Source: Siphonodentalium dalli
Taxonomy: Eukaryota; Mollusca; Scaphopoda; Gadilida; Siphonodentaliidae
NCBI GenBank assembly: GCA_032622095.1
Contig: CP136062.1
Coordinates: 9,513,710 to 9,577,709, forward strand
DNA length: 64,000 nt
Direction: 5' to 3'
This document shows, piece after piece, positions 1 to 64,000 of the stretch. Under the pieces are notes generated by a model. The model was not told where the DNA came from and ran no database searches. It saw nothing but the letters and a program-made list of their open reading frames with translations. How positions within the stretch are numbered: position 1 is the stretch's first letter; each line of letters opens with the position of its first letter. Made by a program: the position numbers and the translations under genes.

Positions 1-59
1 AGCAGAATTAGGCAGTCCATATTGTACGCCATCATGGAATTTATTTTGTTTTGTTTTAA

Positions 60-637
60 TTTTCACACATAATTATTAGTTATATGGATGGAGTTCTCAT
101 TAAACCTCACATCCTTGTATTGGTTACAGTAATACCCAAAGTAATTGACCACTTAACCACATCAGACTTATTGGTAATTTTTCAGGATTTGAAATCCTGA
201 AAATTTACCAATAATTTTGCTGTGGTCAAGTGGTCAATTACTTTGGACATTACTGTATGAGGATTGAGTTATCATTAAACCTCAAATCCTTATATTGGTT
301 ACAGTAATGCCCAAAGTAATTGACCACTTAACCACAGCAGAATTATGTATTTTTTCAGCATTTACAATCCTCAAATTACCCATTATTCTGCTGTGGTTAA
401 GTGGTCAATTGCTTTGAACATTACTGTATGATGATTGAGTTATCATTAAACCTCAAATCCTTATATTGGTTACAGTAATGCCCAAAGTAATTGACCCTTT
501 AACCACAGCATAATTATGGGTAATTTTTCAGGATTTAGAATCATGAAAAAATACACACAATTTTGCTGTGGTTAAGTGATGAATTACTTTGGACATTACT
601 GTATGTAGATGGAGTTAAACCTCACATCAGTGTGTTG
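60..637. repeat. Tandem array of three ~130-bp hairpin repeats
   Basis: Three copies of an imperfect palindrome lie at 126-256, 301-427 and 472-602. Each starts ACAGTAATRCCCAAAGTAAT and ends with its reverse complement ATTACTGT. The copies are separated by a ~44-bp spacer containing ATTAAACCTCA, so the whole unit has a period of 171-175 bp. Half-spacers flank the array on both sides. Each copy could fold into a long hairpin. It looks like a MITE amplified in tandem rather than three separate insertions, because the spacer is copied too. No coding potential is seen. Confidence 0.9.
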
Positions 638-879
638 GGGATTTGGACCTTGACTTGGGACCTTTGGTTTTTAACGCAACAAATGCGCGTACACCTTATA
701 CACAAATTTGTTATGTAACCAGAGTTTTTCTTGGATAAGATGAGTTTGAAGCCTGCTTACATTTCAAAATGTTGTCAGTTTTGTATTGCCTGCAGCGGAT
801 CTCGACGCGTTGAAGCAAAAGTTACAAAAGATAAAATGTGTATGTGACGAGACTAAAATACAAATGAAAAAATAAATTG

Positions 880-1610
880 AGGGAGGGGTGGGCGATACAG
901 GGAACTAAGGGTTGAACCGATATAAATTTGTAGAGCAATAACGACCAATGTTGACATATTATGCATATCAACTCTACTGTTGCAACAAGGCTATAAAATA
1001 GGGGGGTGTCAGAATCTTAGTCATCTCTATATAGTGCCAGAATATTCATTTATGGAGTTCTATAAGATGTTGGGTTGGTTATATGGACTCGGAGAAAAAA
1101 GGGGTTTGTACCGATGAAGTTGATGAACTGACATAAATTAGTGGATCGATGTTGCCATGTAATGCATCGTGATCGACTGTACTAAAGCAGCAATTATATA
1201 AAATTTGGGGGGGGGTCTGAAATTATCTCTATAGTTGGCACCAGGATTATTTAGAAAGGAATAGCAATTGATATACATATACGGCATACTATAGTAATAT
1301 CATAGACATATAAGTACAAGTATCACAAGATAAAATATTACGTAACATGACTATATACCGATGAAAGAAATAAATAAATTGGACCGGGATTAGAGGTTGG
1401 GTTGGTTATATGTGGATAATTGGATATGGAATTCATACCGATGAAACGATACAAATTAGTGGAGCGATAAAGACACTTAGTCAGGCTACGCGGGGAAAAT
1501 AGGGGTTGATACGATAGACCGAAATAAATTTGTCGAGTGATAATGACCAATGTTGACGTATAAAGTAACGCGACTGTACTGTCACACAATTATCAGGTAG
1601 AACCGGTCAA
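880..1610. repeat. Diverged tandem repeat, about three units
   Basis: The phrases GGGTTGAACCGATATAAATT, GGGTTTGTACCGATGAAG and GGGGTTGATACGATAGACC recur. Each is followed by a conserved 'AAATTWGTNGAGYGATAA...GACCAATGTTGAC' stretch and a G-rich tract near 1000 and 1206. 'GGGTTGGTTATATG' occurs at about 1072 and 1397. Units are roughly 200-250 bp and strongly diverged, so exact boundaries are uncertain. Short frames inside are accidental. Confidence 0.6.
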
Positions 1611-1611
1611 A

Positions 1612-1868
1612 TATGACAGGGTACAGCACGTAATTATTTCCTAGATCCAAGAAATGATTTTGTTTTTCGATGATAAAATTTAACACTCGATTTCCCATTA
1701 AAATCGATTTATGTCTATAAAACTGTCATTTTTCAAAATTTTGAGCTGAAACTTGGTGTGTATGTGTATAATACTACTATATTCTTAAAATGACAGAGTT
1801 CAGCGCGTAATTATGTTTTAGATGGAAGAAATTGAATTTGTTTTCGATAACAAATTTACAGCGTGTAC
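1612..1868. repeat. Direct repeat pair with ~176-bp period
   Basis: The segment ATGACAGGGTACAGCACGTA at 1612 is repeated, diverged, as ATGACAGAGTTCAGCGCGTA at about 1789. Both copies continue through a matching 'TAGATSSAAGAAAT..TTTTCGAT' stretch for about 75 bp. There is no gene signal. The sequence from 1869 to 2127 holds nothing I recognise. Confidence 0.65.
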
Positions 1869-2127
1869 GGCCCACGGGTCATTGAGTATGCTCAATTTTT
1901 TGTAAACAAACTTTTGTCAATAGCCGTTTTGGTCAAACTAAACCTTCTTCGACCGGGACAGCAGATCCGAATAGTAGCTAAGATGTATTTAGATAGAATT
2001 ATCAGAAGAATATGACCGATCAGGGTACATTTTAACAGAATAGAGTGGAGAAATCTTGGTGATAATTCCAGAAAATAAAGATGTAGGAGAATCACAATTA
2101 AACTTCCCACAATGCACTTCACTAAAC

Positions 2128-2557
2128 CAGGGGTTCTCAATGGGTTACACATTATTTTCAGTCTATCAGATTATTTATATTTTCAACAACAAGTGACTTT
2201 AAGTTTACAATTTCAGCCTGTCCTGACTCCATCGATACGATTTAACACATTTTCAAAAACGTATTATACACCGGTGGCGTTAACTTTACAATTTAAGCAT
2301 CTACGTGATTCTATCGGTACGATTGAGTAAGGTACAAACAAGAATACATCAGGGGCTCCCAATGGGTTATATATTATTTTCAGTCTATCAGATTATTTAT
2401 ATTTTCAACAACAAGTGACTTTAAGTTTACAATTTCAGCCTGTCCTGACTCTATCGATACGATTTATCATATTTTCATAAACATATTATACACCGGTTGC
2501 GTTAACGTTACAATTTCGGCATCTACGTGATTCTATCGGTACGATTGAGTAAGGTAC
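2128..2557. repeat. Tandem duplication of a ~222-bp unit
   Basis: The block from CAGGGGTTCTCAATGGGTTA at 2128 is repeated from 2350 (CAGGGGCTCCCAATGGGTTA), with roughly 90% identity by eye through 'GATTGAGTAAGGTACA'. Each unit contains smaller internal echoes: 'TTTACAATTTCAGC' and 'TTTACAATTTAAGC' about 80 bp apart, and GATACGATT versus GGTACGATT. A 72-codon plus-strand frame in the first copy is not maintained in the second and is not considered a gene. Confidence 0.88.
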
Positions 2558-2828
2558 ACAAAATCTCCAAGAATACATTCGCCCTGTACACCACACAATA
2601 TCAAACTCACAGAAGCTAGAAACACCACAGGTGGCGTAATAAATACTCATAACTCACCTTCTATAGCATCTGTAGGCAGGTTTGTTTCGGTCATCTCGTG
2701 TGTGGTAATTCCTCTAATGACCGGGCGAGCAATAACGCCGAGGTGGTGCATGATTTTCACACAGGAATGTGATTTGGGGGGGGGCTAACCCCGGGATTCT
2801 CGAAAGGATTCCGCTCATGTTTATGCCT

Positions 2829-3726
2829 TTAATGTAAGATGAACACACACACAAAAACAGAGCATTTTTTTTTTCCAAAATATTTTCTCTTTTTTCTTTT
2901 TTTCTTGGGTTGTTTCTCCGTTGACGACTGTGGAGATGGAGGAGATTTCTGTAGATGATGTTGTTGTATGAGGAGTCGAATTTTGTCGTCCCTATCTCTC
3001 TCGTAGTCAGCAATCCTTTCTTCTACAGATCTGGTGTCTGTGCTGATGTTGTTGTTGTTGCTAGCGGCGGAGCTGGGGGACACCGGGATGTGATGATACT
3101 CCGGTGTCCGTGGTGGCAAGCTATCCAGTTCCACCTCGAAGCAGGCGGCAGGAACAGCAGGGGTGGTTTCCTGCTCCCTTCTTCCGCTTGCCTCGACGAC
3201 AGCAGGGACCTCCGGCAGATCAACGGAGTCCCTGCTAGCTGGTGAGATGTCGTCTGTCTCCAAGCAGGTCGGGTTGTCTGGGCGTCTCTCAGACAACTCC
3301 GGCCTACTGGCTGTGACACTTGACGGCTGGACCACGCGGGGAGGGGCGACCGGCAGATTAACGGTCACCCCTTCTTTTTCCATTTCGCTCGTCGATCAGC
3401 GTCCCTTTTCCTTCTTGAAGTCGTCTTTTCTTTGTGGGTCCCTTCTTCCCACTCTTCATTGGACAGGAGGCAGTCTTGGAGTTGGTATCCCGGGCCTGCG
3501 ATCTCTGGATGCCAGCATCTTCAGTCCGGAACTCCAGGCAAAGGGTCAGGTATCCCCTGCTAGACTGGAGACTCCAGTTAGCAATGTCCAATACCCGACT
3601 ACTTTGCACTGCGGCCAACACGGCGTCTGGGATTAAATCCATAAGCCTAATCCAAAACCGTCTCACTGGCGTTAAGCACGGGGCAGTTGCACCGGAGGCG
3701 CGGCCACACGACTCACCCGTGCTCAA
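2829..3726 (-). pseudogene. Degraded retroelement gag/ORF1-like fragment with frameshift
   Basis: Two minus-strand frames (3726-3358, then 3383-2829) overlap by 26 bp in different phases. Together they read like one broken protein. The first part carries VLDIANWSLQSSRGYLTL, a leader I associate with gag/ORF1-like proteins of marine-invertebrate retroelements. It is followed by a lysine/arginine-rich stretch. Around 3385-3400 the third phase would continue the basic run, so one or more indels broke the frame. The second part is rich in Pro, Ser and Thr, then has a short charged helix-like stretch (VEERIADYERDRDDKI) and a Lys-rich tail. The first frame has no ATG (TTG only), with a stop just upstream. 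The stretch is clearly GC-richer than its flanks, which supports an inserted origin. No zinc knuckle or reverse transcriptase is visible nearby. A spliced host exon cannot be excluded. Confidence 0.45.
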
Positions 3727-3825
3727 CGCTCTGACAAAGAGGAACTAATAAGGTCGAAGCAATCACGACCGTTTCGCTCCACTCCCTGCATGATTTTCAG
3801 AAACTGTTTGAATGTTATTATTTAT

Positions 3826-4525
3826 CTAACAACCGTCCGTGACTGGACTAACGTTAATTCTGATAACGCTGCATATGTGACTCGGAAAGACGAGATCAAG
3901 AGTTCAAAGAGCGTGTCAAAGGTCAGATATTTTTAGAAACACATTTTTTCGTTTAACAGTATTGCAGATTCAATGCTCTCCCAGCGTCGAGTGTGTGTAT
4001 GCCTTACTTACAGAGCCCACTACGTGGGCTTATTAACTGATTCAAACCATATTTGGTATATAAGTCTCTTGCAACAATATCTCGGAGGAGTTCGAAAAAC
4101 CAGGTTTGTCCAAATTTTTTCCTCGGAATTATGTGCCTCAGTTTGTCTATTTTTAGCGACTTTTTTGGGCCTTGTGTGGGACTTATTGCCAAGTATTTTT
4201 CGATTGCCAATAAACTCGACATAGCATCTTAGAAGCGTAAGATTGCTTACCCCTTGTTTTATTTATAAGCCCACGTACGCTCCGCCCCACAGGGGCGGAG
4301 CGGTGGGCTTTAGTTGGTACTGGGCGTACGCACTCGACGCTGGGAGAGCATTGGATCTGCAATACTGTTAAACGAAAAATAAGTTTCTAAAAATATATCA
4401 TGACCCCGACACACACTTTGAACTTTGAACTCGTCTTCCCAACTTCCAAGCCACATATGCAGCGATTGGATTATCGCGTTTGTCTTAACCAATCAGAATC
4501 AACGTTGCTCACAGACGGTTGTTAG
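3826..4525. mobile_element. Foldback/TIR element with ~165-200 bp arms
   Basis: The left arm (3826 to about 3995) begins CTAACAACCGTC. The right arm (about 4325-4525) ends GACGGTTGTTAG. The arms match through 'CGTTTAACAGTATTGCAGAT' and the reverse complement of 'CGACGCTGGGAGAGCATTG'. The loop (about 3996-4324) holds a copy of the 'AACCAGGTTTGTCCAAATTTT' dispersed repeat and a 'GCCCACTACGTGGGC' palindrome. It also holds a segment ending 'CATAGCATCTTAGAAGCG', which is related to sequence near 24930. No transposase frame is present, so it would be non-autonomous. I could not define a target-site duplication. Confidence 0.8.
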
Positions 4526-5114
4526 GCAAGTGATGCTATTCAAACAAAGTTGAAAATCGCCACCTCGGATTATTATTTCCACGAATTACCAACTACAACA
4601 CACGCGTTGGGCGAGAAAAAAACTGCTTACATTATGATATACAAGGTGAGTACATGTACATGATCATTATCGGGTGTAGGATGTACCATTGTACGCCTTG
4701 TTTGGCCGCGGATGTAACAAATTCACCAATTCCAGCCAATTCCCAGGCGATGGCAGACTGACTCTTGACCGTTGACTCCAAGTTTAGTGACTCGGGTTCA
4801 AAGTCATAATTCCACGATTCACTCTTGCAACAAATTTAGAAATTACAATTTGAACGAATCAAGCATCTACTTCACTGACACACGGCGATGGTAAAATGGT
4901 TTTCACGGTGATAATCCTGATGAGAAAGTATGGAATAATACAATAAGTCTGCCGTACACAACACTGACTACAGTACAGTATCGTTTATTAATATAAGTTA
5001 TAACAGTTTATAACTTTGTTTTCAGTTTTGAAATGAAACTTGTCAGAGTAAACTAAAACTGGTATTATTATTAACCATTCTGCAATACCAAATGGCCTCT
5101 GAGACCTTCACACT
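4526..5114. other. Unassigned intergenic sequence
   Basis: This stretch is AT-rich, has no sustained open frame and shows no repeat match elsewhere in the window that I could detect. Confidence 0.5.
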
Positions 5115-5123
5115 ACTAGTATG

Positions 5124-5451
5124 GTTGAAGGGGTCACTCTCACCAAAAAAGTGCTGTTCAAAGGGTACACATGGTTTGAAAATGTGCTGAAGGGTACACA
5201 GGGTTTGTGATCGACACGAACACCACTACTTAAATTGTGTTTATGAAAGTCTGGCGCCCATTAGCAGTTTGTTTTCAGTACATTTTAATATTCATTCGAA
5301 CGTAAACAATTATTCTCTAACAGAAATCATGGCAGATACGAAAACTGAATGTCCTTTAGAACGACATTTCAAACCATGTGTATCCTTCAGCACATTTTGA
5401 AAATCCTGTGTACCCTTCAGCACTTTTTTTGGTGAGAGTGACCCCATCAAC
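5124..5451 (+). mobile_element. hAT-like MITE, copy 1 (328 bp)
   Basis: The terminal inverted repeats are GTTGAAGGGGTCACTCTCAC on the left and its reverse complement (ending GTGACCCCATCAAC) on the right. The direct duplication ACTAGTATG lies at 5115-5123 and 5452-5460. An 8-bp target duplication, or 9 bp with one ambiguous base, is the signature of the hAT superfamily. Inside the ends are repeated 'AAGTGCTG..AAGGGTACACA' subterminal motifs, four in all across both ends. There is no coding sequence. A second copy lies in opposite orientation at 33895-34213. Confidence 0.9.
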
Positions 5452-5460
5452 ACTAGTATG

Positions 5461-6727
5461 TTTATACACTTCATCTTCAAGTTAATCATGTCATGATACC
5501 AAGGAAATACCGTACGTAGCGGGAATTGTCTTGGATCCAGTTATTATTTTTTTAAACTTTCATCCTAATAGTTGTAATATTATAATAGTCTCTCTGACAC
5601 TCATGAGTCATGTATGAACATTATTATTTTTCGCTCAGTTTTAAATTTACGCAGCTACAGATACAGTTCTTAATCGATGTTGAATATATATTTGAGAACC
5701 GCCATGCACAACATACATGTAAATGTACTGCATGCACCAGTACCGGTACATATAAAAAGGCCAAAATATTTTCCATGTTTTGGCTGACCAAAATCAATGT
5801 TTAGGACCTCAAACCTAATTTTTTTTTCCTCGACAGCGATAATTTTTTGCCGAACTTTACCGTTACACACTTTTGCCTCTTCATGTTTAAATACAAAACA
5901 AAATTTCTAACACAAGTCCACTGTGAAAACACTATACATTAAACCGAAACAACTATCATGCAAGCCTTCCATCATGATCAGTTAACCATGCATTTTATCG
6001 CTTTCCCCATGTACATGTAGGCCTATCCATGTGTAAGCTGAGATATAACAATGGATTAACTTACTGAATGCGAAATCGCTACCATACATGATTTGTGGTT
6101 ATGTTAAACTCCAATTGGTCTGTCTTTCAATTCTTTTATTGTTTAGTCAGCTAACGATCAGTGAGAGCAAGTACAATTACATTGTTCTCCTCTCGTTTCA
6201 CACAAGCTGACACCAGTAGAACTTTTCTCAAAGTAAATTTATCTTCTCATGTGCATGGTCAGTGACTCAGTGGACACTGATCCCCAGTGACAAGCCACTA
6301 TTCATCGCAGTTACTAGTACCATGGAAACGTACATGTTAAAACTCAACCATTTTAAGTTACTTGTACCGCTGCAAACTTAGCTTGAAAGATATATGTCTT
6401 ATTAGCATCATTGTAGCAACTGTTTAAGTAATGGTTCCCATCACAGAACACATGGCCAACGCTGATAACCCTCAAGCATATTTGGCAAAAAATAATAATA
6501 CCTGTGGAATTGTGGGATAGACATATGTCCAGTTAAACTTTTCACATGCCCATAATTTAACTGATGGGAAAGGTTATAAATATACCTTCGATCAACCTAT
6601 ATACCTTAATCAACTATTACAGTGACCGTGAACATTTTGACAAGTGCAAATTTTGGCACCTGCGAACAAAATATTGCCAGTAATTATATGTGTGGGAGGA
6701 ATAGCTCCCTTTTCCTGGGATAGACTT
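5461..6727. other. Unassigned intergenic sequence
   Basis: This is AT-rich single-copy-looking DNA. Short frames near 5610-5870 on both strands overlap each other and show no family motifs. I see no splice-bounded exon or RNA gene that I can defend. Confidence 0.5.
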
Positions 6728-6850
6728 GGCCAATGCATTCTCTTTTATATTAGTAGGTGAGGTGCCATATTGGCGACTCGCATATATAAGAGAATGCACT
6801 GGCACAGGGATTTTGCAAAATTTCAGGAAGCTCCAGTCAGGAAAGGGTTA
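6728..6850. repeat. Hairpin repeat family H, copy with 3' tail
   Basis: The arms GGCCAATGCATTCTCTT and AAGAGAATGCACTGGC form a foldback of ~77 bp (6728-6804). A conserved tail 'GCAAAATTTCAGGAAGCTCC' follows it and ends in a 'GTCAGGAAAGGGTTAA' run. The same hairpin recurs at about 10621-10676, 26921-26980, 27006-27077 and 37199-37268, with a half copy near 15169. The tail recurs after the 27006-27077 copy. Confidence 0.8.
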
Positions 6851-6884
6851 ATAAATAGCATCAGCTATGAAGTAGTATCAGCTT

Positions 6885-7125
6885 AGAAAATAATATATGT
6901 AGGAAAATTAATACACAGGGGTACTGTAACGTGACCCATGGATTGTCGTGGGATAGGTGCTGTGTTTCTCAGATGATTTTAAAGTGGCACTAATAATTAG
7001 CAATAAAGAGTGTTTGTCATCAGCTTAGAATATATGTAGGGGGAACTGTCTCAGGTGTCTCATGGGATAGGTGCGGCAAATCAAAGAGACACTAATAATT
7101 AGCTTGGATGACTTGTGAGCACAAT
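6885..7125. repeat. Dispersed repeat family with 'TCATGGGATAGGTGC' core
   Basis: Two units are present. Each has an 'ATATATGTAGG' start, a 'TCRTGGGATAGGTGC' core and an end with 'GCACTAATAATTAGC'. The same unit forms a five-copy tandem array at 46236-46970, so this is a small outpost of that family. 'GCAATAAAGAGTGTTT' in the junction matches the 'AATAAAGAGCGTTT' motif seen at 19583, 21443 and 46842. Confidence 0.75.
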
Positions 7126-8370
7126 AATTATTTAACCCTCATTAAAGCAAACTCCTGGTATCCCAGCTACAGTAGTAGTTACTACTGTTTATTTTTAATG
7201 TTGACAACAATGCTTTTAGATGTCAGCAAAAATTTACATAGTTGTACTCGGTAGTTTAAACTGCTTGGCATAAAAAAGGACTATTAGTCGTTCCTTTTAT
7301 TTAACTGTTCAAGCTCCATGAAAAGAAGTGAGTACTTACTTACAATGCAGCATACACTTGATCAATTGATTAGTTGTGCAACCACACTTGTTAAAATCAT
7401 GTCTGTATTGTGGATGTATTATTGTATACTTAAAGTGTTTTATTTTCTATTTTCAGGGATATTTTGTATCTACATCCTGCTTATCACACATATAACTATA
7501 TAACTATATCAACTATCAGAAGTTCAACTCTGTGATCTGACATTTACTGGTTCTGAATACATTTTGAAAAGGCATCAGACAATGTTTTTGGACAGGTGTA
7601 AAATTAAAATTCACAATCGGAGATTAAATGGAACTGTTGTGATGACACAAATGTTAAATCCACTATTTTCTGTGGGCTCTCTTCTTGGAATGTTATTCAC
7701 ACACAAAGACAATATCAACACCAAGGACACAAACTTTTAATAACTTGCAACTTCAGCTTCCTTATAATACTACTAGAAAAGGAAATGATGAGAAAACAGG
7801 ATAACAGAAAATACATCATCTATTCTAAATTATATTGGAGGTAGTCATGTGTGCAATGGATACTTTTGGGGTGGAGGCATACATGTGTAATATGATTATA
7901 TGTGCACACGGTATAGTGATTCTTGACCTGAGGTAACAAGGAATTCACTCCAGGAAGCTGATGTGTAGTTATTTATTCAGTGCAAAACATCTTATGAAAG
8001 TAAAGGGTATTGATCCACTTGTTCTAAGGAAAATATACACTGCTTCAATTCTGGAGAATGTAAATCTTGTTCTATTACGTTTGGCAAGTGTCATAATTTA
8101 CACGTGAATGTGGCTGTACAATGTACATATATGTCTAACAGAAAGTGTAATGAAAAGACATGAAGATTCCTGGGTGATGTGATTGCCTTCTGATTAATAC
8201 AATATTGGGCCAACAGTATGATCATATTATTTTGAACTAAATCCAAATTCACCAATAAGCAATATATTGTTATTTGAATGAGAAACTGCCATCATACCGG
8301 TTGGTATTTTTTTATTCTTGCCACATTTGTCATGTTCCAGGGATCAGGGTGTGCAATAAAGAGAGGATCT
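7126..8370. other. Unassigned intergenic sequence
   Basis: No gene, array or inverted repeat is recognised here. A 61-codon plus-strand frame near 7318-7503 is Ile/Tyr/Leu-rich from AT-rich DNA and is not supported as coding. Confidence 0.5.
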
Positions 8371-8373
8371 ACA

Positions 8374-8520
8374 ACGAGTCCCCAGTTTATAGCGGAATTT
8401 ACAAAACGAGTCCAGAAAATTAGAACTGGACGAGCCTTTGTTGAGGTCCTGACCTAATGTAGTGGACGAGTTTTGTAAATTCCGCTATAGCCTATACTCT
8501 GGGGACGAGTTATAGGTTAT
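8374..8520. mobile_element. Foldback MITE (~147 bp)
   Basis: The left arm ACGAGTCCCCAGTTTATAGC continues as GGAATTTACAAAACGAGTCC. The right arm reads GGACGAGTTTTGTAAATTCC, then CGCTATAGCC and CTCTGGGGACGAG. The arms pair over about 40 bp with a small bulge. The loop is AT-rich and non-coding. No convincing target-site duplication was found. Confidence 0.8.
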
Positions 8521-8881
8521 ATTTATTACATGATCTAAAGCCTCGACAAAACCTACTTAAATCAACAAATGGGACGCTAAACTAACATCGGCTTCTATAA
8601 GACATGGGATGACTTTTCATGTAACTGTTCATTGTTTGCGCGTGTAAAGAAATAGTCCCAGATAAATAAAGACACTTTGATGTATTTAATGGTGTATATA
8701 TAATGACATAACTTTTCAAACTCTTCATGATTATAGCTGGTTGGAAAAATATTGGAAGGCATAATATATGGAGTGTAAATAGACAGACCGGAAGTCAAGG
8801 GTCACCTGGCACTATTTCCTGTTGTTCGTTTAATATCACAATTTATCACATAATTAACTCACAAAACCAGGTTCATAATTA

Positions 8882-9180
8882 TAGGTAAGACACACATGTA
8901 ATATTAGCACGTGCGATGACGTCACGCCATTATTTAAACGACTTGCGATTGCTGACGTTTATGATAGTTTTCTTCGATGAATACTTCACGTTGCTTCGCG
9001 TTTATTTGATCATGTGATAAAATGTATATCAAACTCATTCTACTTTATACGTAATTTATCAACCTCATCCACTAAATTCTATTTGAGTCTCGGTGAACCT
9101 CGGCTCAAATCGAATTTAGTTATCTCGATTGATAGATTCCGTACAAAATATAAACTCATGTGAGATCCTCTACATGCAAA
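8882..9180 (+). repeat. Dispersed repeat, partner of 60740-61170
   Basis: It begins GGTAAGACACACATGTAATA and ends near GAGATCCTCTACATGCAAAT. Diverged versions of both ends occur in the same order at about 60740 and 61155. Between them are matched 'ATTTGAGTC...GCTC' palindromic sequences. The start also carries GATGACGTCACG, a full CRE-type palindrome (TGACGTCA) near 8917. Function is unknown. Confidence 0.6.
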
Positions 9181-9299
9181 TATTTACTATAATTTTGCCT
9201 TACATACATCAGGGTACATGTACTACTATAGCTATATAAGTTCGTGAAACATGACTGCAAACAACAATTATTATGTTCAATTAGACACTCAAAGAAAGA

Positions 9300-12200
9300 A
9301 CATACATCGGTGCTATGGCCCCAAGTTTATGAAACTCCTGCGATCCCATAACAATAACGCATGAGGTATTTCACTGTTCGTGCAGAAAATTGTGCTATCT
9401 TTGCGCATTTGCACTCATATGGTAAACTGACGACAGGAACACACATAATCAGTTGTGTGTATATATTGCATACCAACGTTTCATATTGATATACAGGTAG
9501 TGGCACATGCGTCCATATGCTTGCGATATACACGATGGCAAGAGTCTGCTAATTTGGTCATTTCTATTAACAATGTGTTCCAGACTCGTGATGTTTCAAT
9601 ATTTTGGGAGGTGTGTCCACACGGTTGTGACGTTGATGAACACGTCCTGGCATATGGACTCAAAGATCCTTTATTGATGCAGTAGTGCTGTGGAAAATGA
9701 TATTGACGTATTTACTCAGTATAACCAAAATAAAAATACAGCTTTAGCATCGTGGCAGTCTAGTAATAACTAGACCAAGGTTTCCTTACAGTCAACTCTC
9801 AACGTAAGTTGAAAGTAATGAAAGTTAGGTCTAGTTTTAATAAGACTGGCATCGTGGTATAGCAGTAATTGGTAGCAGTGTTCTCAGCTCTACTTGGTAT
9901 TATTGTGATTTAATATTGACGGTTTGTGGTGCCAGTTATATTTAAGCAGGTACCTGTAGCTACAAGCAATTGCATTAAAATCCGAAAAAAATTCAGTTTC
10001 AAACTGGCAATTTCACGATTCCATTGCACATGCAGGAACAGACACATTGCAAAGATGTTAAGATGCGGCGTGGACTTCCGGAATGTTTATGAAATTCTGT
10101 GCGATCGTGGAAGTGTATTTGACAGGTCAAGCTATCATTACGTTATTGCACTTGTCAGATAAACTGACGACACGAGCACACACATGCGGTTTTGTTTATT
10201 TCATACCAAGCGAGTGATATTGATATGGTGGCAAGTTCTTTCATATGCTTGCGACATACAATATGGAAATAGTCTGCCTACCCATTAGTGGCAGGGAGTT
10301 CAATGGTGGCTATTACTTAATTTCACAATGCGCTCCATAGTTGGGTATGTCGATATTCCAGAAGGGACGCCCATATGGTTGCGACATTGATCAACTCAGA
10401 CTGAAAATCCTTTATTGGTGTACCAGCGCAGTGTGAAAATGGGTGATGTGAGAGCGCATTAAAATATATAATACGGCCTTAGACTTGTGACATAACCAGC
10501 AATTGTGTACAGTGTTCTCAACGCTACCTGCTATTAGAGTTTTGATGCTGATAGTGCATGGTGTCCATTAAATTTCACAATTTCATGACTTGAGTTTCCG
10601 GAAATATTACGAAAAACCCTGTGCCAACGCATTCTCTTACATATACGAGGCTTCATATGTAAGGGAAGGCACTGGAACATGGTCTTTAATACCACAACAG
10701 TGCAGGTCCCAGCACTAAAAGGATAAACAAATATTGCAGGAAAAATACAAACAGTCACTAAAATACTTAAAATTTCCAGGTTGTGTGATTAAATCTATGA
10801 GTTATAATCGTTATATGTATTTGACACTTTCGTGGAAGAAACCGTGTTGAGCAACATCCATAATGCAGGGATGTAGAGACACTTGTGGGGAAGGGTCAGT
10901 TAGAATATGCCGTTCCAATGTGTGATTAACAGCCGCATATGTGTTATTTCCCCCTGGTATATGACATACTTGCATACGTCGCGTACGGATAACAATTTGT
11001 ATTTGACTGATCGTGCGATCATTACGCCACTGCACTCGTCCGATATACGACAACAGTATCTCGCGCATGCGATTTTGTGTATATATTCCGTACCAAGCGT
11101 GCGATATTGATGTCGTGTCAAGTGCGTCCATATGCGTGCGACATACAGTATATGGCAATAGTTTGACAATCCGTTAGTGGTATACTATGTTGAATTGTGG
11201 TTAATTCTTAATTTCACATTGCATGCGTTCTAGAGTTGGGATACGTCGATATTCCGGTAGGGGCGTTCACATGGTTGCGGCATCGATTAATGGATCCTGC
11301 CTTATGGACTGAACATTGCTTTATTGACGTAGTAGCGCAGTGTACAAAAAAGGAAGCATTAAAATGTTTACACAACCAGTAATTGGGTACAGTATTCTCG
11401 ACTACGTGTATGACTGAATGTTGGTGCTGATAGTGTTTGGTGTCCGTATTATTTTGAAGCAGATATGACAATTATCGCAAGAAAAATACAAATTAAGTTA
11501 CTAAATGCAGGTTTTATGGTTAAATCTATGCGTTTTTTTTACCTGAAATTGAGCATTTTCACTCAAGAAACAGTGTTAGGCAACATCTATCTTGCAGGGA
11601 TATAGCGACATCGGTGGGGAAGAGTCAGTTAGAATATATCGATCGAGCGTGTGGTAAACAGACCCAGTTGCATGTTTGTTACTGGCCGATATTGTATGAT
11701 AATCATGCATGCACGCGTCTTTTAATGAGAACAATAATGTTTTTGGCAGATTGTGCTATCCTACGCTATTGAACTCGTCCGATATACTGACAACAGTGAG
11801 ACACACGCGTAGTTTTGTGTATATATTTCATACCAAGCATGCGACATTGATATCGTGTCATAAGTGCATCCACATGCTTGCGACATACACTAGTTATGGC
11901 AATAGTCTGTCCAACCGGTAATGGGAAATTGTATTTAATCGTGGATACTTCTTAATTTCACATTGCGTTCCGAAGTTGATCAACATATCCTGGTATATAT
12001 TGACTGAAAATTGCTTTATTGACGTAGTAGCAGTGTACACATTATTTATGTAGGAACGCTTTACACACAAACAAATAACGATTATATAACGGTGTGACAT
12101 AACCTGTATTTGGGTACAATATTTTGGACTCTGGTATGACTGAATTTTGGGAATTATGTGCATGTCTGCGTCGCGTAATGATGACACTTAAGGTTGCAAT

Positions 12201-12470
12201 CGTTCGATATACTGATACCAGTAACATACGCGTGCGGTTTTGTGTATGTATCCCACATATTGATATAGTGTCAAATGCATGCGTTCATATGCTTGCGACA
12301 TATACTGTGACATGGGTCTGTCAATCCGTTAATGTCACTATGTTCAATCGTGCCGGTTAGTTCTTAATGTCACACCTGTGTTCTTTAGTTGGGATATGGG
12401 ACGAGCACCCACATGCTTGCGGCATGACTGTAACAGGACTTGTTTCTTCGGATTGTGAACTGTACTATAC
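9300..12470. repeat. Large-unit diverged tandem array, about five units
   Basis: A module with 'TTTTGTGTATATATTNCATACC', then 'GCGAYATTGATAT..GTC', 'GTCCATATGCTTGCGACATA' and 'CACATGGTTGYGRCATTGAT' begins near 9456, 10190, 11070, 11813 and 12237. Each is followed by 'TTTATTGACGTAGTAGCGCAGTG' or a diverged form. Unit spacing varies from about 420 to 880 bp, so units have gained and lost sequence. Many short frames occur on both strands in register with the repeats; none is conserved in every unit. A copy of hairpin family H sits inside at 10621-10676. Confidence 0.8.
10621..10676. repeat. Hairpin repeat family H, diverged copy
   Basis: GTGCCAACGCATTCTCTTAC and the reverse-oriented GTAAGGGAAGGCACTGG form a shorter, more mutated foldback than the copies at 27006 or 37199. 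It is embedded between units of the surrounding large-unit array. Confidence 0.65.
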
Positions 12471-13259
12471 TGTATGACGTCACCATGTGCTCACACAATT
12501 CCCTCCAACTTATGCAAATAAGCATTTCTATCTCAGATTTGAATAGACGTTGGATATTTTCGGACCTCATGACTTAGCTGTGTAGCAACACACCATGAGC
12601 TATACAGCACACCCTGTAATCAATCCACATGTAGTGCAGAATTTCAACACACAACTTGGAGCATTTTGTAATGTAATTTTATTATATTTCCACGCTGTCA
12701 AGCAGACCAGATCTTCGGTGTTAACCGTAAACGCATCGAGTAAAAAATGTTGTGAACAGTGTCGCACAAAAGAACACCTCTTCGAAAGTTCTATTTGAGC
12801 ACAGGAAGAAATGTCATTATTTCCCTTTATCTTTGTCACATCAATTTCGTCGACTAATTTCGATACCGGTATAATTCAAAAGCGCCTTAGCGGTAATTAT
12901 TATAAATGTATTTCGTATCGCAAACTGCCAGATTTAATCTACGTGGGCTTTATTACGTTTACGTATGGTCATATTATTATTATTATATCAACTACTATGG
13001 AGTAATGTTCAAGAATAAAACTTTTTTCTTGCCACGAACAGCAACCTCCATTTTAATATAGTAGATAAATCAAAATAACGCCGATTCCAAAATATCTGAA
13101 TCTGCGAACTGATTCGGTGTTGATCTAGAATCAGGTGATCGATGTTGACATTGAATAAAATCTTGAATACTCGCAGATCACTACTCAGGCACCTCATTTA
13201 TCGGCAGGCTAAAAGCATTATCTGTACAAGAGACAACTAATTGGGACAGTATGTAAAGA
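12471..13259. other. Unassigned intergenic sequence
   Basis: Overlapping short frames occur on opposite strands (for example near 12595-12840) with no recognisable motif. I found no repeat relationship with the rest of the window. Confidence 0.45.
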
Positions 13260-13860
13260 CTCTGATTACAACACATAAAAAAATCGACATGGTTTGAAGA
13301 GGGATGGTTGGCGGGCGGGCGGGCGGACCTAAAGAATGTGTTATAACTTTGACATTTGTGAACGGATTCAAAAACATTTTGGTATGTGAGTTGCTCCCAA
13401 TGACTATTTACTGCCTGTAGAAAATGGGTCACAATCCAAACTTTTTGACAAGAGTTATCCATCTTTGATGACTGTTTTGCATTTTTCACTCTTACTGCGA
13501 TAACTCAACCAACTAGGTTTGTCCAAATTTTTTCCCCGGAGTTATGGGCCTCAGTTTGCCTATTTTTAGCATTTTTTTCACCGTTAGCGAAATAACTGAA
13601 TAAAATATTAACTGATTCAAACCATATTTGAAATATGAGTCTCTTGCAACAATAACTCGGACGAGTTCGAAAACCAGGTTTGTTTTTTTCCCGTAGTTAT
13701 GTGCCTTAGTTTGTCTATTTTTAGCATGTTTTTTACTGTTAGCGCGATAACTCAATTCAATATTAACTGATTCAAACCATATTTGATGTATGAGTCTCTT
13801 GCAACAATATCTCGGACGAGTACGAAAACCAGGTTTGTCCGACTTTTTGGGCCTGCCTTA
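13260..13860. repeat. ~140-bp tandem repeat with 'AACCAGGTTTGTCC' core
   Basis: Units contain 'AACYAGGTTTGTCCAAATTTT', 'GAGTTATGGGCCTCAGTTTG', 'CTATTTTTAGC' and 'TATTAACTGATTCAAACCAT'. They repeat near 13513, 13672 and 13829. A (GGGC)n run with GGACC at 13310-13330 lies at the upstream edge. The same unit is present as a single copy inside the foldback element at about 4030-4170. This is a non-coding interspersed family. Confidence 0.8.
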
Positions 13861-14425
13861 TTTAGTCCATGAGCCAGGACCGAGAATGGTACCATTTTGG
13901 TGGGCAAATTCTATCAACATTTTCTCAAAGCTTATAATCTGAAATTCATCTGAGTGCTGGGGCGCACTGTGGCAGTGTAGCTTAGTGTGCAAAATTTGTG
14001 TTTCCATGGCAACGAAGGGTGTTTTTGGCCAGTTTTCAAAATATACTTATAATGGTCTACTACCAGAAAGTTTAATGCAGTAACTCTATCCTTACACTAA
14101 TATGGGGTGACACCCTTGGTGGGCTTTATTTTGACGCGGGGATTTCACCTCTAGAGGTCAAGGTCACACACAAAGGTCAAGGTCATTCACCAAAATATTA
14201 GCTTTTTTCATATCGGGTCTTATATTTTCTACCCAATGTTTTTATATATCAGTTTTGAATACGTTATCTTTGCTCCTAAATAATCTGTAGCGTATATGCT
14301 ACATGGAGAAATTCGTTATTGTCGAAAAAGACATGTCATTCGTGAGATATATGTCTTTAAACTTGGTGACCATTTTCCAAAATGGGTGAAAATCGGCTAT
14401 TTCCCAATATATCATGCTTAGTCTA
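13856..14425 (+). repeat. Dispersed repeat R1, plus copy (partner 24330-24895)
   Basis: The sequence from CTTATTTAGTCCATGAGCCA to 'GGCTATTTCCCAATATAT' matches the reverse complement of 24330-24895 in order. Shared landmarks include 'AGTGCTGGGGC', 'GTTTCCATGGCAAC', 'AAAGTTTAATGCAGTAACTC', 'GGTGGGCTTTA' and 'AGTTTTGAATACGTTATCTT'. Two exact TCAAGGTCA motifs lie at 14158 and 14177. The family is probably an old transposable element or its untranslated region; no coding frame persists. Confidence 0.85.
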
Positions 14426-15110
14426 GGCGCTTGGTGCATGGAAATGTAAGAACTGCACAAATATTGATAAAAGCATGAAACATCCACATATGTTCCTTGG
14501 ACCTTACTGATCATTTTCAGAATAGACCGCATCGAGATTTGGCCCTGCTTAGCAACGGTTGCTAGGCAACTACCCGAAAGTATAAACATGCTCATATAAG
14601 AATGTATTACAGTATTTCATTCAACTTTAATTGTTCTGAATTGAATATTTCAGGTATATTTGTGACATAGGATGAATTACAAAGACTTGTGACCTTGTTT
14701 CCTATAATAATGGCAATGACAACCGTTTCTGTGCAGCTAAACAAACATTAAATATTTATAACTTTGGTTTAAATCGGTCCTGATAAAGAAAGCTATGGTA
14801 TCTAATTTTTTTTTAAATGTTTCAACATTACATACGACATGCTATTAACAGTGGACTTGAAAATCTTTGCTGCTTTGCAAAGCTGAATATATCGCTCTAC
14901 AGATGGTCTGAGGTCATTATAAATGTTATAGGTTTAATATAGATCCCAAGGTTCAGCATAAACAAAGCCAGTGATTAGTTGACAGCTCTGCTATATAATT
15001 GATATTAATAGGTCAGCAGTGAGGTGTCTTATCGTGATGGCTGTTGTTGGTATAATTTGATACATTATCATTCTAAACTTAAATTGGCTCTATTAACCCA
15101 AGTATTCCAT
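14426..15110. other. Unassigned intergenic sequence
   Basis: AT-rich DNA without a gene signal. GTTGCTAGGCAAC at 14558-14570 is a palindrome resembling an RFX X-box. Nothing else is recognised. Confidence 0.45.
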
Positions 15111-15210
15111 GTCAGGGTCACCTTTCACATTTAATCCAAAGCTGCGCTGGTGCAGCATTACCTATCCTGTGCCAGTGAATTATCTTATATTTACGAGTGA
15201 CCCATACAAT
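15110..15210. repeat. Half copy of hairpin family H with upstream flank
   Basis: 'GCTGCGCTGGTGCAGCATTA' followed by 'TGTGCCAGTGAATTATCTTA' and 'TTTACGAGTGAC' matches the flank plus left arm at 26893-26950. The right arm is missing here, so this copy is truncated. Confidence 0.65.
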
Positions 15211-15389
15211 CCAATAAGTTGTGTTAAGTACATCTGTCTATAGTAGTACATAACACTATACTCTATAATTCAACATCAACACTCTGATATATTATTCCGA
15301 TCATAGTAATTTACAATCGCCAAGGGATGGGTTAAACATCTGGCAATCGTGATCGGCCTCTCGTTTTCTGTTGCTGATATATATCGTCA

Positions 15390-15874
15390 CTGGTGGGTGT
15401 ATATGTATACAGGAAGTAGATGTCATGGCTGGGGAGTGACCATATGGCCAATGGTAGAGGGAATATGTATACAATGTGTGACCGTATGGTCACACATGTA
15501 GCGTATGAGTATACAGTATGAGGTGAACATGCAGGTCTGGGGTGCATGAATGGCCCTGTGTACAGAGTATAAGTATATATTGAAGGGCTGTGTCGCCATG
15601 GATACATGTATACAGGGAGTGGCCATATTGCCAAATGGTGGAATGAATATGTATACAGGGGGTGACTGTGTGGTAAAACATTTGGTATAGGATTGTCACG
15701 GGTGAGATGTATATTCAAGCCTGGAGTGTATGAATGGCCGAGTTTGTGGGGTATTGGTATATATAAGGGCTGTATGGCCATTGGTGGGGTGTATATCAAT
15801 ATATTTGGAATGACTATGGTTATGGGTGTGGTGTATATGTGTATCTTGAGTGGCTATATGGCCATGTGTGTGGC

Positions 15875-15880
<6 letters not shown>
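15390..15880. repeat. GT-rich minisatellite, part 1
   Basis: Loose ~50-90 bp units contain 'GTGACCRTATGG', 'GCCAATGGTRGRGNG' and 'AATATGTATACA'. The period and order vary, giving an irregular array. The array resumes at 17521-17590 and 18800-19390. Long frames on both strands, including a 155-codon minus-strand one, are produced by the periodicity and encode Tyr/Ile/Pro/His-rich nonsense. Confidence 0.85.
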
Positions 15881-15950
<70 letters not shown>

Positions 15951-15990
15951 CTATATATATATATAGCTATATATATATATATATAGCTAT
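15880..15990. repeat. (TA)n microsatellite with AGCTATA interruptions
   Basis: A near-perfect TA dinucleotide run begins about 15880. It is interrupted by 'TAGCTATA' three times towards its 3' end, near 15948, 15964 and 15984. It separates the minisatellite from the following dispersed element. Confidence 0.95.
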
Positions 15991-17336
15991 TATATATTTT
16001 GGAAGATCTGTCTGTGTGTGTATCTATCTGTGTGGGTGTGTGTGTGTGTGTGTGTTTCGCGATGAACTCGAAAACGGCCGACCCGATTTCGATGAAACTT
16101 CGTATGTGAGGATACTATCGGTCGGGAAGTGGCATAGGCATATTAATTTTCAGATCCGAGGTCAACTTTTCACGTGCCGAGGTCAAATCTGTTTTTACGC
16201 CGTTTTGCGCTAATATATTTCCGTTCGGTGCTCACAAATCGATTCGATATAGCGCGAATAAATTGCCAGTCATATAATTTGCACGGTTAGAATCTGTGGC
16301 GCTTCCTCTTTCCAATGATGTATCACACGCCTGTGTACGTTTAAAGTTTCTACCTTAATTATCGGGAAGAACGCAGAACCATGCTTCGCTCATCGAAAAA
16401 CATTCCGTAAATATATTACGCCGTCAACAGATCGTGACGTGATCGCGTTTAACTCTTAGCCGGCCGATGTCGCGTTAATTCATCACCGGCCGAGGTATCC
16501 GCAAATGACATTGGGCAATATATATATCTCGGAAACGGGTGGACCTATCGACTTGAAATTTGGTATGTGAATGTATCTTGCCCCGGATACGAATTTTATC
16601 GGGTAGCCGAGCCCGTGCGACGCCAGCTTCGCGCATGCGCAGACCAGATCTCAGAAACGGGTGGAGCTATCGACTTGAAATTTGGTTTTTGAATAGCCCG
16701 GACGAAGTCGGGCACCTTCTAGTCTACTATATATTTTGGAAGATCTGTCTGTGTCTGTCTGTCTGTGTGTCTGTGTTCGCGATGGACTCGAAAACGGCCG
16801 AACCGATTTCGATGAAACTTGGTATGTGGGGGTAGTTTCGGCCGAGAACTGGCATGGGCCTATTAATTTGTCCGTGCGACGTGACCTTGACCTTGAAATC
16901 GGGTAATTTCAAGGTCAAACGCCCGAATATCTCGGGATTTAGATGACACTTGGTATGTGGGGGTATTTTCGGCCGAGGGGTGACATGAGCCCATTAATTT
17001 GCCTGTGCGACGTGACCTTGACCTTGAAATCGGATAACTTCAAGGTCAAATCGCCAATTTTGATGGGATTTCGACGAAATTTGATACGTGGGGTTACTTT
17101 TGTCCACTGGTTGTTTTGGACGGGTCCAATCGTGACCCCGACCAGACCTTGACCTTCAAAATGATCAATTCAAGGTCAAATCGGGTAAAACCGGATGGAT
17201 TTCGACGGGCACGTTTGTCGGGTACTTTTGTCCGGGCAGTGTTTTTGGACTGGTCAAATCGTGACCCCACTTGACCTTGACCTTCAAAATGGACAATTCA
17301 AGGTCAAAATCCGGACGAAGTCGGGTCACCTTCTAG
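15991..17336 (+). repeat. Composite repeat with TGACCTTGACC motifs and 'GACGAAGTCGGGC' ends
   Basis: Two modules each start with 'TATATTTTGGAAGATCTGTC' (15991 and about 16729). They continue through a GT/CTGT run and 'CGATGRACTCGAAAACGGCC', and each ends with 'CCGGACGAAGTCGG' followed by 'CACCTTCTAG' (near 16698 and 17311). The first module contains the 'GGAAACGGGTGGASCTATCG' subrepeat, which is also tandemly repeated at 59975-60345. The second contains tandem 'GTGACCTTGACCTTGAAAT' units. The whole is bounded by TA repeats on both sides, suggesting a TA-targeted element. No coding frame is conserved. Confidence 0.8.
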
Positions 17337-17337
17337 A

Positions 17338-17364
17338 ATATATATATATATATATATATATATA
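17338..17364. repeat. (TA)n microsatellite
   Basis: A pure TA run directly follows the 3' end of the preceding composite repeat. It mirrors the TA run on that element's 5' side. Confidence 0.95.
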
Positions 17365-17465
17365 GTTTGAAAATTAAGAAAGGTATCCGTTCATTGTTGA
17401 ATATTTATTACATGTACATGTATGTACAAACAGCTTGCCTTTTCAATAGCTTGGAGTCACTGTCC

Positions 17466-17521
17466 ATATATATATATATATATTATATATATATATTATA
17501 TATATATATTATATATATATA
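17466..17521. repeat. (TA)n microsatellite with TATTATA interruptions
   Basis: The TA run is punctuated by 'TATTATAT' at near-regular spacing. It leads straight into the second part of the minisatellite. Confidence 0.95.
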
Positions 17522-17590
17522 TGGAGTGACTCTATGGCTATGGGTGTGATGTATATATTGAGAGGCTATATGGCCATGTGTGTGGCGAAT
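17521..17590. repeat. GT-rich minisatellite, part 2 (left of LINE insertion)
   Basis: The sequence 'GGAGTGACTCTATGGCTATG' through 'GCCATGTGTGTGGCGAAT' is the same unit as 19035-19117. It stops at GAAT (17587-17590) where the LINE begins, and resumes at 18800. It therefore forms the left flank of a resolved insertion. Confidence 0.9.
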
Positions 17591-18799
17591 AGTAGTAATA
17601 TCTTTTATTTACGTGACATTTGCATGTTAAATTACAAACAATTTTTTAGACATTTAGTTTACATCGCGCACCCGGCCCTATTGGGCCTATATGTTACCCT
17701 GGAAATAAGAGTTAATTAATTTTTGCATTGTATAGCAAGACGCCTGTCAATTTACGCTATTATATGCTATGATGTTTATTTATATATATACTGCTTTCTT
17801 TTCAGATAGGCATCATGGATAAAATTAGCACACTGACGTGTGTGTTTGTTGATTATTTCAATAAAAGCTTATTCTAACTGGTTTTGTTCTATCATCATGG
17901 TTACATTTAAAGGGAGAGAGTCTAGTAAAAGTTCTCGCTTTTCGTTATAGAAAGGGCATTTTAATAGGAAGTGCATTTCATCTTCGACTTCATGTGAGGC
18001 ACATAATGTGCATTTTCTGAGATTTAGCTTTTCATTTCTAAAACGACCAGTTTCCACTCTCAAAGGAAGAATTCCACATCGAAACTGAGCAAATATAGAT
18101 CGATGAGCACGGTCCATATTCATCAATACATATGATTCAGTTTCATAATTCCTTTTGAAAAGTTTATATGTTCTTAATTTAGGAACAAAATTTAAGCTGT
18201 TTTTCCATTTATCTGATTCATCATTTTTAAGCTTCGTTTCAAAATCGTCTATATTACGTGTTTCTAAATTTTGAAATACTGTTGACAATTGTAAGTTAGA
18301 TAGAGTATCATTCATAAAGGAACACCAACCATTTGAAACATGAGCTAGGTCCCAGTTAAACACTTTTTTAATTAGTCTGTCATCTGGTAATTCTATTATA
18401 TGGTTCCATAGACGGATATGGTTCAGGACTCGACGAATCTTACAAGATGATATACCAATGTCACCATTTACTGCTAATAATGGACAATAACGATGGACTC
18501 CCAAAAAATATCTAAACGCCTTATTCTGTACACTATCTAGACATGAAAAATTCTTTGAACCCCATACGCCTGATGCATAATCTAAAATTGGAGCTACACA
18601 TGTTATATATAACTTTTAAATGTTTTGAAACCTATATCTTTATATGGGTGAATTTTTGAAATTATAGCACCTAAAGCTCTGCTTGCAGATTTGGCCAAGA
18701 CCTCAGCTGTTGTGTAAAATTGTTTGTGTTCATGAATAATAATACCCAAGAATTTATATTCTTCTACGATATTCAGTTGTTGCGTGCCAAGTTTAAAAG
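17591..18799 (-). mobile_element. 5'-truncated non-LTR retrotransposon (LINE) insertion, 1209 bp
   Basis: The element lies on the minus strand. Its 5' truncation point is at 18799 and its 3' end at 17591, where the minus-strand sequence ends 'AAATAAAAGATATTACTACT'. The flanks are joined by a 4-bp direct duplication GAAT (17587-17590 and 18800-18803). An uninterrupted paralogue of the target, 'GTGTGGCGAATATGTATACA', lies at about 19108-19127, so both junctions are defined to the base. About 930 bp of ORF2 C-terminus is followed by a ~280-bp 3' untranslated region. Truncation at the 5' end and a small target duplication fit target-primed reverse transcription. Confidence 0.93.
17869..18798 (-). 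pseudogene. LINE reverse-transcriptase ORF2, C-terminal fragment, one frameshift
   Basis: The fragment starts with 'VEEYKFLGIII', typical of the region after the reverse-transcriptase palm. It continues through 'RALGAIISKI' to a frameshift near 18605-18612, where the frame meets TAA. In the next phase it resumes with 'APILDYASGVWG' and 'FRYFLGVHRYCP', motifs common to the C-terminal part of invertebrate LINE proteins. Towards the end it has 'RAHRSIFAQFRCGILPL' and a Cys/His cluster, CTLCASHEVEDEMHFLLKC, which matches the CCHC-type zinc finger found after reverse transcriptase in Jockey/CR1/I-like elements. Translation stops at 17869. The single lesion and the clean ends suggest a fairly recent, dead-on-arrival copy. 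Catalytic palm residues are absent because of the 5' truncation. Confidence 0.9.
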
Positions 18800-19390
18800 G
18801 AATATGTATACAGGGGTGACCTTTGGCAAAAGGTGGTGTGAATATGTATACAATGAGTGACTGTATGGTAATATATTTGGTGTGTGTGATTGTCAAGTGA
18901 TGTGTATATAGAAGGGCTGTATGGCCGTTGGTGGGGTGTGTATATATATATATACTTGGAATAACTATGGTTATGGGTGTGGTTTATATGTATATCTTGA
19001 GTGGCTATATGGCCATGTGTGTGGCGACTATATATATATATTTGGAGTGAATCTATGGCTATGGGTGTGATGTATATGTATATATTGAGAGGCTATATGG
19101 CCATGTGTGTGGCGAATATGTATACAGGGGAGACCTTTGGCAAAAGGTGGTGTGAATATGTATACAAGGAGTGACTGTATGGTAATACATTTGCTATGTT
19201 ATTGTCATGGGTGAGGTGTATTTTCAAGCTCGGTGTGTATGAATTGCCGAGTGTGCGGGGTATTGGTATAAAGGGAAGGACTTTATGGCCATTGATGGGG
19301 TGTATATGCATAAATGGAGTGAATCTATGGTTATGTGTGTGGTCCGAATCTATGGTTATGTGTGTAAGACCGAATTTGTCCCCTATTTTT
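18800..19390. repeat. GT-rich minisatellite, part 3
   Basis: Repeated units contain 'GAATATGTATACAGGGG', 'GACCTTTGGCAAAAGGTGG', 'GAGTGACTGTATGGTAATAC' and 'GCTATATGGCCATGTGTGTG'. Two long stretches (about 18800-18880 and 19114-19195) are near identical, so units are duplicated in blocks. The second supplies the empty-site reference for the LINE insertion. Confidence 0.9.
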
Positions 19391-19582
19391 GTTGGGGAAT
19401 ATTTAGTCATATTAAGTAAACAATGATTTGGAATTTTTTAACAGATCGAAGGGTCGGGGCAATGGAATCATTTATCTCAAGAACAGTGCTTTTTCGGGAT
19501 CTAAACCCGGAGGTAGGTTTGAAAAGTTAAACTTGGTAACGATAAAATGTGTTAAAATGTAGTCTGTTTATTATACGGATTG

Positions 19583-20965
19583 AATAAAGAGCGTTTACTT
19601 CACATCTGTGCGAAACACAGAAAACAGCTGAAACTCGCTCTGATTATGCTTATATTTTGTTGAGTATGTATAGGTATTTCGTGTCTTCAGCGACCTATAT
19701 TATCCCCACTACAATATATACCAGTATTGAGGTTCAAATGTGCCATGTCCATTCAGATGGTAAATATATATTAAAATGAGAAATCAGTTCCCACCTACAT
19801 ACGATAATATAACTAAACGGTCGTATTAAAATGTGCAATACATCGATAAATCCACGATATATTGATGCCCTAGTACCACGGGTTGAGACAGGGACGTGAC
19901 AACGGGGGTGTCTCAGCCCCCCCCCCAAACTTTGGTCAAATGTTCAACAGTTGGAAATATGATATACTTGACAAAACATTTGTTGGAAATTTCACACCAA
20001 CAATAGGTTGAAATTGTTCCCGTAGTATAATATTCCATCAATGTATTAGTGGAGAATTTGTAGTTTTTAGACCAACATTTGCATATTTTCCTATTTTTGG
20101 TAAAACATTTGGACTGAAATGGCTATCAGAAACTGTTTAAAATTTTCCAACTTTTTGGGGGGATGGGTGTCAGGTATCAAAATGTCCAACAAATGGAAAG
20201 TTTGATGCCAGTCTGGATGCTAGGATTTAGAAAATTTCATGTTCAGATTTCAAATATTTCTCACACCGGGATGAACCATGTTCGATCCGGTGTGTCCCGG
20301 CCCCTCCCCATTGGCCAGTCAGAAACCGATAATTAATTTAACCAAAAAAAAGCAAATCTGGGATTGTTCAGACTCAGATCTACACATTTTCTTGTACTGG
20401 TCGGTCTAATGGATTATACCCACCCCGGCTAGTGACAAAAAGATTCATTTAGAATTTGCTACCATTCAGGCGGATGTGGGGGACCAGTTGGGAAAATCAA
20501 AGTCCAACAGGATGGGGAGGGGTGAACATGGGGTGTAGTTAGAAGGTGGACGCCCCTCGTAACGCGGATACAATATATAGAAACGTTTCTGCAATGGGTC
20601 GAGACTGCGTTATAACACCATCTACTCACTCTGTCACCACAACCTCTTATTAATGTAGTGAACAACGTTGTTGGTGAAAAAAGTGCTAGAAGCCGCCTCG
20701 AGAATTTGAACATAGAACCTGGTTTAAAATGACAACTTTATCAATGCATGATGTGTGCCCATGAAATCTTGCAATAGATAGGTTAACGCATAGCTGACTG
20801 GAATGCCATGTAATTCATGAACCTTTGAGTGAGAAATCGTAGTGAAAGGTCACCTGTCAATGGGACACATCTACCCGTTCTAAATCGATATTGCTTTATG
20901 AGCTGCATTGAAAGTACCCAAGTAACCACGACAATGTTCATCGATTTACCCGTACCCGTTTGCGT
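19583..20965 (+). repeat. Segmental tandem duplication, copy A
   Basis: The copy begins AATAAAGAGCGTTTACTTCA and runs through 'CAGCTGAAACTCGCTCTGA', 'GAGAAATCAGTTCCCACCTA', 'GAAGCCGCCTCGAGAATTTG' and 'ACCTGTCAATGGGACACAT', to about 'CCGTACCCGTTTG'. All of these have diverged counterparts in the same order at 21443-23370. Identity by eye is about 75-85%. The interior has 'GTTGGAAATTTCACACCA' motifs repeated within the copy. Open frames, including a 138-codon plus-strand one crossing the right end (20829-21245), are not preserved in copy B. Confidence 0.85.
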
Positions 20966-21442
20966 GTATTTTGTTGAATTCAATGCAACTACATGCATGG
21001 GCACAATAGCAGGTATTGATAAGTGGACCACGAATGAGACCAATTATCGATACATATATAGTGCAACTGTAAAACATATTATGTCTTATAAATGCCTGAT
21101 ACAATTGCATTCTTTCACTGTGTCACGATGTGTATTTACATGTTTTGTGGCAACCGACGTCAAATACTTCTTTTATTATTTTTGTGTAAAGAGCCCGAAC
21201 CCCATCCGCGCCATCAAGATAGAGACACCTTTGCTAGTTTTATAAACCACACCGTTACATTTCTGGTAAATATTATCTCTATTAGTCATATAGCTATAGA
21301 TGGCCTCATTATTTTCTAAAAAATAGTGGACATGCAGACAGACACATATTCGAAAATATACAGATACTAGATAAAAAACAGCTGTGTCATTATATTGTAT
21401 CCTTCAATCACAGGCCTAAAATGTTATGTTAATATAAATATA
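20966..21442. other. Spacer between duplicated segments
   Basis: The sequence is AT-rich with short frames only, and no repeat relation was seen. The end of a 138-codon frame begun in copy A lies here; it has no recognisable domain. Confidence 0.45.
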
Positions 21443-23370
21443 AATAAAGAGCGTTTGCTTCACTTCTATACGAAACAAAAACCAAAACAGCTGACAGTCG
21501 CTCTGACGAGGGTAAGGTTGTGTAGAGTATAAGGTGTGTTTATCGGTATTTCGTCTCATTGTCGACCTATATCCCCACCACTATAATATATAACAGTCTT
21601 GATGTTCAAATGAGCCATGTCCGTTCAAATGGTAAATATCTAATCTATATTAAAATGAGAAATCAGCTACCACCCACATACGATAAAATAACTAAACGGT
21701 TGTATTCAAAAGTGTAATACATTCACGATATGTTTATGATCATGCACAAAGGGTCGATACAGAGACGTGACGAGGGGGGGGGTGGGGTGTTTCACTTCAA
21801 CTGTTGTAAAATTGTTCAACAGTTGGAATATTCATATACCTAGCACGTCAGTTGGAAATTTCACACCAAAACAAGGTTGAAATTATTCTGGCAGTTTGAT
21901 GTTCCCAAAAAATTATTAGTTGGGAATTGTTATTGTTTCAGACCAACATTTGCACATTTTCCTCCTTTTGGTAAACAAATTCGGACTGTATTGGCCAACA
22001 GTTGGAAATTTTCCAACCTTAGGTTTGAAATATCCAACAAATGGAAAGGGGACAGTCTATAGATGCTAGGATTATCAATTTTTATATTCAGATTTCAAAA
22101 CGTTCTCACACCAGACCGAACCATGGTCGACCCGATGTATCCTGGTCTCTCCCCATGCAGTGGCCCGTCAAAACTGATAATTAATTTAAGAAAAACAAAT
22201 CAGGGCGTGATTTGCCTGGCATTAGAGCACTATATGTTATGATTGTGCAATTTCCATGTTCAGATCTACAAATGCTCTTATATTAGTCGGCACAGTGGAA
22301 CCCTCCCACAACAGGATATGTGGTAACAAGACTACTGATCCATGTATAACAGACTACAGTTCAGGCACGTGGAGGAACAGTTGGGGAAAATCAAACCCAA
22401 CGGGGGTGCACAATTGGCATTACGCAAGGCTCAATGGGGTGTATAGTTGGGAATTTGAAGCTGGACACCCGCTCTCACCGCGGAGACCCTCTATAATCCA
22501 TGGGCCGAGACTGCGTATAGCACCATCAACTCACTCTCATGCATAATCCGAATAAACGCTCGCAAATTACTATTTCCTCGGCTTTGGGGCGTAACAAATA
22601 TTTTATTCGAATAGAGGAACCCACACATCAAAGCTAAGAGTGATCAGATATCGATTTTTGAAATCTATTATTTTTCACCACCGATAATTTTTAGAGGCCC
22701 AGTAAACAATCGACGAGAAGACTGTCTAGGACCAAATTGCGGATGAAGATGTATAACTCTAAAATCAAGTGTTTTTTTTCATTTAAATAAATGTTGATAA
22801 ATAACAGGTTTTGGGCAAATGTATACTATAGTTGACTGTGGTTAGCATTATTTGTGTTGGAATCTGATGACATGGGGACCATTGAATTAAAGGTTCGAGT
22901 AATTTTAATCATGACATGTCTTTACTGGAGTGAAGATAGTTGTTAGTGAACAAATTGGCGTTCCGTAGTTATCTAAGTGCAAGAAGCCGCCTCGATACTT
23001 TGAACATAAAACATGGCGTAAATGACATATTTATCAATGAGATTTGCCCATGAAATCTTGCAATGAATAGATTAATGCATAGCTGACTTCTATTTCATAG
23101 AATTAATGTACTTTTGAGTGAGAAAACTTTAGTGAAAGATTACCGGTCATTGGGATACATATACCCGTTCCAAATCCCTACCGCTGTATGCACTGCATTG
23201 AAAGGACGCAAGTGAGCGTGACGAATTTCACCGATTCACCGGTACTTTAGTGAAAGATTACCGGTCAATGGGATACATATACCCGTTCCAAATCCCTACC
23301 ACTGTATGCACTGCGTTGAAAGGACGCAAGTGAGCGTGACGAATTTCACCGATTCACCGGTACCCGTCGG
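21443..23370 (+). repeat. Segmental tandem duplication, copy B
   Basis: This is the counterpart of 19583-20965. It starts AATAAAGAGCGTTTGCTTCA and passes through 'GAGAAATCAGCTACCACCCA', 'GAAGCCGCCTCGATACTTTG' and 'ACCGGTCATTGGGATACATA'. It is longer than copy A mainly because of extra sequence around 22550-22960 and an internal 115-bp duplication at its 3' end. A G-run at 21776-21786 replaces the C-run at 19917-19926 of copy A. Confidence 0.85.
23127..23362 (+). repeat. Perfect-looking ~115-bp tandem duplication
   Basis: The block from 'TTTAGTGAAAGATTACCGGT' to 'TTTCACCGATTCACCGGTAC' is present twice (about 23129-23246 and 23246-23362) with only a few differences, such as ACCGCTG versus ACCACTG. 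The high identity shows this step is much younger than the surrounding segmental duplication. Confidence 0.92.
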
Positions 23371-23439
23371 ACGGATATCGCAAACTCGCTAGTGTCATTG
23401 ACATGGGAACTATATTGTATCTGGATATATGACCCCTCA

Positions 23440-24275
23440 GCTAGGCACGGCCCCCTCTAAAAAGTTCCCACTATAACCAAGAAACAGATAAGTGCAGTAT
23501 CGTGCTTTAGTTAATGTCACAAATCGTGTTTATTTTGTTGTGATTGTATCTCAAGGGTAATGTATCATGAATCATGTATTACCACAAAGTTATGCATGAT
23601 GATGGGGATTGCTTTCATGACTAACCCACTAGAGGTAGTGTAATATGAGCCCAATTATAAAAACTAGACCAAATATTACCCTTTTCCAATGACATTGACT
23701 GTAGCAATTGACCTTGTTCATTGATGGATCCTTAATGGCAATATGAGTTCACATGCATCATTTCTTCATACGCAATTAGGCTCAGGTTTCCAGCAGTTGG
23801 ATTTTCAATAATAATATTTGATGCCGTTGCCATGGAAACCAGATTTTATCTCGACAGTTTGTCAAACATCTCACTGGGCATCCCCCAAAAGGTGTCCATT
23901 ATAACTACGGAACACATATGTGAAGTTTCATGATTTAGTTACTAAAGTTACAAAATTGCAGTTATTTTGGTCTTGATGGTAATGCATCGTCGTTTATGTA
24001 CTGTCACAATTACCACAACAAGGTAGTACTTAAAATGCCGATTAAAATGTGACTAAAAATGTGCCATACAAAAAAAACAAGGTTCGTTGATTCTCAAAAG
24101 CGACATATTTTGTATTTTTCTTCAAATATATGATGTCGTTGTCACGGAAACATGGGTTTATAATGACATTTGACACCACCCCCACCTGGGCACGCCCTCC
24201 AAAACGTTTTCCCTATAACTAAGTATATATTTGTATAAGTTTCGGGCTTTAGTCAATAAATTCACATTTCAACCC
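23440..24275 (+). repeat. Three diverged tandem units with 'ACTATAACCAAG' core
   Basis: Units near 23443, 23877 and 24177 share the order 'GGCACGSCCCCY', 'CCACTATAACYAAG', 'AAGTTTC..GCTTTAGTYA' and 'TCACAAA'. The first two also share a trailing 'GGTAATG' and a 'GTTGCCATGGAAAC' or 'GTTGTCACGGAAAC' segment ahead of the next unit. Spacing is about 430 and 300 bp. Confidence 0.7.
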
Positions 24276-24329
24276 CTAACGGACCCCAGATAAGTAAATA
24301 ACTCTATAATATACACAAAAGCACGATAT

Positions 24330-24895
24330 CTTGGGAAATAACTGATTTCAACCAATTTTGAAAATGGCCACAAAGTTTAGAGGTCGTTATCTCATGACTG
24401 GCTCGTCAGTTGCAACCATAACACAGTTCTCCGTGTAGCATATATGCTCTAGATTATTTCCGAGTAAAGATAACGTATTCAAAACTGATATATAAACTTA
24501 TTGGGTAGAAAATGTATGACCCGATATGAAAAAAGCTAATATTTTAGTCAATGACCTTGACCTTTGTATTTGACCTTGACATATATTGGTGAAATCTCCA
24601 GTGTCAAATTAAAGCCCACCAAGGATAGCACCCCATATGAATGCCAAGATAGAGTTACTGCATTAAACTTTCTTGATAGAGACCATTATAGGCATATGTT
24701 TTATACCGGAAAAAACACACTCCATTGCCATGGAAACAAACATTTTCCACACTAAGCTACACTGCCCCAGTATGCCCCAGCACTGACATAAACTTCAGAC
24801 TATGAGATTTCAGAAAACTTTTGGTAGAATTTGCCCACCAAATTGGTACCACTTTCCATTTTTGGGGAGCCTGGCTCATGGACTAATTGCCAAGT
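24330..24895 (-). repeat. Dispersed repeat R1, minus copy (partner 13856-14425)
   Basis: On the minus strand this segment reads in the same order as 13856-14425. It includes two exact TCAAGGTCA motifs (plus-strand TGACCTTGA at 24552 and 24571). It extends rightwards into 'ATTGCCAAGTTATTGGCAGA' and 'CACATAGCATCTTAGATGC' (to about 24960), which instead match 4184-4250 inside the foldback element. Two repeat families abut here. Confidence 0.85.
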
Positions 24896-24962
24896 TATTG
24901 GCAGAAGTTGTTTTCGACTGCCAATAAACTTCACATAGCATCTTAGATGCATACCCCTTGTT

Positions 24963-26880
24963 AACAGATGCATTGTGATGCACATATTTCCACAATTTGA
25001 TATATTTAGCTTGCATGTACATTTCTGTAGTGGCTGTGAATGGTATTTAAAATCTAACAATATTCAACACTAGAAATTTGTGTCCAACTGTAATGGTCTG
25101 ACATTAGAAATGGGGAAATGGGGAAATGGAATTATCATTATACGGTATGTGCCAAATAAATGTAGCATTTTCGGCTGTGGCCGGTATAGTGACTCTCAAT
25201 TAGGTATAATTCTACATTCATTTCTCCCATAAATAATATATATTTGACGGAGCAGAGCATCCAGTCGTTAGTATATCCAATCGACCCTATCGCTAAAAGC
25301 GATTGCATATACAAAACTAGAATGCACTCAGAGAGATGCCAACGTGCGCAAAAATGTAATACAAAATAATTTCACTGTATTTTACTTAATTTATTTAATT
25401 TAATTTAATGTTAGCAAAAAAAGACAATTACCATTTTTCATTTCATCACAGATAAAAGGCAAATTACTATATTAATCATTTAAGTAATTAAAACCAATTC
25501 CATGTTGCCGAAAGGATGAGACTTTAAAGGCCTTAGTTGTCGAAAATATTCATATTTGTTCCAATCACCGTAAACAGAAAAAACAGTAAAACGCATACAG
25601 TTTCGTTCATATATACCATGACCATCGCGTAAACAGCATGTTATCATAAAGACCTACTATAGTTTACATAAGCAAGAGCCTGATTGTGTTACAGAAGACA
25701 GCACAATGCTACTGGCTAATCACACACAAATGGCATAAACGCTCTTTATTAGTTCCATATCAGGAATTCACCCACAAAGAACGCTCTTTATGTTTACCAT
25801 CATAATATAAACAAACACCAGAAAAGTAACTTTTAATGCTTTTGTTTACATAACAATGGTCAACCATATGACAATAACATACTGTTTATTCGATATTTCT
25901 TATCAAAGAGACTGTACATAGTACATTGTATGTAAGACTAATTTTCATTCTGCTACCAACCCGGTTTCTTAGTAGACTATTTTGTTAAAATTACTTCAGT
26001 GGCCACTTTACAACTAGAATAAGCTACAGCGCAATGCACACTATTAGTTTTCAGTATATTTTTGTTTGAAAATATATTACCATTACCACCCACGTAATCG
26101 TGCTAAATATCAGGTGATCATCGTTTAAGATGTTATTCAAACGTTGAACATTCACCCAATATTGTTAGTTGTGGTTCTGTGTGCAACAGACATGTGTAAC
26201 ATTATGGAAAATGGGTAAACGCGGTGATGCGGTTGAAGACAACGTAGTAAGTTTCGCTTAGATGTGGCCTTGGTGAATTCAACCAAATATAAACACAATC
26301 TCTGTCACAGATTATGTAGGCAATTTTGGTCAAGTTTTGAATTTATTGAAGACAGTCTATGGTACTCATTTGTGATTTAATAAATTTAGTTCATGGTACA
26401 CCATCACGCATTATTGTGATAAAAGCGAAATATTCGTGTTTTATCACTTGATCTGAGTCAACTATAACTACTATTTTGAGACACGTACAATAGAATCTAC
26501 GCATTCTCCCCAGTACAATATGAACATAATTCATACCGTTTTATAGCAATTAATTTTTTAAGGTTTTATACCATAGATATCAAAATAAATGGTGATTGGT
26601 CTCATTCGTGAGACTGCTCTGAATACATATATTTCTGCTTCTAGAGAAAGGCCGCATAGTCAATACATCCCTACTAAATCCCGTTTAGCTGTTTAATTAC
26701 ACATATATCACACGATTCAAGATTAGCGGTACAGATAAAACTGCGTCATTTTTCCGTTTCTGGACGCCCAAAAGTCCAGATTTAACCGTTCCACAAGACC
26801 CTGATTTCGCTTGCTCTCTCGTGAGATACATCAGAAAGAATTCGTACATCTCTAATCAGCATTCAATCGCTATCTTAAAC
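24963..26880. other. Unassigned intergenic sequence
   Basis: This is the longest repeat-poor stretch in the first half, AT-rich and without a sustained frame. 'AAACGCTCTTTATT' at about 25738 and 'GAACGCTCTTTATG' at about 25786 are two minus-strand copies of the AATAAAGAGCGTTT motif that marks the starts of the duplicated segments at 19583 and 21443. Nothing else is recognised. Confidence 0.45.
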
Positions 26881-27125
26881 CTTTCATGACAGGAGCTGTG
26901 CTGGTGCAGCATTAAAGATACTGTGTGAGTGAATTCTCTTATATATGCGAGTCTTCCATATATAAAAGAATGCACTGACTTATAAGGTCAAGGAAAATAT
27001 TGTTAGGCCAATGTATGCTCTTATATATGCGAGGCTCCCTATGGGAGACTCACACAAATAAGAGAATGCATTGGCACAATGTTTTCGCAAAATTTCAGGA
27101 AGCTCCTGTCATGGAAGTGTTAATG
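26881..27125. repeat. Hairpin family H, two adjacent copies with both flanks
   Basis: Copy one (26921-26980) follows 'GCTGTGCTGGTGCAGCATTA'. Copy two (27006-27077) has arms GGCCAATGTATGCTCTTATA and AATAAGAGAATGCATTGGC around a 'CTCCCTATGGGAGACTC' inner palindrome. The conserved tail 'GCAAAATTTCAGGAAGCTCC' then follows. This locus shows both family flanks and is the best guide to the complete element. Confidence 0.8.
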
Positions 27126-27865
27126 TAGCTCTAAACTTCGCATACTTTCCAATTCTCAATGTACCATTGCTGTAATTTAGATGCTTGCTGTCACTGTTTG
27201 AATAAAGTCATGTACTGAGGTCATATACAAATTGTATTGGTCACTTAATTATTCCTGCAACCACTAGCCTCACTTTGGGCTAGGTTGTTAAGACTATCAG
27301 CTAGCACATGTTTACTGGGTTAAAACTTCAGTAAGAATTTCAACCGTTTCTGTGATGCATGGCCTTCACACACAGTCAGTGGGCAAATGTGAAAATGTCA
27401 TTTTCAACTTTCTAACTTGAACATTTCCAACATAACACCCTAATTTTTCATCTGATGGCCATTTCAGTCTAAAAGTAGGGAAGTATTAAAATTTTGGTGT
27501 AAAAAACTTAAATACATTACAGGCCTATATTTAATAATTAATATTTAATAGAAAATAAGCTATAAGACATCTAATAGATCAATTTTGACTCAATTACTGT
27601 CAAAAATATCTAATTGTTGCTCTTATGCTGTCAGCTGCTATATTGTCAACTGTTTAACACTTTTACCAGTTCTGCATATATATGGCACTGTGTACTGTGT
27701 TCTGACCAAAATGTTAACTTGGCTACACAAAATCTAGACCTAGAAGATCCACAAAATTATGAGATTCAACAAAATTAATTTATTTCCAAATTTATATTAT
27801 CACATAAATGTTCCTATTAATAATAGTCCTACATTCATGATGATGACCTCTCTGTCAGGTGGTGC
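27126..27865. other. Unassigned intergenic sequence
   Basis: AT-rich DNA with no gene or repeat recognised. Confidence 0.45.
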
Positions 27866-27867
27866 CT

Positions 27868-28670
27868 GCCAAATCCTAAAATGTATTGTCCGCCGACCCA
27901 AAGGGTTCGGAGGACTATTATAATCCGTGCGTGCGTCCGAGGTTTCCTGATGATAACTTTAGTTGGAGTGAACCAAATTACATTAAATATGGTATGTGGG
28001 TTTACTAGCAGAAAAGACAGGTCAAGTTCGAATTCTGGTTCCGTCCGCCAATTTTCACCAGAGTTATGCCCCTTTTTTGACTTAGAAAACCCCTGAAAGT
28101 TGGTTTCCGGATGATAACTTTAGTAGAGTTAATCGGATTCAAACCAAATTTGGTATATTACTTTCTCCCAGCAAAACACAGGTCAAGTTCGAACTTGGGC
28201 AGAGTTATGCCCCTTTTTCGACATAGAAAATTCAGTTTTTCTTCTGTTTTTTTGGTTTCCGGATGATAACTTGATTTTGGATTGTTATGGGCCTTTTTTG
28301 TCTGCCGACCCGACATATAAAACCCCAAAAGTTGGTGTCCGGATGATAACTTTAGTAGAGTTAATCAGATTTAAACCAAATTTGGTATGTGTCTTTCTCC
28401 CAGCCAAACACAGTTCAAGTTCGAATTCGGGTTCCGCCCGCCAATTTTAACCAGAGTTATCTCCCTTTTTTACTTATAATTTTTGCCAATTTGAGGTTTC
28501 CGGATGATAACTTTAGTAAATGTGTACTGAATGAAATTAAATTTGGTATGTAGGTTTACTAGCACAAAAGACAGATCAAATTCGATTTCGTGTTCCGCCA
28601 TGCCAATTTTTATGCGCAAACAACGGTCGTATCAAGCCGACGCTTAGAGGCGGACATAAGGTCTACCGAC
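27868..28670 (+). repeat. ~130-bp tandem repeat family with 'GGATGATAACTTTAGT' core
   Basis: After a 5' hairpin ('GTCCGCCGACCCAAAGGGTT' pairing with 'CGGAGGAC'), units repeat 'TTTCCGGATGATAACTTTAG', 'AACCAAATTTGGTATGTG', 'AGGTCAAGTTCGAAYTYGGG' and 'AGAGTTATGCCCCTTTTT'. Units start near 27940, 28105, 28255, 28335 and 28496. The 3' edge carries 'AACAACGGTCGTATCAAGCC' and 'GAGGCGGACATAAGG'. One 71-codon frame is only repeat periodicity. The layout (structured 5' end, repeated core, distinct 3' end) suggests one composite non-autonomous element. Confidence 0.8.
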
Positions 28671-28998
28671 CTTTTATTTTTTTTTTAATTATCACAAAGG
28701 GTCGAATGGCTGGATGGTTCAGAGCCTGCATATTTAGTATCAAATGAACACTTTTTCTGGAAGCATGTTGGTTTGCCATGCAAACTGCCATTTGTTCTCA
28801 GTTCGGTAGGGAGATTTAAAAAAAAAATTATTATAAAATGTTAATTTTTCACCAATTCATGACTATTTGAACCGATATGAAATTATGGGATGCTCAGACT
28901 GCGTAGGCCTGCTATTTTTAATAAAATGAACAGCTCCTGTTCAATTGTTCTCAAAATCTGAGATATTGACATTTAAATTAGAAACAGATCAAGTGTCC
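28671..28998. other. Unassigned intergenic sequence
   Basis: No gene or repeat relation is recognised, apart from an A/T homopolymer-rich stretch near 28675-28690 and 28816-28830. Confidence 0.4.
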
Positions 28999-29007
28999 GT
29001 CAATATA

Positions 29008-29995
29008 TATACTCTAGTAGCTCATGGTGGTTTTGTATGCACTTGTATGTCCAGAGCAAAACTCTTCATGAATCCACTAATTGAAGGTACACGAACAATA
29101 TTTGGTTGGTGACACATTTCCCATTGAGGGCGAAATGGGTCAAATGGCCACGCCCTTTTTGCGCGAAGTACTACCACCCGCCGTGACTATATCTCCAGAA
29201 CCGTTTGACATAGGGGGCCGAGTGACCACTCAAAATGTGCGGAATGGTCACATTATGGGTGGTCAGTAATACATTTTTATATCCAAAAGTCAATGGTTTT
29301 TAAGATAATTGCCAAAAACCAAAAAAAATCCATTTTTAAGGGCCCAATTTTGGGGTTCAGCACTTTTATCTCAAAGCTATGGAATCCTATTAGGGCCACT
29401 TGCTAATGGCGCGTTCGGCGCACTTTTTGTCGCTTTCGGCGCGCGCCGAAACATACCCTAATGGCGCACTTTTTGTCGCTTCCGGCGCGCGCCATTAGGG
29501 AGTGGACCTAATAGTATGCCTAATGGCGCTTTCGGCGCGCGCCGAAAGCGACAAAAAGTGCGCCATTAGTAACGCGCCGAAAGCGACAAAAAGTGCGCCA
29601 TTAGTAACGCGCCGAAAGCGACAAAATGTGCGCCGTTACGGCGCACATTTTGTCGCTTTCGGTGCGCCGAAACATGCGCTAATATCGCACATTTTGTCGC
29701 TTTCGGCGCGAAAGCGACAAATAGTGCGCCGTAACGGCGCATATTTTGTCGCTTTCGGCGCTTTCGGCGCGTTACTAATGGCGCACTTTTTGTCGCTTTC
29801 GGCGCTTTCGGCGCATCGCGCCGAAAGCGCCATTAGCAAGTGGCCCTAATAGGATTCCATATAAAGCTGAGCCCAAAATTAAAATGTTATTGACCTATAT
29901 CCATCGGTGCCACATACAGGTATCATTTATAATATTTTCTGTACCATTATCGGATGGAATTGACCTTCAAGGAGCTCTTGACCCTGAAAATAAGG
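29008..29995 (+). repeat. Dispersed repeat R2, plus copy (left arm of a long inverted repeat)
   Basis: The sequence starts at 'ACTCTAGTAGCTCATGGTGG' and passes through 'CCATTGAGGGCGAAATGGGT', 'CATTTTGAGTGGTCAC'-related sequence and 'CCATTTTTAAGGGCCCAATT'. It is split at 29379-29862 by the GC-rich foldback, then resumes 'GAGCCCAAAATT' and ends 'GGAGCTCTTGACCCTGAAAA'. The reverse complement lies at 32858-33325. The outer ends of the two copies face away from each other, as in terminal inverted repeats of a ~4.3-kb element. Short frames sharing 'YLVGDTFPIEGEMGQMATP' exist in both copies but diverge by frameshift afterwards, so DNA-level homology is the better explanation. Confidence 0.85.
29379..29862. 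mobile_element. GC-rich multi-palindromic foldback element (484 bp)
   Basis: The terminal inverted repeats are ATGGAATCCTATTAGGGCCA at the left end, continuing CTTGCTAATGGCGC, and the reverse complement on the right, ending GGATTCCAT. Between them are about ten copies, six forward and four inverted, of a core like GGCGCACTTTTTGTCGC. The cores are joined by TTTCGGCGCG and GCGCCATTAG modules, so almost any part can pair with another part. The direct duplication AAAGCT (29373-29378 and 29863-29868) flanks it. The paralogous R2 copy near 32963 has the same site uninterrupted. It is strikingly CpG-rich in an AT-rich setting. Long frames on both strands arise from the repeats and are not genes. Confidence 0.92.
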
Positions 29996-32769
29996 TTTTT
30001 GGATGGAATATATTGGTCGTAGAATGAAAAACAGACATTTTCCCAATAACAAAGATGTTGAGGAAATCATCAATTATAGGTTATTTGATCAGTAACCTAA
30101 AACTCCTACAAAAAGGTTACCTGGTGATATAATTTGAATGTAGTTCATCTTTTGTTATCTAGATTTCATGGCCTTTGGTGTGAGATGGCTGCCAAAATGG
30201 TTATAAATGGAATGACATATATCGCATTAGCAATATACTTGTAAATGAGTTCAATGTGTTATTTTCTTTAAACTTATGGGAGAACAGGGTGTTTTTATGG
30301 TATTCTAATGTTGAATTGAATTCTACTCAGCCCACCAGTAGGTTTAGTAAATGTTGAGTTACTACAATTTGATCAATCAGTATGATTCGGTAGTCCAGCA
30401 GGTTGTGTCTTTATCAGTCCCACATCAATTTTGATTGGCTGCATCACCATTTTGTATACAGGTTCTACAATTTCCCTAACATGTACATTATTTTAGAACA
30501 AACAATGGCTAGCCTGGCATGATTGCCTATATTTATATCCTGATATATGTATACGTACACGTAGATGTATATTTGCCCTAAATTGTTTCTGGTTCAAATT
30601 TGTCATAATAAGTCATAAGAAAGATGCAGTTGCAGTAATATTAAAATATATTGTCCTGTTCAAAACTAACAAATACATGTCCAGTTATAATAAATCCACA
30701 CATTAAAAATATAGGGCTTCCATAAATACAGAATATTTTCCAACTTGACAATCGTTCCTTGTGTTAATTCAACTGAGTGAGTTCATGTGAGGTTCATGGA
30801 AATTTATTTGGCAAGCTTGATTCTAAAGTGTCTAGCTTTATGGGCTTGAAATTCCGAATGCAATCCTGTTGCGTTGTGAGCTCAGAGTGAGTTAGAAGAA
30901 AAATACAAGCATCAGTTGATATGCAGATATAAATACATACAAATCTACATTCTGCAGGTAGCCATGCTATGCAATCCTCCCTCATGTATCAACTTATTGT
31001 GGATGTTGTAGATTTTGTAGATTTCTGGATGTTGTAATGCAATATAGATCTCCATTATAGTTGCACAAATTTATTTTTCATTTCGTCCCTTTAAATTGAC
31101 TTTTATGTATGTATATGTGCCACTCCAAAAATGTCAGTAAAAGTACTGTAAACCGGCACAGGAGATATATATATATACTTTACATGTCAAATATTGTGAA
31201 CCATGCAGGTACGGGTATGTGTGTCAGTCGCCTTATGTGTGTGATGTACATGCAGTAACTACATGTATATTCTAGTGAAATTTATGGTCTGCACTCTGCA
31301 GTATTTCAAAAACATGCTATGGCCATGCCTACATAAACATATGTACACTGATTCTAACACAATGATTGTCAGGTTATAATCTATGTTTGAGGAAAGTTAC
31401 TATGTATTTTTCATTTGTGTTGCATTTGTCAATATTAATGGGTCCCAGGAGCCCAGATGTTACTAGTGCAGAGCCCATTTAATTTTCATGAGACTGGTGG
31501 ACTTCATGTCTATACTCCTAAATAAACATGACTCTGAGTCTTATCAGACCAAGACGGTATTGTGTATGTTTTACTAGAATTATATTTAGAAAAGACTCAA
31601 CCATTATTTTTCCACTGCCCTATATATCACAATATATTCATTTGGCAGTATTCATCCCAAGTTTAGTGGTGATGCTAATAAATTTGGTATGATATTCAGG
31701 TAGTGCAAATCGATCTGAACAAATCGAGGATAAGCCACTATGAGTAGAAAACATTAAAAACATGTATATTGTGAAATATTTCAATAATAGGCGTGCTGGT
31801 TTTTACAAACTGGCCATAATTGAGATGACTATTCCTGTTGTTTACCAAACATCAGCGACACATTAAATATTTTTAAGTATATATGTTCTTGAATGTTTCA
31901 TACAGACACTGACTTTTGCACAAATTGCTCGGATTAGCCAAACAATGCAAAAATAACCAACTTTAGATAAAATGATGGTACTTAACAGAATCGCTTTGAC
32001 CTACAAACATCATAGCAATCCAGCAGTACCCATCAGCATAATATAAAATTAGCAGGACCACTTAACCTGGGGTGGTATTGAAAATGAAAATATCTTTAAA
32101 ATGGTAAGTTATGAGGGCTATTAGCTATTATGAAGAATTATGTTAGTGAAATTATAGACCCTCGTCTTCTCCAACCTGCACTTAGTGCTGCAACTATCAT
32201 GGCCAATCAAAACTAATTCCATCATTTCCTAAAACTGTTTGTGAGATGAGGTGTCCTTTTGGAAGAATTGATTACTTCTGAAATATATACTGGTACATAT
32301 GGTCATCTCTCATCTGATTACAACATGTTTTACTATGCCCAGATGCAATACCCATTTTAGGATCGCAACATGTGGCTGCTGCATGAAGCAAACAGTTGGT
32401 CATTCCATTTAGTAAAAGTGTTTAGCATGTTTCATATCTTGGTCACTTAAATCAGATCAGCTGTTAAATGTTGATAACAAATTTTGAAAACCTGTTTTGT
32501 TCAATCTGTACATTTCTGTTGATTAGAACACACTTGTTACCTGATTTTTGGTAAAGCACACCAGTTTCCAAGGCATGTTCAGTCGGGAAGAGCTCATGTT
32601 GTGTGTCGGGGTAAACACATCCTCAGCAGCAATTTCCAGCTAATCCCATTGTGTGTGGTCAATTGTGCTCTTAAGTCGATCAGAGAATTCGGATAGTTCT
32701 TTAAAAAGTGTCATACATATGCTGTGGCCTTGGTGGTATTGTATAATTGTGGTGCGTACCATGTTGAAA
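29996..32769. other. Repeat-poor interior between the two R2 copies
   Basis: About 2.8 kb of AT-rich DNA without recognisable domains, splice-bounded exons or repeats. If the R2 arms are terminal inverted repeats this would be the element's interior, but no transposase motif is visible. It is equally consistent with unrelated intergenic DNA between two insertions. Confidence 0.45.
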
Positions 32770-33325
32770 TCGGTTTTTGGCAATTATCTTAAAAACCATT
32801 GACTTTTGGATATGAAAATGTATTACTGACCCCCCATAATGTGGATTTTCAGGGTCAAGAGCTCCTTGAAGGTCAATCCCATCTGATAATGGTACAGAAA
32901 TTATACCTATATGTGGTACCGATGGATATAGATCAATAAAATTCGAATTGGGGGCTCAGCTTTGAGATAAAAGTGCTGAACCCAAAATTGGGCCCTTAAA
33001 AATGGATTGTTTTTGGTTTTTGGCAATTATCTTAAAAACCATTGACTTTTGGATATGAAAATGTATTACTGACTCCCCATAATGTGGCCATTCCGCACAT
33101 TTTGAGTGGTCACACGACCCCCTATATCCAACGGTTCTGGAGATATAGTCACGGCGGGTGGTAGTACTTCGCGCAAAAAGGGGCGTGGCCATTTGACCCA
33201 TTTCGCCCTCAATGGGAAATGTGTCACCAACCAAATATTGTTCGAGAACCTTCAATTAGTGGATTCATGAAGAGTTTTGCTCTGGCCATACAAGTGCATA
33301 CAAAACCACCATGAGCTACTAGAGT
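32770..33325 (-). repeat. Dispersed repeat R2, minus copy with internal duplication
   Basis: The reverse complement matches 29008-29378 and 29863-29995. The junction 'TCTCAAAGCTGAGCC' (minus strand, about 32958-32972) is the empty site for the foldback in the plus copy. A ~68-bp block, 'TGGCAATTATCTTAAAAACC' through 'CCCCATAATGTGG', is present twice (about 32778 and 33017). The inner end has therefore rearranged, with one block repeated beyond the 'GAGCTCCTTGAAGGTCAAT' segment. Confidence 0.88.
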
Positions 33326-33354
33326 AATAGGCCTACTAGTACCCCCTTCAGAGC

Positions 33355-33372
33355 CATGCCCCCCCCCCCCAA
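33355..33372. repeat. Poly-C tract
   Basis: A run of about ten C residues is followed by T-rich DNA. Similar C or G runs occur near 19917, 21776, 45647 and 59305. Confidence 0.8.
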
Positions 33373-33499
33373 TTTTTTTCTTCTGATTCTTGCAAATATT
33401 TACTTGTTTTCACATTATTTACAAACATAGAAACTGTTCTGTCCATTCAACAATGGAGGATGAGTACATAATATGTGCTTTAATTTATGGGAGGCCCTT

Positions 33500-33633
33500 T
33501 TCACATTTATTAATTATTTGCGCTTAAGCGCAAATATTTGTGCTTAAGCGTAAATCATTTGCGCTTAAGCGCAAATATGTGTCCATCAATTTATTTGCAC
33601 TCAAGCGCAAATCGTTTGCGCTTAAGCGCAAAT
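33500..33633. repeat. Cluster of five 20-bp perfect or near-perfect palindromes
   Basis: The palindrome ATTTGCGCTTAAGCGCAAAT occurs at 33516-33535 and 33557-33576. Variants lie at 33536-33555, 33593-33612 and 33614-33633. Mutations are often paired on both arms (T for C at one arm end and T for G on the other), as though the palindrome is preserved. The leader TTCACATTTATTAAT precedes it and also precedes a related cluster at 42764. Confidence 0.95.
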
Positions 33634-33894
33634 ACCTAACGCTCCCTAACATCCCTCTGATGTGAATGATTGAGTCCATCTCATATTATATTATCATGGG
33701 CCCATAGTAGTAGCCCCATACAGACTGGAAAGTGGAAGGGAAAAAAATCCATATGTATATCACCATCTCTGTCCCGGGTGTCCCAAGAATTGCAACCTCA
33801 CTCCCAGAGATCTAGTATATTTTATTAAAGGGACATCTCCTGCACAGATATATACCATTTCCATGGCCATAAATAGGGAATTAGGGGTTACTGG

Positions 33895-34213
33895 GGCTGA
33901 AGGGGTCACTCTCACCAAAAAAAGTGCTGACGGGTACACAGGATTTTCAAAATGTGCTGAAGGGTACACAGGGTTTGAAATGTCATTCTAAAGGACATTC
34001 AGTCTTTGTATCTGCCATGATTCTGTTAGAGAATAATTGTTTACGTTCCAATGAATATCAAAATGTACTGAAAACAAACTGCTAATGGGCGCCAGACTTT
34101 CATAAACACAATTTAAGTAATGGTGTTTGTGACGAACCCTATGTACCCTTCAGCACATTTTCAAACCCTGTGTACCCTTCAGCACATTTTTTGGTGAGAG
34201 TGACCCCTTCAGC
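33895..34213 (-). mobile_element. hAT-like MITE, copy 2 (319 bp)
   Basis: The ends are GGCTGAAGGGGTCACTCTCA and its complement (ending GTGACCCCTTCAGC). An exact 8-bp target duplication GTTACTGG lies at 33887-33894 and 34214-34221. The interior matches 5124-5451 in reverse complement, including 'GCGCCAGACTTTCATAAACA' and 'GTTAGAGAATAATTGTTTAC'. Intact duplications at both copies indicate simple insertions with little later damage. Confidence 0.93.
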
Positions 34214-34221
34214 GTTACTGG

Positions 34222-35900
34222 TGGTTTGTCTGCCAAGTGACGGAATTTGACATTGAGTGGATAGATTTTTTTCCAGGACCCATGACTATGTAGGAAACTT
34301 TCACAATCACCATTCAGTTTTTTAACCCTTAATATATTAAATGGGTACATAGGAATGGTCTATTATTGATTTGGAGAGGTATTAATGTGATAAAGCAGAC
34401 AACAGATAAATAGAAGTGCACAAGGAGCCCTATAGGTCAACATGACCGCGTTCGCAGATGATTGAACTAGGAGCCCTATTGATTTATACAGTATTGAGGA
34501 AATGTAAGGTATTTTGGTGAACTATTATCTTAATATTTCCTGTGGGTTAACTACTCATCAATGATGCTTTAGTAAGAAATGGTTATTAATAAATATGGTA
34601 TCTAACCTGTTACAATGCACGAGATCTAGAATATTAATTATTATAAACTACTAAGGCCAAAATAAAAAAGACATGTGTTTCTGGTGACCCGCCCGACCAT
34701 TTTAATTTTATTGATTTTGCAAAATTAGTACACATCTGATTTTATTTTCCATGTAAATTTTATTTTTTCATTTTAATGTTTTATTCAATAAAACAATAAA
34801 TTACACTTATTATAATATACTTAGTTTTATTATTTTATAGTAGGCCTACATTAAAAACAAGGAGAAACAGTCTGGTGGTAGAGCCGGTACCGGTATTCAT
34901 ATTTAGTTTGAGAAAAATAAAAAAAATTAATAAAATGAAAAGCCACCACCCACCCCTATTTTTTTCTTGCGTGTCACCAGAAACACGGTTATATATATAT
35001 ATTTTTTGGCCTAAACTACAGTTCAAATTCCAATGATATTCACTCCATCGCTGGCTGTTAATGTTATATATGTCACCGGTGGTCAGAGATATTCCCAATG
35101 GCAATGCTGAAATGCCATAAAATGACATTGGTTGAACATTGACTCAGATTCATAGGAATAACTATTTGATTACTTATATTTACTAGGCCTATAGGTTTTA
35201 TTATAGTCCTAGTAAATAAGTAATCATCAGAATCTCACTCTCACTCTCAAGATTTGCAAATTGCACTTGCAGTTAAAAGTTTATATTATAATATAAAGAT
35301 TTTGACATGTTTGTCTATCGATGGAAATGTATTATAAGTTTCAAGCTTGTGCAATTAGTATAAATTCATACTAACTCGTCCGAGTTTTCGTGTTATATTT
35401 GTGATTTATTTACTACGGTATATTTTATTTACTTTTAAATGAATGTTTTCATCGTATATGGCGTCCATACCAACTTGCGTTGTTATGTTAAATCTTTCGG
35501 ACCAGGAAGCGGATCAAATATATGATCATAATATTGTTGCTAAACTGAATGTATTTTGGGAAGAAAAAAAAAAATGTCAACAAAGAGAATGAGTTGATAA
35601 TTGATTTTGGTCGATTTATTAACAACAAAATAAATCTGACGTCTCTGTGGTATTGGGAGAGTAGAGAATTCGATTTAATATGACCAACAAATTTCGAAGC
35701 GGGAGCTCATAATCTATAATAAAAATGGCGTCTTTTAAGGATCAGTTGATATGCACTATCTGATATAGATCCTTTGAAACTGTTAAAAAATCACTAAAAA
35801 CAGATAAAGATCTCATATAAAAAACTATGTTATCCTCCGTATCGTCCAGATCAGATATCGTTTATGGTCTACACGCGTGCGCATTAGGTGTCGCTCCCGG
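34222..35900. other. Unassigned intergenic sequence
   Basis: AT-rich DNA with no supported gene. A 44-codon frame at 35458-35592 starts ATGGCGTCC and encodes MASIPTCVVMLNLSDQEAD then a Lys/Glu-rich end. It could be a short exon but has no family match I know. A second ATGGCGTCT at about 35726 opens only 12 codons. Confidence 0.4.
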
Positions 35901-35904
35901 ACTA

Positions 35905-36165
35905 TTTCATTGCATATATTAGTTTTTGTGTGAGTGTGTCAATTTGCAGAACTATTTTTTGTCTTGTAAACGGCCAAAACAACATAAAACAACATAAATA
36001 TTATTCAACCATGTTTGAAATAATCTGACAGACATAAACACTTAATACTTTGATTCATCTTTTAGACATTATGTTGTTTTATGGTGATTTTCAGTTCTCC
36101 AAAAAAAAATGTATAAATATATAGTTCTGCAAATGGCCGCCGAGAAACTAAAATATGCAATGAAA
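35905..36165. mobile_element. TIR/MITE candidate (~260 bp)
   Basis: The left end 'TTTCATTGCATATATTAGTT' and right end 'AACTAAAATATGCAATGAAA' are inverted copies. Inner matches ('GCAGAACTAT' against 'ATAGTTCTGC', 'AACAACATAA' against 'TTATGTTGTT') extend the pairing. There is no coding sequence. A target duplication is not obvious. Confidence 0.75.
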
Positions 36166-36920
36166 ATGTTTTATTTATGTTCTCGCATGTTCTTGTACAT
36201 ATTGTATATACTTGATGCCGATTTTGTATATATAAGTTATGCTATTAAATCTCCATATGTATCTGTCGTGTTATGAGAATAAATCATTGCATTGCAGACA
36301 TTCATGATAGTAAACTGAGCGCATACACTATACATGTAGTTGTGTTCATAAGCTAGATAATGCAGTGTGTTTGTTGCAAGTATTTCCTGTCAAACTCCCC
36401 AATGACCAGCCTTGAAAATTGTTGTTTTTATTTTGTTGAAAACAATTTTTTACATAATTAGTGAGGGAGAACATGTCTTCTTGTGGTACTATAGCATACG
36501 TTGGTTATACATGATAACGATTTGTTCCTTCAGTTTGAAATTGAGATTTTAAATTTGGTTTTACTTGACTTACCTGAATATCCTCGATTTAACAACCCCC
36601 AATCGTGTACAATTATGATGAAACCAAGCGTCAGAGATAATAGCAAGAAGAAAGTTCTTTCATTCGTCGTCCGTAAACACCAGCAAAGCATGTTTTATAT
36701 ATTCACGTGATAGGTTCTACTACTGCTATACTTATAATATAATCGAGGACACACAATCAATACAATAACCATAGGCAGTCGCGTAATGGGTGAGTTGGTT
36801 CGGTCTAAAGACCGACAACAATACATGCTGACAGGTATAGAATTGATTGTACGAAGATTCAAAGGGGGGCTGTACCCTAAACCGGGCATTTACGGGACTA
36901 TTTCTTTTTATACTCAACAG
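36166..36920. other. Unassigned intergenic sequence
   Basis: A 69-codon plus-strand frame at 36501-36710 has no recognised motif. No repeats are seen until the short palindromic array that follows. Confidence 0.4.
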
Positions 36921-36927
36921 AATATAA

Positions 36928-36991
36928 GCCACGAAATAACTAATTCGTGGCCACGAAATAACTAATTCATGGCCACGAAATAACTAATCGT
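36928..36991. repeat. Short array of GGCCACGAAATAACTAATTC units
   Basis: Three ~21-bp units read (GGC)CACGAAATAACTAATTCGT. GGCCACGAA forms a palindrome with the preceding TTCGTGGCC. The same unit, mostly in the opposite orientation, makes a longer array at 41861-42178. Both arrays lie next to a 'CCTAAACC' segment. Confidence 0.9.
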
Positions 36992-37198
36992 GATATACGA
37001 TCGTCAGTCCCATTGTTGTAATGGAATCGTCTCAGTCCGGTGATAAATGGTTCAGCCGACTTGGTATACCTATACAACTGCCGACTGCGCGACAGAGTTC
37101 AGTCCCCTCACTACGCTGGTATGAACACTGCCATCGCGAATACACATTTGTGACCCGCCATATCAAATCCAGTCGTAAGTCGGGATTTTTTTACCCTG

Positions 37199-37268
37199 TG
37201 CCAATGCATTCTCTTATATATGCGAGTCGACCATAGGTCGCCTCGCATATATAAGAGAATGCATTGGC
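37199..37268. repeat. Hairpin family H, near-perfect copy
   Basis: GCCAATGCATTCTCTTATAT followed by ATGCGAG pairs perfectly with the right arm, and the loop itself holds CGACC-ATA-GGTCG. The whole 70-bp segment is therefore one almost uninterrupted stem of about 33 bp with a 3-base loop. It is the best preserved copy of the family and the youngest by this criterion. A 71-codon frame starting at 37021 runs into it. Confidence 0.92.
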
Positions 37269-37494
37269 CTAACAATTTTGTACAATTTTAATAATTTTTT
37301 CTTGTATTCTTTAACAATTTTATAATTTCACCCATACAGAGCCCCAGACAAACATGAGCAGACGACACTCTTCTATATGCTTCTATATATGTGTGGGGCT
37401 CCCTGCAGGGTAATGGATGTTTATTTATTTTATGTCCTAATGTGATTTGGTTGTAGTTGTACACCATCTTGGCATGAGCCACGGCGATATGAGA

Positions 37495-38060
37495 TAAAGG
37501 GTGTTGTAGCCTTGTAGGGTGGCCCGTAAAACAAATTAAGTAATCACCCTTTCACCAAACCGATCCAAAGTTGACGCCGTCCAGGGGGTGGGGTCACATA
37601 TGGCACCCACGACATTCAGTATATCTTGGGGGCACCCTACAACACCCATTATACCACATCAAACGGTTAAGGGGCCGAGAAATTGTATATATAGGTGCCA
37701 TATTTGAACTCATCTGGGCGGCCACTTTATTCGACCTAAAATGGGGGGAATTGCATGGGTACCATATATGGACCCCTCTGATCAGTTATCATTTTCGCTC
37801 GAGGTGGGCTGAAGGTGTGAAAAATTAGCTTGCTTTGCGAGCCACCGTACAACACCCTTTATTTGATCTATATCGTTCAAGTGGCCGAGAACTAATGTGT
37901 ACCCTATTTTACCCCTTATGAGCTGCGACCGTTTTGGATCGGATATGGTTGAAAGGAGTGAATATTTATAAGTTTGTTTTTGGGGCCACCCTACAAAACC
38001 CCTTATTTGACTTAAATCGGTCAATAGGCCGAGAGAAATGTCATTCCCATTCGACCCCTT
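37495..38060 (+). repeat. Three ~170-bp tandem units with 'GGCCGAGA' core
   Basis: Units share 'CACCCTACAACACCC', 'TTATTTGAYYTAWATCG', 'CAAGTGGCCGAGAACTA' or 'CAATAGGCCGAGAGAAA', and 'CATTTTCGC/CCTTATGAG' contexts. They begin near 37630, 37846 and 37985. A partial unit precedes them at 37500 ('CTTGTAGGGTGGCCC'). Confidence 0.7.
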
Positions 38061-38430
38061 GTGGCAACAAGACAGTCAATGACTGTGGGGTCGCCCACCA
38101 GACTGCAAAGACTGATAAGACTGGGACTCTGGAGACCAAAACAGTCAGCACTTTCATAATCACTTTAAAAGAAGTAGATTTAAACAGGATATGTGGCTAG
38201 AGAGACTTCAAGTATGTAGCTTGGTAAAAATCCACCTTGAAATTGCCAACTGTACACTACTGATCACCCCCCTCCTCCAGCTCAACAAGTCCCCTCCCGA
38301 CCGGGATCCTGACTCCCAAGTCTTAGGTTGGAATTTCACAACCGACACCTCAAACTTTCTCAATTGTTGGAAATTTCCAATCTCACAAGCGCCTTTTTCT
38401 AAAACCATTTAAACATGTTTGAAGCCCAAT
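38061..38430 (+). repeat. Dispersed repeat R3 copy
   Basis: 'CAACAAGACAGTCAATGACT', 'CCACCAGACTGCAAAGACTG', 'ACTCTGGAGACCAAAACAGT' and 'AACAGGATATGTGGCTAGAG' recur in order at 48380-48620. A piece also occurs near 61340-61410. The far end contains 'GTTGGAAATTTCCAA', an inverted motif also seen at 59740 and inside the 19.6-22.1 kb duplication. Confidence 0.7.
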
Positions 38431-38699
38431 TATCCATGGACCCAAAACACAATACATGTATGTCAGACCAATCAGTCAGGTGGTTCCAAGGTAGATGTTT
38501 TAATGAATTTGGTATTTCGATGATTTTATTAGACACAAAAGTGTTAACTCCCCATAGCCTGCCATTTCTTGACAGGTTGACCTCATTTTAACAAATCTGA
38601 ATCTCAGTCACTAAAGGATCCTCCTGATTCCTCCATACTATATGTAAGCTAAATAGTCCAAACTCTCTTGAGAAGACATTTTAAGAATTACTATACAGA

Positions 38700-39055
38700 C
38701 ATATAGTTATGTCCCTGGTCCCACCCTATTTAACCTGGTGACCCCATCTGAATAAATTTGAATCCCAGACACCAAAGAACCCTTCATACATATCATAAAT
38801 ATCAGTCAAATAGACCTGATGGTCCTTGTGAAGGAAGCATATTAAGAGGGAAACTGTCCGTCGCTTGGCCCCTATTTGACCAGGTGACCCCATTAAAAAA
38901 ATCTGAATTGCAGTCAAGGAAGAACATTCCATTCTATATAAGCCAACTAGTTCTTGCAAACATATTTTAAGAATTACTATGTAGTGAAATAGTTAAGTCT
39001 CTTGCTCTGCCCTTATTTGACTTTGTGATCCCATTTTCACAAATCTGATAAGGAT
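38700..39055 (+). repeat. (GGAC)-family repeat, partial copies lacking the GGAC tail
   Basis: Two units contain 'TATTTRACCWGGTGACCCCA', 'AATCTGAATYSCAGTCA' and 'TTTTAAGAATTACTATGTAG'. The same sentence-like order is found at 41210-41763, 55000-55360 and 62260-62587, where it ends in GGAC repeats. Here the tail is missing. Confidence 0.7.
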
Positions 39056-39081
39056 AAAAATTAAGTTCCCCAGTTGAAGTT

Positions 39082-39416
39082 GGTGGCTTGGCCGACTTGA
39101 GCGATGTGCAATTGTTGGATTGTACACTGTTTGAATCTCGCGCCAAGTTGTGACCCTTGAGCAAGGTCGCTCGTACTGTGTCTGCTTTGTACCACCCATG
39201 CATTACAAGGGTACCTGATAATGAGCAGTGAAAGATCTTGTCAGTATGCTAGCCATATGGTATCCTCGCATACTCCCGGCTGTACCTCCCCCTGTCCCCG
39301 GGGAGCAGTAGATGGTTACTGAATGTTCAGGCTCATCAGGGTAATAATTGTAAAACTTTGAGCGCTTTGGGCCTCATGGGAAAGGCGCTTTACAAATGCT
39401 ATACATTATTATTATA
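39082..39416 (+). mobile_element. tRNA-derived SINE
   Basis: The head has a box A-like TGGCTTGGCCGA (39084-39095) and a box B-like GTTTGAATCTC (39129-39139), 45 bp apart, as expected for an RNA polymerase III internal promoter derived from a tRNA. The 3' part has 'GAGCGCTTTGGGCCTCATGG' and 'AAAGGCGCTTTACAAATGC', ending in an (ATT)n tail. This tail type is found on many metazoan SINEs mobilised by LINEs. The SINE sits exactly at the joint between two units of the surrounding array, between GTTGGTG and TTCACCC. The empty joints at about 39838 and 40288 read GTTGGTGATGTTCACCC or ATTGGTGATGTTCACCC. No clear target duplication is seen. Confidence 0.85.
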
Positions 39417-39711
39417 TTCACCCATTGGGCACCTCATTTATGAATTTTATCTTCTGCAAATTATGGATATAGAAACTTCCTAGAAGGGAAATTTAACTAA
39501 CAATGTAAATTTGATACTATAGATACTTCCCAGAAGATGAGGCCTAAGCAGAATGAGGTCGCCAGAGGGTGAATTTGGTGATGCTAGCCTGATTTGCGGT
39601 ATAGCATCACAAAAAGCGTGTCTGTTCCTACATTGTGCATGCCTGGCCTCAAGCAACACACTGTATTATACAACAAGCCTTGAAATAGTGTGATAGTGTG
39701 TCTGTCATTTG

Positions 39712-39776
39712 CAGAATGAGGTCCCCAGAGGGTGAATTTAGTGACGCTAAATTCACCATCTGGGGACCTCATTCTG
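39712..39776. repeat. Hairpin module G in array unit 1
   Basis: CAGAATGAGGTCCCCAGAGG with GTGAATTTAGTG pairs with the following CTAAATTCACCATCTGGGGA and CCTCATTCTG, leaving a loop of only a few bases. Longer-looped versions lie at 40136-40226, 40434-40520 and 49208-49294. A single left arm lies at 39549. The module probably began as a MITE. Confidence 0.88.
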
Positions 39777-40525
39777 ATAAGGCCCTCAACTGCTATGGAA
39801 GACCTAGAATAAAATTGAATTTCCCCAGTTGAAGTTGGTGATGTTCACCCATTGGGCCCCTCAATTATGAATTTTATCTTCTGCAAATTAGGGGATATAG
39901 AAACTTCCTAGAAGGGAAATTTAACTAACAACAATGTAAATTTGATACTATAGATACTTCCCAGAAGATGAGGCCTAAGCAGAATGAGGTCTCCAAATGG
40001 TGAATTTGGTGATGCTAGCCCGCTGTGTGGGATAGCATCACTAAAAGCATGTCTGTTCCTACATTGTGCATGTCTGGCCTCAATCAACACACTGTATTAT
40101 ACAATCAAGCCTTGAGATAGTCTGACTGTTATTTGCAGAATGAGGTCCCCAGAGGATGAATTTAGTGACGCTATCCTGCACAGCGGGCTAGTATCACTAA
40201 ATTCACCCTCTGGGGACCTCATTCTGATAAGGCCCTCAAATGCTATGGAAGACCTAGAATAAGATTGAAGTTCCCCAGTTGAAATTGGTGATGTTCACCC
40301 ATTGGGCACCTCAATCATGAATTTTATCTTCTGCAAATTAAAGGATATGTACAGAAACTTCCTAGAAGGGAAATTTAACTAACAACAATGTAAATTTCAT
40401 ACTATAGATACTTCCCAGAAGATGAGGCCTAAGCAGAATAAGGTTCTCAGAGGGTGTATTTGGTTATGCTAGCCTGCTGTGTGGAGCAACATGAATTCAC
40501 CCTCTGGGAACCTCATTCTACAAAT

Positions 40526-40904
40526 GCCAGACACTCTTGGAGAAAATGAAATTAAGCTGATTTTAATGACCACTGAGTGATAATGTAAACAACAAGGGTG
40601 CTTCATTGATAACACCATTAATCTCATTTAAATTATGAATGACATGAATACACTCCCTGGGGAGCCTATAGCTACAGAAGTTCTCTTATCTCTCTATCTG
40701 CCCTGCCATGTGTCATGTCTGTCAGTTCATGTTTTTTAATTTATTTAAATAAAAAATACTTTATTTACCTGTGAGTTAGGAGGTGAGATAGGGTGGAATG
40801 CTGTTGGTTGGGGACAGGGTGGGGTTCTGGGTCATGTGGGGTGATATATTTGTTTTGTATGTTAAATTGATCAAGGAGTTCCTAAATTTTTTTTTATTTT
40901 TTGG
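40526..40904. other. Unassigned intergenic sequence
   Basis: AT-rich DNA with a TG-rich stretch near 40780-40860. No gene or repeat is recognised. Confidence 0.4.
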
Positions 40905-41763
40905 GGAATTATGGCCATAACTCTGTTAAAATATATCGGATCAAACCCATATTTTAACTTGATCTGTATATAAGTGTCAAAAATTCATATACCAAATTTG
41001 GTGTTGATCAGATGAAAAATGTTTGAGTAATCCTGTCTTGGATGAATTCTATATCAAAACAAGAGTGGAAGGGGTTAAATAAACAATACCAAAATCCATA
41101 CAGATGAAGAACATGCTAAGAAAAATCTAGGTAAGAAATATGAGACTGTGATGTGTTCTAAACAAAAATTAAAGGTCAAAATGCGAAAATTAAATTTTTT
41201 GTTTTTAAAGTTTTGTCCCTAGCTCTGCCCCTATTTGACCCAGTGACCCCATTTGAACAAATCTGAACCCCAGTCACCCAAGGTATCTCTGTACCAAATA
41301 TAAGCTAAATCGGCCAAATATTTTTTTAGAAGAAGTCATTGTAAGAATTACTATGAGTTATGGCCCTGGTTTCTCAACTAATTGACCGGGTGACCTCATT
41401 TGAACAAATCTGAACACCAGTCACCCAAGGACCCTCCATACCAAATATTAGCTAAATCGGCACAATGGTTATGGACAAGAAGTTGTTGTAAGAATTACTA
41501 TGGAGGAATAGAGTTATGGCCCTGGTTTCGCAAATATTTGACCCAGTGACCTCATTTGAACAAATCTGAATGAGAGTCACCTAGGGAATATCCACACCAA
41601 GTATAAACCAATTCGGCATGATGGTTTCAGAGGAGAAGATGTTTTTTAAAAAGTTGACGGACGGACGGACGGACAGACGGCTAGACAGACGCACGGACGG
41701 ACGGACGACGGACGAGGAGTGATGACTATTGCTCCACCGGAGACTTCGTCTCAGGTGAGCTAA
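40905..41763 (+). repeat. Composite of 'CGGATCAAACCC' unit and (GGAC)-family repeat
   Basis: The first part (40905-41050) has 'ATCGGATCAAACCCATATTT', 'ACTTGATCTGTAT' and 'ATACCAAATTTGGTGTTGAT', matching the families at 49980-50365 and 53640-54140. From 41210 three units repeat 'TATTTGACCCAGTGACC', 'CATTTGAACAAATCTGAA' and 'AGAATTACTATG'. The array ends in a GGAC repeat (about 41657-41717), then 'GCTCCACCGGAGACTTCGTC' and 'TCAGGTGAGCTAAAAA'. The latter contains the hairpin CCGGAGACTTCGTCTCAGG. Confidence 0.85.
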
Positions 41764-41860
41764 AAACTAATGAATATTCAGTTTGTCTTGGAGCCACATA
41801 ACCCGAGTTTCCAAGTGTAACCAGTCGCCGTAAATGTATCTGGATATATGCAATGGTCAA

Positions 41861-42178
41861 TCAGTTATTTCGTGGCCACGAATTAGTATTTCATGGCCAC
41901 GAATTAGTTATTTCGTGGCCACGAATTGGTATTTCCTGGCTACGAATTAGTATTTCCTGTCCACGAAAATAATTATTTCGTGGCCACGAATCAATTATTT
42001 CGTGGCCACGAAATAAAAAAAAAAATTCCCATGTCCTAAACCAGCCACCGTACGTTACACCAATGCCATTGTCGGTCATATTCGGCACACAAATACTATT
42101 TCTTGGCCACGAATTAGTTATTTCGTGGCCACGAAATAAAAAAAAAATTCCCATGTCCTAAACCAGCCACCGTAGTTG
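41861..42178. repeat. Array of TTTCGTGGCCACGAATTAGT units plus duplicated flank
   Basis: About ten ~20-bp units contain the perfect palindrome TTCGTGGCCACGAA. The sequence 'ATTCCCATGTCCTAAACCAG' followed by 'CCACCGTA' occurs after the array twice (about 42027 and 42147), so a larger block of palindromes plus flank has duplicated. An 87-codon minus-strand frame across it is repeat-driven. Confidence 0.92.
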
Positions 42179-42355
42179 AGGCTCCAACACTCGATCAATT
42201 CAAAATATACATAGACTCATTCTTCTATTATATAAAATACGAGTTCGACGACAAGTAATATGTTAAAGTGACTCACAAGTAAATATCGAATGACGATACA
42301 TATATTTGTAAACAAGCATTGCAAATAATGGTATTGGGAAGAAAAGTCCCAAGAC

Positions 42356-42545
42356 TTGTTCCGTATTATGATGGATGATGATGATGATATGATTGATAGA
42401 ACAAACCACTATTATGATGATCGTGTCGTTATTTGTTTAAAATACGTATCAATTGACATATACGCACCCGTTCCCTCATTAAATTCAACATATTTCGATC
42501 ATTTTAGGGGACCTCCGCGAATTGTCACAACCGGGAAAATCCATT
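42356..42545. repeat. Dispersed repeat R4 (partner 57645-57760)
   Basis: 'TTTGTTTAAAATACGTATCA', 'ATTGACATATACGCACCCGT' and 'GGGGACCTCCGCGAATTGTC' have diverged counterparts in order at 57665-57755. A (GAT)n run precedes it here. A 65-codon frame is present but is not kept in the partner. Confidence 0.6.
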
Positions 42546-42763
42546 ATCTATAAATAAAACGCCCAGCGAACCATAGCTATCTAGAATCTCTAGGACAGTA
42601 TACACCCGAGGGCGTTGATAACAAGAAAACCATAGTCATAAATGGTAACGCCCTCAAGATCATATTATTAGCAATATATACAATATAACAACTTTAATGT
42701 GGTGATTGTGAAAAATCTGTATATAGGAAACGCTATGGGGGGCCAAATTCACATTTATTAATA

Positions 42764-42823
42764 ATTGCGCTGAAGCGGAATTCAATTGCGCTGAAGCGCA
42801 ATCCAATTGCGCTGAAGCGCAAT
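42764..42823. repeat. Cluster of three ATTGCGCTGAAGCGCAAT palindromes
   Basis: Units lie at 42764-42781 (one arm mutated to GGAAT), 42785-42802 and 42806-42823, with 3-base spacers. The shared leader TTCACATTTATTAAT immediately precedes them. The core GCGCTNAAGCGC differs from the 33.5-kb cluster only at the centre, so both belong to one family. Confidence 0.92.
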
Positions 42824-43289
42824 TCAATTCAAGAAAATTAACTGGTATCGCATCGCAATTTGCTACCCAAATTTGGATAATAGCTATGCAATTTGGTATG
42901 AATTTTATATGATTTCAGAACAATGCTATCTAATTATGTCATTATGAGGTTATTTGCTAATCAAAATTTCAAAAGTAATTTGCTCCCTGAATAGGTGGGT
43001 TATTCCATTATCATAAATTCATATGCGATACCAACCAATTGCATGCGCTTCAGACTGCTTCCTTGCCTCTTATAATGAGTATTATGAGTTAACTAAAGAC
43101 AGTAAACAATCATGAGAGCACCCCTACCTTTTACATTAAGGGCTGAGAGGATAATATAAAATGATTTATGGACTGAGTCATTTTATATTCGTTTAAAACC
43201 ACATCTCAGAAAATTCTTTAGAAGTCTTCAGTCACATACAGAAGGAATAGAGGCAAGGAGACTAAGTTTCCCCTGCCGCACCACATAAT
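42824..43289. other. Unassigned intergenic sequence
   Basis: No gene is recognised. 'GGTATCGCATCGCAATTTGC' and 'GCATATGCGATACC'-type inverted similarity brackets about 42843-43040, weakly suggesting another foldback. Confidence 0.4.
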
Positions 43290-43660
43290 AGCGTTCCCTT
43301 CAGGGCGACTCACAAAACATTTCCTTCTGTTTTAGTCGGTGTGACTCTCGATAGCATTACCTTATGTATTAGTCGGGGTAACTTGCGACACCGGTACCGT
43401 CTGTTTTAGTCGGGGCAACTCATGATAGCATTATAATCTGTATGAATCGGGCCGACTCGTGATAGCATGCCTTCTGTATTAATCAGGGGGACTCACAAGC
43501 ATATTTCCTTCTGTTTTAGTCGGTGCTACTCGTGATAGCATTACATTCTCTATTATGTTCTCTATAAATCGTGGAGACTCGCAATAGCATTACCTTCTGT
43601 ATGTATTAGTCGGGGTGCATGACTTGCAATACCTGTACCTTCTGTTTTGTCCGGTACGAA
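43290..43660 (+). repeat. ~37-bp minisatellite, about ten units
   Basis: Units of the form 'CCTTCTGTTTTAGTCGGGGC' plus 'GACTCGTGATAGCATTA' start near 43301, 43334, 43371, 43408, 43445, 43481, 43518, 43567, 43608 and 43649. The spacing is 36-37 bp in the first seven, then 41-49 bp. Units are substantially diverged, so the array is not young. Confidence 0.92.
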
Positions 43661-46235
43661 AATTGCATTGGCTAAGCACTGTACACAATATTGGCATTAT
43701 TATTTCCCCGACGCAAATCTGAATACGCTGGTCGTGATGCTCGTCTGTTATAGTTTCTATATGTGGTTGTTTGGGTAGCCTTTATTGTCGCGTTGGGCGA
43801 CTTCTTTTTGCAAGAATACCGGTGTTCTGCTTAATAAGTACGTCCTGCCAGATAAGTCAATATTTCTAATAATAGTAACGTGGATGTATAGCCCCGCCCT
43901 CGGAGAAATATCGCTGCAATTACGACATGGTCGTTTGGCGTTGCCTAGTCAATAAATGTGTAGTGTATGACGTATTACGCACACGATATCGAAAAAATGC
44001 TTCCGTGATCTGATTTTTGAAACGTTTTTACGCGAATAAAGGTTTAAAATCAACTCCCCGGGCAAATTTCTTCGTATTGGGGACAGGGAATGTGTTTATA
44101 CATATGGCATCGCTGTTGATAAGAATAAATTCACATTTATGCAGTGACTAGACCTATATACCTAACTTATGATGTCGATTAATAAATATGGCCCATCGAT
44201 TGCTAATTATGGCAAAATAATTAAATGCTTCTGAGAATTTAGCATTGAATGAGAAAACAAAGGTTATTACCCCCGCCCCGCCCCCACACACCATTGTTGA
44301 TAACTAGGCCTACTGTATTTTTGGCTCTATTACTTTCTTTGAATGGTCGTAGCCTATAGGCTACAGGCTATATTATCACGATAACCCATTCGGTGGCTAC
44401 ATGCATCACAATGAATGTGCATTGATACACGGGAAGAATCACACCAAGTTTTGAATACGTTACTAAAATGCTTTAACAAATTCGTAACAATGGATTGGTC
44501 AAGTACGCTTGTATTAAAGATCCTCCAGGGTTTTATACCGCGCGCTCTGTAGTCTATTAAATATACTACAATCCACGGTCAGACCACGGACACATGCGAA
44601 TTTAACTAAATCAACCACAACATAATCACAAACTTTGAGTTGGTGGTTATATACTGATGCTGCTCGTAGTCATAGATGAGAGCACACATTATATCAATAT
44701 ATAGTGTACTATATTTGCATTCTTGGCAGCTATAGTGTAAACCATCGATCGAATCTCCAATAAAGAGCAACCGAGGCAACATCGTGCGGAAAAAGTCACT
44801 CAAACCATGTTCGGTAGCATGCCTACACCTATAGGCCTATATGTATGGATCCCATGCAAAATGTCCCCTATACATTTCGTTAACTCCGTGTTTGTGTGAC
44901 TGTCTGCTGTGACGGGTGGTTAAGCGTGCCTGTATATATAGGCCTTCGCATCCACAAATCCCAGTCTATATATATAGGCTGTATATATACTGTATCGGAG
45001 AAATAGTGACACGGACTCATTATAGGAATTGATAAGTTGTAGGCCTATACATCGTTGGGTGGATAAACTATATACGTATATGTCTGAGCTAGGGATGAAC
45101 CATTTATATCAGAATCGCGATAAAGGTTATACGGTGAGCAAACTTATATTTAAAACATATTTAGGCCCTACATGAACGTGTCTAGAATGGTTCCGTTTTG
45201 GTGCAAAACTTGTGAATTTCTAAATGCACCACCTTTGATCGAACCAAAATAATTCTCAAAATTGAAGAAAGTCTATATAATTGCACCATGCTATGGCCAC
45301 ATATTGGAAATTTATAATCGCTAACTGCACACAAACCTATCAGTGTATTGGACTTCAAAGTTCAAACTGTTTTTTTTTACCAAAGTGGGAAGGGGAGACA
45401 CCACGACCCCGTCCCGTGTCAACGCGTCCGTGCATATATATAACTGATATCGTCAATGTTACTGCATTTTCTCCCCCGCCGCATGCAGCACAAGTTACAT
45501 GGGGAGGGGGGCTCTGTGCTAAATTAATTACTGTATGTTCAACTCAATTGCAGAACATTCTGCAAATAAAATATTGTTTGTATGAATTTATGCGTGGGAA
45601 AACGAAATACCATTTACGAAAGTAAGTTCTATATGCATTTCTATACCCCCCCCCCCCCCCATTTCCACAGAAGAATGCCCATTGCATCAATTTCGAGTAG
45701 TGGTTTGGACGACCCAAGTTCGTCAGTTCTATGTTCTTGTTGTTTTACCAAGAACTCAACGAACCAACAATCGAGTATTCAATAAAAGAGAATTAAGTGC
45801 GAGTTTACACACTGTCGAATTATATATATCGATTGCTCGATAATAAATTACTAACGCAAGCGCGATTGGCTTAACATATACTCAAATTAAACAGCAGGGG
45901 TTAGTACCATGCCTCTTGGAAACTAGTGACACAAGATTATTTACTGCAGATGTCATCACTTCCTAAAGAAATGAACTGGAAAATATTTCATTTGACTATA
46001 CTTAGTTAATATAAGTGAGCAATTACTGGTAGCGTGATAAAAAAAATCCCAGACAAAAGAATTTTGCTAATATAAAATATTATCACCTGATCGCATGTTT
46101 AGGCCTATGTCAGAGATAAGCACCTTGAAATTGGAGACTGCTACTTTGGGTACAAAGTTTCAGTTTTCTTTAGTAAAATTATCTAACTCAATTTAGAACT
46201 CTGACATATATTAATAAAAACTGTTTGGCTGGACC
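43661..46235. other. Unassigned intergenic sequence
   Basis: About 2.6 kb with no supported gene or array. A 114-codon plus-strand frame at 45281-45625 lacks any motif, spans a C/G homopolymer-rich stretch and is most likely chance. A C-run lies at about 45647-45660. Confidence 0.45.
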
Positions 46236-46970
46236 ATTGGTGCTAAAAAATGTACACATGGGTAAATTGACCCGGGGAGTGTCATGGGATTGGTGCCATT
46301 GACATCAGATGTCTTAAAAAGACAATAATAATTAATTATACACCCAAAATGGTCGGAATTTTGTAATAAAGATTGCTTCGCATGGGTCAATTGACACGAA
46401 TATTGTCACGAGATAGGTGTTGTTAACATCTGATTCAGACGACTTAAAGGGGCATAAACAATTCTAATTTAAAAAATGAATCATATACACAAAATGGTTA
46501 GACTCTGGTCGCTGGAAATTGGTATACAGGGGTAAATTGACCCGGGCAAACTTAAAGGGGAACTTATAGATTATATTATAGAGATGAGCAATTCTTATCA
46601 GCTTAAACGATATGTAGTAAAATTGGTACACATGGGATCCCATGACTAGGGGAATGTCATGGGATTGGCGCCTTGGACATCAGATGACATAAAGGGGGGT
46701 TTGTAAAATATGTTAACATAGCTTATCAATTAAAAGCATTTATCATCTCAGAAGATATATGGGAAAATTGGCACACATGGGAGTGTCATGGGATAGGTGC
46801 CGTTGACATCAGATGACTTAAAGAAGTACTAGTAATTAGCAATAAAGAGCGTTTATTATCAACTTAAAAGTAGAGGTAACTTTATCCAGAGTTTCATGCA
46901 ATATATATGTGATGCTTATCTCAGGTGACTAATAAATAGTTTAAATGACTGGAGGGGGCACTAATAATGT
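46236..46970 (+). repeat. ~120-bp tandem array with 'GTGTCATGGGATNGGTGCC' core
   Basis: Five units contain 'AAATTGGTACACATGGG', 'GTCATGGGATTGGTGCC', 'GACATCAGATGACTTAAAG' and 'ACTAATAATTAGC'. They start near 46250, 46380, 46515, 46630 and 46755. The first few are diverged. A partial two-unit copy lies at 6885-7125. The last unit carries 'AATAAAGAGCGTTTATTATC'. Confidence 0.85.
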
Positions 46971-48183
46971 GTTCATTCTTTACCTGAGCAATGCCAGGTA
47001 CTCTATCTAGTAATTGATATAGATATGATGGACTTATTTTTTGTATGGTGGAATGATTAGGTCCCGCGCTGACAGCACCCCTCCTCCCGTGCAAGTTTCC
47101 TCACCAAGCAGGTACTCACTGTCTGATGGCTCCATATTCATATTTTAAAATCACCTCCATATCACCTTATTGTGAAGTGCATCATTGATCTACCATTTAG
47201 TAAAGGTATCCCACAAATTTGTCATAAATGTACTTCAAAGCTTCAAATATATTACTGTATGCAGACATCTATCCAATAATTGGAGATCCTAACACAGGCT
47301 TGTCTTTCAACACACAATTGATACAAACACTTGCCATTCAAGGCACATATCTAAATTATTGTTCCTTCAATACATTGAAACTCCACAAGTACTACAGGGC
47401 ATCAGATGAATATTTAAACTAAACTGTTTAAAAAATGGAAAGATTCTTTGCAAACTTCAAGCTTCTGTTGGCCCATCAGAGGAGATACTGTAGGGAATCT
47501 TTTTGAACAAACCACTTTGATTTGAAATGGAAGTGCGCGACTAAAATATTGTAATCTGTGGGTAACATCAGGTGTGGTTTCTTCACTGCTTCAAGATTGC
47601 TGACTAATATTGATTTGAATTTATAGATATTGGGATGAAATATCTCCAAATATTGACAGTAGAATTCTTGTCTATAGGCTCTATAAAAGCTGGTAATTTA
47701 GTGACACAGCTGGGGGATAATACAAATGGAAACACTTTAGAAATGACTTATTGAAAGATGCAATTGCCCACATGCCTGTAAATATATTCATTATTGACTG
47801 AATGTAATGCAGAACCGCATGCACTGTATCTGTAATTGATAAACATCTTGCAATGGTTATTTCATTTATAACACTGGTTATACATGTTGGTATATCTTAA
47901 AAGGATAAGATATAAAAATGTCGTTTCATCTGACTGATAGAGGCAATATTATTTTCATCTCATGCATCCATGAAATGTTGGAAGGTCTTCTCCCCAACTT
48001 GTTTTCAGAGGCCATATATCCAGGACAATGGAGAGAGAGAGAAAGATAAATACTGTCAAACTATTTATTCAAATTCGGGAAAAGTCTATAACAACAATAT
48101 CTAATATGTGCTCTATAGTAGTACATACATGTATATATTAAAGTATGGAGCTTCAAAGATAAAATGAGAGTTGCACAAAATAT
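46971..48183. other. Unassigned intergenic sequence
   Basis: AT-rich DNA. A 64-codon frame at 47228-47422 has no recognised motif. A short (GA)n tract lies at about 48031-48043. Confidence 0.45.
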
Positions 48184-48191
48184 TGTATTTA

Positions 48192-48348
48192 AGAAATGAA
48201 TGTAGTCAGTGTGCATGTGTTATTGAGGGACACGGCGCTGTGGTCGTTTGGGGACATTGTGTAAAGCGGTTGACACTAAATGTGCCCCAACAACCTATGT
48301 GCAGTATCTCTCAATAACACACACGCATAAACCCACTGCATTCATTTC
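48192..48348. mobile_element. Foldback MITE with 8-bp target duplication (157 bp)
   Basis: The arms 'GAAATGAATGTAGTCAGTGT' and 'AACCCACTGCATTCATTTC' pair, and the inner 'GTGTTATTGAGGGA' pairs with 'TCTCAATAACAC'. The direct duplication TGTATTTA lies at 48184-48191 and 48349-48356, eight bases as in hAT elements. The loop, 'CGCTGTGGTCGTTTGGGGAC', is GC-richer than the arms. No other copy was seen in the window. Confidence 0.88.
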
Positions 48349-48379
48349 TGTATTTATATAGCTTTTTTATTGTTTATTC

Positions 48380-48620
48380 CCATTAACAAGACAGCAATGA
48401 CTGTGGGTCGCTCACCAGACTTTAAAGACTGAGACTCTGAAGACTACAAGGGTCAGCACGTGACAATATCACTTAAGACAAGTAGTTCTAAACAGGGACA
48501 TAGCTGGAGGTTCTCAGATGAGCAAGGCTCGTCAAATGAAATTTCTAATTGCACACCACTGACAAATCTCCAATCTCTTACCCTTTAAAGAAAACAACCA
48601 TACCACAGTACTAAGTTCAC
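48380..48620 (+). repeat. Dispersed repeat R3 copy
   Basis: 'TTAACAAGACAGCAATGACT', 'CACCAGACTTTAAAGACTGA', 'CTGAAGACTACAAGGGTCAG' and 'AACAGGGACATAGCTGGAG' match 38061-38230 in order. The right side then diverges. Confidence 0.75.
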
Positions 48621-49207
48621 AAAAATCCTTTTGCACATCCCTCTTAGATTGAATTTTACAACTGGTACCAGTACTTCAAGCTCTCAAACGTTTGAAAATT
48701 ACAAACCAAAAAAGTTAAAATTTGTGGCCAGTTTGGTCCAACAGTTTAACCTGAAGTAGGAACATATGGACTGTTGGTTTAAAAACATACATGAGGGAAA
48801 AACAAACCAAACTATGAGAACAATTCTAACCTATTTTTTATGTGAACATCTAATCTACAACTAATGTTGTACCAGGCATGAAATTTTCAACTGTTTAAAT
48901 TTTGATCAAATAGGGGGTCAAAACTCCACCGCTCTACACTCCTTCCCCGTTGGCTCCAACATTGCCCCCACCCAGGCTTCCTAGAAATCAATATTATTAT
49001 ACCAGTACCAAACAGGATAGAGGAGAGTTAAATCTCTTATCTCTGCCCCTATTAGAACAAATGTGAATCCCCATCTATGAGATCCATTCATCTAGTAATA
49101 TCAATACACCCCAACTATCCAATAGGGTATGATTTCACCTGGATGAGTGGTGGTTAACAAAATAATATTGGGACAGCCAAGTCTGTATTTAGAGTGTCTG
49201 ACCTCTG
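48621..49207. other. Decayed repeat remnants
   Basis: Fragments such as 'CTCTTATCTCTGCCCCTATT' (near 49032) resemble the (GGAC)-family repeats, but no complete unit is left. There is no gene signal. Confidence 0.4.
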
Positions 49208-49294
49208 CAGAATGAGGTCCACAAAAGGTGAATTTAATGACACTATTCCCCAAGGTGGAATAGCACAAGGTATTCACTCTCTGGGGACCTCATT
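49208..49294. repeat. Hairpin module G, solo copy
   Basis: CAGAATGAGGTCCACAAAAG with GTGAATTTAATG and the right arm 'TATTCACTCTCTGGGGACCT' match the modules in the 39-40 kb array. The flanks differ from that array, so the module can occur independently of it. Confidence 0.8.
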
Positions 49295-49979
49295 TCCTAA
49301 CGAGAGGCCATCACGATCGACAGATGTTTAACCCATACCTTGGCGATAGCGATTAGCTATAACTGATAATTGGTCTAAGATATGATCACAGTAATACATA
49401 CATGTATATCAGTACTTAAACTTAAAATCAAAAGCTCAAATAATTTGTCTTAAGAAGGGGTTAAAGTATTTGGGGTGGGGGAAGGAGTCGATTTAAATCT
49501 CATAACTCTGTCCCTATTCACACAATGACCTCTCACTGTGAGATCCAATGGTTTAGCCATTAATAAATTTGACAGATAGGATAAACAATTATCCAGCCAG
49601 CAGGTTGTTTGTCTTTACCTTCATACAACCACCCCCTAGAGCTTTGTAACATATGTCACCACTCAATTAATAACAGATTTCGCTTTGAATGACATCTATT
49701 AAAGGTACTCTCATATACTCTGGATATTGGATGTTCACATGGCAATTTATTGCTATCATTATATTACATGCAACTATTGCAATAAAATCTTCATATCTTC
49801 AAATAAGGACATCACACCTAATTAATGGTATACAACTAAAACAAATTAGTGTCAATGAAATTATTTTTTTTAATTAAATATTTTTTTTATTATTTAATAT
49901 AAAAGTTTTTTAATATTTTGTGCGTGTTAAATTGAGCGAGGAAATTCAATCTAAAAAAAAAATTTAAATTAAAAAAAAA
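49295..49979. other. Unassigned intergenic sequence
   Basis: AT-rich DNA ending in A- and T-homopolymer tracts (about 49861-49990) that border the next repeat. No gene is recognised. Confidence 0.4.
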
Positions 49980-50365
49980 GAAGAAAAAAAGGGGTCATAA
50001 CTCCTTTAAAATAAATCGGATCAAACCCAAATTCGAACTTGATCTGTATTTTGGGCTGATAATCTCGCATACCAAATTTCGTGTCAATCAGATGAAATTG
50101 TTTTTGAGTTATGGCAGCATGTGTAAATTATAAGTAAAAAAGGGCCATAACCAGCCAAAACTGTAAAAAAAAAAAAAACTCGATTCAAACCCATATTCGA
50201 ACTCGAACTGTATTTTGGGCTGAGAAACCTGTATACAAAATTTGGTTCCGATCAAATAGAAAATGTTCGAGTTATCGCATTATGCCTAAAGTGTCTACGG
50301 ACGGACAGACAGATGGATGTACAGATGAACGATGTGTACCATACTGTGGTATAGGTACACATAAA
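49980..50365 (+). repeat. 'CGGATCAAACCC' family repeat, two units plus 3' end
   Basis: Units contain 'AAATCGGATCAAACCCAAAT', 'GAACTTGATCTGTATTTTGG' and 'CATACCAAATTTCGTGTCAA'. The 3' end has 'AAAGTGTCTACGGACGGACA' and then the inverted pair TGTGTACCATA / TATAGGTACACA. The same 3' structure, with GTTTACC and GGTAAAC, closes the copy at 53640-54140. A structured 3' end after a GGAC run appears to be a family hallmark. Confidence 0.82.
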
Positions 50366-50768
50366 AAGTTTTATCTCTTGCAGAGTACAAGAAAAATGTA
50401 TCAAAGTTCAAACCTGTTGTGCCTCTTTAATATTTCTATTCACATTTGTAATCAATTGAAATCAATGTCGAAAAAGCTTTCCATTAATATATAAATAAAA
50501 CAAACTAGACCTACAGTTCTAAAAGTGTTTTGAATAATTATTTTGTTCTCATAGACTGATACAGAGCTCTCAAGTTGTCTTCCCAAGCAACCAACAAATC
50601 TACTAAACACAATCACATTATTAACCTCCAATAGTAATGCTATTAAACAATAAAACCAGATTATATTTTCCTTTAAGACGAAATTTAAATAACCATGCAT
50701 ATAAAATATAAAAGCATAAACATTCCATCTATGATATCTCATCATATGGCCAACACATCTGCTAGCAG
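50366..50768. other. Unassigned intergenic sequence
   Basis: A 127-codon minus-strand frame at 50452-50835 crosses into the next element. It is hydrophobic, with no family motif, and I do not support it as a gene. Confidence 0.4.
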
Positions 50769-52165
50769 TTAATGGACCTATCCCTACGTCCCGCCCACCT
50801 TTAGACTGCATGGTTACTGTTACTATGCACCACAAGCCATCTCACTTCCGATATCTCTTCAGTGCTAAAATAGCTTCCGATGAGAAAGGACTGTGTTGTT
50901 AAACGCCATGTAACACGATAATATAGGTCCCTTCTGAATATCACGATTTTCAAGATACCTTTGTGTGTATATATGCAACATGTAAAAGTGACTGTCATTA
51001 GATATAAACAAAAATAGAACCAGTTTTTAAACAAAAAACAGGTGTGATTGTTAGGCCACTTCCGATTAACAACAAAGATAGATGTTTAGGCATACGTTGA
51101 ATCAAACGGTGTAAATGAAGCCATTATGAAACTTCAATATCAAATAACAAATTTACTATCGAAGCTATGCTAATGGTTCACACCTTGATGCAATAAACCA
51201 AACGTAGGTGTACATGTGGTAATTAATCTATAATCCCTCTTTTGTCGAAATAAATATAACGATATCAGATTACCATACACGAGCGTCCTGAATGAACCCT
51301 GGTGCCATCAGGCCGAATGCAACGGATTATCAAATAATGGCCTTTTAAAATTGCACATCCTATTTTCCCGTAAATAATGTACATTAAAGAAAATGCCCAC
51401 TATCATGGAGTCAGTTGCATGTTGCCATGTCGAGGCAACAAATGGCACAAAGTGAACTTGTTCGGTGAAGGTTGCGTGTATACACTGCGAAGCACGTGCA
51501 ATGTGTGAAATTTCGTGTAATTCTTTTGGAAAACATCTGTTGATTCTCATTTACACGTACATTGTCGGAGGAAGCTTTAGATTCTCAAATGGATTCAGTA
51601 AGATCGACGTTCGCACGAGCTCCTACAGGTTAGTGCAAATAGCAGACAGTCGAACTCAATATTACCACGATGTTATAACAGCAACAAATGTATACATTTA
51701 TAACGAAAAACACTTCACATAAAACACATACTCGCGGCACAATTAATATTCATAACGCATCACCGATCGGGACTACTATTTCCACATTTTAGTCTGAAAT
51801 CTGTTATATATAAATATTGAAATTTAAATAACACTAGGATGCGAGTGTGGTCGGTGGCATTGTTTAATCCAGCCTAAAGAGATGTCATAGTTACTTTTTT
51901 TTATTTAGGAAACCGAACTAAAACATGTATAAATATCGTTCGTCAATTGGACATGTTCCACATGCACATATCAACACCATTGTAGCTTTTTAAGATATAT
52001 TTTGCTCCCGTGTTCGTAAATTCCCTATAGCTTACAACTGTAGTTAGGGACTGGCTTGTGGTGCGATTCATATCACTAGGCAGACCTATGTCGCTTCCGG
52101 GTTTAAGCTATCGGCTCATTGGCTACAATTGAAATTGGGGCGGTACCTACGGATAGGTCCATTAA
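50769..52165. mobile_element. TTAA-flanked TIR element (piggyBac-like ends, non-autonomous, ~1.39 kb)
   Basis: The element is bounded by TTAA at 50769-50772 and 52162-52165. Its ends are TGGACCTATCCCTACGTCCC on the left and, on the opposite strand, TGGACCTATCCGTAGGTACC on the right, about 23 of 26 matching. A second inverted match, GCACCACAAGCC, lies 54-95 bp inside each end (50827 and 52056). TTAA target duplication is characteristic of piggyBac. No transposase-length frame or DDD motif is visible in the interior, so it would depend on a partner. The 4-bp TTAA alone is weak evidence; the extended inverted ends carry the call. Confidence 0.75.
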
Positions 52166-52751
52166 CTCAATGCAAGAGAGAGTCATTGTCACTTGATTGT
52201 TGCTCAATGTGAGAAGACAACTTCATGGCATTGTAAACCTGATTTATTAGATTCTACTTGGACAGTGCAAACTGTGTATCTTTGATATATTTTAGAGATG
52301 AATAAAATAATAAAAGGGTCATAAGGCCAGACTTTTTTAATTAAATGGTTTACGGATTTTTTGGACCTTGTTTGGGTAGGGTCGGGAGGGAAAAAAATAA
52401 ACATAAAATTGATCGAGTCAATTTTTTTTTTGGACGTTCGTTAAGGTGACACTGGTAGAACAGTTTTCTTGAATGTATCTGCTAAATATTACTGCATTAA
52501 TATCAGCATATCCATATATTAATAGTATTATTAAAGGTTCATAATTATAGATGGTTCCAGTATGTACTTTTATTAAATAGGTAAAGATATGGAAAATCCA
52601 TTCAATAGTATACATGAATGGGTTTCGATATCATACTTTTATATATATTGATATTATAATTTATAAACTTGATACCTGATGACGAGTAGACACTAACACA
52701 CACTTGGTGCCCATTTAATTAAGTTATTTGTAGTGCAGATGTTCATATAAT
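52166..52751. other. Unassigned intergenic sequence
   Basis: AT-rich sequence between the TTAA element and the candidate exon. It contains short minus-strand frames with no recognisable domains. If the neighbouring frame is a 5' exon, this would be intronic. Confidence 0.4.
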
Positions 52752-52794
52752 AAGTCCAACAAACAGCCAAATACTAAGGCTGTTTGTTGGACTT
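52752..52794. repeat. Perfect 17-bp stem hairpin
   Basis: AAGTCCAACAAACAGCC and GGCTGTTTGTTGGACTT are exact reverse complements around a 9-base AT-rich loop. It lies about 70 bp beyond the stop of the candidate minus-strand coding frame. No second copy was seen in the window. Confidence 0.9.
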
Positions 52795-52861
52795 TTTATC
52801 TACATCCAAACAAATGACTTTGAATAATTGGATATTTAAAAGGCATATTTTCTGGAGTCGG

Positions 52862-53350
52862 TCAGTCATTAATATGTGCAGATCTACCCGACCACAGTTG
52901 CTGGAGTTTCTGACTGAAAATGAGCTTTTCTGACAAAATGCAGTGATAATGATATATAACAATATTATAATGACAAGTAGTGTAAACATTTTTATTGATC
53001 GACATCAAGACATCGGTGATCGTTCTGGTAACCGGGCTTGGATCGTTTATCGCTTCCGTGACTGTTTGTACTGGTTCTTTTTCACGCAACACAAAGTACT
53101 TGAGCTCGAAAGTTTGAAGTTGTTGCGTCGGAAAGTCCACGGCCAATAACATTCCAGAAGAATCTTTGACATTTGACTTGTCAGGATCATGAGTAAATCC
53201 CAGTATACTATCTTCCTTCACTGTTCGTTCTATAAAGTTACGTTTAATAGTCTCCCCGATTGTCTCCGAACTTGCCTGCACAGTTTTTTTGATTAACGAT
53301 CCGTCTCCGCATTTAAGCAGAATTGCGAACCACATCGTAGCAGACGCCAT
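52862..53350 (-). CDS. Candidate host gene 5' exon, unknown protein (162 codons)
   Basis: This is the only long frame in the window that is not explained by a repeat. The ATG lies in AAAATGGCGTC, a good eukaryotic initiation context. The protein begins MASATMWFAILLKCGDGSL and continues with mixed, globular-looking sequence, including 'ILGFTHDPDKSNVKDSSG' and 'LQTFELKYFVLREKEPV'. This lasts to about residue 120. After roughly residue 125 the translation turns Asn/Tyr/His/Ile-rich like AT-rich intron sequence, so the true exon may end around there. The spacing of hydrophobic residues in the first ~85 positions could fit a small alpha/beta (ubiquitin-like) fold, but this is a guess. I see no catalytic motif, signal peptide or transmembrane segment. 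Downstream exons would lie at lower coordinates and none was identified. Alternatives are a retrogene or chance. Confidence 0.5.
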   Translation of the reverse strand: MASATMWFAILLKCGDGSLIKKTVQASSETIGETIKRNFIERTVKEDSILGFTHDPDKSNVKDSSGMLLAVDFPTQQLQTFELKYFVLREKEPVQTVTEAINDPSPVTRTITDVLMSINKNVYTTCHYNIVIYHYHCILSEKLIFSQKLQQLWSGRSAHIND

Positions 53351-53640
53351 TTTACACCGTGCATATTTGTAAACACGTGCTTTGTTCCCGATTGAAGCGC
53401 CACCACACGGATAGTTTAAATACGTCGACCGGGAAATCCATAGTCTGTATCAGATTTATAGAGTAGATAATTCGAGTTGCCAATGCTTCCAGTCGTTGAA
53501 CGAAATTACAGTCGCCGGGGAGAATAATAAAAAAAAATAATTAACTGATTTTCCCCCCTGTCGGGGCTGCAAAAACAGGGTCGGCGATTCCGTAAACCAT
53601 TTAATAAAAAAAGGGTGGCCTAACGCCCGCCTTAAATAAT
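53351..53640. other. Possible promoter-proximal region of the candidate exon
   Basis: Upstream (minus sense) of the ATG there are several CpGs and an ACACGTGC sequence near 53373, an E-box-type core (CACGTG). No TATA box can be placed with confidence. A transcription start cannot be assigned from sequence alone. Confidence 0.3.
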
Positions 53641-54140
53641 ATCGAATCAAACCCATATTCGAACGTGATCTGTATTTTGAGTTGAGAAACTCACATACAA
53701 AATTTGGTTTCTATCAGTTGAAAAATGGTTGATTTATCGAAGCATGCATGAATTCTATGTCAAAGGGCCATAACTCCATTAAAAAATATCGGATCAAACC
53801 CATATTCAAACTTGATATGTATTTTGGGCTAAGAAACTCGCATACCAGATTTGGTGACGGTCAGATAATTTTTTTTGAGTTGTGGCAGCATGCATGAATT
53901 CTAAGTCGAAAAAGGGCTAAAATTCCATAACAAAAATTGGATCAAACCCATATTCGAACTTGATCTGTATTTGGTGCTGAGAAATTCATATACAAAATTT
54001 GGTTCTGATCAAATAGAAAATATTTCAGTTATCGCACCATGCGTAAAGTGTCTACAGACAGACGACGGACTAATGACGAGTGGTCAATCCGGACAATGAC
54101 ACTATGTTTACCAAACTATGGTATGGGTAAACATAATATA
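53640..54140 (+). repeat. 'CGGATCAAACCC' family repeat, three units plus 3' end
   Basis: Units near 53642, 53785 and 53937 share 'ATCAAACCCATATTCGAAC', 'TTGATCTGTATTTTG' and 'ATACAAAATTTGGTTC'. The 3' end has 'GTAAAGTGTCTACAGACAGA' and the inverted pair TGTTTACC / GGTAAACA. It is immediately followed by the next family. Confidence 0.82.
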
Positions 54141-54773
54141 AGTGTCAGTGACACTGTAGCTCAACTTAGGTAGGGGAATATTTTAATGGTTGACAGTAAA
54201 TGGAGGAATAGGAAAGGTGCTAATTGAAATGTCTAACCTAGCTGTGCCAAAGGATTTAGTCATGCAAAGAGTAAAATCCAAGATGGCCACCAGCGGCCAT
54301 GTTTTTTGGCCAAATGTCCCCAAAATAACTCGTTCCCGTCTACATGTCATTGTTGACATCTATGACAAATTTCATGAAGATCCGACTAAAGCTACGATCT
54401 GCAGCCCGCGCCAAAGGATTCAGTCATGCGAAGAGTAAAATCCAAAATGGCTGCTGGCGGCCATGTTGTTTGACAGAAAGACCCCAAAATGACTCGTTCC
54501 CATCTACATGTCAATATTAACATCCATGACAAATTTCATAAATGGATTTAATTTTGAAATTCAAGATGGCCACCAGCGGCCATGTTTTTTGGCCGAATGA
54601 CCCCAAAATGACTCGTTCTCATCTACATGTCAACATTCATGACAAATTTCATAAAGATCAGACCAAAGGTACGACCTGTAGCCCGCGCCAAAGGAAATTG
54701 TTGACAGACACACAGACGACGGATGCCAACTCATGGCAATAGCTCAAACTTACAAAGTAAGTTGAGCTAAAAA
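54141..54773 (+). repeat. Dispersed element Y, copy 1 (CAAGATGGC repeats)
   Basis: It begins with the palindromic AGTGTCAGTGACACT followed by GTAGCTCAACTT, and ends AAGTAAGTTGAGCTAAAAA. Inside are three ~130-160 bp units with 'AAATCCAAGATGGCCACC', 'AGCGGCCATGTTTTTTGG' and 'CATCTACATGTC'. A longer second copy lies at 57862-58855 with the same two ends. The terminal 'GTAGCTCAAC' and 'GTTGAGCTA' are themselves inverted, suggesting short terminal inverted repeats. Frames of 82 and 66 codons inside are repeat-derived. Confidence 0.85.
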
Positions 54774-54984
54774 TGACCCTATTTGAACAAATCTGAACCC
54801 GGTCACACAAGGCCCATCCATACCGAATATAATTTAATTTCATTAAAGATTAAAGTTTCATAACTCTGCCGATGTTATAATGGTTTCACCATTTTCAAAT
54901 TTTATAACATGTTTAAAAAAAAAATCTGTTTGTTAAATTGAGCAAGGTGAAAATTCCAAAAATAATTAATTAAAAGTTTTTTTT

Positions 54985-55360
54985 TTTTTTTTTTTTAGTT
55001 ATGTCACTGGCTCCGTCAACATTTGACCCAGTGACCTCATTTGAACTAATCTGAATCACCGTCCCCCAAGGACCCTTTGTACCAAATATGAACCCATTCG
55101 CCCCAATAAAATTTGAGAAGTAGTCATTTTTAAAATTACTATGGTGGAAAAGAGTTATGGTCCTAGCTTTGCAACTATTTGACCGGGTGACCTCATTTGA
55201 ACAAACCTGAATGTGATTCACATAGGGAACATTCACACCAAATATGAACCCATTCTGTCTTACGGTTCTGGATGAGAAGATGATTCTTGACGGACGGACG
55301 GACAAGGAGTGATGATTATAGCTCCACCGGAAACTTCGTTTCAGGTGAGCTAAAAAGCTG
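54985..55360 (+). repeat. (GGAC)-family repeat, two units with complete 3' end
   Basis: After a ~20-base T run, units contain 'ATTTGACCCAGTGACCTCAT', 'GAACTAATCTGAAT' and 'AAAATTACTATGGTGGAA'. The copy ends 'GACGGACGGACGGACAAGGA', then 'GCTCCACCGGAAACTTCG' and 'GGTGAGCTAAAAA'. A remnant of another unit lies at 54774-54840. Confidence 0.85.
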
Positions 55361-55441
55361 AAAGTATTTATTTTCATAAAATCTGCTGAGTATTTTTAAC
55401 CCACACAGAACCAAGTCGGTCCAATAATAGCTTGAGTTTCA

Positions 55442-56008
55442 CTAGACCAAGTCTTCTCAGTCCACAACAGCTTGGGACATCTGTTGGGTTGATGCTGTTT
55501 TGGAAGAGTCCCCTCCCATTACTCTTCTACAACAAACTTTACATCCATAATTGTGTGTGGGAGTTGTCTTGCTTATATGTCTTCAGATGAGGTCAAATGG
55601 ATGCTTTGTGTATACGAACATAGATGGCAGCCTTTCCCAAGCATGATGATACAAAAGTATCAAACATGCATAATTATATCTGAGGTCCATTAAATGTCAG
55701 AGCAACAAAATTGATAAGTAAACAAAGCTTTGTTTTCCAGAGAATTTTGATTTGTCTCGCTATCAGAAAATGTATTTAAACAATACATGAAACGATCATA
55801 TCATCACTTTACCTTTTCTATCAAGATTATTCTGTCAGATTATTTATCACATTCAGGGGTTCATGTGAATGTCTGGGCTTCACATGTACATATAGTACAT
55901 ATTTTGAATGAAAGTCCATTATAGAAGAGTAACAGGAGGGGACTTAGTCCTAAAACAGCATCATCCCAACCGATATCCGATGTTGTGGACCGAGAAGACT
56001 TGGTCTAG
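55442..56008. mobile_element. Inverted-repeat element with ~95-bp arms (567 bp)
   Basis: The left arm CTAGACCAAGTCTTCTCAGT continues to 'TCCCATTACTCTTCTA' (about 55537). The right arm runs from 'TAGAAGAGTAACAGGAGGGG' (about 55921) to 'GAGAAGACTTGGTCTAG'. Pairing is roughly 80% by eye, including GATGCTGTTTT against AAAACAGCATC. The loop is AT-rich and non-coding. No target duplication is evident. Confidence 0.82.
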
Positions 56009-56764
56009 AGTATCAGCTGTGAATTATCAATCGATTTCAATGTTCTGGTCACGTGATGCCACAGGCGATGCATTTGAACTATGAGGGGAAAAATGACATT
56101 GGAGATTTTGTTTTTGTGATGCGTACTATAAAAGACGAAAGGAGCCCTCAATTTAATGTCCTCACAGTAGTGAACATCCCTACCAAATTTCATTGAGATC
56201 CAAGCTACTGTTCAAGTTATGATATGAAAAGACTTCAGTCGTACGTACGCACGTCTGGCGGACGGCTAGACAAGTGCAAAACAGTATACCCCACTTTTTT
56301 TAAATTAAATATGTTTACACATATGAAAATAATGCATGAACAGTATGTATTTCTTACTGCGAATTGCCCATTGTCAATGTTTGTAACATTTGTCTTGCTT
56401 GTAAGCAAAATATAAATTTTATTTTGAGAAGTTTGAATTGGTTTTAGGAAAACGTCCGATATCCTAAAGTTCTTCATAGTTTCATAATTTTGGGAATTTG
56501 TGCCCCATTGCTTATATATTACAGCATCAAAGAGACAGAGTTTCCAAAGATTGTGAAGTTACAAGTCGAGGCATGATAAAACTTATATATACTATGGCAA
56601 GTGACAATATCATATCAATATTAACACCTAATAACACTACCATACATTGTGACTATTTGCAATAGGTCCCCATTTGCAGAGGTGCCCTAAAATGGCGAAC
56701 AAGAGAGATTTCAAGGGGAACAGTCAATTGAGACTGATTTTAAATAAATAACGACATGATAATA
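56009..56764. other. Unassigned intergenic sequence
   Basis: A short GGACGG-like tract (about 56258) with 'CCAAATTTCATTGAGATCCA' resembles the decayed 3' end of one of the dispersed tandem families. Overlapping frames at 56224-56477 on both strands are not supported as genes. Confidence 0.4.
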
Positions 56765-57640
56765 GTGGCTTGTTCTATCAATAATATCCTCCGATGTCAC
56801 TGGTGCAGACCAATATGATGATAAACATTCGCTATGGGCATACAGTGGCATATATGCCTACCTTACTCGTATTTAAATTTCGTGCAGTACTAATTTTTGC
56901 ACACCCATCGATGTGCAAATTTAAAACTGAGCAGAAACTAGAAGGAATCCTGAGTTTACATCAAACCACATGGCAGACAAAATGGCTATGTTGATGTATT
57001 ACACACATTACTCAATGTTAGACTGAATGGACAAATATAGGTCTGCATGTATGCCAATAGTTTCATACAAGCAACCAACATCAACACAATTACCCATATG
57101 TGAAGTGACAAAACATGGTAACATTGATGATGTTCAAATACATGTGATGGTTAAGAAGTACACATGATCCAGACTGATGGTTCGCGAAAGCACGACCTAC
57201 AACCATGGAGTGACACCTTCCCTGACCAAATAGCCTGAATTAGTTATGTCAACACAACCTGCAGACAAGTAGCATATACACGGTTGTGGTTTTACTTCTT
57301 TCTAGTTCATTTCAATGATGTCTATAACTATTTCAGTGTCCGAATAATTATTTCGAGCATATAAACACACATCTTCACAACAAATTGATGACGCAGTTAT
57401 GTTTTACACTATGTAAATCTGTCTTGATGGTGTTTAAGATATACATGTATCTTCGGGAATGATTAATCCACTTAAACTGTCATCAGATCCAAGATATTTA
57501 CAAAAAATATTTGTGTCCATTTTAAATTCGCCCATTTAAAACTGAGCAAAAAAATAGTGCTGCACAAATTTAAATACAAGTAAGGTATACACAGCAAATG
57601 TTTATCAACCTTGGCACATATTTTTGATAGAACAAGCCAC
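56765..57640. mobile_element. Inverted-repeat element (876 bp)
   Basis: The left end GTGGCTTGTTCTATCAATAA pairs with the right end, which reads TTTTTGATAGAACAAGCCAC. Further in, 'CCTACCTTACTCGTATTTAA' and 'CAAATTTAAAACTGAGCA' pair with 'TTTAAATACAAGTAAGGTAT' and 'CCCATTTAAAACTGAGCAAA', although the second of these is in a rearranged orientation. Arms are roughly 110-180 bp and the loop about 590 bp. There is no coding frame and no clear target duplication. Confidence 0.75.
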
Positions 57641-57644
57641 TTTT

Positions 57645-57760
57645 ATCGATTATTGTATCATTTCGTTTAAAACATGTCTCAATTGAGATATACATACACC
57701 CATTCCTCCCTTCAAATTTTTGTTTTTCGCCCATTTATGGGACCTACGCAAATGGGGATA
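57645..57760. repeat. Dispersed repeat R4 (partner 42356-42545)
   Basis: 'CATTTCGTTTAAAACATGTC', 'GAGATATACATACACCCATT' and 'GGGACCTACGCAAATGGGG' align in order with 42430-42530. Divergence is substantial, so this is an old family. Confidence 0.6.
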
Positions 57761-57861
57761 TACTAATTTGGATAACCAAATCAGCTTTTTGTGAAATTCC
57801 ATTGTTGTTGTACTGGATGATATGGGGACCATTGAATCGTATTATGTATCTTTAATAATGA

Positions 57862-58855
57862 AAGTGTCAATGACACTGTAGCTCAACCTGGAGAGGTGAT
57901 AATTCATACATTACAGCCAATGGAGATATAAGGAATGCGGAAAGTTGTTATTTTTAAGTAGCGTTCACCAGAGGTCAACCCGAAGCACCTTATGAAGTTT
58001 GGGATCAATGAGAAAAAAAATAATGTTGTCAGTCAAGGGCATGACAAGGTATTTAGTGATGCAAAGAGTAAAATCCAAGATGGCTGCCGGCAGTTCTTTG
58101 AATATTGTTTAAATTCAAGAACTGCCATCCAGAAGTGATCGTGAAATGCCTGTAAATTTTTTGAACATTTCTCCAATAAACGTCAGCTGCAGGGTGTGCC
58201 GATGTATTAATTTGTGAAATCCAAGATGGCCGTATGTTTGTTTTTAACAAAATTTTGAAAAAATTTTATGGCTCCCATCTAGTGACAATGAGGGATGTGG
58301 CCTGTAGGGAATGGCAAAGGATTTAGTTATGCAAAGAATAAAATCCAAAATGGCCACTGGTGGCCATGTTTTTCAACTAAATTTAATGACTCTTTATCTA
58401 GTGGTTCATATGAATATTGGTGACGAATGGATTATGGATGTGATCTCTCGCCTACTGTAGGGCGCCAAAGAATTTAGTCATGCAAAGAGTAAAATCTAAG
58501 ATGGCTGCCAGCAGCTATGTTTTTCATAAAAATTCATTCAATTTTGATAGCCACCACCCAGAGGTGACCCTAAACATGGCTGTAAATTTTCAAAACATTT
58601 TTCCAATAAATACCGACTAAAAGGTGTGCCGATGAATTCAAATTTGAAATCCAAGATGGCTGTTTTAAACGAATTTCGGGAAACATTCATGGCTCCCATG
58701 TAGAGGTCACTCCAAAAATCCTTATGAAGTTGGTGATGATCGGATGAGAGCTGTGACCTGTAGGGAAATTGTTGACAGATGGACGGATACACGCTCAGAC
58801 AAACGCCATCCCATGGCAATAACTTACATTTTACTTTGGCAAGTTGAGCTAAAAA
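57862..58855 (+). repeat. Dispersed element Y, copy 2 (CAAGATGGC repeats)
   Basis: It has the same 5' palindrome (AGTGTCAATGACACT) and 3' end (GGCAAGTTGAGCTAAAAA) as 54141-54773, but about five internal units instead of three. Units are marked by 'AAATCCAAGATGGCTGCC'-type sequence near 58068, 58218, 58338, 58490 and 58648. The variable unit number between identical ends is what tandem expansion inside a mobile element would give. Confidence 0.85.
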
Positions 58856-59970
58856 TTGCACCTAAACAAAATAGAGCAAAATATTTCCTAACAGACATAT
58901 GCACAAGACCGACAGAACTAATTTCTATATCTCGCACCAAACTTTGCAAATCCTTTGCATTGAAGTGGGGTATAGGAGAAGGATGAATCATAACTTTGTC
59001 TTTTACACAGCCTTAGGTGGTGTCTTCTCTTGAGAAAGTTTTGTTCTCATTTTTTTCTTTAACTGTGTCTTTGCAACCATTTATCTGTCTTGACCAATGT
59101 CACAGTCTTATATAGAAACTGAGAAAAATCTTCATTGGAGCTGGTGAAGCTGGTGTTGGCTGATTTTCATTTTGTTATTTTAGAAGTTATGCCACACATC
59201 CCCTCCTGCCTCTGAAATGGGCCTCAATCCTTACCACGTGAAATGTCAGAACCTGAAATATAAATTTGCATCATTTTATCACAACTAACAATTAATAGTT
59301 TACCCCCCCCCCATCAACTTCAGCTAGTCCAGAGGATAAACTCAGTTCAGAGAAGAAAAAGTGTCAATATTGCATTCAACCACCTGAGTGTAATCGCTAT
59401 GTTTGTCATATCAAAAGTTGCTGCCACACAAAAGACACTTGCACTGTCGATCAGGCATGGATTCGAAGACACCATTGCTATTCTACTTCTAATTATTATT
59501 TATGTTTTCTTTTATTTTAAATATTTTTATTATCATGACATCAGCGTGTTTTGTCAAAATATTAAATCAAAGTTGCGTTGAATTTGGCATGATTCAGTGC
59601 AATTTGTTGTTTTAGGCCAAAAGTTGAATATTTTCCTACTTTCACTGACTTTTGGTTATCAGTTTGAAAATTTCCAAACGTAGAGATTATATCAGTTGGT
59701 AAATTTACAACAGCGGTAAAGCTTGAGATAGTTGGAAATTTCCAACCCAAGTGCGATGGGGTGCAAAGGAATTTCATAGACTTGGATATTTGGTATGGTT
59801 CATGGTGTGCAGTTGCACATTCAATGTGGACATCTCTGTCAAATCCCATTTTCTAATTTAATTGTCTTTATATTATAGCCCTACTATGCAAATTATGTTC
59901 ATTCAATATGATTTATTTGCATAAGCACCAACAAAGGCAGTATGCTAATAAAACAATACATCAATATATC
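58856..59970. other. Unassigned intergenic sequence
   Basis: No gene is recognised. 'AGTTGGAAATTTCCAACC' at about 59732 is a palindromic motif also found near 38360 and, diverged, in the 19.6-22.1 kb duplication. A 60-codon frame at 59399-59581 is Ile/Phe/Tyr-rich and unsupported. Confidence 0.4.
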
Positions 59971-59974
59971 TCAT

Positions 59975-60345
59975 ATATATTTTGATGACCGTGCGACGCC
60001 TGTGCAGCACATGCGCAGACGAGATCTCGGAAACGGGTGGAGCTATCGACTTGAAATTTGCTATGTGAATGTATCTTGCCCCGGATACGAATTTTATCGG
60101 GTCGCCGAGCCCGTGCAACGCCAGCTTCGCGCATGCGCAGATGAGATCTCGGAAACGGGTGGAGCTATCGACTTGAAATTTGCTATGTGAATGTATCTTG
60201 CCCCGGATACGAATTTTATCGGGTCGCCGAGCCCGTGCGACGCCAGCTTCGCGCATGCGCAGACCAGATCTCGGAAACGGGTAGAGCTATCGACTTGAAA
60301 TTTGGTTTTTTAATAGCCCGGACGTCGGGCTCATCGGCTAGTAAT
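59975..60345 (+). repeat. ~125-bp tandem repeat, three units, related to 16.5-16.7 kb
   Basis: Units contain 'GCGCATGCGCAGAYSAGATC', 'TCGGAAACGGGTGGAGCTAT', 'CGACTTGAAATTTGCTATGT' and 'CCCCGGATACGAATTTTATC'. The first two are nearly identical. The array ends 'TAATAGCCCGGACGTCGGGC' and is followed by a TA run, as at 16698. The same unit at 16520-16700 shows this is a mobile module. Frames on both strands are repeat artefacts. Confidence 0.9.
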
Positions 60346-60739
60346 ATATATATATATAAAAAGAGTAGGATCTCTCTGGCTGTTAATGTCTTTTCTCCCA
60401 GACCCCTATGATCGATTCAACCAGATTTGTTGTGGTAACCCGGGGGTACCCCATCGGATGTTTTAATGCCGTTATTTTATCGAAATTTTGATTTAAAAAA
60501 AAAAAAAAAACTTAATTTAAAAAAAAAATGTGTTTTGACTTCAACATAAAAAATAATTATAAATTCAATATTTTTTTCAACTTTTAAATAAATTTTTTTT
60601 TAAATTAAAATGATTAAACGAACAAATTGTGCTAAAAGTCCACAAAGAGGCTGCGGTTGAATAAAGGCTCCCAGAGAAAGAGTGTGTCTAAGATCAAAAT
60701 TTATCACACAGTAGCCCCTAAATCCGATCTCATATTTTT
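60346..60739. other. Low-complexity spacer
   Basis: The stretch contains a short TA run, A-runs and T-runs (about 60491-60610) and no gene signal. Confidence 0.45.
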
Positions 60740-61170
60740 TAGTAAGACACACATGTATAATTCCCATGCGCAGTGATGTAAGAGCTCCGTTCAATGTCGA
60801 TATCAATGCCAGAACTTTATTATTATGTTAATTAGAATATAATTATGATAGTCAATTTGTGTTGTGTTATTTAGTGTTGACTGTGAGATAAACATTGGTG
60901 ATAATGGTGGTTGAACAATTTTGTCAGCAAGAAAAGACGCATTCAAAATGGAACTATATTTTTTCTTGAACAAATTTAACCCCAGGCATTTCGAGATCGT
61001 TTTCCTTGCTAAAATGCGATTATGTGATAGAATGGATCTCGAATTCATCCAATTTATTTACAAAATTTATGAACCTTGTCCACAAATTTTTTATTTGAGT
61101 CGAGTTTTAGCTCGGTTAATAAATTTAATATAAAATTGCGACTCATTAGAGATCCTCTATGTATGCACTT
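60740..61170 (+). repeat. Dispersed repeat, partner of 8882-9180
   Basis: 'AGTAAGACACACATGTATAA' at the start, 'ATTTGAGTCGAGTTTTAGCT' in the middle and 'GAGATCCTCTATGTATGC' at the end match 8882-9180 in order. The CRE-type TGACGTCA of the partner is replaced by TGATGTAA here. Confidence 0.55.
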
Positions 61171-62255
61171 AGTGCACAAATGGGCTGCAGGCCGATCCGA
61201 CACTAAATATGGAGCCAGTTTCAGCCACATAATAAAATAACATGAATTTTTATTGCGTAATGGCATGCATAAATATTTATTCAGAACACTTATCAAATAA
61301 GTGCCTGACAACATTGCCCAATTTACAATTCAATATGAAAACTGAGAAGACTGGCACTATGAAGACTACAACAGTCAGTACTTGTCAAATTTACTTCAAA
61401 ATAAATAGTTAGAATCATACACTCAGCTTAGAAATTAAAGTGTTCACAGTGACATACATACATATTCTTGATTCAATTAATTTGAAGGCAGAGTATTAAA
61501 TCTGCAAGGAATAACCAACCCAATTTGAGCAAACCTGATATGAGATTCATGTGTTGACATTTAATATGTGCACCACATGTGTACATGTGTTGGAAGACAT
61601 ATAAAATGTATAACACTGACATTCATCAGAAGATTTATTTGAATTAAGTGAATGTTATCAGGAACTAAATTCTACAGGTAGTTCATACTCAAATTTAAAT
61701 GTTAAAATAGTAGGATAAAACATAAAAAGGGTACAAAAGGTTTTAGATACCAGTCAGGTAAGCTTAATGAAACTGTCCAATTTTGTCCTTATCAGAAGCA
61801 GAACCCACCCCATGATATCGTGTTATAAAATAATAAATAGTGGGTAAAATATTACAACTGGGAGCCCCTTCTCTTGATTTATATTGGTCTATAATTATAT
61901 ATTCATTTTGGTATTTATAATTGGTTTTGGGAAAAAATTTAAATGTCATTGAAAAAATATGCCACCCCCCCTCCTCTTGGCATATCCCTGCGAGAATAGG
62001 ACATGTGGGGTGATTTATTTGGATGCCTGACTACTAACTCTGACATGCATTTCAACACCCACCTCCATGTTCTATTTGAGTAAGTACATGTGTGCCCCAC
62101 TATTATGAGTACACATGGACATATAAATAAAGACTTTGAAAATAAAAAATATTCTAGTATGTCAGTGAGTATGTGGGTTAATACTACATATGTAACTTCC
62201 GTCAAACAAGTATTTCATTTAGAGTAAAAAGTGGGTTCAACTTTACTCCTGCCAC
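61171..62255. other. Unassigned intergenic sequence with an R3 fragment
   Basis: 'ACTGAGAAGACTGGCACTAT' and 'GAAGACTACAACAGTCAGTA' near 61340-61380 are a short fragment of repeat R3. Nothing else is recognised. Confidence 0.45.
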
Positions 62256-62259
62256 CAAT

Positions 62260-62587
62260 AGACCAGGCATTGTTTCTGCTGGATCTGCCAAAGTCACCCA
62301 AGGACCAAATATATACTAAATATGTCAGATGGTTCTTGAGAAGAAATCGTTTTTAGAATTACTATGGAGGGAAAGAGTTTTGGCCCTGGCTTCGCAGCTA
62401 TTTGACCCAGTGAGCTCATTTGAACAAATCTGAAAGTGAATCACCTAGGGAACATCCACACCAAATATGAACCCATTCGGTCCTATGGATCTGGAGAAGA
62501 TGTTCAAAGAATTGTTGAAGGACAGATGGACAGATGGACGGACAGATGACTATAGCTCCACCAGAGACTTCACATTAGGTGAGCTCA
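62260..62587 (+). repeat. (GGAC)-family repeat with complete 3' end
   Basis: 'CTATTTGACCCAGTGAGCTC', 'TTGAACAAATCTGAAAGTGA' and 'AGAATTACTATGGAGGGA' are followed by a degenerate GGACAGATGGAC run. The copy ends 'TATAGCTCCACCAGAGACTT' and 'GGTGAGCTCAAA'. All complete copies of this family in the window lie on the plus strand. Confidence 0.85.
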
Positions 62588-62759
62588 AATCCACATCACT
62601 TTATCATATACTATCCTTAACTCTTTCGCTGCCACCAGCCACCACAGACGTAGCCCCCATTGCCACGCATCCTGTACATATATCCATGTATTTCAGGTAT
62701 ATATGGGTAATACATTATATCTCAAGCAGTTTCTAATATAATTAGTTGAAACTTCACAT

Positions 62760-63240
62760 GTATATAGACATAGGTATACCCTGTCGAATGCCTCCGTGGA
62801 CACGCCCACAAAGGTCACGTGACATTGGCGTGCCATATTGGATTAGTGGCTATTTGCCAGTATATGTACAGTTTGTGTGGCTTTGAATGGTGTGTTGTTT
62901 GTTTTCTAATTTTCAACCCAATTATACGATGTCCAACAGTAGGGTACACAGGAGTAACCTATATGAACCCACTTTGGACATAAAATAGGTCACGTGACCT
63001 TGGCGTCCATCTTGGATTTATGCAAGTTGCCACCTATTTGTAGCAAAATGGGATACAATGGCGCACTTTGTTGAGTTCGTGCTTTTGTTGCTTGAATATT
63101 CCCTGATAGGTACAATTCCGAATATAGATATATATATATAACCATACCCATATGTATATATATACCTGCACGGGGACATATGACCCTGCTCCGCCCTTAT
63201 AAGTCACGTGATCTTGACGGCCATCTTGAATTTCAGGAAA
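62760..63240 (+). repeat. Three tandem units with GTCACGTGAC and CCATCTTGG motifs
   Basis: The core 'GGTCACGTGACMTTGGCG' followed by 'TCCATCTTGGATTT' occurs at 62812, 62987 and, as AAGTCACGTGATCTTGACGG, at 63201. Spacing is 175 and 214 bp. GTCACGTGAC is a perfect palindrome containing the CACGTG E-box. CCATCTTG is the reverse of the CAAGATGG core bound by YY1. Conservation of both motifs at fixed spacing while the rest diverges is visible, although only three units are available. Confidence 0.75.
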
Positions 63241-63399
63241 ATTGGGTTTTACGATGATTTATGTGAATTATATGGGTCATGCGGGCGTACGCATGGTCAA
63301 CTCACCAGCATAATTAATTTAGTTGCCTGTTATCATCACTGGAAAATGATACAATAGACAAGGGTTGTTCAAAACCAGTAAAGGTGTATTATAAATAAT

Positions 63400-63735
63400 A
63401 GGTATATATAAGTATCTTATGCGCCACAGGCGCCCCTCGATCATTAGAGTATATAGGTTAGTTACCCACCCGCCACCCTATCCCGCCACCCATATTATCT
63501 AATGCGCCGCAGGCGCCCCTATAGAGGCTACTGCCCACATAAACAATAGGTATAAGTATCTTATGCGCCCTATAGGCGCCCCTCGATCATTAGAGTATAG
63601 AGGTTAGTTACCCACCAACCACCCCATCCCGCCACCCATACTAGTAGTATCTTATGCGCCGCAGGCGCCCCTATAGAGGCTACTGCCCACCTAAATAAGA
63701 GGTATAAGTATCATTAGATACTCGATCATTAGAGT
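63400..63735 (+). repeat. ~150-bp tandem repeat with 'TGCGCCGCAGGCGCCCC' palindromes
   Basis: Alternating half-units 'TTATGCGCCACAGGCGCCCC'-'TCGATCATTAGAGTATA' and 'TTATGCGCCGCAGGCGCCCC'-'TATAGAGGCTACTGCCCA' occur at 63417, 63499, 63563 and 63650, giving a period of about 147-150 bp. Each core is a GGCGCC/GCGCC palindrome. A partial unit follows at 63715. The remaining sequence to 64000 holds no recognised feature. Confidence 0.88.
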
Positions 63736-64000
63736 ATAGAGGTAATAACAATAACTTCTTCAGTCCTGAGTCTTTTGCGAGCAGCCATTTTCGACTGGTA
63801 ACCACGTGCTAACAACAATGACGCAATATTCCGGCTCTGACTGTACTCCCATAACGTCAGAAATAGCATGACCTTGAGGACATTGTCACTTTAAATTGTT
63901 CGCGCGCAACAGTACTACATATAAATACATTGTACACTCTCAAACATGCCCGAAAGAATAGAGTTATATCCTATACATTAGACTACATACCAAATTCGCA

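Follow-up and report, generated by a model that had tools for sequence, protein, structure and literature searches.

A gene-less foldback transposon family with IS3EU-like ends and target duplications, and palindrome arrays beside rva_4 genes of the same genome

Transposons of the IS3EU superfamily have TA..TA ends and usually a 6-bp target site duplication (TSD) (PMC10045372); those of fungi end in TAYGG..CCRTA, and the fungal TET+ families carry terminal inverted repeats (TIRs) of over 30 bp (PMC12730594). In the oyster satellitome, two satellites have been annotated as IS3EU (PMC8268682). The element described here, whose family we call the window family, resembles the fungal IS3EU transposons in its 6-bp duplication, its TAYGG..CCRTA ends and its TIR of over 30 bp (PMC12730594). 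Tetris/DAIBAM of Drosophila virilis resembles it in being a non-autonomous foldback with modular internal tandem repeats, copy-number variation and a relation to satellite-like arrays, but differs in its 8-10-bp TSD and repeat units of ~220 bp, and the accessible text of that work mentions no IS3EU ends (PMC4079207); the structure is thus alike, but the TSD of the window family is 6 bp. Foldback4 of D. melanogaster shares with it palindromic modules in both orientations and module deletions and repetitions between copies, although it is a different family, represented by ten sequences that measure 627-2266 bp and whose terminal palindromes mostly exceed 400 bp (PMC2955051).

The window, that is, the whole 64,000-nucleotide stretch analysed (C2:9513710-9577709), belongs to a genome of 2.23 Gb in 9 contigs. 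The element runs from TATGGAATCC to GGATTCCATA at 29378-29861, 484 bp, its outer sequence reading TATGGAATCCTATTAGGGCCACTTGCTAATGGCGC at the left and GCGCCATTAGCAAGTGGCCCTAATAGGATTCCATA at the right. The preliminary description had recognized it at 29379-29862, so that the true limits are shifted one base to the left. In window coordinates, the features are:

29378..29861, no strand: entire non-autonomous foldback element, TATGGAATCC...GGATTCCATA, 484 bp
29378..29421, + strand: left terminal inverted repeat, 44 nt, complementarity to the right arm 98%
29818..29861, - strand: right terminal inverted repeat, 44 nt, pairing with the left arm
29372..29377, no strand: left copy of the target duplication, CAAAGC
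29862..29867, no strand: right copy of the target duplication, TAAAGC, 1 mismatch (5/6)
29417..29796, both strands: the GCGACAAAAAGTGCGCC core ten times (four on +, six on -), at most 3 mismatches
29434..29451, no strand: perfect 18-bp palindrome, TTTCGGCGCGCGCCGAAA
29488..29520, - strand: degenerate inner copy of the terminal repeat, 85% complementary to 29381-29413
29527..29550, no strand: perfect 24-bp palindrome, CGCTTTCGGCGCGCGCCGAAAGCG
29538..29642, + strand: three tandem copies of the 35-bp word CGCGCCGAAAGCGACAAAAAGTGCGCCATTAGTAA, two identical and the third 83%
32958..33021, - strand: unoccupied target site, located in the inverted copy of the repeat that flanks the element and reading CTCAAAGCTGAG, element absent

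All 10 matches to the GCGACAAAAAGTGCGCC core found in the window at up to 3 mismatches lie within the element, where shuffles predict 0.09, and the same is true of the 13 exact occurrences of the word TTTCGGCGC (shuffle expectation 0.07). The inner copy of the terminal repeat and the left end bound a sub-element of ~143 bp. When folded as single-stranded DNA, the element reached -252.3 kcal/mol, as compared with -104.9 (s.d. 4.5) for 100 shuffles (z = -32.9). Its GC content is 0.545 versus 0.375 in the remaining window, and its CpG observed/expected ratio 1.89 versus 0.73. These data bear out the earlier reading of a CpG-rich foldback, here folded against shuffled controls, made of about ten inverted copies of one core and of a small vocabulary of words, palindromes among them, running in both directions.

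The stretches 29010-29991 and 32772-33326 form an inverted repeat pair, 80-97% complementary piecewise, only one of which holds the foldback element; the other preserves near 32963 the unoccupied site CT-CAAAGC-TGAG, in agreement with the empty site previously proposed for this second copy. The flanking direct repeats had been read as AAAGCT, which is right in length and off by one base: that frame was rejected in favour of CAAAGC/TAAAGC because perfect 6-bp repeats abut TATGG..CCATA in 20 of 31 distinct end pairs. Two further pairs matched at 5/6 (22/31 at 5/6 or better) and the other nine at 4/6 or worse, so that 11 of the 31 were without a perfect duplication; for this count, a left end with more than one candidate right end was paired with that giving the best duplication, loci sharing the same flanks entered only once, and two of the 31 are inner pairs that sit within other copies. 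Perfect repeats of 3, 4, 5, 7, 8 or 9 bp were found in none of the 31 pairs, and of 2 bp in three. Shuffling the right flanks among the pairs yielded a mean of 0.6 perfect 6-bp repeats, with a maximum of 4 in 2000 shuffles. Moreover, a 25-nt end pattern, the outermost 25 nt of the left TIR, allowing up to 3 mismatches, matched 3001 genomic sites (1491 forward and 1510 reverse), and the reversed-pattern control matched none. The ends therefore recur throughout the genome with a consistent duplication, and these two observations, together with the empty site, confirm the mobility of the family and establish its end sequence, duplication length and copy number. In two loci (L043 and L045), an inner pair nested in an outer pair has its own perfect 6-bp duplication (CATTAG and ATATTT, respectively) derived from the words, which means that the family inserts into its own copies.

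The family is a short gene-less transposon with well over a thousand genomic copies. With the whole element as genome query, at least 203 matching pieces (pieces, not copies) were obtained with the best 40 of 1924 candidates scored, the main matches having 77-93% identity, gaps included. Among the 100 exact end sites listed of the 3001, there were 27 adjacent inward pairs spanning 119-2483 bp, 18 of them at 119-477 bp. We aligned 13 copies of 428-566 bp, namely that of the window, the seven whole-element matches ranking next to it and five others, all with TATGG at the left and CCATA at the right. Over aligned bases, ten of the other 12 shared 96.7-99.3% identity with the window copy, a high value that is partly selected, the best matches having been chosen; L038 was 93.8% identical and L054, after reversal, 94.7% over 375 bases. 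The aligned copies differed mainly by insertions and deletions of whole words, mostly of 9 bp or 33-37 bp but sometimes larger (42 and 92 bp). Thus, 35 bp of the tandem CGCGCCGAAAGCGACAAAAAGTGCGCCATTAGTAA word were absent from 11 of the 12 other copies, and the twelfth had a 42-bp gap there. The words had been called shuffled; they do occur in both orientations, but within this size class their order is largely conserved, and what the copies show instead is gain and loss of entire words. The recent arrival suggested before holds only as recent amplification, as seen in the ten closest copies, and in no wider sense. A trace of the degenerate inner end copy lies 130-227 bp from the left end in 12 of the 13 copies and, since end pairs spanning only 119 and 121 bp also exist, a mini-element may have been the starting point of the long form. 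In three copies (L044, L049 and L054), reading frames free of stops over 120-160 codons run through the repeats, and none of these frames resembles rva_4.

For the high CpG density, protection from methylation had also been suggested. In 12 of the 13 aligned copies (L054 left out), transitions affected 30 of 1534 CpG positions versus 10 of 1456 other C/G sites (odds ratio 2.9, p = 0.0024), changes shared among copies being counted repeatedly. The excess is modest, but CpG transitions are raised, and protection is thus not supported.

Concerning its affiliation, the family is short, non-coding and multicopy with inverted ends, as MITEs are, and it displays the 6-bp TSD (perfect in 20 of 31 pairs), the TAYGG..CCRTA ends and a TIR exceeding 30 bp (44 nt) that are hallmarks of IS3EU. 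The preliminary description held that a 6-bp duplication does not by itself identify a known superfamily; taken together with the TATGG..CCATA ends, however, it allows IS3EU to be named. We therefore consider the window family to be a non-autonomous IS3EU family, a foldback MITE, and regard this explanation as likely even when taken whole, with the roles of transposase and words set out below. No similarity to rva_4 was detected by tblastn with three rva_4 proteins in the examined loci of the family, and none of these loci had an rva_4 gene between TATGGAATCC ends, although an rva_4 lineage with TACGG..CCGTA ends and a 6-bp TSD is present in the genome. Several long copies were considered as autonomous elements and rejected: six (L039-L043 and L045) share an interior without similarity to rva_4, and in a seventh (L056) the interior of ~1.65 kb is a separate dispersed repeat. 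The latter, at about 604-2260 of that locus, had 45 matches including itself, mostly of 92-99% identity. Five single-ended 10-kb loci (L046, L047, L048, L053 and L055) were likewise negative for rva_4 by tblastn.

We take PF24764 to be rva_4, an integrase core, and rva_4 to be the IS3EU transposase on the basis of the ends found in this genome. At least 126 matches to PF24764 were obtained here (best 150 of 241 candidates scored) and none in 14 control genomes. In one lineage (L061; rva_4 E = 4e-26 in the Pfam check), the ends read TACGGCGGCC..GGCCGCCGTA, and three elements could be read at both ends, each containing an open rva_4 frame of 346 aa:

C4:26576442-26604659: L061-lineage element, 28.2 kb, perfect 6-bp duplication GTTTTA
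C7:158584711-158613337: L061-lineage element, 28.6 kb, perfect 6-bp duplication CATTGC
C4:60622662-60649741: L061-lineage element, 27.1 kb, perfect 6-bp duplication TATATC

As all three combine TACGG..CCGTA ends with perfect 6-bp duplications, this lineage of rva_4 elements shows the hallmarks of IS3EU, and the genome contains machinery with a suitable cutting geometry. By motif, the spacing from the second D to the E is DDE-like, with 39 residues in L061 and L060 and 35 in L059. A helix-turn-helix match in L061 was weak (E = 0.0073, below the cut-off), and a PDB sequence search with the L061 frame gave no match at E<=1.

Palindrome arrays adjoin genes of this kind. In L061, a 0.73-kb array of CCTGATATATCAGG lies beside the start of the transposase frame and ends ~30 bp from the element end. 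In a second locus, group A, the end TATGGGAGGCC is followed by TTTGCGCTTAAGCGCAAA words, with the rva_4 frame ~7.5 kb away. This stretch (C3:137756700-137775600, including L059 and L062-L065) holds 23 TTTGCGCTTAAGCGCAAA words at up to 3 mismatches, and the 4.5 kb of L059 match ~20 other places over at least 3 kb at 96-100%. Inverted arms of 1.4 kb (97% identity) surround the part with the rva_4 gene and these words; they were discarded as the TIRs of group A, for they lie outside the end TATGGGAGGCC, which is the one end found, adjoining the array, the opposite end not having been found in this locus. Blind samples of 101 bp were then taken beside 10 other rva_4 places drawn from among the matches (at least 126), one position each, covering the interval from 700 to 800 bp upstream of the domain, an offset set from L061. 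Five samples contained palindrome arrays (L076, L077, L078, L081 and L082, with periods of 21, 20, 21, 20 and 21 bp), and the five palindromes were all different; of the other five, L075 had a direct repeat only, and L074, L079, L080 and L083 had none. The same thresholds were passed by 28 of 1920 control tiles (Fisher p = 2.5e-7), which represent not the genome at random but the window (633 tiles) and 13 loci around the ends of the window family (1287 tiles). On a positional reading of 25 of these 28 tiles, most fell in window-family copies or arrays of the window, and three in AT-rich simple repeats. A stricter test requiring perfect palindromes was passed by 3 of the 10 samples and by none of the 1920 tiles. 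One rva_4 lineage therefore has palindrome arrays, and five other sampled rva_4 genes have them upstream.

Comparable arrays were observed elsewhere in the window. At 33486-33634, an IS3EU-like end TATGGGAGGCCCTTTTCACATTTATTAAT, with TATGGGAGGCC at 33486, leads into about six palindromes of TTTGCGCTTAAGCGCAAA type, the word also present in the rva_4-bearing group A locus. At 42734-42829, a related end TATGGGGGGCCAAATTCACATTTATTAAT, with TATGGGGGGCC at 42734, precedes about three AATTGCGCTGAAGCGCAATT palindromes. Arrays of TTTCGTGGCCACGAAA-type palindromes occupy 41859-42174 and 36928-36992; two TTTCGTGGCCACGAAA arrays finish in ...CCAGCCACCGTA, that is, in CCACCGTA ends at 42052 and 42174, and the rva_4 gene of the L081 sample has a similar word in front of it. 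The window also carries a separate MITE with GCTGAAGGGGTCACTC ends, at 33896-34213 and at about 5200-5450, a relative of which is inserted in L060. Its copy at 33896-34213 is flanked by the 8-bp repeat GTTACTGG, hAT-like by length, and the GTGCTGAAGGGTACAC units seen in L060 and in the window, once considered as an rva_4 word, belong to this MITE.

We propose that the TATGG..CCATA ends would be cut and joined in trans by an IS3EU-type DDE transposase, with the rva_4 integrase fold, that would be made elsewhere and introduce 6-bp staggered cuts in the target. It is very probable that a transposase of this type moves the window family. The internal words, present in both orientations, could be repeated subterminal binding sites for the transposase or a partner protein, and on balance we lean towards reading them as putative binding sites of that transposase. 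In plants, Ac and En/Spm carry short subterminal motifs in both orientations that are bound by proteins of the element; they belong to other superfamilies, and the words of the window family are only putative binding sites. Such words might have accumulated since extra sites would help and since inverted words would mispair during replication. Whole words would then be gained and lost faster than bases change, the proposed reason being mispairing of inverted words in single-stranded DNA, and slippage or hairpins are a probable cause of this turnover. Palindromes in register at two helical turns would suit a dimeric DNA-binding protein; compared with the 20-21-bp arrays of lineages that carry a gene, the window family has longer, less regular words, to which this would extend by analogy only. 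More tentatively, and as a conjecture held with reserve, the IS3EU transposons of this genome may be "iteron" transposons in which each lineage has its own array of ~12-20-bp palindromes, spaced at 20-22 bp inside the TAYGG end before the transposase, as a putative landing platform for a dimeric transposase. Co-evolution of palindrome and DNA-binding domain might then constitute a specificity code that separates lineages and chooses their MITEs, the window element being a MITE made mostly of such a platform.

Alternatively, the word arrays could be passive, satellite-like passengers that expand by slippage and hairpin template switching without any binding role. This would account for the whole-word insertions and deletions that separate near-identical copies, and repeats expanding inside transposons have been described for Tetris (PMC4079207) and in the discussion of the oyster work (PMC8268682). 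We nonetheless consider it unlikely, as passive expansion does not predict five different words at comparable positions in front of five rva_4 genes, all with a 20-21-bp period.

The duplications of hAT and Mutator transposons measure 8 bp or 8-11 bp, and none of the 31 end pairs was perfect at 8 or 9 bp. A different origin, in Dada, hAT6 or some undescribed superfamily that likewise makes 6-bp duplications, with a resemblance to IS3EU at the ends only, would be consistent with the fact that no transposase was tied to TATGGAATCC ends in the examined loci. Dada-U6 makes 6-bp TSDs (PMC3706591), and PMC12730594 includes among its references one on a hAT group with a 6-bp duplication. However, Dada-U6 and Dada-U1 are without TIRs and Dada targets small-RNA genes (PMC3706591), whereas our element has 44-nt ends, no RNA family reached the gathering score in an Rfam scan of the window, and the duplications of the window family are diverse. 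As, in addition, TATGG..CCATA fits the IS3EU signature, common to an rva_4 lineage of the same genome, such an origin appears highly improbable.

It is equally improbable that the long hairpin itself is what has been selected, for example through transcription into double-stranded RNA that would feed a silencing or small-RNA pathway: the fold is indeed strong (z = -32.9) and 79-85% of bases were paired in eight members folded as RNA, but the gene-bearing lineages have arrays in which short palindromes stand apart, and not one long hairpin. Finally, a local, non-mobile palindromic rearrangement, which the strong self-complementarity of the element might suggest, can be dismissed given the 3001 end sites, the consistent 6-bp duplications and the empty site.

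Returning to the assignment to IS3EU, the open-licence full-text literature, in the portions accessible to us, yielded no description of palindromic-word arrays or of whole-element foldback in this superfamily, and the foldback word structure of an IS3EU MITE and the palindrome arrays across rva_4 lineages appear to be new. The oyster satellites annotated as IS3EU could represent something related. Little work has been devoted to the IS3EU superfamily and, if the palindromes of its lineages are binding sites, transposase-site pairs would be available as a natural panel within this one genome. This would permit a direct test of how transposase specificity diverges and of whether MITEs are shared or partitioned among lineages, and some satellite-like palindrome arrays would gain a definite source. 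The gain and loss of words in near-identical copies represents, in turn, a measurable case of probably hairpin-driven repeat turnover.
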